In this document: piece by piece, positions 1 through 56,654 of the stretch
How positions within the stretch are numbered: the first letter of the stretch is position 1
Layout: every line of letters begins with the position of its first letter
NCBI GenBank assembly: GCA_016218865.1
Contig: JACRCU010000484.1
Span: 1 to 56,654 of the forward strand
Source of the DNA: Deltaproteobacteria bacterium
Lineage (GTDB): Bacteria; Myxococcota_A; UBA9042
Length of the DNA: 56,654 nt
Direction: 5' to 3'
Position numbers and translations under genes: made by a program
Notes under the pieces: generated by a model
Databases searched by the model: none
Told to the model about the DNA's origin: nothing
Seen by the model: only the letters and a program-made list of their open reading frames with translations

Positions 1-1
1 C

Positions 2-2929
2 CACCTGGGCTTTGCGCTGCGCACGGTCGATCCCATGGGCGTGCCGTTGCCGATCGAGACCACCGCGGCCTGTCCGGGCGACGTCGCCGACCCGGCCCAA
101 CCAGCGCCGAGCGCGAACGAAGCGGCGGTATTCGGCCTCACCTGGCGCGCCGACCAACCGATTCCGGCCGACGTGGCCGCGGCGCTGCTGCAGCTCGATT
201 GGCACGGCTGGCCGGTGCCCGAAGCGCTGCACGAGCAACTCTCCAGCATGGCTCCCGACGATCTGCCCAGCAGCACCGCCGTGGCGTTGGCCCACGCCAA
301 CTTGTCTGGGGAGCCGGGCGATCGCGCCGAACTGCTGGACCGCTGGCAGCAATTGCGGCCCGACGACGCGGTGCTCATGGCGGCGCGCGCGGCGGCGCTG
401 GACGAAATTGGCCATGCTGACCAAGGGCATCGGCTGTGGGTGAATTGGTCGCGCGCCCACCAGCGCCAGCCCGAGTATCGCTCCACAGCGGCCTGCCGGC
501 AGCGAGTGGCGCTGTGGCGACGCATCTCGGGGGATGGGGCCGCCAGTCGGCTGCTGGACACGTGTCGGCGACAGTGGCCCGATGTGCCGGCGATGCAAGC
601 GGATTGGGCCAGGCAGCTCGAATCCTGGGACGACATCCGTGCGGCGATCGCCGCCCACAGCGCCCTCGCCGGGCAGTCGCCGCGCGCCGACACTCGGGCG
701 CGGCTCGCCGGGGCCCTGATGCAGGCCGGCAAGCTCGCCGAGGCAGCGGCACTGCTTGACGATTTTCGGGCCAAGTACCCGGGGCATACGCGCCCTCTGG
801 AGCAACTGGCCCGCGCCTGGCTGGACGAAGGGCAGTTGGACCAAGCCGAGGCATGGCTGCAGCGCGTGGCCAGCGCGCAACGCCGCACCCAGTGGCTGGA
901 TTTTGCGGCGCGCCTGGCCCTCCGGCGCGGCCAGAGCGACCTGGCCCAGCGGCACCTGCGCCAAGCTGCGGCCATGGCGCCCCAGCGCGCGGACTTGCGG
1001 GCGCGCCTGCAGCGCTTGAGCAAGGGCGCCGACACGCTGAGTGCCCACCACCGCGATCTGCTGGCGCTGGCGCAAAGTGAGCGCGGCAAGGCGCGGGCGG
1101 TGCCTCTGGAAGTCCGCTTCCGGCAAGTTGTCTTGCAGGCGCTGGGCAACGGGCAGCAGGCGCGGCGCGAGGCCGAACTGACCTACCTGGGGCCCAACTG
1201 CAACGGCACCCACACCGTGGCGGTCGACTATGCGCCCGACCTGTCGCAGGCCGACGTGCTGCAGGCGCTGGTGGTGCGGGCCGATGGCCGCATCGACCGC
1301 AACGTGGCGCAAAGTGTCGACCGGTACACCCAAGACGACTCGGGCATGTACTTTGATCTGGAGCGAATTTCGCTCACTTTCAAGAGCTTGCGCCCCGGCG
1401 ACGCCATCGTGGTCGAGTACGAGGTGCGCGACCTGGGCCCGGCGCCATTTGGCCTGGTTTTTGGCGAGCTTCTGCAACTGGCCGATGCGGCGCCGGTGCG
1501 CCAGACCGAGGTGGCGGTGCAACTGCCGGGCGACATGCCACTGCACTTCGCGCTGTACGATCCCCTGCGCCCCGACGCGACCGCGCCGCCCCCGGAAGTG
1601 AGCCTGGTGGGCCGCGCGGACGAGGGCGGTCCATGGCGGCAATGGCGCTGGCAGATCGCGGCGTTGCCGGCCCTGCCGACCGATGCCGATGCGCCGGGCG
1701 ACACCGAGCTCGGCGTCTACCTGCACCTGTCGTCGATGGCGAACTGGCGCGACGCGGCCCGGTGGTATGGCGACGTGCTGGGACAGGCGCTGCCCAAGCC
1801 CGGCCAAGACGCCGTGATCCGCGATCTGGCGCGCAAGCTGACCGCCGGCAAGGCCGATCGCGCCGGCAAGATCAAGGCGGTGTTCGAGTATGCGCGCAGC
1901 CAAGTGCGCTATGTTGGGCTGGAATTCGGTATCCACAGCCTGAAGCCGCACGCGCCGCGCGAGGTGGTGTTGCGGCAATTCGGCGACTGCAAAGACAAGG
2001 CGGCGCTGATCGTGGCACTGCTGGCCGAGGTCGACATCGCCGCGCAGGTGGCGCTGGTGCGGACCGCCGACGGCGGCAAGCTGGCCGACGGCGTGGCCTC
2101 GCTGGGCGTGTTCAACCACGCGATTGCGTACATCGAAGACGAGGAGCTGTGGCTGGACGCTACGGCCAACCTCAACGACATGGCCGAACTGCCCGGCGGC
2201 GACGCGGGCGGCATGGCCCTGCGCATCGGCGAGGACGCGCCCGGCACCTTGGAAACGCTGCCGGAACTGCGGGTAGAGAGCGAGCACGAGCGGCGCGAGG
2301 TGTCGTGGCAACTCAAAGGCGACGGCGGCGCCGACCTGCAGTGGCGCGCCGAGTTGCGTGGCGCCGTGGCTGCCGAGGTCCGCGCGCGCCTGACCGCCGC
2401 GGCCACTCGCAAAGAGCGCGTGGAGCAAGACTTGGCCGCGCGCTGGCCGGGCTTGGCGGTGGCGAGCCTGCTGGCCCATGGCATCGACCCGATCGAAGCG
2501 AGCGTTCGGCTGGAAGCCAGCGGGCAGGTGCCGAAGCTGGGCCAGCTGCGCGATGGCCGCTGGACCATGGCGCCGCTGCGCCCGGGTCAGAGCTGGTCGG
2601 CGGCGCTGGCCGGCGAACAGGTGCGCAAGGCCGACGTGGTGCTGACGCGGCCAGTCGCCATCTCAGAGATTGTCCGCGTGCGAGCGCCGCCCGGCTGGCG
2701 CCACGAGCCGCGCCTGGCGCTGCAGATGCTGCAAACCAAGGTGGGCAAGCTGCGCTTGCAGTCGCGGGTAGAGGGCGATCAACTGGTGTTGGAGGTCGAT
2801 CTGAGTGTGGCGCCGCGGCGGATTGCGGCGGCGGACTACCCGGCGCTGCGCAAGTTCGTGGCGCAGGTCGACGACGCGCTGGGACAGGAGTTTGCACTGG
2901 TGCGCGCCACCGGCGGGGGTGCGCCATGA
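2..2929 (+). CDS. DUF3857/transglutaminase-like protein with N-terminal TPR region (5' partial)
   Basis: The frame is open from the left edge, so the true start lies outside the window; the first internal ATG is at 35, and residue numbers here count from it. The N-terminal third is Ala/Leu-rich helical repeats of TPR type. A DUF3857-like beta-sandwich follows (about residues 380-530), then a transglutaminase core. The core has an apparent catalytic triad: Cys652 in GDCKDKAA, His695 in FNHAIAY and Asp708 in WLDATAN. Proteins of this family are usually exported and work in the periplasm or outer envelope; their substrates are mostly unknown. The stop overlaps the ATG of the next gene (ATGA), so the two are translationally coupled. 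The domain call is firm; any specific cross-linking or protease role would be guesswork. Confidence 0.85.
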   Translation, partial: HLGFALRTVDPMGVPLPIETTAACPGDVADPAQPAPSANEAAVFGLTWRADQPIPADVAAALLQLDWHGWPVPEALHEQLSSMAPDDLPSSTAVALAHANLSGEPGDRAELLDRWQQLRPDDAVLMAARAAALDEIGHADQGHRLWVNWSRAHQRQPEYRSTAACRQRVALWRRISGDGAASRLLDTCRRQWPDVPAMQADWARQLESWDDIRAAIAAHSALAGQSPRADTRARLAGALMQAGKLAEAAALLDDFRAKYPGHTRPLEQLARAWLDEGQLDQAEAWLQRVASAQRRTQWLDFAARLALRRGQSDLAQRHLRQAAAMAPQRADLRARLQRLSKGADTLSAHHRDLLALAQSERGKARAVPLEVRFRQVVLQALGNGQQARREAELTYLGPNCNGTHTVAVDYAPDLSQADVLQALVVRADGRIDRNVAQSVDRYTQDDSGMYFDLERISLTFKSLRPGDAIVVEYEVRDLGPAPFGLVFGELLQLADAAPVRQTEVAVQLPGDMPLHFALYDPLRPDATAPPPEVSLVGRADEGGPWRQWRWQIAALPALPTDADAPGDTELGVYLHLSSMANWRDAARWYGDVLGQALPKPGQDAVIRDLARKLTAGKADRAGKIKAVFEYARSQVRYVGLEFGIHSLKPHAPREVVLRQFGDCKDKAALIVALLAEVDIAAQVALVRTADGGKLADGVASLGVFNHAIAYIEDEELWLDATANLNDMAELPGGDAGGMALRIGEDAPGTLETLPELRVESEHERREVSWQLKGDGGADLQWRAELRGAVAAEVRARLTAAATRKERVEQDLAARWPGLAVASLLAHGIDPIEASVRLEASGQVPKLGQLRDGRWTMAPLRPGQSWSAALAGEQVRKADVVLTRPVAISEIVRVRAPPGWRHEPRLALQMLQTKVGKLRLQSRVEGDQLVLEVDLSVAPRRIAAADYPALRKFVAQVDDALGQEFALVRATGGGAP

Positions 2930-5900
2930 CCAAGCTATTCGGCAAGGCTGGGTTGGCGCTTATGATGCTCGCGGCCTTGGCGGCGTGCAGCGCCCCGCAA
3001 CAGGCGTGGGAGGTCGACGCCGATCTGGACGAGGTAGAGGCCCGGGCCCGCGCGGACTTGCGCGAGGAGGCCGCTGCTCCGGGCGGGCGCGCGCAAATGG
3101 CGTGGCTGTGCTTGCTGCACGGCCGTGCCTGTTCGGCGGTGGCCGCTCCACCGCTCGACGGCGCCCCAACGCTGGAGCGAACGGTGCGGGTCGCGCTGCT
3201 GACCGATGGCCTGGCCGCGACCGATCGAGCCGTGGCGGCGTGGTGCGACGTGGCCCAGGCCGCACTGGACAGCCCGCAACCCGAGGCCGAGGCCGTGGCG
3301 ACTGCGGCGGCCCGGCGCATCGGCAAGCTGGGACGTGCCGACCCCTGGGCGACCAAGGCGGTGCTGGCCAAGCGCGGCGAGGTCGTGGTGGCGCTGTTGC
3401 AGCAGGGCCCGGTGCGCGAGCGCTTGCGGCGAGCGCGGGAATTGGCGGAGTTGTTGCCCGCGGGAGCGCCGACCTGGGTGCGACCGGCGCTGCAGCAAGC
3501 GACTGCGCCGTGGAGCCGTCGCCTGCTGACTGGCATGTCCGGCGACGTCGAACTGCCGCTCTGGACAACGGCGACGAGCGCCAACTTGCCCGCCCACTTC
3601 GTCGGTTCGAGCGGCGTCGCGTCGCTGGGACTGGCCGCCGAGCCGCCGGGCATCTACCACGTCCGCGCCACCTGGCGGAGTCGCCAAGACGATCCGCAAC
3701 TGCAGCTGGCGGTCGACAGCGCCCGGCCGCTGCGCGCGTGGCTGGACGGCCAACCGCTGCAGGCCTTGGCGAACGGCGCCGACATTACCCCCAAAGCCGG
3801 CTTGCGCACTCTGGATTTGCTGGTTCCGGCCAGTGCCGACGGCGAGACGGTGTGGCTGGGCTGGTTTGCCCGAGAGGGGGTGGGCCCAGATCGCGTGGCC
3901 ACGCGCCAGCCGTTGCCGCCGGGTTTGGCCAAAGCCTTGGCGGTATTGGGCGATCCGCGCGGGTCGGCCCGCCGCGAGCTGCAGCAGTGGTTCCCCAAGG
4001 CCCTGATCGCCGAGCTGGGCGAGGTCCTGCTGGGTGGTGCGGCAGCCGAAGCGGCCGACCTTCTGCTGGGCGTGTGGCCTCGGCACGCCGATGCCGTAGT
4101 GAGCGACGCGGCCCGCCATGTCGACGATGGCAACGCCCAGCTCGCGCTGCGCAGCCTGGCCACGCTGGAGCCATCGGGCGAGGGCCAGCGCGTCACCACC
4201 GAGGGCCGCACCGACGTGGCGCTGCTGCAGGGGCGAGCCTATGCGGCCATCGGACTGGACGATCTGGCCGCGGCTGCCGCCGAACAAGCGGCCCGCCGCG
4301 CCGATGGGCACTGCGGAGTTTGGCTGCAAGCGCTTGAATTGGCTACCGATATTGGCAACAAGCCCGCGCTGCGCCACATCCTGGCCGGAGCGCAACCCTG
4401 CGACGCCTCCGACCGCAGCCTGGTGCAAGCCGCGGCGTGGCGCGCCATCGGCCGACCGGACAAGGCCACCGAGCTGACGGTAGCGGCGCTCGCGGTACCC
4501 GCCCAGGCGCGCGAAGCCCGCCGCCGTCTGGAGGCGACCCAAGGCGAACCGGTAACGGCGGAGCTGCCGGGGTGGCTGCGCGACCGCGGCACCGAGCAGT
4601 GGTTGGCCTACCAGGCGTTGGCGTTGGGTCGGCCGGATGCACCCGCCGCGCGCCGGGAGGCCGAGTGGCTGCAGGCGCAGGACCAGCTCGACGCCATCCT
4701 GGTCGGCGCAGAGGCCAGTTCGACGATCCGCCAGCGCGCCTTGCAGGCGGGAGCGCGGGCGCCATGGCACAGCTTCTTGCGCGACGGCAAGGCCTTGGCG
4801 CAGGCAGCCGACGACCCCAGCTGGGCGAGCTCGGCCAGCACCGCTTACCTGCTGGACCAGGAAATCGTGGTGTTGCTGCCGCGGGGTGGGGCGCTGCGCC
4901 GCGTGCACCAGGTCCTGCGGGTGCTGACCGACGACGCCGCCGACCAGGTAGGCGAAGTGCGCGTGGCCCAGGGCGCAGACCTGGAGTTTGCCCGCACCCT
5001 GCTGGCCGATGGCACCGTGGTCGCGGCAGCGGCCACCGCAGACAAAGAGACCATTTCGCTGCGCGCGGTCGCCAGCGGCGCCGCGGTGGAATACGCGCAG
5101 GTCGTGCTGGTCGAACCCGAGGACCCGACCACGGGTGCTACCCGCTTGGACCCCTTCTTGCTGCAGTCTGGCGATGGACCGACGCGCCTGTCGGAGTACG
5201 TCGTCTTGGTTCCCACCGGTCTTGCCGTCGATCTGCGCCCTTCGCTGCGGGCACCGCCGCCCGAGCAGCGCCTCCTGCCCGGGTGGACCGCCTACATCTT
5301 CCGCAGCGCCAACGTGCCGCGCGCCCGCATCGAGCCGCGCGCCGTGCGCCCCGATCTGGCCCTTCCGAGTGTGCAAGTCGCCAGCCGCAATAGCCTGGCG
5401 GCGCTGATCGAGCCCTGGGATGAACGCCTGGAGGCCGCAGCCCAGGCCACCAGCCCAGAAATCGACAAGTGGCAGGCCTTGCTGCTGGCCCAACCCGAGG
5501 GCCTGCCGCGCTGGCGCTACCTGGCACAGCGGCTGGCGCGCGGCGTGCAGCACAGCCACGACGGCGGCGCCCCAGGGTCCCCGTCGGCGGCCCTGCAGCA
5601 GCAACGCGGCGACCGCGCAGCGGTTTTCTACAGCATGCTGCGGCAGCAGGGCTTGGCGGCGTGCATGGTGCGGGTCCACAGCCTGGCCCGCCAGGCGCCG
5701 CGCGCCGGTGCACAATCGCTCGATCCACTGGACTTCCCGATGGAACTGGTGCGGTTCGAACTGGCCGACGGCCCCCACTGGTACGACCCGGGCCTGGAGG
5801 GCGGCCTGCTCGATCACCTCCGCTCGGGCCTGCGCGGCCGGCCGGCGCTGGCGGTGGGCTGCAAGACCAGCGACCGGCGCATCACAACGCCACAATTGGG

Positions 5901-6519
5901 CCAAGACCGCGACGCTCGCGAGGTGACGGCCGAGTTGGACTGGCGCGACGACGGCAGCGTCGAGGCCAGCTTCCGCGAGCACCTGACCGGGGCGGTCGCC
6001 GCCTTCGTGCGGCAATTCTTGACCACGGCCACCGCCGACGAGCGCAGCGCGCTGTTCGTGGAGCTGGCCAAGGGCGTGCTGCCTGGAGCGCAGGTCGAAG
6101 GCGCCGACATCCAAGGCCTGGCCGACCCGGATGGGCCGCTGGATCTGCGCTGGACCCTGCGCAGCGAAGCCAGCGAGAGCCGCCGCCAGACGCTGGCGCT
6201 GGGGCTGTTGCCGTCGGAGTTGGGCAAGGATTTCGCGGCCCTGCCCGCCCGGACCATGCCGCTGGTGTTCGGCCACGGCCAACGCCAACAACTGCGGCTG
6301 CTGGTGCGGTCTTCGGCGCCGCTGCAACCGCTTCCGGATCAGACCGGCCGCACGCCCCACGTCGCCTGGCAACGGCGCTGGCAGCCACAGCCGGGCGGCG
6401 CCGTGCTCGAATGGCAGGTGGCAACTACGCCGGGCGTGGTGGAGGTCGAGGCCTACCGGGAGTTTGCCGCCGCTGCCCAGGGCGCCGATGCCGCCGAGCA
6501 CGTCCGCCTGCGGCGCTGA
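2926..6519 (+). CDS. DUF3857/transglutaminase-like lipoprotein, catalytic Cys absent
   Basis: The ATG at 2926 overlaps the stop of the preceding gene and gives 1,197 residues. The N-terminus is a lipoprotein signal with lipobox LAAC at about residues 21-24, so the protein should be lipid-anchored. The middle is helical repeats, and the last 550 residues mirror the upstream protein, with a DUF3857-like segment followed by a transglutaminase-like fold. The position matching the catalytic Cys reads GDRAAVF (Arg897), and the His region reads DFPMELV, while the WYDPG aspartate is kept. It is therefore probably a non-enzymatic paralogue, perhaps a partner or regulator of the intact enzyme beside it. 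The frame can be extended far upstream, but that stretch is only the shadow of gene 1. Confidence 0.82.
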   Translation: MTKLFGKAGLALMMLAALAACSAPQQAWEVDADLDEVEARARADLREEAAAPGGRAQMAWLCLLHGRACSAVAAPPLDGAPTLERTVRVALLTDGLAATDRAVAAWCDVAQAALDSPQPEAEAVATAAARRIGKLGRADPWATKAVLAKRGEVVVALLQQGPVRERLRRARELAELLPAGAPTWVRPALQQATAPWSRRLLTGMSGDVELPLWTTATSANLPAHFVGSSGVASLGLAAEPPGIYHVRATWRSRQDDPQLQLAVDSARPLRAWLDGQPLQALANGADITPKAGLRTLDLLVPASADGETVWLGWFAREGVGPDRVATRQPLPPGLAKALAVLGDPRGSARRELQQWFPKALIAELGEVLLGGAAAEAADLLLGVWPRHADAVVSDAARHVDDGNAQLALRSLATLEPSGEGQRVTTEGRTDVALLQGRAYAAIGLDDLAAAAAEQAARRADGHCGVWLQALELATDIGNKPALRHILAGAQPCDASDRSLVQAAAWRAIGRPDKATELTVAALAVPAQAREARRRLEATQGEPVTAELPGWLRDRGTEQWLAYQALALGRPDAPAARREAEWLQAQDQLDAILVGAEASSTIRQRALQAGARAPWHSFLRDGKALAQAADDPSWASSASTAYLLDQEIVVLLPRGGALRRVHQVLRVLTDDAADQVGEVRVAQGADLEFARTLLADGTVVAAAATADKETISLRAVASGAAVEYAQVVLVEPEDPTTGATRLDPFLLQSGDGPTRLSEYVVLVPTGLAVDLRPSLRAPPPEQRLLPGWTAYIFRSANVPRARIEPRAVRPDLALPSVQVASRNSLAALIEPWDERLEAAAQATSPEIDKWQALLLAQPEGLPRWRYLAQRLARGVQHSHDGGAPGSPSAALQQQRGDRAAVFYSMLRQQGLAACMVRVHSLARQAPRAGAQSLDPLDFPMELVRFELADGPHWYDPGLEGGLLDHLRSGLRGRPALAVGCKTSDRRITTPQLGQDRDAREVTAELDWRDDGSVEASFREHLTGAVAAFVRQFLTTATADERSALFVELAKGVLPGAQVEGADIQGLADPDGPLDLRWTLRSEASESRRQTLALGLLPSELGKDFAALPARTMPLVFGHGQRQQLRLLVRSSAPLQPLPDQTGRTPHVAWQRRWQPQPGGAVLEWQVATTPGVVEVEAYREFAAAAQGADAAEHVRLRR

Positions 6520-6541
6520 GCGCGGCGGACCCGGGCGGAGT

Positions 6542-6618
6542 TCCGTTCAATCCGACTGAAAGGACTGGGCGAGTCTCAGCGCCCGAACGGGACATCACGC
6601 CCAATTCTCGCCAGTGGC
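6542..6618 (+). repeat. 77-bp diverged direct repeat, copy 1
   Basis: This intergenic segment aligns without gaps to 8589-8665; I count 53 of 77 identical positions by eye. The ends are best conserved: TCCGTTCAAT at the left and ATTCTCGCCA at the right, 62 bp apart in both copies. It lies between the end of the convergent lipoprotein gene and the 3' end of the anti-sigma gene. The other copy lies upstream of the sigma gene, so the pair brackets the sigma/anti-sigma cassette. Its function is unknown. Confidence 0.6.
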
Positions 6619-6666
6619 CAATCCGGCCCAAGGGGCCCTTTCGGCGAAAATCCGGTGCAGTGCCTG

Positions 6667-7788
6667 TCAGTAGGAAGTCTTCTCGCTGGCCGGCGCCGCG
6701 GACTTGGCGGGCGCCGCCTTGGCCTTGTTCGGCACGCCGCCGGGCGAGGACTCGTTGGCGTTGCTCGCCGCCAGAGCCTGATCAGCCCACTGCGCCGTCT
6801 TGCCGTCGCCCGCCTGCAGCGCCACCGCCCGCAGCTTGACCAGGAGTGCCTTGCGCTTGGCCGGATCGGTCGTTTTGTCGACCGCGGCCTTGAGTTGCTG
6901 CACGTCGGACTTGGCCACCTCGGCGCTGTCCTTGGCGACGTCCTGAGTCTTCTTGTCCTGCGCGACCGCCATCGGCTCGGCTTCGGCCTTGGCTTCGGCC
7001 CGCGGCGCTTGCGCAAACTGGTTGGCCTTGTTCATGGCCTCCAAGTTCTGGCCCCGGTTCTCCGCAGCGCGCGCCATGCCCATCACCGGGGCGGGCGGCA
7101 GCTTGCGCTGGTCGTCGGCGATGCCCTCGGCCAGGGCGGCCTGCTGCGGCGCCTGCCGCTCCGGTTCGGTATTGGCAGCCATGTCGGGAGCGATCGACGC
7201 CGGTTGCGCGGCAATGGTCCGGGTTGGCCGCGCGGCTTCGGCCTTGGCGACGGCGGGCGGCGGCTCGGCGACTGCAGGCGGCGGGGCAGCGGCCGGCGGG
7301 CTCGGCGGCTTGTCTCCCTCTTTGGCAATACCTTGGGCCACTTGCGCCTCCGCCGGCGGGTTCGGCGCTGGGGCCGGCGCGGCCTGCGCCACTTCCGGCG
7401 GAGCCAAGGGCTCGCTGACCGCAACCGCACCGGCATCAACCGCCGGCTTGCTCTCGCGCTGACCGACCGCGACCAGCAATGCCAGCGCGGCGGCCGTGGC
7501 GAGGATCGGGCCAGGGCGCATCAGAAATTCCGCGATCTTGGACCACAGCGACTGCGGTCGCTCGGACGCCGCTTGCGCCGCAGCAGTCAGAACCGCCGAT
7601 CGCACCGCTGGCGACACGTCCGGCAGGGGCAAGGCCGCCAACCGCTCGTGGATCACCACCATCTGCTCAATTTCTTCGCGCCACGCCGCCGGCACGTCTT
7701 CCGGCCGACCGCCCGCCAGCCGCCGCTCGTAGGCGTCGACGAAGGCTGCGTCGTCGTGTTCGCGCTTGTCGTGGGTCATCTCGACCAT
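6667..7788 (-). CDS. putative membrane anti-sigma factor
   Basis: This is a 373-residue protein encoded 60 bp downstream of the ECF sigma gene. Start: ATG at 7788 preceded by GGGAGGAG at good spacing. Residues 1-90 are a charged, helical cytoplasmic part with AWREEIEQM. There is one membrane segment at about 92-109 (ILATAAALALLVAVG). The outer part, about 260 residues, is low complexity and rich in Ala, Pro, Glu and Lys. No clear zinc-binding HxxxCxxC motif of the ZAS class is visible. The role as an anti-sigma is inferred from gene order and the cytoplasm-TM-periplasm layout, which is the usual arrangement for ECF pairs; sequence similarity alone would not prove it. Confidence 0.65.
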   Translation of the reverse strand: MVEMTHDKREHDDAAFVDAYERRLAGGRPEDVPAAWREEIEQMVVIHERLAALPLPDVSPAVRSAVLTAAAQAASERPQSLWSKIAEFLMRPGPILATAAALALLVAVGQRESKPAVDAGAVAVSEPLAPPEVAQAAPAPAPNPPAEAQVAQGIAKEGDKPPSPPAAAPPPAVAEPPPAVAKAEAARPTRTIAAQPASIAPDMAANTEPERQAPQQAALAEGIADDQRKLPPAPVMGMARAAENRGQNLEAMNKANQFAQAPRAEAKAEAEPMAVAQDKKTQDVAKDSAEVAKSDVQQLKAAVDKTTDPAKRKALLVKLRAVALQAGDGKTAQWADQALAASNANESSPGGVPNKAKAAPAKSAAPASEKTSY

Positions 7789-7848
7789 GGTCTCCTCCCG
7801 GTGGGTCCCTGCCTGCGGCCGTTGGGCGCACAGGCTCCCACGGGTCGC

Positions 7849-8466
7849 TTAGGCAAAGTCTGCCAATGCCTCGCGCAAGGCCTTGAGTGCGTACCGCATT
7901 CGGCTCTTGACGGTGTTCTCGTTGGTGGCCGTCGCTTCGGCGATCTCGGCGAAGCTCAAGCCACTGATTTCGCGCAAGGTAAACACCTCACGTTGTTCGT
8001 CCGGCAGCGTCTGCATGGCCGCCTCGTAGGCCTGGCGGAACTGCTTGTCCGCGGTGTTGCGCGAGGCGTCCAGGCCCGGCGCGTCCGAGGCGATGCGCTC
8101 GCCCAGGGTCAGTCCGTCGTCGTCGCCCATCGGCGCGTCGAGCGAGGGGCCCGAGCGGAACTTGTCGCGCCGCGACGCGTCCACGCACAGATTGCGGGCA
8201 ATGGTGTAAAGCCAAGTCTTGAACTTGCTTTGCCCTTTGAACCCTTGTGCATTGCGCACCACCCGTACAAAGGCGTCTTGCACTACGTCGTCGGGACGGG
8301 CTGCCCCCTGCTGAATTGCAAAGGCTTTCAAGGCCCTGCAATGCCGGTCGTACAGCACCCCTAGCGCTCGGCTATCTCCGCCGACGAACCGCTCGTACAG
8401 CGCCTCGTCACTTGCATTCTCTGTGGCCGCAAGAGCCACAAGTGCCGCCATCATCAGGAGCCACAT
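7849..8466 (-). CDS. RNA polymerase ECF sigma factor
   Basis: A 205-residue sigma-70 family protein. Region 2 has DDVVQDAFVRVVRN and the RNAP/-10 contact stretch FKTWLYTIARNLCVDASRR. Region 4 has LPDEQREVFTLREISGLSFAEIAEATATNENTVKSR (split here: LPDEQREVFTLREI, then FAEIAEATATNENTVKSR), a standard helix-turn-helix. Start chosen at ATG 8466 because AAGGAAGGG lies just upstream; longer frames reach 8661 without a ribosome site. With this start the protein has an odd hydrophobic head, WLLMMAALVALAAT, before the usual DEALYERF opening. A later ATG at about 8454 would shorten but not remove it. It is co-directional with the anti-sigma candidate. Confidence 0.9.
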   Translation of the reverse strand: MWLLMMAALVALAATENASDEALYERFVGGDSRALGVLYDRHCRALKAFAIQQGAARPDDVVQDAFVRVVRNAQGFKGQSKFKTWLYTIARNLCVDASRRDKFRSGPSLDAPMGDDDGLTLGERIASDAPGLDASRNTADKQFRQAYEAAMQTLPDEQREVFTLREISGLSFAEIAEATATNENTVKSRMRYALKALREALADFA

Positions 8467-8588
8467 CGGCGCCCTTCCTTTCCGACGCGCCACGCGCGAG
8501 TTCGATCTACCTTGCCGCCAACGGCCTGTCCGCGGCGCCCAGGACCTGAGCCCGGCCTGCCGAATGCGCAGCAGCGGATTGTAGCAAA

Positions 8589-8665
8589 TCCGTTCAATTC
8601 GGCTCGAAAACCCAGGCAATTCTCCGGGCCCGAGCCGGGGTCCCCGCCTGATTCTCGCCAATTGC
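8589..8665 (+). repeat. 77-bp diverged direct repeat, copy 2
   Basis: Partner of 6542-6618, same orientation and same internal spacing. It lies in the leader region upstream of the sigma factor gene (start 8466), between that gene and the putative promoter at 8712-8740, so it would be transcribed in the antisense direction as part of the 5' untranslated region. The rest of 8467-8734 shows no gene. Confidence 0.6.
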
Positions 8666-8711
8666 GTGGCGGGCCCGGGCAGACTTCCACGCGTGAATCA
8701 GGTTGGGGTGC

Positions 8712-8740
8712 ATATTAGCAGGCCGATCGGGCAGTTACAA
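8712..8740 (-). promoter_or_regulatory. possible sigma-70-type promoter for the ECF sigma operon
   Basis: Read on the minus strand, TTGTAA and TAATAT are separated by 17 bases. Each hexamer matches consensus at four of six positions. The -35 overlaps the stop codon of the methyltransferase gene. Transcription would give a leader of about 240 bases carrying the 77-bp repeat. This is a weak prediction; the region is unusually AT-rich for the window. Confidence 0.35.
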
Positions 8741-10006
8741 GCCGGCCGACCCCGCTGGCGGCAGGAGCGTCACCACCGACTCCAGGTGTACCGTCCACAC
8801 AAAAGCATCTATCAAAGCCGCCTGTTGCACAACCCAGCCCGCCTTGCGCAGCGGGCCGAGGTCGCGCACCAGCTTGTCGAGCGCGCAGGATACGTAGATG
8901 AGCCCCGCTGGCTGCAGGCGGGCCGCCGCGGCACACACTTCGGGCGCACCCTGTCGGCCCGGATCGAGTAGCCAGATTTCGCTGGGTTGTGTGGGCAGCG
9001 CCGCGCGCTCGGCCTGGGCGCAGACCACCTCGACGCGGTCGCTCAAGCCGGCGGCCGCGACGGAGCGCCGCAGGCGTCGCACGGCGTCCACATCGGCCTC
9101 GACCGCGCGGACGCTGGCGCCCCGCTGCAGGAACATTCCGGTGAAGTTGCCGGATCCGGCATAGAATTCCTGGACGTAGCTGGGCGGCGCCAAGCCGTCG
9201 AGCGCCCGCGCAACCTGCTCCCGCAAGGCGCGGTTGCCGTGGGCACTGGCCTGGCAGAAACCGGCGGCGTCGGTGGCCACAGTTAGCGGACCGTCGACCT
9301 CGGGCAGGTCGACCTCGCCCAGGCCCCAGCGGTCGGCGTGACGGCCAATCTGCAGTTGCAGGCCGACCACGCCCAGCGCGCCGGCCAACTCGGCCGCCGG
9401 CGGCACCGCCGCACCGGTGGGACGGCCAGTCAAGTCGGCGATCACCCCCTGCCTGCCCAGCACCGCCCGCAGTTCACCGCGGTCCAGGTAAGGGCCCAGG
9501 ACGGCGCCGGCGCGGGCCCGCAGGTGCTCCAGCTCGGGCGCGAGGACCGCGCAGGCGGCGTCGGCCACCAGCACATCGGACTGGCTGCGCAAGAACCCAG
9601 CCCCCAGGCCATCTTGCCGCATGCGCAAGTGCAGGCGGGTGCGGCGGCGGTGGCCGCGCGGCTCGACCGCTGCCAGGGCGATCGCCGCGGTCGGCAGGCC
9701 CAAAGCCCGCGCCAGCTGGGCCCTTTTCCACTCGCGCTGGCGCTCGAGGTCCCAGCGCTGCAGCCCGCAACCGCCGCACTCGTCGAACACGGCACAGGCG
9801 GGGGCGCACCGCTGCGGCGACTCGGCCACGACCTGGAAGGCGCCGGCACGCAACACCCCGCGCTGCTTGGTCAATTGCTCGATGCGCAGCCGGTCGCCCG
9901 GCACGACGCCAGCGGCAAGCACCACAGGGCCATCGGGATGGCGGACGATACCGTCGCCCAGGCCCCCCAGGTCAGCGACGTCAGCCTCGAAGGGACAGTC
10001 AATCAC
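8735..10006 (-). CDS. TrmA/RlmD-family RNA (uracil-C5-)-methyltransferase
   Basis: Likely S-adenosylmethionine-dependent 5-methyluridine synthesis in 23S rRNA (RlmD-like) or a related RNA. The N-terminus has a short TRAM-like beta barrel. A Fe-S cluster motif follows, C-x5-CGGC (in CAVFDECGGC), with a further Cys in DAACAVLAP. The Rossmann methyltransferase domain shows EFYAGSGNFTG (SAM loop), LLDPGRQGAPEV (the DPPR position), YVSCALDKLVRDL with the catalytic Cys, and the terminal HLESVVTL motif. It is 423 residues from a GTG at 10006; no ATG or better start is visible just upstream. Which uracil it modifies cannot be decided from sequence alone. Confidence 0.87.
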   Translation of the reverse strand: MIDCPFEADVADLGGLGDGIVRHPDGPVVLAAGVVPGDRLRIEQLTKQRGVLRAGAFQVVAESPQRCAPACAVFDECGGCGLQRWDLERQREWKRAQLARALGLPTAAIALAAVEPRGHRRRTRLHLRMRQDGLGAGFLRSQSDVLVADAACAVLAPELEHLRARAGAVLGPYLDRGELRAVLGRQGVIADLTGRPTGAAVPPAAELAGALGVVGLQLQIGRHADRWGLGEVDLPEVDGPLTVATDAAGFCQASAHGNRALREQVARALDGLAPPSYVQEFYAGSGNFTGMFLQRGASVRAVEADVDAVRRLRRSVAAAGLSDRVEVVCAQAERAALPTQPSEIWLLDPGRQGAPEVCAAAARLQPAGLIYVSCALDKLVRDLGPLRKAGWVVQQAALIDAFVWTVHLESVVTLLPPAGSAGL

Positions 10007-10085
10007 GGTGCGATCGCCAAGGTGGAGTGGCTGCGGCGGCGAGCGTCCACGTTGGGCGGGACCTCAGCGGCAGAGGACGGACCCG

Positions 10086-11603
10086 CTAGGTCGCGCCGCG
10101 GACGCCGCCCAAAGCGTCGATGAGCCGCAGCATCTCGGTCGCGTGGGCGTCGAAGGCCTTGCGATCGCGAGCCGGCAGGGCCGGTTCCAGTACTTCGCCC
10201 AGCCCGGTCGGATCCAGATAGGCGCCGTTCTTCTTGACGCCGAAGTGCAGGTGCGGCCCAGTCGAGCGGCCAGTCGTGCCGACCTGACCGATGACCTGGC
10301 CCTTGCGCACGCTGTCGCCCGCCTTCAGGTTGGTGGCGAAGCGGTGCAAGTGCATGTATTCGGTCACGTAGCCGTCTACGTGGCGCAGACGCACCATATT
10401 GCCGGCGGCGCCAGCCCGGTGGGCCGAGACCAGCGTGCCGTCGGCCGCAGCATAGATCGGCGTGCCGGTCGCGGCCGCAAAGTCCACACCGTAGTGGGCC
10501 TTCATGCGGTGCAGGATCGGGTGCAGGCGCATCCCGAAGCCCGAGGTGCGGTTGCCCACGCGCAGCGGCTGGCGCAGGAACATCGCTTCCAAGCTCTGAC
10601 CGTCCAAGCCGAAGTAGCCGGCGGCCCCGCGCTCGTCGTCGAAGAACACGGCCGTGGTGCGCTGGCCGGCCGGAGTGCGAATGTCCACCGCCGCCACGTC
10701 CAGGTAGCGGACCAGCTGATCGCCGTCGACCAACTTGTCGACCACCAGGCGCAACTCGTCGCCGGTCTTGAGGTCCACCGCGGGATGCAGACGATCCGAA
10801 AGAATCACAGCCAGTTGCGCAGCCAGGGCCTCGCCCTCGCCGCAGCGCTGCAGCGACGCTTCCAGGCTGCCGACGATGCCGCAGCGCACGGCCTGACGCA
10901 GCAAGGTGCCCGGCATGCCGCCTTCTTCGGCTACATAGCGATCGCCGCGGCGCTCGATGGTCACGCCCTCGCCGCTCGCCGGCGCAATCACCAGGGAGTG
11001 CAGCGCGCCCGCGTCCATCACGGCCACCGGCCGCAGGCGCGCCCACAGGCGCCAGCCGGCCTGCAGGTGCTCGGGCTTGCGCAGCGTGGAATAGGCCTCG
11101 ATCACCTCGCGCTGCGCCGCGCCATTGATGTCGAGATGGGCCAGGGCCAGACCAAGGCTTTCGCCGGGTTGCACGACCCAGCTGCGGGTGCGCTCGCTGG
11201 TGGCGGCGGGCTGGGAACCGGCCATCGGCGCCTGTACGCGGGGTGCGGGGCTGGCCGCTGCCGCCGTGCCTGCAACGGCGTCGCCGCGCGCTCCGCCAGT
11301 GTGCCCCAGATCGGCATTGGCTTCGGCGGTGGCGGGCAAAGCCGCCGCAGCGTGCAGTGCCGACAGGCGCTCAAGCGGCTCCATGGGCGTCAGCTCGGGC
11401 GCAGAGTGCCACAACGACCAGAGGTTGGTGGCCACTACGCCCAGGACCACCACTGCGCCAGCCAGGCTGGGCCACAGGGCACCGCGGCCACCGCGCGCCA
11501 AGCCACGGCCAAGGGCACCGGTGCGGTAAGCGCTTGAGGTGTGGGCGATTTTCAGGGGCACTGGCACTCCAATGTGGGGGATTCGGCCGGGCGAAGGTGA
11601 CAC
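10086..11603 (-). CDS. M23-family peptidoglycan endopeptidase (MepM-like)
   Basis: This is a zinc metallopeptidase that cuts peptidoglycan cross-links or a related murein hydrolase regulator. One transmembrane or signal segment lies near residues 46-68 (SLAGAVVVLGVVATNLW), followed by a LysM-like or OapA-like stretch (VVQPGESLGLALAHL). The LytM domain is C-terminal: GMRLHPILHRMKAHYGVD (around residue 369) and GPHLHFGVKKNG (around 450) hold the His, Asp and His-x-His metal ligands, so it should be active. The GTG at 11603 gives 505 residues; a second GTG 36 bases later is an alternative start. It is followed by the methyltransferase gene after 79 bp. Confidence 0.88.
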   Translation of the reverse strand: MSPSPGRIPHIGVPVPLKIAHTSSAYRTGALGRGLARGGRGALWPSLAGAVVVLGVVATNLWSLWHSAPELTPMEPLERLSALHAAAALPATAEANADLGHTGGARGDAVAGTAAAASPAPRVQAPMAGSQPAATSERTRSWVVQPGESLGLALAHLDINGAAQREVIEAYSTLRKPEHLQAGWRLWARLRPVAVMDAGALHSLVIAPASGEGVTIERRGDRYVAEEGGMPGTLLRQAVRCGIVGSLEASLQRCGEGEALAAQLAVILSDRLHPAVDLKTGDELRLVVDKLVDGDQLVRYLDVAAVDIRTPAGQRTTAVFFDDERGAAGYFGLDGQSLEAMFLRQPLRVGNRTSGFGMRLHPILHRMKAHYGVDFAAATGTPIYAAADGTLVSAHRAGAAGNMVRLRHVDGYVTEYMHLHRFATNLKAGDSVRKGQVIGQVGTTGRSTGPHLHFGVKKNGAYLDPTGLGEVLEPALPARDRKAFDAHATEMLRLIDALGGVRGAT

Positions 11604-11770
11604 TTCTCCGACTATCTGTCAACCGCAACCCGACCTCGCGATGGGGCCGAACCGGGCAGTGATCGTCGTACTGTGGGCTCGGCGCGCACCTGTCGCCCCT
11701 TGCCGAAGGGGGGAGCGAGGCATAGGCTGCGATCAGGCGGCCGGTTCCGGCGGCCCGCGGAAGGGCGGCT

Positions 11771-14014
11771 GTGGCACAGGGACGGTCTCTGCTGAAAAAC
11801 CTGCTCCGTCATCGCATTGTCACGTCGACTTGCGCGGCGGCTGCGCTCCTGTCCCAGGGGTGCGGCGGGCCCACCAACGCGGCCACTGTGGCCGATGCAC
11901 AGGCGTCGGACGCGACTGCCGCGGGCGATTCGCTTGCAGATACCATCCTATGGACGGATTCTGGCGACGGGGACCAGGCCGCCACGGCAGACGACGGCGC
12001 GGCCACCACCGATCTGCCCGGTGATCTGGGCCCGGCCGATGCGACGGCCGACCAAGGGCCCGCACCCGATGCCGCCGCCGACGCAGACGCGGGATCCGCC
12101 CCAGACGCGGCCGCCTTGGACACGGCGCCGGACGCCGCCCCGACCGACACGGCGAGCCCGATCGCCCTGGACGGCAACTCGCCGGCCCAGTTCGGCGGCA
12201 GCCTGAACACCTGGAACGTGCTGCCCACCAGCGCCATCGTGGCGGTGGGCAAGCCGCCGTTCAAGCCCGGCCAACCGCCCAATCCCTATCCGAATTACTC
12301 GGCGGGGCTCATCGACGATCTGACCGGCGACGGCGTGGCAGACCTGCTGCTGTTTGCCCAGTCCGGCGATGCGCGGGTGGTGACCGGGCCGGTGGGCCCG
12401 AGCGCGTCCGTCGCCAAGCTGCAGGGCCAGCCAGACCAGGACCCGCGGGTCCACTCGGCGGCGCTGTGGATGCGCCCGGACGGTACCCGCTACGCGCTGT
12501 TGGCCGGCTCGCAACTGCACGCCTGGCGCTGGACGGGCAGCACTTGGGTCGACGAAGGGGAAACTTTTGGTGTGCCCGAGGCCGGTTCCAATGCCCGCCA
12601 CTGCGTGAGCACCGTCGACTTGGACAGCGACGGCCTGCTGGACCTGCTGGAGTGCCGCTACCAGTGCGATCCGGGCGCCGCCCACCGCGCCTGGATCGAC
12701 CGGGGCGATGGACTGCTGGTGGACAAGACCGCGACCTTTGGCCTGGTCGGCAGCGGCGCGGCCTGGAACGCCGGCGCCTTCGATCTGCACGACGACGGCC
12801 AACTGGACATCGTGTGGATGCACGACGGCTGCGCCAACCCGAACAACACCCAGGCGCTGTACGAGAACAAGGGCCGCGACGGCGCCGGGCAGGTGCTGTT
12901 CGAACGCGTGCAGCCAAACCCGCTGTTCGACTTCCCCAAGGCGCCGATGCCGTACACGTCGCCGATGGGCTGCGACAACGCTGATTTTGACGGCGACGGC
13001 CACCTGGACCTGGCGATCGCCAACGTGGGGCTGATCTATCCGCTGGAAACGGCGATGAAATACCTGATGACCGAGGATCCCGACATCCCGCGGCTGGCGC
13101 AGAACAACCTGCTGCTGCAGAAGGCGGACGGGAGCTTCAGCGACGCAGGCCTCAAGGCTGGGCTGAAGTCGCTGGTGGACCCGCAAAAGGGCCTGGACAT
13201 CACGGTATGGGGCATCGGCGCCTGGGATTTCGACCGCGACGGCTGGGTCGACTTGGCCTATGCCGCCGCGCCGGATGCCGACTCGTACGAGAACCAGCTG
13301 CGCGGGCCGATGCGGCCGCTGCTGCTGCGCAACCAGGGCAATGCCAGCTTCGTCTCGGTCAGCGACAGCCTGAACCTGCCGCAGCCGGAGCTGGCCAATA
13401 CCCTGGCCCTGGGCGATCTGGACGGCGACGGCGACCAGGACTGGGTGCTGGGGCAACTGGCCGCGCCGCCGATCGTGCTGCAAAACCAAATCACTACGCC
13501 CTTCCATGAGTTGCGCGTGCAACTGCGGGGCCGGCTAAGCAACCCGCTGGGCGTCGGCGCGCGCATCACCGTGACCGCCGGCCAGGTGGCGCGGACGCGT
13601 TTGCACGGCACCACGGGCACTTTTGCGACCCACCACCAGCTGCTGAGCGCGTTCGGCCTGGGCACAGCGACCGCAGCACAGGTCCAGGTGCGCTGGCCGT
13701 CGGGCCGGGTGCAGGATCTGGGCACGGTTGCGGCCGACCAGACGCTGAACGTCGAGGAGCCGGACACGCTGCAACTGTCGGCGCGGACGGGCAAAATCGG
13801 CACAACTTTTGAAGTGGAGCTGGGCCTGGGCGCGCAGCCGCAGGTCGAGCTGGTGCCGCCGGGGGTGCTGGCGTGGGCGTCGCCACTGCAGTGCGACAGC
13901 GCCCTGAAATGCAAAGGCAAGCTGGTTGCGCAAAACGTCGGGACGGGCTATCTCAAGCTAGCAGTGGCCGGCCAGACGCTGGCGGTGTGGCCCAAGCTGA
14001 CGGTGCTGCCCTAG
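11771..14014 (+). CDS. FG-GAP/VCBS-repeat lipoprotein with ASPIC/UnbV C-terminal domain (CRTAC1-like)
   Basis: 747 residues from a GTG start. The signal peptide ends in a lipobox (LLSQGC), so it is probably anchored in the outer membrane. Residues about 35-140 are an Asp/Ala-rich linker. At least six calcium-type loops of the form D.D.DG..D then follow: DDLTGDGVADLL, VDLDSDGLLDLL, FDLHDDGQLDIV, ADFDGDGHLDLA, WDFDRDGWVDLA and GDLDGDGDQDWV. They mark a seven-bladed beta-propeller. The UnbV domain (about 583-666) has GVGARITVTAG and VRWPSGRVQDLG. Proteins of this kind are exported and thought to bind ligands or matrix; no enzyme activity is implied. Confidence 0.87.
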   Translation: MAQGRSLLKNLLRHRIVTSTCAAAALLSQGCGGPTNAATVADAQASDATAAGDSLADTILWTDSGDGDQAATADDGAATTDLPGDLGPADATADQGPAPDAAADADAGSAPDAAALDTAPDAAPTDTASPIALDGNSPAQFGGSLNTWNVLPTSAIVAVGKPPFKPGQPPNPYPNYSAGLIDDLTGDGVADLLLFAQSGDARVVTGPVGPSASVAKLQGQPDQDPRVHSAALWMRPDGTRYALLAGSQLHAWRWTGSTWVDEGETFGVPEAGSNARHCVSTVDLDSDGLLDLLECRYQCDPGAAHRAWIDRGDGLLVDKTATFGLVGSGAAWNAGAFDLHDDGQLDIVWMHDGCANPNNTQALYENKGRDGAGQVLFERVQPNPLFDFPKAPMPYTSPMGCDNADFDGDGHLDLAIANVGLIYPLETAMKYLMTEDPDIPRLAQNNLLLQKADGSFSDAGLKAGLKSLVDPQKGLDITVWGIGAWDFDRDGWVDLAYAAAPDADSYENQLRGPMRPLLLRNQGNASFVSVSDSLNLPQPELANTLALGDLDGDGDQDWVLGQLAAPPIVLQNQITTPFHELRVQLRGRLSNPLGVGARITVTAGQVARTRLHGTTGTFATHHQLLSAFGLGTATAAQVQVRWPSGRVQDLGTVAADQTLNVEEPDTLQLSARTGKIGTTFEVELGLGAQPQVELVPPGVLAWASPLQCDSALKCKGKLVAQNVGTGYLKLAVAGQTLAVWPKLTVLP

Positions 14015-14036
14015 TCGCCAGGGCGCGAGGATTGCG

Positions 14037-15194
14037 ATGTCCCAGGAATTTGCCCAGGCTACGGTGGACGAACAGGGCCGGCCGCAGCTGCGCGTCGACG
14101 GCGGGCTGGTGGTGGCGCACACCCACCTCTACTCGGCCCTGGCGCGGGGAATGCCGCCGGCGAGCCCGCCGCCTGGCAATTTTTTCGAGATCCTGCAGCG
14201 GGTTTGGTGGCGTCTGGACCGCGCCCTGGATCGCGACGGTCTAGCGGCCGCGGCGCAGTGGGGTCTGGCCGAGGCGGTGGGACGCGGCGCCACCTGCGTC
14301 ATCGACCACCACGAATCGCCTGGGTTCATCGAGGGTTCGCTGGATGTGATCGCCGATGCGATGCAGGAACTGGGGGTGCGCGGCGCCGTGGCCTACGGCA
14401 TCACCGCCCGCAACTTCGGGTCGGCCGAGTGGCGCGCCGGTCTGGCAGAAAACATCCGATTTCTAAAGACCAATCGCCGCCCGCTGGTGCGCGGTCTGGT
14501 CGGCATCCACGCCGCCTTCACGGTGCCGGATCAGGCCCTGCGGGAAGCGGCGCAAGTGGCGCGGGATTTTGGCGTGGGCCTGCATGTGCACGTGGCCGAG
14601 GACGCCATGGATCGCGACGCGTTGGAGCGGCTGGCGGCGGCCGACGCACTGGTGCCGGGCTCGGTGTTCGGCCACGGGGTGCACGCCACGCCCGAGCAGG
14701 TGCAGCTGGCCGCCCAGAGCGGCGTGTGGTGGGTGCACAACCCGCGCTCGAACGCCATGAATCGCGTGGGCTATGCCGAGCTGGGGGCGGCGGGCGCCCA
14801 GGTGGCGCTGGGCACCGACGGTATGGACGGCGACATGCTCGCCGAGGCGCGGGCAGCCATGCAACTGAGCAGCGCGACGGGGCATTCTCTGGATCCGCTC
14901 GATCGGCTGCGCGCGGGACAGGCGCTGGCCCGGCAGCTGTTCGGTGGGTGCGACGACGCCACCGTGTTCGACTACGCGCCGCCGACGCCGCTGCACCCGG
15001 GCAACGTGGCCGGCCACCTGTTGTTCGGTCATCCGCGCGTCAGCGCCGTGCAGGTCGACGGCCGGCGCCTGACTTTGGAACACAGCGAGCTTGCAGCGAA
15101 AGTTCGCCCCGAAGCCATGCGAATGTGGCAGATCATGGCCGGTCTGCAGGCCGAGCCCGAGCATGGCCTTTTGCTGCAGCGCCTGCAAAGCTAG
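14037..15194 (+). CDS. ssnA: SsnA-like amidohydrolase-family aminohydrolase
   Basis: A metal-dependent hydrolase of the cytosine/guanine deaminase group. Metal ligands visible: His28 and His30 in AHTHLYS, His183/His185 in LHVHVAED, His213 in FGHGVH and Asp261 in LGTDGMDGD. Two stretches are hallmarks of E. coli SsnA: VWWRLDRALDRDGL and CVIDHHESPGFIEGSL. At 385 residues it is roughly 60 shorter than E. coli SsnA, and the missing part is the small N-terminal beta-sandwich. Start: ATG 14037 with GAGG seven bases upstream. The next gene is YgfK-like, the same pairing seen in the E. coli purine-catabolism cluster. The substrate is unknown; purine or hydantoin-type ring deamination is the likeliest guess. 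Confidence 0.82.
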   Translation: MSQEFAQATVDEQGRPQLRVDGGLVVAHTHLYSALARGMPPASPPPGNFFEILQRVWWRLDRALDRDGLAAAAQWGLAEAVGRGATCVIDHHESPGFIEGSLDVIADAMQELGVRGAVAYGITARNFGSAEWRAGLAENIRFLKTNRRPLVRGLVGIHAAFTVPDQALREAAQVARDFGVGLHVHVAEDAMDRDALERLAAADALVPGSVFGHGVHATPEQVQLAAQSGVWWVHNPRSNAMNRVGYAELGAAGAQVALGTDGMDGDMLAEARAAMQLSSATGHSLDPLDRLRAGQALARQLFGGCDDATVFDYAPPTPLHPGNVAGHLLFGHPRVSAVQVDGRRLTLEHSELAAKVRPEAMRMWQIMAGLQAEPEHGLLLQRLQS

Positions 15195-15227
15195 CGAGCG
15201 CCGCACCGGCACAGCGAGGACAAGCAC

Positions 15228-17144
15228 ATGGCGGAACTGCGACCGATTGGCTTGGGCGATCTGCTCGGCCGCCTGCAGCGCGAGTGGCCGAGCAAGCAGC
15301 GCCTGTTCGACATGGAAGGCGGCGATTTCTGGCGCGGTTCGCCGCTGGACCTGGGCGTGGCGGTCCACGGTCAGCGCGCCAGTACCCCGGTGGGGCCGGC
15401 GGCGGGTCCGCACAGCCAGCTGGCGCAGAACATCGCCATGGCCTGGCTGGCCGGCTCGCGGATCGTCGAGCTCAAGACGGTGCAGATCAACGATCAGCTA
15501 GTCATTCCAAGACCTTGTATCGACGTGCAGACCGTCGGCTTCAACGTCGAGTGGTCGCAGGAGCTGCGTCTGGAGCAGTCGGCTCTGGAGTACGCCAAGG
15601 CCTGGGTGCTGGTGCACGCGCTGGCGGCGTGGAACCCGCTTGGGCTCAAAACCAGCGAACTGGACACGGTCTTTGACCTGTCGGTCGGCTACTCGCTGGC
15701 CGGCGTGCAGAGCGAGCGGGTGGCGCGCTGGATCGACGGCCTGCGCGACGGCCGGGCGCTGATCGCGCAGGCCAGGCAGCAGGTCCCCAGCGAACTGCAG
15801 CACTTGGTTCAGGTGCCGGTACCGGATTGCGTGAGCCGGACCCTGACGCTGTCGACCTTCCACGGCTGCCCGGCCGACGAGATCGAGAAGATCGCCGAGC
15901 ACCTGCTGGTCGCCCACGACCTGGACGTGGTGCTCAAGCTCAACCCGACGCTGCTGGGCCACGACTTCGTCGCGCACACCCTGAACGACGTGCTGGGCTA
16001 CAAGGAACTGCGGGTGCGGCCCGACGATTTTGCCCACGACCTGCAGTGGCCCGACGCGCTGGCGCTGATCGGTCGGTTGCGCGCGGTGGCCGAGCGGCAG
16101 GGTCGCGCCCTGGGCGTCAAGGTCAGCAACACGCTGGTGGTCGAGAATCACAAGGACTTCTTCCCCAAGACCGAGAAGGTCATGTACCTGTCCGGCCAGC
16201 CGCTGCATGTGCTGACCAGCGAGCTGGGCGCCCGCGTGGATGCGGCGCTGAATCACGAAGTTCCGCTGTCGTTCTCGGCAGGTGTCGACGCGGTGAACTT
16301 CGCCGAGGTGGTGGCCTGCGGTTTCGTCCCCGTGACCGTGTGCACCGCCCTGTTGCGCCCGGGCGGCTACGGGCGGCTGCCCAAGTACCTGGCGCGGCTG
16401 CAGAGCGACATGGAGAAGCTGGGCGTGGCCGACCTGCCGGCCTATGTGGCCGCCAAGGACGCCGGCAAGCCTGGGCAATTCCTGCAGGACTACGCCAAGC
16501 GGGTGCCGACCGAGGCGCGCTACGCCGCCGCCAAGAACGCGTCGATCCCGCGGCGCTTGGCCAAGGATCTGCAGTACTTCGACTGTGTCGACTGCGGCAA
16601 GTGCGTGCCGGTGTGCCCCAACGGCGCCAACTTCGCGCTGAAGGTGATGCCGCGCCAGCTGTCGGGCGACGTGCTGGTGGTGCAGGCGTCCGGGCAGGTG
16701 ACGGTAGAGGCCGGCCCCGTGCAAGTGCTGGCCGCGGCGCGGCAATTCCTCAATTTTGCCGATGCCTGCAACGAGTGCGGCAACTGCGACGTCTTCTGCC
16801 CCGAGGTGGGCGGGCCGTACCGGGTCAAGCCGCGCTTCTTCAGCAGCGAAGCCAGCTTGCACGAGTCGCCGCACCTCGACGGGCTGTGGGCGCAGTCGGC
16901 CACGGCCGCGCTGGGGCGCATCGACGGCCAGCAGGTGCGGGTCGCGCGCGAGGGCACACACCTCCTTGTAGATGATGGGCAAATTCAGGCACGGCTCGAC
17001 GCGGCGACCGGCGCGGTGCTGTCGGCCAGCTGTGCCGAGACGGCGGCGGCGGGGCATCGGTTGCCGGCGTGGCGGGCCGCGGCGCTGGGGCTGCTCCTCG
17101 ACCTGGCGCTGCAGGAGCCGACCTCGGTGCAAGTACCGGAGTAA
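15228..17144 (+). CDS. ygfK: YgfK-like iron-sulfur oxidoreductase, short form
   Basis: 638 residues. The N-terminal 440 form a dihydroorotate-dehydrogenase-like TIM barrel as in YgfK (the E. coli putative selenate reductase subunit), with STPVGPAAGPHSQLAQN, IVELKTVQIND, TLSTFHGCPADEIEKIA and VKVSNTLVVEN. Two ferredoxin-type clusters follow: CVDCGKCVPVCP from Cys453 and CNECGNCDVFCP from Cys514. E. coli YgfK is about 1,030 residues and also carries an FAD/NAD(P)-binding domain; that domain is absent here, so an external electron partner is expected. Start ATG 15228 has GAGGA upstream and lies 33 bp after ssnA. Selenate reduction is not shown for this family member; the role may be in purine or related heterocycle metabolism. 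Confidence 0.8.
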   Translation: MAELRPIGLGDLLGRLQREWPSKQRLFDMEGGDFWRGSPLDLGVAVHGQRASTPVGPAAGPHSQLAQNIAMAWLAGSRIVELKTVQINDQLVIPRPCIDVQTVGFNVEWSQELRLEQSALEYAKAWVLVHALAAWNPLGLKTSELDTVFDLSVGYSLAGVQSERVARWIDGLRDGRALIAQARQQVPSELQHLVQVPVPDCVSRTLTLSTFHGCPADEIEKIAEHLLVAHDLDVVLKLNPTLLGHDFVAHTLNDVLGYKELRVRPDDFAHDLQWPDALALIGRLRAVAERQGRALGVKVSNTLVVENHKDFFPKTEKVMYLSGQPLHVLTSELGARVDAALNHEVPLSFSAGVDAVNFAEVVACGFVPVTVCTALLRPGGYGRLPKYLARLQSDMEKLGVADLPAYVAAKDAGKPGQFLQDYAKRVPTEARYAAAKNASIPRRLAKDLQYFDCVDCGKCVPVCPNGANFALKVMPRQLSGDVLVVQASGQVTVEAGPVQVLAAARQFLNFADACNECGNCDVFCPEVGGPYRVKPRFFSSEASLHESPHLDGLWAQSATAALGRIDGQQVRVAREGTHLLVDDGQIQARLDAATGAVLSASCAETAAAGHRLPAWRAAALGLLLDLALQEPTSVQVPE

Positions 17145-17269
17145 TTGGCTGTTCATTGGCAGTTGGCGGCGGTGCATGGCAGTGCTAGCATGGCCGGGCG
17201 GCCGCAGGGTCCGCGCGGCAGTGGCATCGGCGCAGGATCCAAGATCGGCGCAGTAGGGAAAGGTGTGGC

Positions 17270-17779
17270 ATGGTCCGGCTTCGCACGATGGCTTCCCGGT
17301 TGACGTTCCTGGCTCTTTTGGCCGGCGCGTGGCTGCTGCTGGCGGGCTTCCGGCCGTTTTCGCCGATCCAGACGGTGTGCCCCAACTGCCCGGAAAAGGG
17401 CGACAAGGTCGTGCTACCCGACGGGCGCATCCTGGTTGCCAACGTCGTCGCCAAGAATCAGGACGGCTGGGTGATCGAGCGCTACGGCGAGCTGCGCTTC
17501 GTCCAGTTCGCCGAGGTCAAGAAGGTGGAGTGGTCGGCGGGCGCCGAGCCGCGCGGCCTGGACGGCTACGACCAGATTCTGCTGAAGAACAAAGAGCAAA
17601 CCGTGTTGCACGGCACGCTGATCCAGGTAGAGGCCGGCAAGCCGATGGCGCTGCGCAGCCCGCGCGGCAACGTCTATACGGTGATCAGCTCGGCCGCACT
17701 GCTCTATTACCAGCGCGGTCAGCGGCGCGCGCCGCCCAAGGACCCGTCGGCGCCCGAAGTTCCGCACGCCGCGCCCTAA
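17270..17779 (+). CDS. small exported protein of unknown function
   Basis: 169 residues. The first 30 residues are a signal or anchor segment (LTFLALLAGAWLLLAGF). A CPNC motif follows directly after it, and then a beta-rich domain resembling a short sheet protein that handles 'genes like VLPDGRILVANVV' patterns. The tail is Pro-rich. ATG 17270 is preferred over ATG 17288 because AGGGAAAGG lies upstream at the right spacing. It sits 16 bp before coaX and may be co-transcribed with coaX and queE. I do not recognise the family. Confidence 0.75.
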   Translation: MVRLRTMASRLTFLALLAGAWLLLAGFRPFSPIQTVCPNCPEKGDKVVLPDGRILVANVVAKNQDGWVIERYGELRFVQFAEVKKVEWSAGAEPRGLDGYDQILLKNKEQTVLHGTLIQVEAGKPMALRSPRGNVYTVISSAALLYYQRGQRRAPPKDPSAPEVPHAAP

Positions 17780-17795
17780 AGGCCTGAAGTCCATC

Positions 17796-18578
17796 ATGAA
17801 AGACTTGCTCCTGACTGTGGATGTTGGCAACACCAACACCGTGCTCGGCGTCTACCGCGGCGCCGAGCTGCTCGACCACTTTCGCCTGGAAAGTCGCCGA
17901 GGTATGACCACCGACGAGGCGATGGTGCTGGTCGGCCAGCTCATGCACCACAAGGGCTACGACACCCGCGACCTGGGCGCGGCGGTGGTCGGCTCGGTAG
18001 TTCCACAATTGACCACGGTTTTCGCGGACGTATGCAGCCGAGCGCTGGGGCATCCCGCACTGGTGGTGGGGCCCGGCACCCGCACCGGCATGCCGATCCT
18101 GGTCGACAACCCCAAGGAAGTGGGCGCCGACCGCATCGTCAACGCCATAGCCGCCTTCGCCATCTACAAAGGCCCGTGCATCGTTGTGGATTTTGGCACC
18201 GCCACCACCTTCGACGTGGTGAACGCCAAGGGCCAGTACCTGGGCGGCGTGATCGTGCCGGGCATCGGCATCAGCGCCGACGCGCTCTTTGCCCGGGCGG
18301 CCAAGTTGCCGCGCGTGGAAATTACCTTGCCGCCCAGCGTGATCGGCCGCACCACCGTGCAAGCGATCCAGTCGGGGCTGGTGTACGGCTACGTGGGCCT
18401 GGTCGACGGGCTGTGCACACGGCTGCGCCAAGCGATGGGCGTGCCCGACGCGCCGGTCTGCGCCACTGGCGGGTTGGCCAACCTCATCGGCGCCGAGAGC
18501 GCCTGCATCGGCGACGTGCTGGAATTCCTTACGCTCGACGGCCTGCGCATGGTGTGGGAGCGCAACCGCGATGAGTAG
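17796..18578 (+). CDS. coaX: type III pantothenate kinase
   Basis: Phosphorylates pantothenate with ATP, the first step from vitamin B5 to coenzyme A. The ASKHA-fold signature motifs are all present: DVGNTNTVLG at residues 9-18 (phosphate loop), GADRIVNA at about 110, DFGTATTFDVV at about 132, and ATGGLA near the C-terminus. 260 residues is the normal length. Its last bases overlap the start of queE by 8 bp. The same window also carries panB and panC, about 18 kb away and on the other strand. Confidence 0.95.
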   Translation: MKDLLLTVDVGNTNTVLGVYRGAELLDHFRLESRRGMTTDEAMVLVGQLMHHKGYDTRDLGAAVVGSVVPQLTTVFADVCSRALGHPALVVGPGTRTGMPILVDNPKEVGADRIVNAIAAFAIYKGPCIVVDFGTATTFDVVNAKGQYLGGVIVPGIGISADALFARAAKLPRVEITLPPSVIGRTTVQAIQSGLVYGYVGLVDGLCTRLRQAMGVPDAPVCATGGLANLIGAESACIGDVLEFLTLDGLRMVWERNRDE

Positions 18579-19230
18579 CGACCCGTCGCTGCGGCTGGCG
18601 GTCACCGAGATCTACGCATCCATCCAAGGCGAATCGACCCACGCGGGTCGGCCGTGCGCGTTCGTCCGCCTGGCCGGCTGCCCGCTGCGCTGCACTTGGT
18701 GCGACACCGAGTACAGCTTCGCGGCGGGCGAGCGGCGGTCGATCGACGACATCTGCCAACAAGTCAACAACTTGGGCGTCGCGCTGGTGGAGGTGACCGG
18801 CGGCGAGCCGCTGGCGCAAAAGCCGACGCCAGAGCTGCTGCGGGCGCTGTGCGAGGGCGGCTTCGAAGTGTTGATCGAGACGAGCGGCGCCTATCCGTGG
18901 CGGCACCTGGACCCGCGGGTCAAGATCATCGCGGACCTGAAGTGCCCCGGCTCGGCCGAGTCGCACCGCAACCTGCTGCCCGAGCTGGCGCAATTGCGCC
19001 CACAGGACGAGCTAAAGATCGTGGTGGCCAGCCGCGGCGACTTCGACTGGGCGCTGCAGGTACTGCGCGGCGAGCTGGCCGGGGTGGCGGCGACGGTGCT
19101 GTGGAGCGCGGTGTGGCAAAATGTCGCACTTGCCGACCTGGCGGCGTGGCTGCTGGCCGAGCGCGCCCCGGGCCGCATGCAAGTCCAGCTGCACAAGGTG
19201 ATCTGGCCCGACCTCGATCGCGGCGTGTAG
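18571..19230 (+). CDS. queE: 7-carboxy-7-deazaguanine synthase (radical SAM)
   Basis: A radical-SAM enzyme that contracts 6-carboxytetrahydropterin to 7-carboxy-7-deazaguanine in the queuosine/7-deazaguanine pathway. The cluster motif is CPLRCTWC (Cys37, Cys41, Cys44), close to the CxxxCxxC form. EIYASIQGEST at the N-terminus and EVTGGEPLAQ (SAM-binding GGE) are typical of QueE. 219 residues, a normal bacterial length. The start lies inside the end of coaX (ATGAGTAG), implying coupled translation. No other que genes were seen in the window. Confidence 0.93.
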   Translation: MSSDPSLRLAVTEIYASIQGESTHAGRPCAFVRLAGCPLRCTWCDTEYSFAAGERRSIDDICQQVNNLGVALVEVTGGEPLAQKPTPELLRALCEGGFEVLIETSGAYPWRHLDPRVKIIADLKCPGSAESHRNLLPELAQLRPQDELKIVVASRGDFDWALQVLRGELAGVAATVLWSAVWQNVALADLAAWLLAERAPGRMQVQLHKVIWPDLDRGV

Positions 19231-19238
19231 GCCGCAGT

Positions 19239-21359
19239 TCAAGGTCCGATCAAGTCGCCCACGTGCCGGTCGAGCCACTGCAGCTGCAGGAGCAAGACCT
19301 GCACCGCGTCCAGGGCCGGCCCGTACAGCTGGGGAGCGGCCGGCGCATCCTGCAACCCCGCCAGCGCCAAAGACATTCCGTAGGCCGCCCGGCTGCCCAG
19401 CAGGAGCGCGGCCAGCCCCTGGTCGCCTGGATCGTTGCCGCCCGCTTGGCGATAGCCCTGCCGCAAGGCGCGCGCCAGCTCGGGTCGCGCCGCCGGATCC
19501 TGGTGCGTAGTCAAGCGCTTCCAGTTGGCGGACGTCCGGCAGATGGCTTGGGCGAGATCGCTCTCTGGGAAGTCCCAGGCGGCGTAGTCGAAGTCCAGGG
19601 CGCCAACCACCCGTGCCTGCCGCCCCTCCCCCTGCCACTGCAGGTTGTGCCAGCCAAAGTCGCCGTGGACGATGCCATGCGGCCGATTCCGTAAGGTCTG
19701 CGCCAACGTACCGAGCCAAGGCTCCAGCAGGGCCTGCAGCTGGTCGCCCAGCGCCTCGCCCTGGTCGAACAGGCCCAGCTGAGCACGCAAAGCTAGCCAA
19801 TGGCTGGGGTTTTCGTGCAGGCGCAGCAGCGGCGCCACCGCGCTCGACAGGCCCTGCGGCGCGCGCTGCCAGCCACCGACGCGCTGCAACCCCTGATGCA
19901 ACTTGGCCAAGGCCGCGCCCATCGCCTCCGCCTGGCCGGGCTCCAGCTGGAGCAGGGGCTCCTTCACGGTCTGGCGCAGTGGCTGGCCGGCAATGGCGTG
20001 CTGCACCACTGCGAAGCCGCCGCCGCACGGCTGGGCCGCCTGACCCTGGCCATCGCGCAGCGGTTGCGGCACGGCCAGGCCCAAATCCGCTTGCCGCGCC
20101 AAACGTTCTTCCAGGTCGGCGGTCTGCTCCACGTGCTCGGCACTGCGCCGCCCGGGCAGATAGCACTTGGCGTACAGGTCGCTGGCGCCAGCCTGCTGCA
20201 GCTGGACCAGCAGGGCGTTGTGCCCCATGCGGAGCCGCGCCACTTGCCAGTCGGACCCGGTCGCCACTTGGGCAAGCACCTCCGGCACTTGCTCTAGAAT
20301 CTGCCGCACCGCCGTGGTGGCCTTGCCGGCCTGGGCGTCGACGCGACCGTCCAGAGCCATGGCGCGCTGCATCGCCGCCTCAGCCCGGTCGTCGTGGCCC
20401 AACTCGGCACAAACGCGGGCCATTTCCAGCCAAGCGCCGGCGTGCTCGGGGGCGCGCGCCAGCACCGACTCCAACAGCGGCAGCGCCCGATCGGCCTGAC
20501 CGCGGCGAGTGAGCGCGTCGGCCCAAGCCAGCAGCGTGCTCGGGGCCAGTGCGCCGCGGTTGGCCAGCGGCTCTAGCACGGTCACCGCGCGCTCGGTCTG
20601 TCCGCACAGCAGCAGCGCCTCGCCCAGCAGTTGCTGGAAGGCATCGACCTGCGGCCGCAGCTGCACCGCCTGATTCGCCGCCTGGCGCGCCGCCTCGGGT
20701 TGACGCAGCGCGACCCAGCGCACTGCCCGCAGCCCGGCCAAGGCGGCAGGGTCGGCGCCGGCCTGTTCCAGTGTGCTCAGCGCCCCTTCCATGGCGTCGC
20801 TGGCGCCCAACTCGGGGGCAAGTCGCTGCACGGCCGCCAGAACGAGGGGCGCTGGAGCGGCCGGTTGCAGGTCCAAAAGGCCCTGGAGCGCCTCGTCGGC
20901 CACGTCGAGTCGGCCAAGATCGGCCGCAGTATCGACAAGTTGCGCCCAGGCCTCGGCCGCGGTCGCGGGATCGTCGGTGGCCTCGGCCAGCCAAGCCAAG
21001 GCGTCGTCGCCGCGTCCCGCCGCCAAGAAGTCGTTCGCCAGCAGCAGTGCTGGGCGACCACCGCCGCGCGGATGCCGGGCCGCTCGCGCCAGCAGCTGCG
21101 CCCGCCGATCCGCGCGCGTCCCAGACAGTTGCGCAAGGGCCATCCAAGCGGCGGGGTCGTCGATACCGCGCTCGACGGCAGCTTCCAGGTGGTCGCGGGC
21201 CCCCTGGGGATCGTCCAGGGCCAGCGCCAGCTTGCCGATGAGCGCGTGCAGGGCCGCAGGATCCGCGTCGGTCCGCGCCAGCCCGGCCAGCGCCGCCGCG
21301 CGCGCCCCTGCCAGATCGCCCACTTGCAGGGCCTGGCGGATGCGGTCAGCGGGATGCAC
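19239..21359 (-). CDS. TPR protein fused to an aminoglycoside-phosphotransferase-like kinase domain
   Basis: 706 residues. The first 370 or so are helical tetratricopeptide-like repeats (for example GAWLEMARVCAELGHDDRAE). The last 320 form an APH/choline-kinase fold: the catalytic loop is IVHGDFGWHNLQW (HGDxxxxN, about residue 563) and the metal-binding loop is ALDFDYAAWDFPESD. All key residues for phosphotransfer are present, so it is probably an active small-molecule or protein kinase; the substrate is unknown. The start overlaps the end of the upstream TPR gene by 14 bp, so the two are coupled and may form a complex. It converges on queE with an 8-bp gap. Confidence 0.83.
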   Translation of the reverse strand: MHPADRIRQALQVGDLAGARAAALAGLARTDADPAALHALIGKLALALDDPQGARDHLEAAVERGIDDPAAWMALAQLSGTRADRRAQLLARAARHPRGGGRPALLLANDFLAAGRGDDALAWLAEATDDPATAAEAWAQLVDTAADLGRLDVADEALQGLLDLQPAAPAPLVLAAVQRLAPELGASDAMEGALSTLEQAGADPAALAGLRAVRWVALRQPEAARQAANQAVQLRPQVDAFQQLLGEALLLCGQTERAVTVLEPLANRGALAPSTLLAWADALTRRGQADRALPLLESVLARAPEHAGAWLEMARVCAELGHDDRAEAAMQRAMALDGRVDAQAGKATTAVRQILEQVPEVLAQVATGSDWQVARLRMGHNALLVQLQQAGASDLYAKCYLPGRRSAEHVEQTADLEERLARQADLGLAVPQPLRDGQGQAAQPCGGGFAVVQHAIAGQPLRQTVKEPLLQLEPGQAEAMGAALAKLHQGLQRVGGWQRAPQGLSSAVAPLLRLHENPSHWLALRAQLGLFDQGEALGDQLQALLEPWLGTLAQTLRNRPHGIVHGDFGWHNLQWQGEGRQARVVGALDFDYAAWDFPESDLAQAICRTSANWKRLTTHQDPAARPELARALRQGYRQAGGNDPGDQGLAALLLGSRAAYGMSLALAGLQDAPAAPQLYGPALDAVQVLLLQLQWLDRHVGDLIGP

Positions 21360-22638
21360 GTTCGGCCTCGTCGACGTGGGCCTGCCATTGGCGGCAGGCA
21401 GCGGTCACCCGCGCCACACCAAGGCGCTCGGCCAGTTCGTGGGCGGCGGTCAGTTCGGCGCGCGCCTGCCGATAAAGGCCTTGAGCCGTCAGAACTTGCG
21501 CCACCACCCAGCGCGCCTGAGCGTGGGCCACCGGCTGCAGCAGCTCGGCCGCCAACTGCGCCGCGATCCGCGCGTCCTGCCGCGCTTCGTCGCTGCGCTC
21601 CTGCGCCAGCAGGGCCTGGGCCCGCGCCAGCCGCCCCTGCAGCTCGCGGTGCGGGTCGCGGTTGGCCTGGGCTTCGGCGATCCACAGCGCCGCATCGGCG
21701 TGCGACAAGCTGGGCTCCTGGTTGGCCTGCATAGCATCCAACGCCGCCTGCGCCAGGGCGGCCAGCTCGGGCCGGGTCCGCCGCGCCAGGTCACGCAACT
21801 CTGCCGCCGTGCTCGGGTTCTCTGGGTCCAGGCCCAGTTGCGCCAGCGCGCGCCACAGCCGCAGCTCGTCGCCCTGGGCGTCGCCCCACGCCAGATCGCC
21901 CAAGCCCAGGTCGCTCGCCTCGATCGCCTCGACGAAGTGGCCGCCCTGCACTGCCAGCCGCGCCCGCAGCCCGGCCGCCGCCGCCCGCAGCGCCGCCTGC
22001 TCGGGGGGCAAAAGCTGCGCCGTCCCATGCGCTTGCCTGGCATACTCCAGCGCCTGGCCGCGGTCGCCGTCCTGCTCGGCTTGCTCGGCCAGCACGCACG
22101 CCCCCTGCACCTGGGCGCCGCGGTCGCCGGCCAAGTGACCCTGGTCGATCAGCCCCTGTCCCACTACCCGCACGCCCTGGGTGTGGCCGCCGGTCACCAG
22201 CAGCGTCAGCAGCACCTGCAGCGTCGCCACCCGCGGCCGCGGATCGGCCAGCGCCGTGGCCAGGCGATCGGCCTCGGCGGCAAAGGCGATCGCCACGCGC
22301 GGCTCGGCCTCGACCGTGGCGGCCTGGCACAGCAGCCGGGCGCGAACCGCGCCATCCAGGTCCATCGCCAAGTACTTGCCCAGCACCTGCCGCGCCTCGC
22401 TCGGCTGGCTCAGGGCCGCCAACAGCTCCGCCAGGTGACTGGCCAGCAGCGCGCCCAGCTCGGGGTCGGCGGCGGCCGGGTCTTGCAGCAACTGCCGCAG
22501 GATGTCGGCGGCTTGGGCGTACTGGCCATCGGCCGCCAGCGCCAGCGCCCCGGCCAGAGCGGCGGCAAATTCCGGCGGTGCCTCGGCAGCGCGGCCCGGA
22601 TCGGCGCCTTCAGGGTTTTGATTCGGGTCCAGCGGCAT
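21346..22638 (-). CDS. TPR-like repeat protein
   Basis: 430 residues, almost all alpha-helical and very rich in Ala, Leu, Gln and Arg, with repeated motifs such as GQYAQAADILRQLLQDP and GLYRQARAELTAAHELAE. No signal peptide or membrane segment, so it should be cytoplasmic. It is the first gene of a two-gene unit with the TPR-kinase fusion. It is divergent from the MFS transporter gene, leaving 95 bp for two promoters. Function beyond protein-protein contact cannot be told. Confidence 0.75.
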   Translation of the reverse strand: MPLDPNQNPEGADPGRAAEAPPEFAAALAGALALAADGQYAQAADILRQLLQDPAAADPELGALLASHLAELLAALSQPSEARQVLGKYLAMDLDGAVRARLLCQAATVEAEPRVAIAFAAEADRLATALADPRPRVATLQVLLTLLVTGGHTQGVRVVGQGLIDQGHLAGDRGAQVQGACVLAEQAEQDGDRGQALEYARQAHGTAQLLPPEQAALRAAAAGLRARLAVQGGHFVEAIEASDLGLGDLAWGDAQGDELRLWRALAQLGLDPENPSTAAELRDLARRTRPELAALAQAALDAMQANQEPSLSHADAALWIAEAQANRDPHRELQGRLARAQALLAQERSDEARQDARIAAQLAAELLQPVAHAQARWVVAQVLTAQGLYRQARAELTAAHELAERLGVARVTAACRQWQAHVDEAERASR

Positions 22639-22733
22639 TTCGGCACCTCATCGCCGCGCCGACCTTGCCGCTGGGGCCGGGCTGTGTCAAGAAGCACACC
22701 ACCCGGCGCCGCGACGCGCACTTGCGAGACTCC

Positions 22734-24089
22734 ATGGCCAGCGCGCCGACTGTGAACGACGACCGACCCTTTGGCGTGCGCCTGCGCCAGGACCTGAACG
22801 CCCTGGTGCGCGGGCCGCGCGAGCTGTGGCTGCTGTTCGCCCTGAAATTCCTAGAAAGCGTCGCGCACTTCGCCATCTACAACCTGCTGGCGGTCTACCT
22901 GAGCGAGGACCTGCACTACGGCGACCAGCAAGCGGGCATCATCGCCGGCACGTGGCTGACCGCGGTGTCGATCGTCATGTTCTTCTCGGGTTTCATCGCC
23001 GACGTGATGGGCATCCGCAAGGCGATGCTGCTGGCGGTCTCGTCGGTGTTGGTGGGCCGCACCATGATGGCGGTGCTCCACGACCCGGTGCTGCCGCTGG
23101 TGGGCCTGGGCATCTCGACCTGGGGCGTGGCGTCGATGATTCCAACGATGACCGCTGGCGTGCGCCGCTACACCACCAAGGACACGGTTTCGTTTGGCTT
23201 TTCGCTGTTCTACGTGATCATGAACGTGGGCGCGCTGGTGGCGCCGCTGCTGGTGGGGTCGCTGCGCGGCTGGCTCAAAGCCGGCCTGGACTTCGACTTG
23301 TTGGGTCTGCACGCCCACTTCTCCACCAGTCAGCTGGTGTTCAGTGTCGCCTCGGCCGTGACAGCGCTGTCGGGTGTGCTGGCCCTGGGTCTGACCGGCG
23401 AGCCTGCCGTCGACAAGGACGCTCCGCCCAAAAACAATTCGCTGCTGGCCGTGCTGAAGGACGTGGCGGGCGAGCGGGCCTTTTGGGGCTTCATGCTGTT
23501 CGTCAGCCTGTTGGTGTTGGTGCGTTTGATCTTCCAGCACGCGCACTTGACGTGGCCCAAGTACACCCAGCGCGAGATCAGCCCGGACTTCAACTTCGCG
23601 TTTTACTGGGCAATCAACCCGGCAATGATCATCCTGCTCACGCCGTTGGTGACCGCTCTGACCCGGCGGCTGCCGGCGTTCTGGTGCATCGTGACCGGAT
23701 CGCTGATCACCACTGCCTCGGTGTTCTTCCTGGCAGCTTCGTCGGCGGTGTGGGCGCAAGTGGCCTTCATCGTGACCCTTTCGCTGGGCGAGACGCTGTG
23801 GTCGCCGCGTCTGTACGAATACACGGCCACCGTGGCGCCGCCGGGGCGCGAGGCGTCGTACATGGGCCTGTCGCAAGTGCCGATGTTCGTAGCCAAACCG
23901 GTGGTGGGTTGGATGTCGGGTTGGATGCTCGCCACCTGGTGCCCAGACACCGGTCCGCGCGACGCCCAGTTCATGTGGCTCATCATCGGCCTGACCACCC
24001 TGGTGGGCCCGTTGGCCATCGTGGGCTTGAAGAAAGCCATCGAAACGGGCAAGAATTCGCCAGGCAACGCTGCCACAGCCGCTGCGTAG
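22734..24089 (+). CDS. MFS transporter (POT-like)
   Basis: 451 residues from ATG 22734, about a dozen hydrophobic helices. The loop GFIADVMGIRKAM fits major-facilitator motif A (GxxxDxxGxR). The opening FALKFLESVAHFAIYNLLAVYL resembles the proton-dependent oligopeptide transporter branch (shown here in part: KFLESVAHFAIYNLLAVYL). The frame can be extended upstream to 22578, but that would run into the divergent TPR gene's start. Substrate unknown; peptides or small organic solutes are plausible. The protease gene follows after 130 bp, which would suit a peptide-uptake role but does not prove it. Confidence 0.82.
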   Translation: MASAPTVNDDRPFGVRLRQDLNALVRGPRELWLLFALKFLESVAHFAIYNLLAVYLSEDLHYGDQQAGIIAGTWLTAVSIVMFFSGFIADVMGIRKAMLLAVSSVLVGRTMMAVLHDPVLPLVGLGISTWGVASMIPTMTAGVRRYTTKDTVSFGFSLFYVIMNVGALVAPLLVGSLRGWLKAGLDFDLLGLHAHFSTSQLVFSVASAVTALSGVLALGLTGEPAVDKDAPPKNNSLLAVLKDVAGERAFWGFMLFVSLLVLVRLIFQHAHLTWPKYTQREISPDFNFAFYWAINPAMIILLTPLVTALTRRLPAFWCIVTGSLITTASVFFLAASSAVWAQVAFIVTLSLGETLWSPRLYEYTATVAPPGREASYMGLSQVPMFVAKPVVGWMSGWMLATWCPDTGPRDAQFMWLIIGLTTLVGPLAIVGLKKAIETGKNSPGNAATAAA

Positions 24090-24219
24090 ACCGCGGTGAC
24101 GTCCTCGGGCGTCGAACAGTCACCGCCCGGGCCTGCCGCAGGTGGCACGCGTTCGCGGCGCACCCCATCGTGTGCAACGTACCCATTCGTCCCTATCCGT
24201 TTTTGGCAAGGAGTCGCTC

Positions 24220-27033
24220 ATGAAAACTCTGTTTCAGCACCGCCACTGGTCGCGCTATCTGGCGGGCCTGTGCAGCTTCGGCGCCACCATGTGCCTGGGT
24301 CTGCTGCCCGCGATCGCCGACGCGCCGCGCAAAGCGATGTTCTCGGCCAATCAGACCGGCACGCCCGCGCCGTCGTTCTTGAGCGGGGCCCTGGGCATGA
24401 ATGCCAGCGCCCTGGGCGAGGTCAAGCCCGACAACGACAAGGTGGCGATCCGCCTGGCCACCGACGTGTTCAACCGCGAGTTCCTGCTGCAGGCCGCCTA
24501 TACCGAATTCGAGGAAACGCCCAAGTTCCACGGCCTCAAGTCGCGCATCGTCAACTTTAGGAAAATGCACAACAAGGTCTACATGATCGAGGCGTCGGCG
24601 GGCAACACCGGCTCCGAGGACATGCCGACCACGCTGCTGCTGGCCGAGTTCCCCATCGTGGGCGAGACCGGCGACTGGGTGGAGATCGACTGGGGCGCGG
24701 GCATGAAGAACGTGTTTGCTTCCGAAGAGATGCACGCCTCGGACACTGGCGACGGCAGCCAGGCCACGCCGATGCTGCGCGCCTACAAGATCCGCTTCGA
24801 CTTCGTCGACTCGGCGGTGGTGACCAGCGAGAACCAGATCGTCATCCGCCAGGTCGCCCAGCTGGAAGTGCCCGATCGCCAAGGCGCCATGGAGCCCACG
24901 GTCGAGATCAAGTACTACCTGACGCTGTACCAGCCCGACAAGTCCTTCAAGCCCACGGTATCCAAGGGCTTCCAGAAGATGGGCTTCTTCGAAGTCGCAC
25001 CGCAGCTGGAAAAGGGCGGCGGTCAGGTCATCTATGCGGCCAAGTACAACATCGCCAAGCCCATCGTCTATGCCATCAGCGCCAACACCCCGGCCGAGTA
25101 CAAGAAGGCGGTCAAGGAAGGCGTGTTGTACTGGAACAAGGTGCTGGGCGAAGACCGCATTCAGGTGGTGGACGCGCCGGCCGGAATCGTGCCGCCCGAC
25201 TTCAACTTGAACATCATCCAGTGGATCAACTACGAGGCCGCGGGCGCTGCCTATGCCGACGCGCAGATGGACCCGCGCACGGGCGAAATCCTGCACGCCC
25301 AAGTGTACTTGCCCAGCTCGTTTGCCATCGGCGGCAAGGAGTTGGCGCGCGCCGCGGTGTTGCGCTCGCAGGCGGGCACGGTGGGCTCGGCGCCGCGGGC
25401 CAAGACTGCCGGTTTGGTGATGGGCGGCGGCAAGACCAGCCAGCTCTGCAACCTGGATCTCGCGGACTTTGCGTCGCATTCCATCGCCGGACTGGACGCG
25501 ATCCTCAGCCCCGAGGTGCCCGACGACAAGTTGCTGAAGGCGAGCCAGGACACCATCCGCGCCGTGGTGGCGCACGAAGTTGGCCACACCCTGGGTCTGC
25601 GCCACAATTTCGCCGGCTCGCTGGCCTCGAACCTGCCGCGCGACGAGGTCGACCAGATCTTTGCCGCCTACCTGGCCGGCAAGACCAGCCAGAAACTGCC
25701 CTCGTCCACGGTGATGGACTACCTGGAACAGCGCGAGATGATGATGATGGGCGACCAGATCGCCCGCGGCGTGGTGCTGGACTACGACAAGAAGGCCATG
25801 GCCGCGCTGTACAAAGGCAAGGACACGCCGCCGGAAGAAATGCCGCCGTTCTGCACCGACTCGGCCGTGGGCAAGTACCTGGACTGTCAGCGGTTCGACG
25901 CCGGCAAAAGCGTCATCTCGTCGCGCACCAGCCGGGTGGCCCTGAACAGCGAGCAAGTCGCGCAGACCGTTCTGGAAGTGGCGGTAGCCCTGACCAAGAC
26001 GCCGCCCAAGGGCGTGCAGCCGATGGCCGTAGAAAAGCTGTCGTTCAACCCGCAGGCGCTGGCGCGTTTCATCTTGGGCGAGCGGCACTTGCTGTTCGCG
26101 GCGCTGAGCGAGCAGGTCCAGCTGCTGGGCATCCGCCGCAACCTGGCCTTCGAAGGTCCGCTGCAAGACGAAGAGGCCAAGGTCGCCGAGCTGGAGTACC
26201 TGGCCAAGGAGTTCGAGGCTGCGGGCGGCGTGGCCAAGGTGTTCGCGCCCTTGCCGGCCGACTACGCGGACAAGGTCCTGGCGCACTGGAACGCGCTGCT
26301 GGCCGACAAGCGCTTCATCTCGGGCAAGCGCAAAGACGGCTCGACCTGGCAGTACAGCGACGCGGAGGTGGTCAAGCTCAAGAAGTTCGGCGAGATTCTG
26401 TTCGGCAAGATGAAGCGGTCGCTGGTGATCGAGGACATCCTGGTGATGGCCGGCGCGGCCTTTGGCGGCAAGCTGCGGCTGGTCGACCACGATCTGTCGC
26501 GCGATCTGGCGGCGGTGCTCGAGCAGCGCGGGCTGGAGATCATCACGGCCACCGTGCCCGGCCAGGACATCGTCGTGCCGCTCGACGGCCCGGCGTCCAA
26601 GTTTTTCGCCGAGCAGTTCATCGACGCCGAACAGGTGCAAGTACCCACAGTCAAGGGGATTTCTGGCGCACTCGGTGGCTTCCCAGAAGTGCCGCTGACG
26701 CCCAAGCCGGGCTCGGGTACGCCGGGCAAGCCGGCAGTGGCGGGTACGCCCCCGGCGACGCCTCCGCCCCCCAAGGTCCTGACGCTGCCGCGGTTTGTCT
26801 ATCCGCTGGAAATTCGCCGCGCCGCCGCCGGTCTGCTGGCGCCGGGACGCTGCAGTGCGCCGGAGTGGGGCCTGGCCGAGCGGGTGCGCTTGCACGTCAG
26901 CTACATGAAATTCGTGCAGGCCGCCCTGGCGGGCAAGCTTCCGCCCGGCGAGCTGCGCCCCGACGCGCTGCCGCGGCCGCTGCTGCGCTGGCTGGTCGAG
27001 ATGAAGATGGTCGAGGCGTCGATCGGCGGCTGA
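24220..27033 (+). CDS. exported zinc-dependent metalloprotease (metzincin type)
   Basis: 937 residues with a signal peptide (about 1-34). The zinc site is HEVGHTLGLRH: His452, Glu453, His456 and His462. SSTVMDYL further on serves as the Met-turn. This is the layout of the large bacterial zinc-dependent proteases with DUF5117/DUF4953-type domains. The C-terminal part has a Pro/Gly-rich linker (about 835-855) before a helical tail. Start ATG 24220 is chosen because AAGGAG lies seven bases upstream and the signal peptide begins there; the frame is open to 24142. Likely acts in the periplasm or outside the cell on proteins. Confidence 0.85.
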   Translation: MKTLFQHRHWSRYLAGLCSFGATMCLGLLPAIADAPRKAMFSANQTGTPAPSFLSGALGMNASALGEVKPDNDKVAIRLATDVFNREFLLQAAYTEFEETPKFHGLKSRIVNFRKMHNKVYMIEASAGNTGSEDMPTTLLLAEFPIVGETGDWVEIDWGAGMKNVFASEEMHASDTGDGSQATPMLRAYKIRFDFVDSAVVTSENQIVIRQVAQLEVPDRQGAMEPTVEIKYYLTLYQPDKSFKPTVSKGFQKMGFFEVAPQLEKGGGQVIYAAKYNIAKPIVYAISANTPAEYKKAVKEGVLYWNKVLGEDRIQVVDAPAGIVPPDFNLNIIQWINYEAAGAAYADAQMDPRTGEILHAQVYLPSSFAIGGKELARAAVLRSQAGTVGSAPRAKTAGLVMGGGKTSQLCNLDLADFASHSIAGLDAILSPEVPDDKLLKASQDTIRAVVAHEVGHTLGLRHNFAGSLASNLPRDEVDQIFAAYLAGKTSQKLPSSTVMDYLEQREMMMMGDQIARGVVLDYDKKAMAALYKGKDTPPEEMPPFCTDSAVGKYLDCQRFDAGKSVISSRTSRVALNSEQVAQTVLEVAVALTKTPPKGVQPMAVEKLSFNPQALARFILGERHLLFAALSEQVQLLGIRRNLAFEGPLQDEEAKVAELEYLAKEFEAAGGVAKVFAPLPADYADKVLAHWNALLADKRFISGKRKDGSTWQYSDAEVVKLKKFGEILFGKMKRSLVIEDILVMAGAAFGGKLRLVDHDLSRDLAAVLEQRGLEIITATVPGQDIVVPLDGPASKFFAEQFIDAEQVQVPTVKGISGALGGFPEVPLTPKPGSGTPGKPAVAGTPPATPPPPKVLTLPRFVYPLEIRRAAAGLLAPGRCSAPEWGLAERVRLHVSYMKFVQAALAGKLPPGELRPDALPRPLLRWLVEMKMVEASIGG

Positions 27034-27101
27034 TTCTCTAGCCGAATCACGATCTTGCCGCTAGCTGGCGCCGCCCACCGGATGGGCGTATCATCCCCGC
27101 C

Positions 27102-28433
27102 ATGAACCGCTGGTCGTCGATCCTCGCCTTCGTCGCCTGCCTGGCCAGTTCGCTGGCGGCCCCTGCCTTGGCGGCCCCCAAGGCCGACTCGCCCAAGGTG
27201 GTGCGCGCCAAGGCCGAAGCGCTCAACGCCGAAGCCAAAGAAGCCTTCAAGTCCGGTCAGTTCGATCGCGCCGCCGAGCTGTTCATGCAGGTCTACGACC
27301 TGAGCAAGCAGCCGGCCGCCGTCTACAACGCCGCGCGCGCGCGCGAGCAGGGCGGCAAGCTGGTCGAGGCCAAGGCGCTGTTCGAGCTGTTCCTGCGCCT
27401 GGAGCGCACGGCCAAGGGCCAGGAAGACGCCAAGAAGCGCATCGCCGACATCGACGCCAAGCTCAAGCAAGATGCCGAGGACAAGGCCAAAGCCGAGGCA
27501 GAGGCCAAGGCCAAGGCCGAAGCCGAGCAGAAGGCCCGCCAAGAAGAGGCCGATCGCCGGCTGCGCGAGGCCGAGCAGAAAACCCGCGACGCCGAGCAGA
27601 AGGCCCGCGAGGCGCAGATCCTGGCCGAAAAGGAGCAGGCCGCCAAAGCCGAGGCCGAAGCCCGCGCCCGCGCCGAAGCCGAGGCCCGCGGGCGGATCGA
27701 GGCGGAAAAAAAGGCCAAGGAAGCGGAGTTGCGCGCCAAGGATGCCGAGGCCCGCGCCAAAGAAGCCGAGGCCCGCGCCCGCCAGGTGCCGGTGGGGCCG
27801 GCGCCAACGCCGCGCGCCAGCAACCCGCCGGCCGCGGACAAGACCCCGCCCGTAGCCACCGCGCCGCAGCCCAAGCCGCAGCCGGATCCGCTGCCGCCAG
27901 AGCCGACCAGCAAGAGCCTTTTGGGCGGCGTGGTGCTCGCGGCCCTGGGCGGTGCCAGCTTGCAGCAAGCCGCGCCCGACGCGCGCGCCAAGCCGGACTT
28001 GAGTTTTGGTGTGGGCGCCTGGGGTTGGATGTCGTGGGGCGCCAAAGGCGCCGCGCCGTGGTGGGCGGCGGTGTGCGAGGCGGGCTGGGAGGGCTACTCG
28101 GGCTTCTCGGTCAGCGGCACCGCGGCAACGCCGACCGGGCTGGTGGCGGGCGGCGGGATCGCGCTGCCCCGGCTGGCGGGCCTGATGGTGACGGTCAAGC
28201 GCCACCAGGTGCAGTTGGCCAACGGCAAGCCCGATTTCGGCTACACCACCTTGGGCGTCCGGGTGGTGGTGGCGCCCAAGACCACCGTGGTCGCCCTGGG
28301 TTTCGAGGGTCTGGTCGCCTCGGATCGCTCCGACGTGGACCTGAAAGCCACCGACGAGTTTGGCTACGGCCCCGTCGGCCGGCTGACCCTGGAATTCGGC
28401 TTCAATATCGCCAACGCACCCCTTTCGAAGTAG
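27102..28433 (+). CDS. exported TolA-like coiled-coil protein with beta-rich C-terminus
   Basis: 443 residues. Signal peptide to about residue 24 (ALAAPALAA). Residues 30-120 carry a TPR-like pair (FKSGQFDRAAELFMQVYDLS). A long charged coiled coil of Ala, Lys, Glu and Arg runs to about 225 (KAEAEAKAKAEAEQKA), then a Pro-rich linker. The last 150 residues are beta-rich and Gly-rich, with a C-terminal aromatic strand (LTLEFGFNI) that suggests an outer-membrane barrel or an envelope beta domain. It may bridge periplasm and outer membrane. The coiled coil makes homology searches unreliable. Confidence 0.75.
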   Translation: MNRWSSILAFVACLASSLAAPALAAPKADSPKVVRAKAEALNAEAKEAFKSGQFDRAAELFMQVYDLSKQPAAVYNAARAREQGGKLVEAKALFELFLRLERTAKGQEDAKKRIADIDAKLKQDAEDKAKAEAEAKAKAEAEQKARQEEADRRLREAEQKTRDAEQKAREAQILAEKEQAAKAEAEARARAEAEARGRIEAEKKAKEAELRAKDAEARAKEAEARARQVPVGPAPTPRASNPPAADKTPPVATAPQPKPQPDPLPPEPTSKSLLGGVVLAALGGASLQQAAPDARAKPDLSFGVGAWGWMSWGAKGAAPWWAAVCEAGWEGYSGFSVSGTAATPTGLVAGGGIALPRLAGLMVTVKRHQVQLANGKPDFGYTTLGVRVVVAPKTTVVALGFEGLVASDRSDVDLKATDEFGYGPVGRLTLEFGFNIANAPLSK

Positions 28434-28547
28434 CGCCGCTGGGGCCTTGCCGCCCCGATCCGGGCGCGCCGCGCCGCCAGCCGTTGCTGCAGGTGGGCGA
28501 TTGGGCTAGATTGCAGAGCAGACGCCGTCGCGTCGTGTGGAGTGCCT

Positions 28548-28868
28548 ATGCCCGCCCAAAGTCGACTCGGCGACAAGTCGCAGGTACCGGCCGACGCCCA
28601 CGGCTGCCCGGCTTGCCCACACCCCTGCATCGGCCCGGCGGTCGCCGGCTCGCCCAACGTCAACGTGAACAGCCGCGCGGCACTGCGCGTCGGCGATCCC
28701 GGCGTGCACGCCGCTTGCTGTGGTCCCAACACGTGGACCGCGGCAGCGGGCTCGGGCACCGTCTTCATCAACAAGAAGGCGGCGCACCGCCTGGGCGACG
28801 CGGACACGCACTGCGGCGGCAGCGGCAAGATGGTCGAAGGCTCGGGCGACGTCATCACCGGCGGCTGA
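28548..28868 (+). CDS. PAAR-like (DUF4150) spike-tip protein
   Basis: 106 residues from ATG 28548; a GTG two codons earlier is also possible. The repeated pattern around RLGD, AALRVGDPGVHAACCG and AAHRLGDADTHCGG is the PAAR fold, a metal-stabilised cone that caps the VgrG spike of type VI secretion or related contractile injection systems. Here it has no toxin domain attached. Many Cys and His residues fit metal binding. No other type VI gene is visible within the window, so it is an orphan tip or belongs to a distant cluster. Confidence 0.8.
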   Translation: MPAQSRLGDKSQVPADAHGCPACPHPCIGPAVAGSPNVNVNSRAALRVGDPGVHAACCGPNTWTAAAGSGTVFINKKAAHRLGDADTHCGGSGKMVEGSGDVITGG

Positions 28869-29046
28869 GGCCGCGATCCGCGCCACGAAACCGCTCGTCA
28901 CCGCCGGCCGCTCGGCTCGGCAGCGAAACCTCAACACGAATCGGGTCGTTGGGATCGAGCGATTGGCGCGCTCTGCGCAGACACTCGCAGCTAGCGCGCA
29001 CGGGGCCACGGCGGCGTAGCGGGACACCCAGACAATTGACTGGAAT

Positions 29047-29544
29047 TTAGAAGGGCTTGCGGAACTGTAGGCCGAACGGCGACAGGCTGGTGACGCGCAC
29101 CGTACTGCCGGCGATTTCCAGGGTGGTGAACTGCCGGGTCAGGGCGGCCACGTCGATCTGGGGCGCGATGACCGCCTGGCCGGGCTCGGCGTTGCCGATG
29201 AGGCTGGCCGAGCGCACGCACAGGTCGCAGCGCACGTCGCGGCCCGAGACGCGGGCGGCGTGGCGATCGAGCCAGTCTTTGTTGCTGTAGGTGAGCGGAC
29301 TGCCGCCGTCTTCGCCACCGGCGAGCGCCGCCACGATGCCGACGTGCGACACCACGGAACCCGCCTCGTGCTGGGTGGTTGGGGCTTGGGCGCGGTGGCG
29401 CCGATGGCCGTGTGGGCGCGCCCAAGCCGCCGAAGCGAGCAAGGTGCCGGCGAGCGCGCTCAACGCGAGCAACGTCAACGGCAGCCGGGACCGCCGCAGC
29501 GGTCGCGCAGGACATGGAACACGGTCGGACTGGGCTATCCTCAC
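29047..29544 (-). CDS. exported hypothetical protein
   Basis: 165 residues from GTG 29544, which has GAGG five bases upstream; the frame is open to 29601. A signal peptide is clear (RRSRLPLTLLALSALAGTLLASAAWA). The mature part has a His/Arg-rich start and a CDLC motif, but I do not recognise a family. The 178 bases before it (28869-29046) show no gene. It is divergent from the next plus-strand gene. Confidence 0.6.
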   Translation of the reverse strand: MRIAQSDRVPCPARPLRRSRLPLTLLALSALAGTLLASAAWARPHGHRRHRAQAPTTQHEAGSVVSHVGIVAALAGGEDGGSPLTYSNKDWLDRHAARVSGRDVRCDLCVRSASLIGNAEPGQAVIAPQIDVAALTRQFTTLEIAGSTVRVTSLSPFGLQFRKPF

Positions 29545-29703
29545 GGGCACCTCAACATCTCTTTCCACACTACAAATCCGTGACGCGATTTGCAAGCACA
29601 AAGATCATGAAGAGATGTGGCGGGTCGTGGGCGCCGCGCCTTTGCCCGCTCGCAGCCACAGTGGCACAATGGGGCTGCGGCTCCCTGCCGATGCGAGCGC
29701 CCC

Positions 29704-30843
29704 ATGGCCAACGAGACTCCGCCGTTCGTCAGCGGGACCCCGCTGCAACCCCACGTACTGCAAGGCCCTCTGCTGGGTCTGGCCGGCCGCGATGCGCCCC
29801 TGCCGGCCCGCCAGCGCGTGGCCCGCGCCGCCCTGCCCGCCCCGCCAGACGTGCTGGTGCCGGCGCTGCTGTTCCTGACCCAGGATCCCGAGATTGAAAT
29901 TCGCAAGCTGGCCAAGGAATCGCTGGCGTCGATGCCGATCGAAGTGCTGGGACCCGTGCTGGCGGCGATGAAGGAACCGGCGCTGTTCGATACCGCCGCC
30001 CGCGCGCTGATACGGGTTCCCAAGGCCGCGCGGGCAATCGCCCTGAACGCCGGTTGCGCCGACGACACGCTGCGCTGGATGGCGAGCGCCGCCGACCCGG
30101 ACACGGTGCAGGCGATTGGCCGCAACCACGTGCGCGCCCTGCGCTATCCGGCCATCATCGAGGCGATCTACCTGAACCCGCTGGCGCCGCAGAGCTTGGT
30201 GCAGGACCTGTTCGATCTGGCGGTGCGCGCCGGCGTCAACCTGGACCATGTGCCCGGGTTCCGCGAAGCCAAGGCGATGCTGGTGGGCGAGGAGCCCGCC
30301 GACGAGGAAAAGGGCCTGTCGGACGCGGAGTTTGCCTCGGCGATGCTGATGGCGATGGGCCAAGGCGAGCGCGCCATCCACCACGCCGAGAATACCGACG
30401 GCACCGCGACGACCGAGCGCGAGACCGGCAGCCTGGCCGCGCTGCTGTCGCGCATGAGCGTGGCGCAGAAGATCCGCATCGCCATGGTGGGCGACGCCGC
30501 GACGCGCAAGCTGCTGATCCGCGACCCGAAGAAGATGGTGGCGTTTGCCGTGCTGAAGTCGCCGCGCTTGACCGAAGGCGAGATCACCGCGTTTGCCTCG
30601 AACAAGGCGCTGAGCGAAGACATCCTGGCGAGCATTGCCCGCAACCGCCAGTGGACCAAGGACTATGCCACCCGCAAGGCGCTGGTGTTCATCCCCAAGA
30701 CGCCGCTGTCGCTGAGCATGCAGTTCCTGCGCACCCTTAGCCAGAAGGACATGAAGGACTGCTCGGGCTCGCGCGACGTGAACCCCACCGTGGCGCGCAC
30801 CGCCAAGCGGATCCTGACCGAAGCCAACGAGAAGAAAGGGTAG
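29704..30843 (+). CDS. conserved HEAT-repeat-like protein
   Basis: 379 residues, all alpha-helical. Pairs of short helices (FLTQDPEIEIRKLAKESLAS; LAAMKEPALFDTAARALIRV) suggest HEAT-like repeats. The second half (KIRIAMVGDAATRKLLIRD) is of a type I recall as conserved in other deltaproteobacteria. No signal peptide. ATG 29704 was chosen because the repeat fold begins directly after it; upstream the frame is open but runs over the divergent gene's promoter region. Function unknown. It converges on the M16 operon with a 4-bp gap. Confidence 0.72.
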   Translation: MANETPPFVSGTPLQPHVLQGPLLGLAGRDAPLPARQRVARAALPAPPDVLVPALLFLTQDPEIEIRKLAKESLASMPIEVLGPVLAAMKEPALFDTAARALIRVPKAARAIALNAGCADDTLRWMASAADPDTVQAIGRNHVRALRYPAIIEAIYLNPLAPQSLVQDLFDLAVRAGVNLDHVPGFREAKAMLVGEEPADEEKGLSDAEFASAMLMAMGQGERAIHHAENTDGTATTERETGSLAALLSRMSVAQKIRIAMVGDAATRKLLIRDPKKMVAFAVLKSPRLTEGEITAFASNKALSEDILASIARNRQWTKDYATRKALVFIPKTPLSLSMQFLRTLSQKDMKDCSGSRDVNPTVARTAKRILTEANEKKG

Positions 30844-30847
30844 TCGA

Positions 30848-32338
30848 CTACTTGGCTGCCGCGACCGGCTTGCCGTCGCTGTCGAGCGCCTGCGCGGTCT
30901 GGCCCTTCAGCGGCCCTTCGGCCAGCAGCGCCTGCACTTGCGGGCCGATCGCCTTGAGGTCGCCGACAATCAGCACCACCAGGTGGTCGTAGTCCAGGTG
31001 CGCCGCTGCGGCCTTCTGCACTGCACCGAGGTCGACCGCCTGCAGCCGCGCCACATGGCCGTCGTACCAGTCTAGCGGCAGCCCGTAGTACGCCAAGCCC
31101 TGGAAGGTGCTGGCGATCGAGCGGCCGGTCGACCAGCGCGCCGGCAGCGACAGGATCGACCCCTCTTTTTCGCGGGCCAGCTCGTCGGCGGTCGCCGGAG
31201 CAGCGCGCAGCGTGGCGATCTCGCTCAGCATCTCGCGGACCGACGGCCCGCTGGCGTCGGCGCGAACCGAGGCCGACAAGCTGAGCAGGCTGCCGCCGCG
31301 CCGGTATTGATAGCCGCCACCGGCGCCGTAGGCCCAGCCGTGCTTCTCGCGCAAGTTCATGTTGATACGGCTGGAAAAGCCCGAGCCGAGCACGCCCATC
31401 ATCAGCTGGGTCGCCTCGTAGTCGGCGGCCGAGCGCTCGGGCCCCTGGCCCAGTACCTGCACCACGGTCTGCTCGGCGCCGGGCACGTCGACGGTGAACA
31501 CCCGGCCCGCGGGCGGCTGCGGGGCGCCGATCGGCGCGAGCTGGGCAGCCGGGGTCTTCCACTCGGCAAACCGCGCCTGCCACGCCTTGGCCAGCGCCGC
31601 GCGGGTCACGTCGCCGACTACGTAAAGGCGCGCGCCCTCTGGCGAAAGCGCGGCGGCGTGCTGCTGACAGCCGGCCACGTCCAGGGCCGCCAGGCTCGCC
31701 TCGGTGCTCAGGCGCCCCCAGGCCTGCGGGCCAAACGCCACGGGACCGACCACCCGCTGGGCCACCGCGGCCGGGTTGCCGCGCGCCTGCATCAGCGACG
31801 CCTTGCGGCGGGCGACGATGCGCGCCAGCTCGTCGGCCCTGAGCCCAGGGCGCAGCAAGCTGTCGGCCAGTAAATCGAGCGCCGGAGCCAGGTTGCGCGA
31901 CAGGACCGCCAGTTGCAGCCCCTGCTGGTCCACACCGCTCCAAGCGTCGATGCTGGCGGCCAGATCGGCCTGGGCCTCGGCGAATTGCACTTTGTCCAGC
32001 TTGGCGGTGCCGGAGCCGAGCAGCTGCATGCAGGCGCTGGCCTGGCCTTCGCGACCGGGCGGATCCCAGGCGGAGCCACCTGCGAGCACCAATTCCATCG
32101 ACACGGTCGGCAGTTCGTGGCGCTCGACCAGCACGACCTCGACGGGCCCGGCGCGGAACACTTGCGGCTTGGGCGTGGCCACCGCCTTGGCGGGTCCAGG
32201 CACCGGTGCCGTGGCGCGCCACGCCTCGGGGTCGGCGGCGGCCTCGGCGGCCCAGCCCTGGGGAACGGCACTGCTGGCCACGAGCGCCGCCAGCCCAAAA
32301 GCGACAGAACTTGTCGCGCACCTGCGGAACTGCATCAT
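30848..32338 (-). CDS. M16-family protease-like protein lacking the zinc motif
   Basis: 496 residues, signal peptide at the N-terminus. The overall fold follows M16 peptidases (VEVVLVERHELPTVSMELVL; SSRINMNLREKHGWAYG; DWYDGHVARLQAVD). Where active members have HxxEH, this one reads ASACMQLLG, so it is very likely inactive. It starts at an ATG overlapping the stop of the intact M16 gene (ATGA) and is the second gene of that operon. Such active/inactive pairs usually work as heterodimers, with the inactive unit helping to hold substrate. Confidence 0.87.
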   Translation of the reverse strand: MMQFRRCATSSVAFGLAALVASSAVPQGWAAEAAADPEAWRATAPVPGPAKAVATPKPQVFRAGPVEVVLVERHELPTVSMELVLAGGSAWDPPGREGQASACMQLLGSGTAKLDKVQFAEAQADLAASIDAWSGVDQQGLQLAVLSRNLAPALDLLADSLLRPGLRADELARIVARRKASLMQARGNPAAVAQRVVGPVAFGPQAWGRLSTEASLAALDVAGCQQHAAALSPEGARLYVVGDVTRAALAKAWQARFAEWKTPAAQLAPIGAPQPPAGRVFTVDVPGAEQTVVQVLGQGPERSAADYEATQLMMGVLGSGFSSRINMNLREKHGWAYGAGGGYQYRRGGSLLSLSASVRADASGPSVREMLSEIATLRAAPATADELAREKEGSILSLPARWSTGRSIASTFQGLAYYGLPLDWYDGHVARLQAVDLGAVQKAAAAHLDYDHLVVLIVGDLKAIGPQVQALLAEGPLKGQTAQALDSDGKPVAAAK

Positions 32339-33699
32339 CGCCCACCCCCTTGACCCGGCGTCGCCGCCTTGGCGGGCACCGAAAAGACGGCTGCGCGCCG
32401 GTCTGGCATCAAGGTGCTGGCGACCGCGGCGGCAATCGACTGCGGCGTGGCACCGCGGTAGCGCTGCAGATCCTGGGCCAGCGCATCGGTCTTGCCCAAG
32501 TAGTGCTGGTAGGCCTGCAGCACTTCGCAGCGGTTCATCAGCCCTTCCAAGCCCCACACGAAGGCGCTCTCTACGTCGAGCACGGCCCGGTTGCGCTCGG
32601 CGGCGCTCGGCGGCTCCTTGGCCAGCCGCGCCAGCTCCTCGTCGATGACCTTCAGCACCGCGTCGCGCGAGGCGCCCGGCTTCAGGTCGACGATCACGTG
32701 GAACACCGACGACAGTTGCTGGCTGCCCTGGTAGACCGCCACGCTCTGGGCGCTCTGGTCCTGGTGCACCAAGCGCTTGTACAGACGCCCAGTTCCGCCG
32801 TGCCCCAGGATGTGCGCCGCCAGATCCAGGTCGGCATCGCCCGGCTTGTACATCGCCGGCGAGTGCCACGCCAGGTGGATGCGCTCCAGGCGCGCCAGCG
32901 GGTCGCTCACGGTCTGCTCTTGCGCCGCGCTGAGTTGCGGGGTGGCGACCGGCCGATGCTGCGGCGCGGGCGCCTTGGGCAGCGTGCCGAACCACTTGTT
33001 CAGCGCAGCCTTGGCTTGCTTGGGGTCGAAGTCGCCGGCCAGGCACAGGGTGGCATTGCTGGGCACGTACCACTGCTTGAAGAACGACTGCACGTCGTCC
33101 ACGCTCGCGGCTTGCAGGTCTTCGTGGCGGCCAATCGTCATGTAGCGATAGGGATGCCCTTCGGGGTAGAGCATCTGCGAAATGGCAAAGCGTTCCTTGC
33201 CATACGGCACGTTGTCGTAGCGCTGGCGCCGCTCGTTGCGCACCACTTCGCGCTGATTGTCCAGCGACTTCTGGTTGAGCGTGTCCAGCAGCCAACCCAT
33301 GCGGTCCGACTCGAGCCGCAGCGCCGTCTCCAGATGGTGGCTGGGCACCTGCTCGAAGTAGTTGGTGCGGTCGGTGTTGGTGGTGCCGTTGATCTGGCTG
33401 GCGCCGGCCTTCTTCAGGATCTCGAAGTGCACGTCTTCGCCGATGTGCTTGGCGCCCTGGAACATCATGTGCTCGAACAGGTGCGCAAATCCGGACTTGC
33501 CCGGCACCTCGTCGCCCGAGCCCACGTGGTACCACACGTCGACCGCCACCAACGGCACGCTGCGGTCGGGCACGAGCACCACCTGCAGCCCCGAGGGCAA
33601 GGTGAAGACTTCGTGCTTGATTTTGGGCGTGTCGTCGGCCGCCGCCGCGCTGGCCCACAGGACTACAGGGGCCAGCAAAGCCCACACTCTCGTTCTCAT
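32335..33699 (-). CDS. M16-family zinc protease (active subunit)
   Basis: 454 residues from ATG 33699, where a signal peptide begins (RTRVWALLAPVVLWASAAAA). The zinc motif HLFEH is present, with the downstream glutamate region NQREVVRNERRQRYDN, so catalysis is expected. Likely periplasmic peptide or signal-peptide degradation as in processing-peptidase relatives. The frame continues upstream to 34983, but that is the shadow of the divergent CsgG-like gene. First gene of a two-gene operon; 186 bp separate it from the divergent gene. Confidence 0.88.
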   Translation of the reverse strand: MRTRVWALLAPVVLWASAAAADDTPKIKHEVFTLPSGLQVVLVPDRSVPLVAVDVWYHVGSGDEVPGKSGFAHLFEHMMFQGAKHIGEDVHFEILKKAGASQINGTTNTDRTNYFEQVPSHHLETALRLESDRMGWLLDTLNQKSLDNQREVVRNERRQRYDNVPYGKERFAISQMLYPEGHPYRYMTIGRHEDLQAASVDDVQSFFKQWYVPSNATLCLAGDFDPKQAKAALNKWFGTLPKAPAPQHRPVATPQLSAAQEQTVSDPLARLERIHLAWHSPAMYKPGDADLDLAAHILGHGGTGRLYKRLVHQDQSAQSVAVYQGSQQLSSVFHVIVDLKPGASRDAVLKVIDEELARLAKEPPSAAERNRAVLDVESAFVWGLEGLMNRCEVLQAYQHYLGKTDALAQDLQRYRGATPQSIAAAVASTLMPDRRAAVFSVPAKAATPGQGGGR

Positions 33700-33885
33700 C
33701 GCCGCCTCGGTCGTCGGTTGGGTCGCGGGTCCGCGCCCAGTGTGGCGCAGAACAGGGCTACAAGGAAGCAGCCCGCCGCGACATTCCCGCGGAACCGGCG
33801 CGACCGCCGATACCGGTTGCGACAGGGCGGCGATGTGGGCAGGATGGAGCGACCCGGCGCCGGTGCGAGCGGGCCAAGGATGCCA

Positions 33886-35706
33886 ATGCGCAAGCTCGTT
33901 TGGATGGTGCTGGTGCCGGCCCTGGGCACGCTGTGGGCGGCGCCGCTGCTGGCCATGACGCTGGCGGTCAGCTACTTCGACAACCGCTCGGGCCAGGATC
34001 AGTGGCAGCCGCTGAGCAAGGGCCTGGCCGACATGCTGATCACCGACCTGGCCGAGACGGACGGCGTCACGGTGGTCGAGCGCGAGCGCCTGCAAGCGGT
34101 GCTGGGCGAGATCCAGCTGGGCAAGGGCAAATTCATCGACCCGGCCACGGCGCAGAAGCTGGGCAAGGGCCTGGGGGCGACCCATGTGATGACGGGCAGT
34201 TACCAGCTGTCCGGCAACAAAGTGCGCATCGACGCCCGCGCCATCGAGGTCGCGACCGGCGCCGTGCGCGTGACGGCGGAGCACACCGGTCCGGCCGACG
34301 ACGTGTTCGCGGTGGAGTCGAAACTGGCCGAAAAGCTGCGCGAAGGCCTGACCCTGAAGCGGCGCGGCGAGGCCAAGAAGCCGACCAAGGTCTCGGCCGA
34401 CGAGGTGCGCACCTACGGCTTGGGGCTGGAGGCCATCGACGACGGCCACATGGACGAGGCGCGGCGCATCTTGGGCGCCCTGGCCATGCAGCGGCCGGAC
34501 TTCGCCCAAGTTCAGCGCGGTCTTGAGCAACTCTCCCGACGAATCAAGACGTTGCTTGACCAATCCAAGTACGCGCCCGAAAAGATCGTGGCCCTGGCGG
34601 GGCAGATCGAGGCCGGCAAGCTGGATGCCTGCGGCCCGCTGATGAACGAGCTGATGCAGCTGCAGGGGGCGGCGACGCGCGCGGCCGTGACCATCTTGAA
34701 CCCGGCGAGCGGCGACCGCGCCGAGGTCCAAAAGACGCTGGCGGCGTTCTACGCGGTGACCCTGCTGCTGCTCGACAAGCCACCGCTGAGCCAGCCGATC
34801 TGCCCGGGCGCGCAGTCGCCGGCAGCCACGTCGCTGTCGCTGTTCCTGTTCACCATGCACATGCCGGCCAAGCAGGTGATGGACTGCCACCCGCTGATGT
34901 TGGCCCAGGCCCCCAACCCCAAGCAGCGCCAGGATCAGTGCGACCGCGTGCTCAAGCGTGTGCCCGACCTCGCCGATGCCCAAGGTCGCGTGCTGGTGGC
35001 GGCCGCCGACTACCCGGCGCTGATGGTGCAGCTGGGCCAGGTGATGATCGAGCGCTTCCCCAACTCGGCGTATCTGCAGTCACTTCTGCCGATCGTCCAG
35101 AGCTACGTGGAGTTCTTGAAGGTGACGGCCCTGTCCGGCCCGGCGCGGCAGCAGGCCATCGACCGCGGCATCGTCGACAAGGCCCGCCAGCAGGTGGCGC
35201 AAGCCACGGCCTATGCCGATATGTACCTGGCCATCCTGCAGATTCCGCAGCAGCCGGCCCTGCGCGCCTCGATCGCTCCCGGCACCGCGCGCTTGACCCT
35301 GGGCCTGAGCGAGGGCGACATCACCATGGGCACCGCGCGCATCGAGCTGTCGGTCGACGGCGGCAAGACCTGGCCGCACCGCTGGCCGCTCAAGGGCGAG
35401 GCGCCGGGGGCGGCGTCGGCGTCGGTCAAGCTCGCCGTAGCGCCGGGCAGCAAGCTGCTGGTGGGGCTGGCCGAGCGGCTGCGGCGCGACGGCACGCCCG
35501 AGTTCGACCACGTCGCCCGCTGGTATCAGACTGCGGTGTGGCTGGGCACCGAGTCGACCGCCGCAACCGTGGGCAACGCCATGTTCCGCCTGGTGGCGCT
35601 GGACGACAGCGAGCTGGTGCGCTGCCCGGTTCAGCACGACGCCGAGACCAGCGACCGCACCGAAGGCGCGTGGCTGTTCGCCAAGGCCATGTGCAAGGCG
35701 CCGTAA
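33886..35706 (+). CDS. CsgG/FlgO-domain exported protein
   Basis: 606 residues. Signal peptide at 1-23. Residues about 25-145 match the CsgG/FlgO fold: AVSYFDNRSGQDQWQPLSKG, DMLITDLAETDGVTVVER, GKGLGATHVMTGSYQLSG. This domain assembles in the outer envelope in curli secretion and in flagellar proteins. The rest is helical with a beta-sandwich-like stretch near 460-530 (RIELSVDGGKTWPHRW). ATG 33886 is preferred over ATG 33880 because AAGGA sits at proper spacing. Function is likely structural or in envelope assembly; no curli genes are nearby. Confidence 0.78.
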   Translation: MRKLVWMVLVPALGTLWAAPLLAMTLAVSYFDNRSGQDQWQPLSKGLADMLITDLAETDGVTVVERERLQAVLGEIQLGKGKFIDPATAQKLGKGLGATHVMTGSYQLSGNKVRIDARAIEVATGAVRVTAEHTGPADDVFAVESKLAEKLREGLTLKRRGEAKKPTKVSADEVRTYGLGLEAIDDGHMDEARRILGALAMQRPDFAQVQRGLEQLSRRIKTLLDQSKYAPEKIVALAGQIEAGKLDACGPLMNELMQLQGAATRAAVTILNPASGDRAEVQKTLAAFYAVTLLLLDKPPLSQPICPGAQSPAATSLSLFLFTMHMPAKQVMDCHPLMLAQAPNPKQRQDQCDRVLKRVPDLADAQGRVLVAAADYPALMVQLGQVMIERFPNSAYLQSLLPIVQSYVEFLKVTALSGPARQQAIDRGIVDKARQQVAQATAYADMYLAILQIPQQPALRASIAPGTARLTLGLSEGDITMGTARIELSVDGGKTWPHRWPLKGEAPGAASASVKLAVAPGSKLLVGLAERLRRDGTPEFDHVARWYQTAVWLGTESTAATVGNAMFRLVALDDSELVRCPVQHDAETSDRTEGAWLFAKAMCKAP

Positions 35707-35712
35707 AGCTTA

Positions 35713-35733
35713 GTGGAGTAAAAGGAACTACAC
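35713..35733. terminator. weak hairpin between convergent genes
   Basis: GTGGAGT and ACTACAC can pair at six of seven positions around a 7-base loop. It sits exactly between the ends of two convergent genes (stops at 35706 and 35728) and overlaps the second stop slightly. There is no T-run, so it is at best a weak bidirectional terminator. Confidence 0.3.
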
Positions 35734-36372
35734 GGCGCGGTCGCCCTTGTTCTCGCGGCCGTCGATGGTCGACAGGACCTTCTCGATCGCCGCGGCGGCC
35801 TGGGCGATGTTCTCTTCGTCGCCGCCCAGCCAGATGCGGCCGAAGGCGCCAAAGGTAATCATTTCCAGGACTTTGATATTGGCGGCTTTCTCGGCCTCGT
35901 TGGTGGCGAGCAGCGCGTAGCCAGCCGGGTGGACCTCGACCGTCAGCATGGTCTGGCCCTCCAAGATCATGTCGCCGTGGCGCATCCGGTTGATCAGCAT
36001 GGTGTGATAACCCTGGATACCCGTGATGGTCTGCGAAGTCATCACCCGCGGCTTCATCCGCTCTTGGGCGGTGATGCCGTAGTGGTCGAGCACCGCATCG
36101 GCGGCAGCGCGCACCTGACCCTGGTCGGTGTGGTGGACTTCCAGCATGCCAAAGGCGCGCTCGACGATCTGCATGCCCGGAATCACGCTGGTTTGCTTGA
36201 GCACCGCGTCGGTCACGTTGTTGATCGACATGCCGGGGGCCACCTCGACCAGCAGCGCCGCCTGGCCTTCCAGGGGCAGGAAGCCGCGGGCGATGGTCGC
36301 GACGAAGCTGGCCGTCTGCGGTTGCAGCACGTCGATCAGGGTGAAGGTGCGAAGTTCGATGCCGGCGGCCAT
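35728..36372 (-). CDS. tandem BMC-domain (BMC-T) microcompartment shell protein
   Basis: 214 residues holding two BMC-like halves. The first runs from FTLIDVLQPQTASFVA to QVRAAADAVLDHYG. The second has the clearer signature, VEVHPAGYALLATNEAEKAA followed by FGAFGRIWLGGDEENI. Shell proteins of this class form trimers that tile into pseudohexameric facets with a central pore. No second shell protein, vertex protein or cargo enzyme is visible in the window. It lies 97 bp downstream of panC on the same strand. It may serve a locus elsewhere in the genome or have been recruited to another role. Confidence 0.75.
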   Translation of the reverse strand: MAAGIELRTFTLIDVLQPQTASFVATIARGFLPLEGQAALLVEVAPGMSINNVTDAVLKQTSVIPGMQIVERAFGMLEVHHTDQGQVRAAADAVLDHYGITAQERMKPRVMTSQTITGIQGYHTMLINRMRHGDMILEGQTMLTVEVHPAGYALLATNEAEKAANIKVLEMITFGAFGRIWLGGDEENIAQAAAAIEKVLSTIDGRENKGDRAV

Positions 36373-36469
36373 GGCGTTCCCCCGCGCAAGTGCGCTGTTG
36401 CGGCGTTGTAGTCCAGCGGGCCGGCGAGGTCAAACCGCGGGCGAGTGCAGCCACAACTCCGTTATTAAT

Positions 36470-37333
36470 TCAAGGCTTTGCCTGCACGTCGCGCACCGGC
36501 AGCTCCACGTTGTCGATGAGCCGCGTGGCTCCATAGCGCGCCGCCACCAGCGCCCGGCCCGCGACCGAAAAATCGTCCAGCGGTTCCAGGCTTTCGGCCT
36601 GCACCAGCCCCACGTACTCGGGCTGGCCACCGCTGGCCGCGATGGTGGCGAGCAGCTCGGCCTGCAACTCGGCCGGTGCGCGCGCGGTAGACGCCACCTG
36701 CTGCTGCAAGTGCCAAAGACCCTTCGAGATCGCCAGAGCGTTCGACCGCTGTTCGGCCGACAGGTAGACGTTGCGCGAGCTCATCGCCAAGCCGTCGGGC
36801 TCGCGGACGATGGGCGCGCCCAAAATCTCGGCTGGATGGTCCAGGTCGCGACACATCTGCCGGATCACCTGCAGCTGTTGCCAGTCCTTTTGGCCAAAGA
36901 TGGCCACGTCGGCGCCGGTCTGGTTCAGCAGCTTCAGCACCACTGTGGCCACGCCGCGGAAGTGCCCGGGCCGGCTGGCGCCGCACCAGCGCTGCGAGAC
37001 CTGCTCCACTTCCACGTGCGTCTGGAACCCGTCCGGATACATCCCTGGCACGTCGGGGTGGTACACGGCGTCGACGCCGCGGGCCTCGCACAGGGCGCAA
37101 TCGGTGGGGAACTGCCGCGGGTAGCGGCCGAAGTCCTCGTTCGGCCCGAATTGCAGCGGATTGACGAAGATCGTCACCACCACGCGGTCGGCGTGCGGGC
37201 GGATCTGGTCCACCAGCTGCAAGTGGCCCTCGTGCAAGGCGCCCATGGTCGGCACCACGCCGATGCGCAGGCCGGCGCGATGCTGTTCGGTGTGCCACTG
37301 CCGCAGCGCGTGGGGATTCGTCAGGATTTGCAT
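36470..37333 (-). CDS. panC: pantothenate synthetase
   Basis: Joins pantoate and beta-alanine with ATP to make pantothenate. Signature motifs of the nucleotidyl-transferase fold: PTMGALHEGHL (HIGH-like), FVNPLQFGPNEDFGRYPR, FGQKDWQQLQVIRQM and the KMSKS-like REPDGLAMSSRNVYLS. 287 residues, normal for the family. It follows panB after 47 bp on the same strand, so panBC form an operon. No panD was seen. Confidence 0.95.
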   Translation of the reverse strand: MQILTNPHALRQWHTEQHRAGLRIGVVPTMGALHEGHLQLVDQIRPHADRVVVTIFVNPLQFGPNEDFGRYPRQFPTDCALCEARGVDAVYHPDVPGMYPDGFQTHVEVEQVSQRWCGASRPGHFRGVATVVLKLLNQTGADVAIFGQKDWQQLQVIRQMCRDLDHPAEILGAPIVREPDGLAMSSRNVYLSAEQRSNALAISKGLWHLQQQVASTARAPAELQAELLATIAASGGQPEYVGLVQAESLEPLDDFSVAGRALVAARYGATRLIDNVELPVRDVQAKP

Positions 37334-37380
37334 CGGGTCTCGCAGTGGAGCGGCCTAGGCGGGCTCGGCGCCCGTCGTCC

Positions 37381-38352
<972 letters not shown>

Positions 38353-38474
38353 CGGGTGGCCTCCTGGGTTTGGTAGACCCCACCATGGGTTCACGGTAAG
38401 GGATCGCCGCAGCAAAAGGCAAGCCGGATCGGACCAGCTGGGGATGCCGCCGTCGATTTTGCCGACGCGAGCGA

Positions 38475-40043
<1,569 letters not shown>

Positions 40044-40240
40044 GGCCTACCTGCGGGGCGCGCAAAAGAAGCGGGCGCGCCTGTTTAGCCCGGTTGGCCG
40101 GCGGATTCAAGCACGCGCCGCGTCCGATCCGCCAGTCTGCGACGGAATAACTCAGCAAATTCGCTCCGTGGAAAATGGCTACCACCCTATGCTAGCCTCC
40201 ATCCTCGCTTTTTGCGCCGCCATCGCCATTGGGAGACGAC

Positions 40241-41782
40241 ATGACCGCCGCCGCCGCACCGAACCAGAAGACCTTCATGGGCCACCCGGTTGGCCTGTTC
40301 GTGCTGTTCTTTACCGAGATGTGGGAGCGCTTTTCGTACTACGGCATGCGCGGGCTGCTCAAGCTGTACATGGTCAACTACCTTTTCGTGGGCGTGCGCC
40401 AGATCTACCAGGGCAAGGGCTACGACGGCTTGGGCAACCCGGATCAGGTCCTCGGCTGGGGACTGATTCAGAAGTTCTTGCCGGCCAGCGACTTGGCGGG
40501 CGCGGCCCAGTGCATCACGGCCAAGACCGCGGCGCTGGTGGCCGGCGATGCCGAAAAGGGCCTGCTGCCGATGGCCGTCGATCTCGCGCACAAGGTCGCC
40601 GAGCAGACTTGTGTGGCTGGGCCCAAAGCCTCTGTGATCTACGGCTGGTACACGGGCCTGGTCTACCTGACCCCGCTCCTGGGCGGCTTGCTGGCCGACA
40701 AGTACCTGGGCCAGCGCCGCAGCGTGTTCATCGGCGGTGCGGTGATGGCCGCGGGCCAGTTCTTGCTGTTCGGTCAAGAAGATGCCTTCTTCGTGGGCCT
40801 GCTGCTGCTGATCTTGGGCAACGGCTTCTTCAAGCCGAACATCTCGACCCAGGTGGGCGCGCTGTACCCGGACGGCGATCCGCGCCGCGACGGCGCCTTC
40901 ACCATCTTCTACATGGGCATCAACCTGGGCGCATTCCTGTGCAATTTCGTCGCTGGCACCCTGGCGATGCTGTACGGCTGGCGCTACGGCTTTCTGGCGT
41001 CGGGCATCGGCATGCTGATCGGCCTGGCGGTGCAGTTCTTTGGCGGCCGCTATCTGGCGCCGGACACGTTGGCGCAGCGCAAGCAAGCGGCCCTGGACAA
41101 CCCCGGCGCGCAAAACAAGCAGGCCGAGCACCACCCGCTGAGCAAAGAGGAGTGGAAGCGCGTGTGGGCGCTGGTCGCGCTGTGCCTGCTGAACGTGATC
41201 TTCTGGGCGGTATACGAGCAGCAGGGCAACACGATGCAGACCTGGGCCGACGAGCAGACCATCTGGCCGACCTGGGCCAGCTCGACCTGGTTCCAGAGCA
41301 TCAATCCGTTCTTCATCTTCCTGCTCGCGCCGGTGCTGGACATCGTCTGGCGCAACCAGGCCGCCAAGGGCAAAGAGCCGTCGAGCGTGACCAAGATGGT
41401 CATCGGCTGCTTCGTGCTGGGCCTGTCGTTCATCGTGATGATCGCCGGCGCCAGCGCCATCGGCGACGGCAAGGGCAGCCCGCTGTGGCTGGTGGCCTGC
41501 ACGCTCATGCTGACCATCGGCGAGCTCTACCTGTCGCCGATCGGCCTGTCGCTGGTCACCAAGGTCAGCCCCACCCGCATCGTGAGCATGATGATGGGCA
41601 TGTGGTTCATGTCGAGCTTCTTCGGCAACATCCTGTCGGGCTACATCGGCCAGCTCTACACCTCGATGAGCAAGCAAGGCTTCTTCTTCGTGCTCATGGT
41701 GTTGGGCATCACCGCCGGCCTGATGATGTGGGCGTTCAACAAGCCCCTGAAGCGCGCGATGGGCACGCACGATCCGTCGTAG
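40241..41782 (+). CDS. POT-family (proton-dependent oligopeptide) transporter
   Basis: 513 residues, 12 to 14 hydrophobic helices. The family signature is FTEMWERFSYYGMRGLL in helix 1, with GGLLADKYLGQRRSVFIGG after helix 2 and FYMGINLGAFLCNF in helix 5. This is the PTR2/POT group that imports di- and tripeptides with protons. Start ATG 40241 has GGGAG six bases upstream; an earlier TTG in frame is less likely. It lies divergent from the carboxyltransferase gene. Confidence 0.92.
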   Translation: MTAAAAPNQKTFMGHPVGLFVLFFTEMWERFSYYGMRGLLKLYMVNYLFVGVRQIYQGKGYDGLGNPDQVLGWGLIQKFLPASDLAGAAQCITAKTAALVAGDAEKGLLPMAVDLAHKVAEQTCVAGPKASVIYGWYTGLVYLTPLLGGLLADKYLGQRRSVFIGGAVMAAGQFLLFGQEDAFFVGLLLLILGNGFFKPNISTQVGALYPDGDPRRDGAFTIFYMGINLGAFLCNFVAGTLAMLYGWRYGFLASGIGMLIGLAVQFFGGRYLAPDTLAQRKQAALDNPGAQNKQAEHHPLSKEEWKRVWALVALCLLNVIFWAVYEQQGNTMQTWADEQTIWPTWASSTWFQSINPFFIFLLAPVLDIVWRNQAAKGKEPSSVTKMVIGCFVLGLSFIVMIAGASAIGDGKGSPLWLVACTLMLTIGELYLSPIGLSLVTKVSPTRIVSMMMGMWFMSSFFGNILSGYIGQLYTSMSKQGFFFVLMVLGITAGLMMWAFNKPLKRAMGTHDPS

Positions 41783-41936
41783 CCGCAGCAACCCAGGGCG
41801 CTGCGTGACGATTCAGTAAAGCTGCAGGCTCGGCCCGCAGGCGCGGTTGAATACCAGCCCGATTGGGGTAGTCTTGCGCGTTGGCCCGCGGCCTGCCCAC
41901 GGCCACCCCATCCCCCTTGCCAACGGACACGGAACG

Positions 41937-43136
41937 ATGACGAACACCTGGAGTAACTGGATTTTCAACGGCTTGCTGATTGTCGGCTTGGCGGTGCCCG
42001 CGCTGGCGCCCGCCGACGAGGCCAAGGAGGACCCGGGCCGGCCGCGCCTGCTGGTGGTGCCGCCGGCGCCGATCGGCGACGTGTCCCTGGTGCAGATCAA
42101 GCGCATCGGCAAGGGTCTGGCCGACCAGCTCAAGACCTCGTCGGTCTTCGACGTGGTCACCGACAAGGACAAGGTTGCGCAGAAGACCGACGGCAAGAAG
42201 AACGCGCCCAAGGCCAGCGCCGCGAGCAAGCGCATCGACGCCGCCGACGCGGTGCGCCAAGAGGGCATGAACCTGCAGGCAGAGGGCAAGTACAAGGAAG
42301 CGCTGGATAAATTTGGCGACGCCGTGGGCCTGTACGAGCGGGCATATCTGGAACTGGTCGACTACGGCAACCTGGCATCGTCGTACACCGGCGCGGGCGT
42401 GTCGGCCTTCTATGCCGGCCGGCCGTCGGCCGAGGTGGCGCACTGGTTCGAGCTGGGCATCGCCATCCTGCCCACCCTGGTCATCGATCGGCGCAAGCAA
42501 GACAAGGCCCTGCTGGAGCTGTTCGACAAGACCCACGAGCAGATGGACAAGCTGCCCAAGCTGAACGTGGTCATCGACGGTCCCACCACCGACGGCGTGG
42601 AAGCGTACGTCGACGGCGTCAAGATCGGCCCGCTGCCGGCCAAGGCGACCGGGCTCATCCCCGGCGTGCACTACGCGCAGATTCACGGCGAGGGCTTTGT
42701 GCCCTGGGGCACGGTGGTGCACCTGCGCGGCAAGGACAGCAAGGTGACCGCCAAGGTCGCGGCCATCAAGGTCGAAGAGAAGAAGGTCGAGGCACCGGTC
42801 ACGGTGGACGTGCTGGCAGACTGTGCGCGCTTCGGCGGCTTCCACCTGCCGGTGTGCAAGGGCCCGGCGCCCAAGCTGGCGCGGCAGGTCGGTGCGAATT
42901 TCTTCGTGTTCTCGGCGATCAAGCTGGACCGCTTCAACCGGCCGACCGTGCACGCCTTCGTCATGGAAACCGGTGACTTGCTGACGATCTCGGTCAAGCC
43001 GCAGGAGCTGGCGGCCGACCTGGGCGACCTGAACAAGAAGATGGCCGAGCTGGAGGCCGACGTGAGCAAGGCGGTCGAGAGCTTCCCCAAGGCCCGGGCG
43101 CTGCAGAAAGTGCCGGCGGTGTGGTCCGCCAAGTGA
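41937..43136 (+). CDS. exported protein with PEGA-like domain
   Basis: 399 residues with an N-terminal signal peptide (NGLLIVGLAVPALA). Residues 25-60 resemble a CsgG-like beta-alpha start (RLLVVPPAPIGDVSLVQI). A helical TPR-like region follows, and then a PEGA-like beta-sandwich at about 207-265 (LNVVIDGPTTDGVEAYVDG). The C-terminal third is alpha/beta with three Cys. Start ATG 41937 fits a GGAA just upstream; the frame is open to 41847. Its last bases overlap the start of the lectin-type lipoprotein (GTGA), so the two are translated together, which suggests a shared envelope role. Confidence 0.78.
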   Translation: MTNTWSNWIFNGLLIVGLAVPALAPADEAKEDPGRPRLLVVPPAPIGDVSLVQIKRIGKGLADQLKTSSVFDVVTDKDKVAQKTDGKKNAPKASAASKRIDAADAVRQEGMNLQAEGKYKEALDKFGDAVGLYERAYLELVDYGNLASSYTGAGVSAFYAGRPSAEVAHWFELGIAILPTLVIDRRKQDKALLELFDKTHEQMDKLPKLNVVIDGPTTDGVEAYVDGVKIGPLPAKATGLIPGVHYAQIHGEGFVPWGTVVHLRGKDSKVTAKVAAIKVEEKKVEAPVTVDVLADCARFGGFHLPVCKGPAPKLARQVGANFFVFSAIKLDRFNRPTVHAFVMETGDLLTISVKPQELAADLGDLNKKMAELEADVSKAVESFPKARALQKVPAVWSAK

Positions 43137-45091
43137 GCTTCCGTCCTGTCGTTTTTGCGCTGGCGGCGCTGCTGGTCGCGGCCTGCAGCAGCCCCGCTGC
43201 GCCCAGTACCGGGACCACCGTCGCCAAGGACGCCGGCGTCGACACCAACGAAGTGGACACGGCCACAGCCGACACCGGCAAGGTCGACCCCTGCCCAGGG
43301 GGCGAGGGCTGTCCGTGCGAGGACGACGCCGGCTGCGACGACCAAGACCCTTGCACCATCCGGGGTACCTGCGTCGACGGAGCCTGTACCGCGCCGACCG
43401 CCAAGCCCTGCGACGACGGCAACCAGTGCACCGAGGACTTCTGCAAGCCCGGCGGCGCCTGCGGCAGCAAGCCCAGCACCAGCTGGTGCAGCGACGGCAA
43501 CCCCTGCACGGTGGGCGACACGTGCAAGAGCGGAAGCTGCACCTCGGGCGCGGCCAAGGACTGTGGCGACGGCAACCCGTGCACCGACGACAGCTGTGTA
43601 GCGGGTCAGGGCTGCCAGTACGCGGCGAACAGCGGCGAGTGCCTTGCGGAAAATGCTTGCTCGGAGACCAGTTACTGCTCGCTCGGCGAATGCGAGCAGG
43701 GCAAGGCCAAGCCCTGCGACGACGACAACCCCTGCACCTGGAACAGCTGCGACCCCGAAACCGGCTGCCTGTACGTGGGCATCCCCGGCGCGGCCACCTG
43801 CACCGACGGCGAGCTGATCGCCGGTCGCTGCTGGAAGGCCATGAAACAAGACACGACCTGGGTCAAGGCCCGCGAGGCCTGCCACGCCTGGGGCGGCGAG
43901 CTCGCCAGCATGCGCAACCTGGCCGACAACAGCGCCGTGCGCAAAGTCGCCGACCAGGCTTGCGGGCAAGTGCCGGCTTTCTTTGGCCTCAACGACATCG
44001 CCATCGAGGGCAAGTACCGGTGGATCGACAGTGAAAGCAGCAATTACAGCAACTTCCACAGCGGCGAACCCAACAACGTCGGCAACGAAGATGTGTTCGA
44101 GATCTACGTCGACGGCACCTGGAACGACCTGCCCGAAGGCGCCACCCTGGCCTGCGCCGTGTGCAGCCGCTGGGCCAGCTATCCGTGCGACGACGGCGAA
44201 CCCTGTACGGCGCCTACGGTCTGCGAAAGCGGCTCGTGCCTGCCCGCCACGGTGACACCCAGCTGCGACGACGGCAATCCGTGCACGCTGGACGGCTGCG
44301 CCGTGGGCCTGGGCTGCGGCAACACCCCCAGCGACGACGGCAGCGCCTGCGGCGAATCCGGAGCCTGCCTGGGCGGTTACTGCGTGCTCCCCGCCGCCGA
44401 CACCACCCCCACCAGCTGCGCCGAGCTGCCCAAAGACGCCACGAGCGGCGTGTACTGGCTGGACCTGGACGGCCCGGGCGAGGCCACACCGACCCAAGTC
44501 TACTGCGACATGCAAAGCGACGGCGGCGGCTGGGCTTTGGTGCTGGAGGTCGACGGCGGCGCGGACGACAGCGCCTACGACAGCCCGGTCTGGGTCGGCA
44601 CCTCGCCGGACACAACCGCGCCGCCGTGGCCCGCCAAGATGACCGCGCGCCTCAAGGGTTACGCGGTCACGCCGCTCACGGACATCCGGCTCGTCTTCGT
44701 GGTCGACGGCGCGGCCCGCAGCATGGTCATCGCGGGCGGCCCCATGCCACCGGGCAGCAAGGGCCCCACTCTGCACCAACTGCTCACAGGCCCAAAAATC
44801 AGCACGGGCCTGAGTGTTTTGGACTGGGAGGCCCTGCTGCCCAAGGGCTCGCTGCAGGGGAACTGCCTCACTCAGGGCTTCCAGGTCGCGGCGAGCGGCG
44901 TCAAGCTGCGCCTGGGCATCTTTGGCAACAACGAGAAGGACTGCGACAGCGTCGACTCGTGGATCGGCATCGGCAGCTCGGGCGGGCCGTGTGGCGTGGG
45001 CGGCACGCTGGGCGCTGGCAACGTGGCCTGCTATGGCGCGGACCACGGCCCGGCCAAGGTGGCGGCGATGGTGTATGTGTATGTAAGGTAG
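43133..45091 (+). CDS. Cys-rich lipoprotein with C-type-lectin-like and fibrinogen-like domains
   Basis: 652 residues from GTG 43133 (GTGA overlap with the previous gene). Lipobox LLVAAC gives a lipid anchor. Residues about 50-220 and 350-425 are Dictyostelium-type CTDC repeats (DGNPCTDDSC and similar). A C-type-lectin-like domain sits at about 225-346: WVKAREACHAWGGELASMRN, FFGLNDIAIEGKYRWIDSE, EPNN (the Ca/sugar-binding tripeptide) and GTWND. The last 220 residues open like a fibrinogen C domain: SCAELPKDATSGVYWLDL then VYCDMQSDGGGWALVLE. All three modules are common in animal adhesion proteins. The likely role is binding of glycans or other cells at the surface. Confidence 0.85.
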   Translation: MSFRPVVFALAALLVAACSSPAAPSTGTTVAKDAGVDTNEVDTATADTGKVDPCPGGEGCPCEDDAGCDDQDPCTIRGTCVDGACTAPTAKPCDDGNQCTEDFCKPGGACGSKPSTSWCSDGNPCTVGDTCKSGSCTSGAAKDCGDGNPCTDDSCVAGQGCQYAANSGECLAENACSETSYCSLGECEQGKAKPCDDDNPCTWNSCDPETGCLYVGIPGAATCTDGELIAGRCWKAMKQDTTWVKAREACHAWGGELASMRNLADNSAVRKVADQACGQVPAFFGLNDIAIEGKYRWIDSESSNYSNFHSGEPNNVGNEDVFEIYVDGTWNDLPEGATLACAVCSRWASYPCDDGEPCTAPTVCESGSCLPATVTPSCDDGNPCTLDGCAVGLGCGNTPSDDGSACGESGACLGGYCVLPAADTTPTSCAELPKDATSGVYWLDLDGPGEATPTQVYCDMQSDGGGWALVLEVDGGADDSAYDSPVWVGTSPDTTAPPWPAKMTARLKGYAVTPLTDIRLVFVVDGAARSMVIAGGPMPPGSKGPTLHQLLTGPKISTGLSVLDWEALLPKGSLQGNCLTQGFQVAASGVKLRLGIFGNNEKDCDSVDSWIGIGSSGGPCGVGGTLGAGNVACYGADHGPAKVAAMVYVYVR

Positions 45092-45119
45092 TCACGTTTG
45101 CGTGGCCAGCGCTATTGTC

Positions 45120-45163
45120 CGTGGCGCCACGTGGCAGACACCGTGACATCGCGACACCTGTCG
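45120..45163 (+). promoter_or_regulatory. candidate upstream activator sites in the 319-bp intergenic region
   Basis: The gap 45092-45410 holds no gene. Near its left end is the perfect 12-bp palindrome CGTGGCGCCACG (45120-45131), followed by CGTGACATCGC (45142-45152) and the inverted repeat CGACA-CC-TGTCG (45152-45163). These lie about 170-210 bp upstream of the sigma-54 promoter, where enhancer-binding proteins commonly dock. The same two motifs, GCCACGTGRCAGA and CGTGACMTCGC, recur at 54151-54194. Confidence 0.4.
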
Positions 45164-45331
45164 ACGCGGCTCACTTGCAGGCAGGGCAGAGCCCGCCGGG
45201 CGCCACCTGGTGGAACTGTGAGCACCTGCGCTCGAGTTGTGCTGCGAATTCGGGCAACTGGGAACTTCGATGCCTCAGCGCTGACCCGATCTACCACTTG
45301 AGAATTCAGGACCGACTCGGAATTGGGGACT

Positions 45332-45347
45332 TGGCACGGCGCTTGCT
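45332..45347 (+). promoter_or_regulatory. sigma-54 (-24/-12) promoter
   Basis: TGGCACG-GCGC-TTGCT matches the sigma-54 consensus (TGGCACG-N4-TTGCW) at every defined base with exact spacing, and the preceding base is T, also preferred. Transcription would start near 45358 and give a leader of about 53 bases to the small secreted protein at 45411. Activation requires an enhancer-binding protein; one is encoded 350 bp away. Confidence 0.85.
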
Positions 45348-45410
45348 ACGGATACCAAGCAGCAGGCCGGCGTTCAGGAGCGCGCACCGTAGCCCGCCGA
45401 GGAGGTCCAT

Positions 45411-45740
45411 ATGCTCACGGTCCGCTCATTCGTTTCGACACACAGCCTCAACTGCGCCGCGTTGATCGTCATCACCGGGCTGCTGCTCGCGGCAACCGGT
45501 GCGGCCGACGAGAAAGCAGCCCGCAGCGGCCACCGGACATTTACCCTTAAAGACCAACCGGTTCGATCGCAAGCCGGGCCGCAGGTCAGCCCGCTGCCGG
45601 AGCAGGCGATCACCGCCAAGCCCGACAAGCCGTCGGTGACCTACATCCTCAGCCGCACGCCGCCCGTCTGGGAATGCAGTCCGGCGACCCCCAACTTTCT
45701 GCCGCGCATCCTGGTCAATGCTCGCTCGGGTCGCCTGTAG
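45411..45740 (+). CDS. small secreted protein under a sigma-54 promoter
   Basis: 109 residues. A near-perfect ribosome site AGGAGGT (45400-45406) sits four bases before the ATG. The signal peptide is clear (CAALIVITGLLLAATGAA, residues about 15-32), leaving a mature chain of about 76 residues with one Cys, many Pro and Arg, and no known domain. The strong ribosome site and exact sigma-54 promoter indicate a real, highly expressible gene. It converges on the FHA activator gene with 24 bp between. It could be a signal, a structural peptide or a small matrix protein. Confidence 0.82.
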   Translation: MLTVRSFVSTHSLNCAALIVITGLLLAATGAADEKAARSGHRTFTLKDQPVRSQAGPQVSPLPEQAITAKPDKPSVTYILSRTPPVWECSPATPNFLPRILVNARSGRL

Positions 45741-45764
45741 CCGCAGGCCCGCGCCAATGTGCAG

Positions 45765-47141
45765 CTACTCCTGCGCCCGCCACGCCGCAAGCTCCTCCTG
45801 CGAAACACCGAAGGACTCAATCCAGCGGTAGATTTGCTTGCGATCGCGGCCAATGGCGCGCGCTGCCGCCCCCAAATTGCCGCGATGGGCCGCAAGAAGC
45901 TGCCGGAACTCGGCGGCTGAGTCCGGTGGCCGGGTCACGCCGTCGCCCGCCGCACTGGACTGCGGGCCGGGCGTGGTGCGTGCATCGACCGACTCTGTCA
46001 GGTAGAGCGGCAGAGCCGCAATTGTCGCGGGGACCTGGGTTGCGGACAGCCCGTACATCACACGGACGACTTCGCGCATGTTGTCAGGCCAGTCGTGACG
46101 GGCAAGCAGTTCGACCACATCGGGCGACCAGCGAGATGCCCAACTGGGCGCCGCAGGCGCTGGAAGTGCCGCCTGGCAAAGTGCCATCAGGTCCGCGCGT
46201 CGTTGGCGGAGCGGGGGGACGACCACTTCGTGGGCGCGAAGGCGCGCCAAGAGATCCTGGCGAAACTGGCCCAGGCCAACCCGCGCCCCCAGGTCGGCGT
46301 TGGTGGTCGCGACGAATTTGACATCGACGCCGTGGTCCATGTGCCCGCCCACCGGGCGGATCACCGTCGATTCCAGCACCCGTAGTAGCTTGACCTGCAA
46401 TGCCAGCGGCAGATCGCCGATCTCGTCCAGCACCAGCGTGCCCCCGTCGGCTTCACGGATGCGCCCAGGCCGGGCTTCCACCGCGCCCGAGAAAGCGCCC
46501 CGCACGTGCCCGAACAGCTCGGACTCGAACAGCGCTTCGGGAATGGCCGTTACGTTGACATAGACCAGCTTGCCATGACGCCCGCTCAGCGCGTGGACTT
46601 CGGCCGCGGCAGCTTCCTTGCCGACGCCCGTTTCGCCAGTGATCAAGACGGGCCGCGAGTCCTTGGCAGCCGCCGCCAGGCCCGCACGCATGGACCGAGC
46701 TGCCGCCGTCGTGCCGGGCGCGGCGCGGGTGGCCTTGTCGAACGCGGGGTGAACTCCTGGGTCCAGCTCGGCCACGCAGACGCACCCGCCAAAACGGAGT
46801 ACGGCGCCGGATTCGACGCTTGTCTTGCCCGTGACGGGCGCGCCGTCGACCCAAGTGCCGTTGCGGCTGCCCAGGTCGGTCACGTCGAGCACATCGCCCG
46901 CGGGCAGCAAGCCGACGTGGCTGCGCGACAGCGTCGCATCGGCGACGGCCAGCAGGTGCCGCGGGGTAGCATCGGGAGCCGGCTCGCGGCCAACAACGGT
47001 GGTCATGGGCGGCAAGGTCGTGGCCACGCCGACCAGACGCGGATCCAATGCGGTCAGGAAGTGCAGGCGCCAGCGCGGGGTGTGGAGTGGTGGTCCGGCC
47101 GAGGCGAAGCGCGGCGCGGTCTGGGTGGTGGTGGCGCACAT
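45765..47141 (-). CDS. FHA-domain sigma-54 activator (enhancer-binding protein)
   Basis: 458 residues. The FHA domain lies at about 45-122, with the phosphothreonine-binding residues in VVGRE, LSRSH and GSRNGTWVDG. The AAA+ domain follows: Walker A GETGVGKE (169-176), sigma-54 contact loop GAFSGA (215-220, usual form GAFTGA), Walker B GGTLVLDEIGDL (233-244) and RQRRAD. A Fis-type helix-turn-helix is at about 420-441 (GNLGAAARAIGRDRKQIYRW). There is no receiver domain, so the input is expected to be Ser/Thr phosphorylation rather than a histidine kinase. It is the obvious candidate to activate the two sigma-54 promoters nearby. Start ATG 47141 has GAGGAA upstream. Confidence 0.92.
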   Translation of the reverse strand: MCATTTQTAPRFASAGPPLHTPRWRLHFLTALDPRLVGVATTLPPMTTVVGREPAPDATPRHLLAVADATLSRSHVGLLPAGDVLDVTDLGSRNGTWVDGAPVTGKTSVESGAVLRFGGCVCVAELDPGVHPAFDKATRAAPGTTAAARSMRAGLAAAAKDSRPVLITGETGVGKEAAAAEVHALSGRHGKLVYVNVTAIPEALFESELFGHVRGAFSGAVEARPGRIREADGGTLVLDEIGDLPLALQVKLLRVLESTVIRPVGGHMDHGVDVKFVATTNADLGARVGLGQFRQDLLARLRAHEVVVPPLRQRRADLMALCQAALPAPAAPSWASRWSPDVVELLARHDWPDNMREVVRVMYGLSATQVPATIAALPLYLTESVDARTTPGPQSSAAGDGVTRPPDSAAEFRQLLAAHRGNLGAAARAIGRDRKQIYRWIESFGVSQEELAAWRAQE

Positions 47142-47263
47142 GCTTTCCTCACCGGCGCGTTGGACGCGGGCGAGGGTAGCACGGCGGCGGCGGCGGGGAA
47201 ATCGACGCTGTTTTGGTACGGAGTGTCAGGGACTTGGCTGATCATGGCCGCCGGCGGCGGTGA

Positions 47264-50200
47264 TCAGTTCGGGATGTGGACGCAGCCCTTGGCCGGGTCG
47301 CAGAGATCGAGGGTGGTCGGGTCGCCGTCGTTGCAGCTGTCGGGGGTCAGGCCGGCGCAGGCTGTGCAGGTGGCGTTGCCCCAGGGGTCGAGGCGGGCCA
47401 ACATGCCCTTGCCTTTGGCCTCTTCAATGCCGGCCAAGACGATGGCGCCATTCGGGAGTTCTGCCGCGCCATTGACGCGCGAGTTGCCAATCGCAGGGTA
47501 GCCGGCGAGCGAACGCGACCAGAGCGGAAGTCCCTCAATTGTCGTCTTGATTACCAGCCCGTGAGCGTTTCCACCAACAACGTCATAGCCTGCGAGCAAC
47601 ACGCTGCCGTCACTAAGTAGGGTGCCACGGTTGTAGCTCAGCAGGGTCGAGGTGCCAATCTGCTTCTCCCATTGTACGACGCCGCCGCTGTTGAGGCGAA
47701 TGAGTATGAATTTCGACTCCTTGTTCCCAAAATTCGCGGTTCGGGTTCCCGCCACAAGCCAGCCGCTGCCGTCCTTCCCCGGCCACACCGATGCCGCCGC
47801 GCTGGCTCCTAGGCCTGGATATGTTTGCGAGAAGATGACGGTCCCGTCCGGCTTGGTGGCCACAACCAATGCAACATCGATTCCGTTGTTGGCGGCCTGG
47901 CTGCGACGAAAACCCGCCATTGCCCGGTTGCCGGATCCATCAAGACCGATACCCTGGAACTGATCGCTCCAGTCGGCCTCCGCGTAAACGAAGTAGCTCG
48001 GTACCCCGGCGGGACTGACTCCAACGACCCAGCCAGAGTACAATCCTGAGGTGATATTGTTTGGCGTGAATCCGGCGAGCCAGGCCGTGCCGTCCGGGGC
48101 AATGGCGACATCGTTGGCACCGTCTTGGCCTGCCTTTCCTAAGCTGAGGTCGAAGGAGGTTGGCTGTCCGACCACAAGTGGCATTCGGACAACTCTGGCG
48201 TTGCTGCCGTTTGCACCATCCTGGCGCGAGCCCACAGCAATGATGCTGTCCGAGTTTGTTTCGATGGCGGTAAGGTAGTCGGCTTCCGGCAAGGCAATCG
48301 ATCGCGGATAACCGCTCATCTCCTTCCCGTCGGCACCGAACGCATGAATTTCGCTGTCGTAAGAGTCAGCTGGTTTGCCCGTGGCCACAACCCCTGCTGC
48401 GACGACAACACCGCTTGGAGACAGCGCAACGTCGGCCAATGTCTGGACGGTCCCTGGAACCAAGGCCACGCCGAAGGCTTCCGAGGCTCCGGCGCAGGTT
48501 CCGCCTGCGCAGATGTCGCCAGCCGTGCACGCATCGCCATCGTCGCACGGAGCCTTGTCCACCAGCGCAACGTGAGAGCACCCAGCCTTTCCGTCACAGC
48601 CGTCGGCCGTGCACGGCTCGCCGTCGTCGCACGCTGCGGGCAACTTTTCCGCACAGCTTCCTGCATCAGCGCACGCCGTGTGGCCAAACGCGTCGGCACG
48701 GATGGCCCAACCACTGCTGGCCGCGCCTTTGCTAGCAGTGCTACCTACCGCAAGCAGGCCGATTCCTGCGGGTGTGGGCGCCACGTCCCAGAGGACATTG
48801 GGGCCGGACGCCGATCCAAGTACGGACGCCCAAAGTGCATTGCCCTGATGGTCGAGGACGGCCGCCACGGAACTGCCCTGGTCGGGAGCCTGTTTGTCAG
48901 CCCCAACAAGGACCAGCTTGTCGGTGTCGAAGGCGGCAATTCGGCCGTAGCTTGCGGTGAGCGGCAATTTGGGTTCACTGGCCCACATGAGATTGCCGTA
49001 CAGGTCGCAGCGGGCGAGCCAGACAGTGCCACTCGGGAGGGATCCGGAAGCGCCGCCCGCCATGAAGTATCCACCAGGCACCGCTACGACGCTCATTGCG
49101 ACAACCCCTGATCCGAAATACCGGCGTTTCCAAAGGGTTTCGCCGGTTTCCGTCACCATTGCCGCCCACGGATCGGGGTCCGCAGTCGACGATCCATCGC
49201 GGCCCACCAGCAAGTACTTGGTCGTATCGCCCTGCACTTCCAGCATTGCTTCAGCTTCAGTACCTTGTCCGCTTCCAAGGTAGATGTTTGGCTTTACGCC
49301 GCCGAGGTTGTCAACAATCCCAAACCAGGCGTGGTCAACGGACTTCACTTCGGCTGGCTGCGTGGTGCCGCAATAGGCGACGCCGCCATCACTGCGCGCA
49401 ACGACCGCCGCAATCGACTCGTCGTTGGCACCTGGATACGAGACCTGGACCGGCCCCAGCGATGCCACCGCCTCCCCCCAGGTAATCTTCGCCACTAGAC
49501 CCTTGTCTGTACCCTGCGCGGTCCTGCTCCCGCCGACAACAACAGTTTCGCCGCCGACGTCGAGTGCAGATGCGCCTTCGTAGTCGATACCGGCGAGATT
49601 GGGCTGCCACTTGACCGCTCCCGCATCGTCCATCCCGACGACCCACAGATCGGCACCGCCAGTACCTGCCCTGGCACCAACAGCCACGGCGCGACGACTG
49701 TCGAGCCACTTCGTGCGCTTGAGGAACCCACCGCCTAATGCGGGAAACGTGGTCTCGAAGAGGCTGGGCGCACCGGCCTGGCACTTGCCCGACAGGCAGT
49801 TCCCATCCGTCGTGCACGGCTTGCCATCGTCGCAAGCACTGCCATCCGCAAGGTTGCTGTGCTTGCAGCCGGTCTTGTCGTCGCAGGTGTCCGCAGTACA
49901 TGGCAGGCCGTCGTCGCAATCTGCCAATGACTTCCCGTCGCAAACCCCAAGCTTGCCACAGTCAGTGTTGCCAAGATCGTTGACGCGAAGGGCAAGACCG
50001 ATTCCTTTGTTGCCGTCGCTGCCGGCCACCACGACCCCACCGCTTGGCAAGGCGACAACTACATAGCCTAGCTGAGCGCCGGCGCCGCCGAACTCACTGT
50101 GCCACAGCTCTGCGCCAAGCCCGTTGATCTTCGCAAACCACAGCTGTGCCTCGCCGCTTGCGGTGCCCGCAAAAGTGTACCCTGCCAGCATGAACGAGTC

Positions 50201-52738
50201 ATCGGACAGTGTCGCGAATGCACCCGGCAAGACCGACTGAGTCACTGGCAGCTTCTTGTCCCATACCACGCCACCCGTAGAATCGAAGCGAACCAGCCAC
50301 GGCTGATAGTCCGTCTGAAGGCCGGAGCTGTGCCGCAGACCCAGAGCCAGCAGGCCGCCGTCGCTGGCCGCGATCGCCGCAACGAAGCCCTGGTCCTTGC
50401 CGTCTTCGTAGAAGTACTTCCGTGGCCCCTGCGCCTTGAGATTGGTATCGATGCGCTGCAGATAGCCGCCACCGTGATTTCCTGCACCAGAATGGCCCAA
50501 CAAGCAGAACTGGCTGCCGCAGGGTGCGATGGCGTTGACGTCCGTGGGATAGGCGTTGGGAAAGTACCGCGCGCTTCCGAGTTGGATGATGCCGCTGGCG
50601 CTGACGTTGATGTCCGCGATGGTAGCGTCAGGGTGGGCACCACCGCTGGGAAGGGTGCTGGCGCCGCCGACGAGCCACGTACCGTTGGCGAACGCGTGAA
50701 CGGTATTGAACACCATCGTCGTGCCAGGCGTGCCGAGGAACTTCTGGTCGATGAGTTCGCCTTCGGCGTCGATCGTGACCGCCCAGCCGCGGACGTCGGT
50801 CGGGTAGCCCTTGACAGAGCTTTGGCCGACCGCCAATGCTCGGCCATCGCCAATATCGACGACGCCGCTGAACAGCGAGTATGCCGTGCCGGCACCGTAG
50901 GTCCTCAGCCAGACGATCTTGCCGTCGTCTCGGACCCTGGCCGCCCAGCCGGCGTCCGTCGCCGCGCCCGTGCCCTTGCTGGCCTGGCCGATCACCAGGA
51001 ATCCGTCCGCATACGCGGCGGTTGCGCCGGCTGCCACCGCGGTCTTGAAGCCCGGTATGGCGAATTCCACAGGCCCGAGCGCGGGTCCGCCCGCAACGCA
51101 CTTTCCGCCCTTGCAGCTATCCCCGAGCGTGCAAGCACTGCCATCCTGGCAAGCATCGCCATCCGCGACGGCGACGACCACGCAACCCTTGGTCACGTCA
51201 CAGCTATCCTTGGTGCAATCGTTTCCATCGTCACAGTTCTTCAGGCCGCCCGCCAAGCACTTGCCCTCGACGCAGCTGTCGCTGACGGTGCACGGATTGC
51301 CGTCGTCGCAGGCACCACTGGATTTGGTGACGTGCGTGCAGCCCTTGCTGCTGTCGCAGGCGTCGTCGGTGCAGGCGTTGCCGTCGTTGCAGTCGAACTT
51401 GACTCCGGGCGTGCAGGTGCCGCCGGTGCAGGTGTCGGCCAGCGTACAGGCGTCGCCGTCGCTGCAGGCCGCGCCGGTCTGGGTGACGCTGACGCAGCCC
51501 TGGGCGGGGTCGCACTGGTCGGTCGTACAGCCCTTGCCGTCGTCGCAGTTGACCAGCTTGCCCCCGGCACACAGACCTGCGGCGCAGACATCGCCGGTTG
51601 TGCAAGCGCTGCCGTCGCTGCACGGCGCCTGATTGTTGACGAAGGTGCAGCCCTTGGCAGGGTCGCAGCTGTCGTCTGTGCAGGGGTTGCCGTCGCCGCA
51701 GGCCGTCGCGGCTGAACTGGTGCACGCGCCCGCGAGGTCGCAGTGGTCGCCCGCGGTGCAAGCGTCGCCATCACTGCAGGAGGCCCCGACCATCGGGTCG
51801 TTGGCGCAGCCCTTCAGCGGATCGCAATGGTCGAACGTGCAAACCTTGCCGTCGTCGCAGGCTTTGGGCTCGCTGCCCGCGCAGGCCTTGGCGCCGTCGC
51901 AGGCCGATTGCAGCGTGCAGGCATTGCCGTCGTCGCAAGCCGCGCCCTTGGCGGTGGCCTTGAACTCGCAGCCGGTCGCGGGGTTGCAGGTGTCGTCGGT
52001 GCAGGCATTGCCGTCGCTGCAGGCCACCGCCGTGCCGCCACTGCACGCGCCGGTTTGGCAGGACTCGCCAGCGGTGCAGGCGTTCCCATCGCTGCAGGCC
52101 CCCGTCGTGGCCGCGTGCGCGCACCCCTTGGCTGCGTCGCAGCTGTCGACGGTACAGGGGTTGTTGTCACTGCAGTCTACGATTCCGGTGTGGCCACACG
52201 TTCCTGACTTGCAGGCATCGCCAGTGGTACAGGCATCGCCGTCATCGCAGGCGGCGGAGTTGGCGGGATGGGCACAACCGGCCGACTTGTCGCAGGCCGG
52301 ATCATCGGTGCAGGGATTGTTATCCGCGCACACGACGGCGTTGCCGCCCTTGCAGGTGCCACCCTGGCACGTGTCGCCGCTGGTGCACGCGTCACCGTCG
52401 TCGCACGCGCCGGATGTTGGAGTGTTGATGCAGCCCGTGCCCGGGGAGCAGGTGTCCTTGGTGCAGATATTGTCGTCGTCGCAGTCACTGCAGGCGTTCG
52501 TGTCCGCGGTTTCGGCATCCGTGTCTTGGACTTGGCCATTGCCAGCGCCGGTTGCACAAATGGGCACGCCGCCGGCGTCGACCAAGTGGTAGCCGGCAGG
52601 GCAGCCAATCTTGGGCTCGGCACTGCAACCTGCGCCAAGAAGGCATAGCGTGGCAACCACCGCTTTGAGTAGAGGTTGGAGGCGGAAGAGCGGGCGATAC
52701 CAGCAGGCACCCGATGTTTTCGTCGCGGAGTCAGCCAT
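47264..52738 (-). CDS. giant modular Cys-repeat/beta-propeller lipoprotein
   Basis: 1,824 residues. Signal with lipobox LGAGC near residue 38, so lipid-anchored. Residues about 83-551 are some eight to nine double CTDC repeats, each near 45 residues with the pattern CDDG.ACT.GD.C..G.C then CDDGNPCTDDSCDPAKGC. Three propeller-like modules of about 365-375 residues follow (552-925, 990-1355, 1418-1788), built of short strands such as GWAARVRDDGKIVWLRTYG. Each module is closed by another Cys-repeat pair. The chain ends with CDPAKGCVHIPN. It is 42 bp downstream of the membrane-protein gene and probably shares its sigma-54 promoter. AAGGGGG precedes the ATG. Base use in the propeller parts is visibly less GC-biased than in neighbours. 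Confidence 0.87.
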   Translation of the reverse strand: MADSATKTSGACWYRPLFRLQPLLKAVVATLCLLGAGCSAEPKIGCPAGYHLVDAGGVPICATGAGNGQVQDTDAETADTNACSDCDDDNICTKDTCSPGTGCINTPTSGACDDGDACTSGDTCQGGTCKGGNAVVCADNNPCTDDPACDKSAGCAHPANSAACDDGDACTTGDACKSGTCGHTGIVDCSDNNPCTVDSCDAAKGCAHAATTGACSDGNACTAGESCQTGACSGGTAVACSDGNACTDDTCNPATGCEFKATAKGAACDDGNACTLQSACDGAKACAGSEPKACDDGKVCTFDHCDPLKGCANDPMVGASCSDGDACTAGDHCDLAGACTSSAATACGDGNPCTDDSCDPAKGCTFVNNQAPCSDGSACTTGDVCAAGLCAGGKLVNCDDGKGCTTDQCDPAQGCVSVTQTGAACSDGDACTLADTCTGGTCTPGVKFDCNDGNACTDDACDSSKGCTHVTKSSGACDDGNPCTVSDSCVEGKCLAGGLKNCDDGNDCTKDSCDVTKGCVVVAVADGDACQDGSACTLGDSCKGGKCVAGGPALGPVEFAIPGFKTAVAAGATAAYADGFLVIGQASKGTGAATDAGWAARVRDDGKIVWLRTYGAGTAYSLFSGVVDIGDGRALAVGQSSVKGYPTDVRGWAVTIDAEGELIDQKFLGTPGTTMVFNTVHAFANGTWLVGGASTLPSGGAHPDATIADINVSASGIIQLGSARYFPNAYPTDVNAIAPCGSQFCLLGHSGAGNHGGGYLQRIDTNLKAQGPRKYFYEDGKDQGFVAAIAASDGGLLALGLRHSSGLQTDYQPWLVRFDSTGGVVWDKKLPVTQSVLPGAFATLSDDSFMLAGYTFAGTASGEAQLWFAKINGLGAELWHSEFGGAGAQLGYVVVALPSGGVVVAGSDGNKGIGLALRVNDLGNTDCGKLGVCDGKSLADCDDGLPCTADTCDDKTGCKHSNLADGSACDDGKPCTTDGNCLSGKCQAGAPSLFETTFPALGGGFLKRTKWLDSRRAVAVGARAGTGGADLWVVGMDDAGAVKWQPNLAGIDYEGASALDVGGETVVVGGSRTAQGTDKGLVAKITWGEAVASLGPVQVSYPGANDESIAAVVARSDGGVAYCGTTQPAEVKSVDHAWFGIVDNLGGVKPNIYLGSGQGTEAEAMLEVQGDTTKYLLVGRDGSSTADPDPWAAMVTETGETLWKRRYFGSGVVAMSVVAVPGGYFMAGGASGSLPSGTVWLARCDLYGNLMWASEPKLPLTASYGRIAAFDTDKLVLVGADKQAPDQGSSVAAVLDHQGNALWASVLGSASGPNVLWDVAPTPAGIGLLAVGSTASKGAASSGWAIRADAFGHTACADAGSCAEKLPAACDDGEPCTADGCDGKAGCSHVALVDKAPCDDGDACTAGDICAGGTCAGASEAFGVALVPGTVQTLADVALSPSGVVVAAGVVATGKPADSYDSEIHAFGADGKEMSGYPRSIALPEADYLTAIETNSDSIIAVGSRQDGANGSNARVVRMPLVVGQPTSFDLSLGKAGQDGANDVAIAPDGTAWLAGFTPNNITSGLYSGWVVGVSPAGVPSYFVYAEADWSDQFQGIGLDGSGNRAMAGFRRSQAANNGIDVALVVATKPDGTVIFSQTYPGLGASAAASVWPGKDGSGWLVAGTRTANFGNKESKFILIRLNSGGVVQWEKQIGTSTLLSYNRGTLLSDGSVLLAGYDVVGGNAHGLVIKTTIEGLPLWSRSLAGYPAIGNSRVNGAAELPNGAIVLAGIEEAKGKGMLARLDPWGNATCTACAGLTPDSCNDGDPTTLDLCDPAKGCVHIPN

Positions 52739-52780
52739 GAGAACCCCCTTGAACCTTGCGGATGTGGCCGCACCAAGGAA

Positions 52781-53872
52781 CTAGAAACGCCATGCCAACG
52801 CGGCACCAGACCTGTTCGGCATCACTTGGAATACAGACGTATTTTCCGAATGTTCAGGCCAAAGAGCCAGTACCGCGCTGGCCACCGCCAGTGCACCGGC
52901 GCCTGCCGCGGCGCCCCACATAGCCCCAATGTCGGCCTCGCGCTGACGCAGCTCAGGATACGAAATGCGTGTAAGATCATAGGTATCGCTGGAAGGAAAC
53001 TTCGCGTCGTTGAGGCTGTTGTATTGCAGCAGTGCAGCTGTCGCCACACCGATTGCCACGGCTCCGGCCGCAACCGCAGCCCATCGAACCATGGAACGGC
53101 TGGCAGCCGGAGCCGCCGCACATTCGGCTTGGCTCGCGATCGCGGTGCAGCTGGTCGCCGCAGCTTCGCCGGCCGCCGGCAGCATCGCGACGCGAGCCGC
53201 ACAGGCCTGCTTGGCTTGTTGCAGTGCATTGTTGTGCGCTGCAAGGCGATCCGCCGCACAAGCGGTTTCCGCCAAACACGACGACGACGACGCCACCGCA
53301 TGGTCGGCAAGGGCAAGTTGCTGGTCCACCGGAAGGTCGGCGGCCTTGCCGCATTCCAGCCACTTGGCTGCGGCCGAGCAGGACTGCTTGCGCTCATCGA
53401 AGGCAGCGGCCACGGCGTCGCAGGGAAGCTCACAAATCTCTTTGGTTGCTGCCCTGTTGCAGGCCTCGCGCACCGCTGGCGTCTGCAGGATGTCCGCCAC
53501 GATCGCGAACGAGCTGCGCCGGGCGCAGGCGGCAACGGCCATGGAGGCGTGCTGTCCGCACAAGGCCGGCTGATGGCGGTTGGCCTGGGCGGCGGCGTAC
53601 CAGAGCTCGATGGCCTTGGCCAGACGCAGCATACGGCCGCGCTCTCCCAGTGCCACGGCGCGAACCGACAATTCGTCGTGAAGCGCGGCCGCTTCGCCAT
53701 ACCTGCGGGCGGCCTCGAACTCGTTGGCCTGTTTCACCACAGGCGCGAGACACGCCACCTCGCCCGCAGCAATGCACTGCTCGGCTTCGCTGTCGAGCGC
53801 CGCGGCCTGGCCGGCATCGAAGACGATGGCAAGGAGGGCAAGAGCTAGCGCATAGACGAGCCGTGTGGGCAT
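52781..53872 (-). CDS. exported membrane protein of unknown function, first gene of the sigma-54 operon
   Basis: 363 residues. Signal peptide at 1-25 (LVYALALALLAIVFDAGQAA). The middle is helical with many paired Cys (for example CNRAATKEICELPC), suggesting disulfide-linked helical hairpins outside the cytoplasm. Two membrane segments lie near the C-terminus, about 273-294 (AAVAAGAVAIGVATAALL) and 325-345 (AMWGAAAGAGALAVASAVLALW, shown in part: GAAAGAGALAVASAVLAL). GAGGT sits five bases before ATG 53872. The exact sigma-54 promoter is 55 bp upstream. The giant lipoprotein gene follows at once, so the two products may act together at the surface. Confidence 0.8.
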   Translation of the reverse strand: MPTRLVYALALALLAIVFDAGQAAALDSEAEQCIAAGEVACLAPVVKQANEFEAARRYGEAAALHDELSVRAVALGERGRMLRLAKAIELWYAAAQANRHQPALCGQHASMAVAACARRSSFAIVADILQTPAVREACNRAATKEICELPCDAVAAAFDERKQSCSAAAKWLECGKAADLPVDQQLALADHAVASSSSCLAETACAADRLAAHNNALQQAKQACAARVAMLPAAGEAAATSCTAIASQAECAAAPAASRSMVRWAAVAAGAVAIGVATAALLQYNSLNDAKFPSSDTYDLTRISYPELRQREADIGAMWGAAAGAGALAVASAVLALWPEHSENTSVFQVMPNRSGAALAWRF

Positions 53873-53926
53873 CGTGACCTCAGGCGGCGAACAGGTGCCG
53901 GCAACGTTCCGACGAGTGTATACCTG

Positions 53927-53942
53927 AGCAAGATGCGTGCCA
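53927..53942 (-). promoter_or_regulatory. sigma-54 (-24/-12) promoter
   Basis: Read on the minus strand: TGGCACG-CATC-TTGCT, again an exact match with correct spacing and a leading T. The predicted start of transcription is near 53916, giving a leader of about 44 bases to the membrane-protein gene. No other exact match was noticed outside this locus when reading the intergenic regions. Confidence 0.87.
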
Positions 53943-54150
53943 ACGTGGGGGGATTAACCTTCACCTCATTCTAATTACAGACTATCTCGTTCGCTGGCCG
54001 GCGCGCGCAGCCAGACCTGGCCCCGCGCCGCCCCCAGCGACACACCTCGCCCAAGGGCTATCGGCGGGACGGCGGCCACGCGCGAACAAAAGACGATAGG
54101 ATTTCGCTATGTTTCGGGTCGAGACAGCATTCCGACGGGCAGGACTGCCG

Positions 54151-54194
54151 CGTGACCTCGCCGTGACCATGCCACGCCCATGCCACGTGACAGA
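54151..54194 (-). promoter_or_regulatory. 11-bp tandem array, candidate enhancer for the sigma-54 operon
   Basis: Four 11-base units in a row: CGTGACCTCGC, CGTGACCATGC, CACGCCCATGC and CACGTGACAGA. Neighbours share 6 to 9 of 11 bases, and the period is close to one helical turn, so bound proteins would face the same side. It lies about 210-265 bp upstream of the promoter. The first unit differs by one base from 45142-45152 in the other sigma-54 regulatory region. Confidence 0.4.
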
Positions 54195-54258
54195 TTGGGT
54201 GGCCAAGAGATCCCCGCCGTTCCCTAGAAGCGCCCCACCGCATCCCGGGGCAAACCCG

Positions 54259-56433
54259 TCAATGGCAAAGCGGATCACTAGGGAAACAGTCGCACAGGTC
54301 TTCCAAGCTCGCCTTGTTCCTATCGACGATGCAGTGGCAGCGGTAGTCCTTGTGCGATGGGCAACGCGTTTTCGCGCACTTGCACCATGGGCCGTGGGGC
54401 GGTCCCGCAGCTGGCGCGGCACAGTCGAAGTCCCGGCATGGACAGTGCGCGGAGTCGGCGTCGGGGCACTTGTCGCACCACGCCTTCACGTTCGGGCAGA
54501 ACTGAGCGCACAAGACGGCCGGATCGGAGGATTTGCACGGGTCTGGGGGTGGACACCGCGCCGGATCGCGGTCGACGCACGCTTTGCACCATTCCGCATT
54601 GGGCGCATCCGAGCAGTTGGAGCAGTAAAGCTCCTTGGACTTCGAGGCGCAGGTGCTGCACCAGTGCGAGCGGTCGTCGGCGCAAAATTGCTTGCAAAAC
54701 AGCGCGGGATCCTGGGCCTTGCACGGATCGTCCGACGGACACTTGGACGAGTCCGTGTGCGGACACGACTTGCACCAGCGGGTCTGGTCCTCGGGGCAAA
54801 ATTGCCTGCAGAAAACCGCCGCATCCTGCGACTTGCATGGTTCGCAGCGGTCCTGCCAGTGCTTGGCAAAGGGGCTGGATTTGCAGCGGGTGCACCAATC
54901 CTGGCTGTCGGTCAGGCAACTTCCGCAGAAGATGGCCGGGTCCTTGCTCTGGCATGGAGGTGGCGGTGGTGGCGGCGGGGGGTATCCACCACCGGGCGAC
55001 GGCTTCTCATCCTCCCGGCCGCCGCAGTCATCCGCATCGCAAGCGTCGGTGTCGCCACCACAATCACCGTCGTCCACGCAATCGCCAGAGTCCGCGTCGT
55101 CTCCCGTGTCGGTGTATGATTCGGTTTCCGTGTCCGCGTCCGGAGGACTCACGCTGTCGGGCTCGTGGCTTCCTGTCCCGTACCACACGATCGCCACGAC
55201 GACTGCAACGACCAGCGCCAACAGCGCGGCGACTACCAGCGCCGGCACGCCGGACTTGCCGGAAGCTGACGCGATACCTTGGGTTGTCTCCGGAGCCTCG
55301 CCGGGGGGAGCAACTACTGGGGCAGTCTGGCTTGGAACAGGTGGAGTTGGCGTGACCGGCTTGCGAAGGGGCGCCGGCATGGGTGCCGTTGGCGGCTCTG
55401 GAGGCAGCGGCTGCGACGCCAGAACGGGCGCGATCGGTGCCGGGGTGACCGGCAGGGCGCGCTGCGGAGCGGGCTCGGCAAGCCACTGCTCCAGGGCGGC
55501 GCGCATCGCAGCAGCGGACTCGAAACGGTCGTCCGGCGACTTGGCCAGAGCCCGCGCCACCAAGGCCTCCAGCCGCGGGTCGATGCCTGGGACGAATTCA
55601 GACAGTGCCAAAGGCTGCGCATGGACATGGGCAAAGCACAGCGCGATTTGGTCTGTGGCCATGTACGGCTGCTGGCCGGTCAGGCAGCGAAACAGTATAA
55701 TTCCAAGCGAATAGAGATCCGAGCGACCATCCATCGCCGTGCCCATCACCTGCTCTGGGCTCATGTAGTGCGGCGTTCCAAAGATCGTACCGGTTTGCGT
55801 GAGCGCCGCCTGGCCGACATTGCGCAACGCCTTGGCGATGCCCCAGTCGATGACTTTGACGAACGGCTCGTCCTCGCCGCCGATGTCGCACAAGAAGATG
55901 TTGTCCGGCTTCAAGTCGCGGTGGACGAAATTCTTGCTGTGCGCTTCTTGCAGGGACTTGAGAACCTGGACAGCCACCTTGACCGCGTGGCGCGGCTCCA
56001 AGCGTTGGTGGCCCGCCAAATCCCGTTCCAGCACATGGCCGTTCAGGAATTCCATGGCCATGTAGAGGTCGCCTTCGGGCGTCACGCCGGAGTCGAATAC
56101 GCGAACCGTGTTGGGGTGGCTCAGTTTCGCCGTGATGACAGCTTCGGCAAGGAAGCGCGCCTCGGTTTCCTTGTTCTGCTGCAAGCCAGGGCGCAGCAGC
56201 TTGATGGCATATTCTTGTTTATTGTTAATATGATAGGCAACATAGACGACACCAAATCCGCCGCGACTGAGCTCGCGGGTGACCCGGTAGCGACCAGCGA
56301 TGAGGCCGCCAACGCGCGGGAGGCTCGGACTGGTGGCTTCGGCGGTGGGAGTGCCATCGTTTGGACAATTCGCCTCGTCCGTGAGCGTCTCGCAAAGCGG
56401 ACAGACACGCTGAGGCAGGTGCGGCTGGTCCAC
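54259..56433 (-). CDS. transmembrane Ser/Thr protein kinase with Cys-rich repeat ectodomain
   Basis: 724 residues from GTG 56433 with GAGGAAC upstream. Order of parts: a short zinc-ribbon-like head (Cys11, Cys14, Cys23); kinase domain about 49-317 with LSRGGFGVV, Lys78 in YAIKLL, HRDLKPDN (Asp173), DWG at 196-198 in place of DFG, and GTPHYMSPEQ; a Pro-rich linker; one membrane helix at about 397-418; an acidic Asp/Cys stretch; a run of nine prolines (485-493); then four Cys-rich repeats to the C-terminus, typified by PCK.QDPA.FC.QFC..D...WC..C. The catalytic residues are present, so it should be active. The outside repeats may sense a ligand or redox state. Confidence 0.9.
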   Translation of the reverse strand: MDQPHLPQRVCPLCETLTDEANCPNDGTPTAEATSPSLPRVGGLIAGRYRVTRELSRGGFGVVYVAYHINNKQEYAIKLLRPGLQQNKETEARFLAEAVITAKLSHPNTVRVFDSGVTPEGDLYMAMEFLNGHVLERDLAGHQRLEPRHAVKVAVQVLKSLQEAHSKNFVHRDLKPDNIFLCDIGGEDEPFVKVIDWGIAKALRNVGQAALTQTGTIFGTPHYMSPEQVMGTAMDGRSDLYSLGIILFRCLTGQQPYMATDQIALCFAHVHAQPLALSEFVPGIDPRLEALVARALAKSPDDRFESAAAMRAALEQWLAEPAPQRALPVTPAPIAPVLASQPLPPEPPTAPMPAPLRKPVTPTPPVPSQTAPVVAPPGEAPETTQGIASASGKSGVPALVVAALLALVVAVVVAIVWYGTGSHEPDSVSPPDADTETESYTDTGDDADSGDCVDDGDCGGDTDACDADDCGGREDEKPSPGGGYPPPPPPPPPCQSKDPAIFCGSCLTDSQDWCTRCKSSPFAKHWQDRCEPCKSQDAAVFCRQFCPEDQTRWCKSCPHTDSSKCPSDDPCKAQDPALFCKQFCADDRSHWCSTCASKSKELYCSNCSDAPNAEWCKACVDRDPARCPPPDPCKSSDPAVLCAQFCPNVKAWCDKCPDADSAHCPCRDFDCAAPAAGPPHGPWCKCAKTRCPSHKDYRCHCIVDRNKASLEDLCDCFPSDPLCH

Positions 56434-56654
56434 GATGGAAGTTCCTCGCTTGGCGATCTGGCCAGAGCTTAGCCGTGGGTCGCAGGGAGGGCAAGCGGCG
56501 TTATTTTTGGATCTTTGGGAGCACCGCAGTTCGCCCGTCGCGCTGCCGTCTCACAGTGCCGCCCAGAACGAGCGATCCGACCGCATGGGTTTTTTGCGGG
56601 CGGCCCTGTCCTCTGGGTGGGGCGCAAGCGAGCGCCTACAGCGACTCGCCGCGC
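56434..56654. other. unassigned right edge
   Basis: On the minus strand a frame entering from the right edge ends in TAG at 56636-56638, directly followed by the inverted repeat GGCGC-6-GCGCC (56621-56636) and, 15-20 bases later, a run of A. This could be the tail of another gene and its terminator. A plus-strand frame from ATG 56585 is also open to the edge but has no ribosome site. Neither can be decided within the window. Confidence 0.35.

Follow-up and report, generated by a model that had tools for sequence, protein, structure and literature searches.

A receptor-type Ser/Thr kinase with a predicted cysteine-rich ectodomain, encoded near an FHA-sigma54 activator in a relative of the myxobacteria

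The kinase gene and its cysteine-rich repeats

The window analysed here is the whole 56,654-nt stretch of contig JACRCU010000484.1 (assembly GCA_016218865.1, Deltaproteobacteria bacterium). It carries, on the minus strand, a gene for a Ser/Thr kinase with the following features, all on the same strand.

54259..56433, minus strand: 724-aa Ser/Thr kinase gene with a GTG start (ORF; PF00069, E=1.6e-46)
56356..56403, minus strand: N-terminal CPLC...CPNDG motif, zinc-ribbon-like, common to related kinases (sequence)
55504..56289, minus strand: Hanks-type kinase domain, residues 49-310 (PF00069, Pfam)
55183..55242, minus strand: single predicted transmembrane helix, residues 398-417 (hydropathy 3.16)
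54982..55179, minus strand: acidic linker, residues 419-484, containing 4 Cys (sequence)
54955..54981, minus strand: run of exactly nine Pro, residues 485-493 (sequence)
54838..54954, minus strand: repeat 1 (R1), residues 494-532 (repeat alignment)
54724..54837, minus strand: repeat 2 (R2), residues 533-570 (repeat alignment)
54601..54723, minus strand: repeat 3 (R3), residues 571-611, running into the half repeat YCSNCSDAPNAEWCKAC (repeat alignment)
54436..54537, minus strand: repeat 4 (R4), residues 633-666, overlapping the tail domain (repeat alignment)
54262..54498, minus strand: tail domain, residues 646-724, a likely homologue of a family-wide ten-Cys tail (alignment, profiles)

The protein has the motifs by which receptor-type Hanks kinases are recognised (AIK, HRDLKPDN and DWG). 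The last of these reads DWG in the window kinase (54259-56433), while the relatives that we read have DFG. The topology, predicted from hydropathy and flanking charges only, comprises one transmembrane helix, with a basic residue on its N-side and acidic residues on its C-side, and a C-terminal part lying outside. A preliminary description of this DNA had taken the Cys-rich region for the ectodomain of a kinase, kept from the membrane by an acidic Cys stretch and nine prolines, and both points agree with the kinase match, the single predicted helix on whose C-terminal side the region lies, and the composition of the linker, in which 22 of the 66 residues are Asp or Glu. The suggestion that this spacer is stiff fits the relatives, most of which have a Pro/Ala-rich linker of 97-154 aa between membrane and Cys domain. 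The C-terminal region of the window kinase spans 231 aa with 38 Cys, the Cys content of the ectodomain being 16%.

The four repeats start at C494, C533, C571 and C633 and have in common a PC[KQ] opening, an Asp, an Ala, the second and third Cys and a WCxxC segment; the gap between the second and third Cys is shorter by one residue in R1. Their summed pairwise score is 507; 1000 shuffles with all Cys and Trp fixed averaged 277 and never exceeded 370. The four Cys-rich repeats proposed earlier for 54259-55000 are therefore true repeats, whose likeness goes beyond Cys spacing. Over 25 codons R2 and R3 share 73% of their bases and the remaining pairs 45-57% (ungapped), identities so low that the repeats are not recent copies.

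No match covering the Cys region was found in Pfam, NCBIfam or PDB sequence searches, and Foldseek with an AlphaFold model of the tail returned no PDB match (mean pLDDT 69 for the tail and 48 for the window ectodomain). A Pfam YxzE match (E 0.011, residues 402-472) was rejected, as it lies across the transmembrane helix and linker and under its cut-off; the sole PDB sequence match, proteasome Rpn3 in the linker region (E 0.05), was rejected as low complexity. The best-known bacterial receptor-type Hanks Ser/Thr kinases are the PknB/Stk1 PASTA kinases. The window kinase resembles them in its cytoplasmic kinase, one transmembrane helix and extracytoplasmic C-terminal domain, but differs in its undescribed Cys-rich ectodomain, where Pfam finds no PASTA repeats; the PASTA-kinase model NF033483 reaches 297.6 against a cut-off of 450 and aligns to residues 43-438, ahead of the Cys region. 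CTDC repeats (PF00526) are likewise short, Cys-rich and in tandem, and they abound in the neighbours at this locus. Their Cys spacing is, however, unlike that of the ectodomain, and PF00526 gives no match in the kinase, while it matches two neighbours (43121-45091 and 47264-52738).

The distinction that the preliminary description drew from CTDC, PASTA and TPR thus holds in these searches, and the strong match to a described domain that would have contradicted it was sought and not found. A profile of the four repeats, the check it had proposed, matches only the window gene among 379 genomes of the phylum. We also found no report of a Cys-rich ectodomain on a bacterial Ser/Thr kinase in the openly licensed literature. 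The receptor kinase type is known; its lineage-restricted Cys-rich ectodomain is new and undescribed, and adds a domain missing from public family libraries.

A ten-cysteine tail on related kinases

Several of the kinases closest to the window kinase carry a Cys-rich C-terminal tail. It measures 73 aa and, in an alignment of 9 relatives, has ten invariant Cys, arranged in each as three CxC and one CxxC, and no invariant His. Using a profile search, we found the tail capping one kinase in 9 of the 22 genomes of the family, namely in all 6 of the genus and in 3 of the 9 other genera. The same profile found no tail in 30 other genomes of the class and, outside the family, gave only one marginal match in the 379-genome phylum sample; this match, in genome G071 (E 6e-4, in a frame with a stop), was treated as chance. 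A further kinase of the genus-mate G013 bears three tails in tandem, each with eight Cys. In the window genome the single-copy tail sits at a contig edge, so that its kinase is cut off. Eight of the tail loci belong to named records, all of them MAGs from uncultured Myxococcales, Deltaproteobacteria or Proteobacteria, and several carry the names of lakes (for example Baikal, Erken); the host of the window kinase is a lake-dwelling relative of the myxobacteria.

Cys-rich Sel1-repeat genes adjoin single-tail kinases at four loci (L067, 6249-7490; L069, 6177-7421; L070, 6226-7440; L073, 6525-7646), and their product is a possible partner of the tail. At L010 and L012-L014 (genus g4), a close kinase domain bears a different tail with two Cys.

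In the last 79 aa of the window kinase, at its very end, all ten tail Cys align in register; an insert and four further Cys are also present. This stretch, residues 646-724, is a second unit that overlaps R4 and that the preliminary description had passed over; it is the widespread part of the ectodomain and probably the older one. A tail profile built without the window sequence scored 51% (E 1.5e-4) against the window ectodomain in hhalign, compared with 0.1% for a CTDC protein. In HMMER, such a profile gave 29.6 bits with the composition correction (null2) off, whereas 500 Cys-fixed shuffles reached at most 24.1; with null2 on, the relatives' profile does not find the window ectodomain. A direct search of the 21 other family genomes with this ectodomain gave weak matches only (best E 0.02), and the frames read among them were either Cys-rich of the CTDC type or apparently unrelated.

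The kinase domains were compared separately. In a midpoint-rooted tree of 40 kinase domains, picked by likeness to the window kinase, all 9 Cys-tailed kinases, the window kinase included, fall on one side of one branch (support 95/88), a grouping present in 96% of bootstrap trees; the window kinase and the three-tail kinase have long branches. Taken together, the alignment, profiles and tree lend moderate support to homology between the window tail and the family-wide ten-Cys tail, which we consider likely rather than proven.

The four-repeat profile and the first half of the tail have the WCxxC segment in common (hhalign E 1.3e-4, 16 columns). Since the repeat profile matches the window gene alone in the 379 genomes, this common segment suggests local amplification: the four repeats look like copies of the first half of a family-restricted ten-Cys kinase tail, multiplied in the window genome, from which the ectodomain would have originated. 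The preliminary view of a novel-looking domain is right in that no described domain matches it, but the domain does not stand isolated, because a relative of it, present as a single copy, forms the end of one kinase per genome in the genus and in three other genera.

Disulfides, metal binding and redox sensing

The number of Cys after the transmembrane helix is 42 in the window kinase, 24 in the three-tail kinase and 10 in the single-tail kinases, and is thus always even. At least eight contigs of the window genome encode DsbA domains. Frames with two or more tandem DsbA-like domains lie on contigs C214, C277 and C496 of this genome (G000). Even sets of invariant Cys, the predicted periplasmic topology and the DsbA-rich genome are indirect arguments, which together point to structural disulfides more than to a redox or metal sensor, and an ectodomain folded by such bonds appears most likely from the sequence; the AlphaFold models, at the pLDDT values given above, resolve no bonds.

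The preliminary description had considered a redox- or metal-sensing role, to which nothing specific points. As a metal sensor, the domain would bind periplasmic Zn or Cu through its CxC and CxxC clusters, and metal loading would set kinase activity. The three CxC and one CxxC of each relative would suit this role, and the Cys density is like that of some metal-binding proteins. Ten Cys per unit, however, are not a multiple of four and divide unnaturally into four-Cys zinc sites, the tail has no invariant His, the abundance of DsbA suggests an oxidising periplasm, and the neighbouring genes that we examined included none recognisable as metal-handling. We regard metal sensing as distinctly improbable. 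Sensing of the envelope redox state, reported to the kinase by reversible oxidation of some of the ectodomain Cys, would draw on the richness of this extracytoplasmic domain in Cys and on nothing more specific; the ten Cys of the relatives are all invariant, none standing alone or at the periphery as a switch would, and the even counts fit stable pairing, which makes this possibility more doubtful again.

The FHA-sigma54 activator, sigma54 elements and a candidate pathway

Three genes follow downstream on the strand of the kinase gene, and a fourth stands on the opposite strand. Sigma54 elements were sought as the perfect -24/-12 pattern TGGCAC-N5-TTGC.

53928..53942, minus strand: perfect sigma54 element TGGCACGCATCTTGC, 56 nt ahead of the gene for the 363-aa protein (pattern search)
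52781..53872, minus strand: 363-aa predicted exported Cys-containing protein of no known family (ORF, Pfam, NCBIfam)
47264..52738, minus strand: predicted lipoprotein of 1824 aa with CTDC repeats (PF00526)
45765..47141, minus strand: 458-aa FHA-domain sigma54 activator (domain match, homologue search)
45411..45740, plus strand: predicted secreted protein of 109 aa (weak homologue in the corresponding position of G013:C119)
45332..45346, plus strand: perfect sigma54 element TGGCACGGCGCTTGC, 65 nt ahead of the gene for the 109-aa protein (pattern search)

Further along, 43121-45091 encodes a 656-aa protein with CTDC repeats and matches to C-type lectin and fibrinogen-C domains.

The best match of the FHA-sigma54 activator in the 22 genomes is a protein encoded right beside the three-tail kinase, on contig C119 of G013; compared directly, the two activators are 49% identical. 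The kinase and activator are thus linked in two genomes. FHA-sigma54 activators of the family frequently have a kinase nearby, and at some loci CTDC proteins are close to both. The 363-aa and CTDC genes of the window were not found next to the G013:C119 kinase; that kinase has a 363-aa neighbour of its own, which proved unrelated to the window protein on comparison. The 109-aa protein and a 105-aa protein of G013:C119 are 23% identical (pairwise E 4e-7, with composition statistics off and signal peptides included). Genomes of the family encode many kinases and many sigma54 activators, so the window kinase and activator need not be partners.

The two elements listed are the only perfect sigma54 sites in the window, and both stand ahead of genes for predicted exported proteins. 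In the whole genome, 43 perfect sites were found against 5 for the reversed pattern used as control, which indicates that most of them are likely real. As the sites were sought after the activator had been noticed, this control offsets the choice in part only. At G013:C119, a perfect site lies 71 nt before the 105-aa gene that resembles the window 109-aa gene. A link between sigma54 and the bacterial exterior has been described (PMC3162934). Myxococcus xanthus has known FHA-sigma54 activators (Jelsbak et al. 2005, cited in PMC4320627); the window protein, from a relative of the myxobacteria, has the same FHA and sigma54-interaction domains, but differs in that its gene is linked to that of a Cys-tailed kinase and to genes for exported proteins preceded by perfect sigma54 elements.

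The sequence evidence as a whole gives a chain from receptor kinase through FHA activator to sigma54 output somewhat better than an even chance. The periplasmic Cys-rich C-terminus, held off the membrane on its spacer, would bind an envelope or extracellular ligand, which would switch on the cytoplasmic kinase by dimerisation or in another way, as receptor kinases in general suggest. The kinase would then phosphorylate the FHA-sigma54 activator or create a phospho-Thr site for it, as the linkage in two genomes suggests. The activator would in turn fire both perfect sigma54 promoters, which are present in the sequence and whose regulation is presumed, and the output would be the 109-aa secreted protein and the 363-aa exported protein, the latter probably made together with the giant CTDC lipoprotein.

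Alternatively, the ectodomain may serve for anchoring or adhesion and tether the kinase to the cell wall or to a surface protein, the signal coming from elsewhere. The long Pro/Ala spacers of the relatives would suit such a role, as would the Cys-rich Sel1-repeat or CTDC proteins that are common neighbours, but domain searches of the window kinase found no known wall-binding motif or family, and the well-conserved tail also fits sensing; we consider anchoring unlikely.

Returning to the sensor chain, a broader reading, which we put forward tentatively and below even chances, is that of a lineage-restricted, disulfide-built sensor family, grown by repeat amplification, whose kinases drive Cys-rich exported proteins via linked FHA-sigma54 activators. 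If true, a self-contained kinase-to-sigma54 circuit for surface proteins would be encoded in a single locus. Myxobacteria and their relatives have numerous receptor kinases, but few of their ligands and targets are known. Because this locus brings a sensor domain together with candidates for the phospho-reader and the promoters, the kinase-to-sigma54 pathway becomes directly testable.

At a related locus present in two genomes, L098 (G013:C375) and L099 (G015:C76), a perfect sigma54 element lies 47-95 nt before a plausible start of each of three genes, encoding a kinase, an FHA-sigma54 activator and a giant CTDC lipoprotein, an arrangement conserved in the two genomes.
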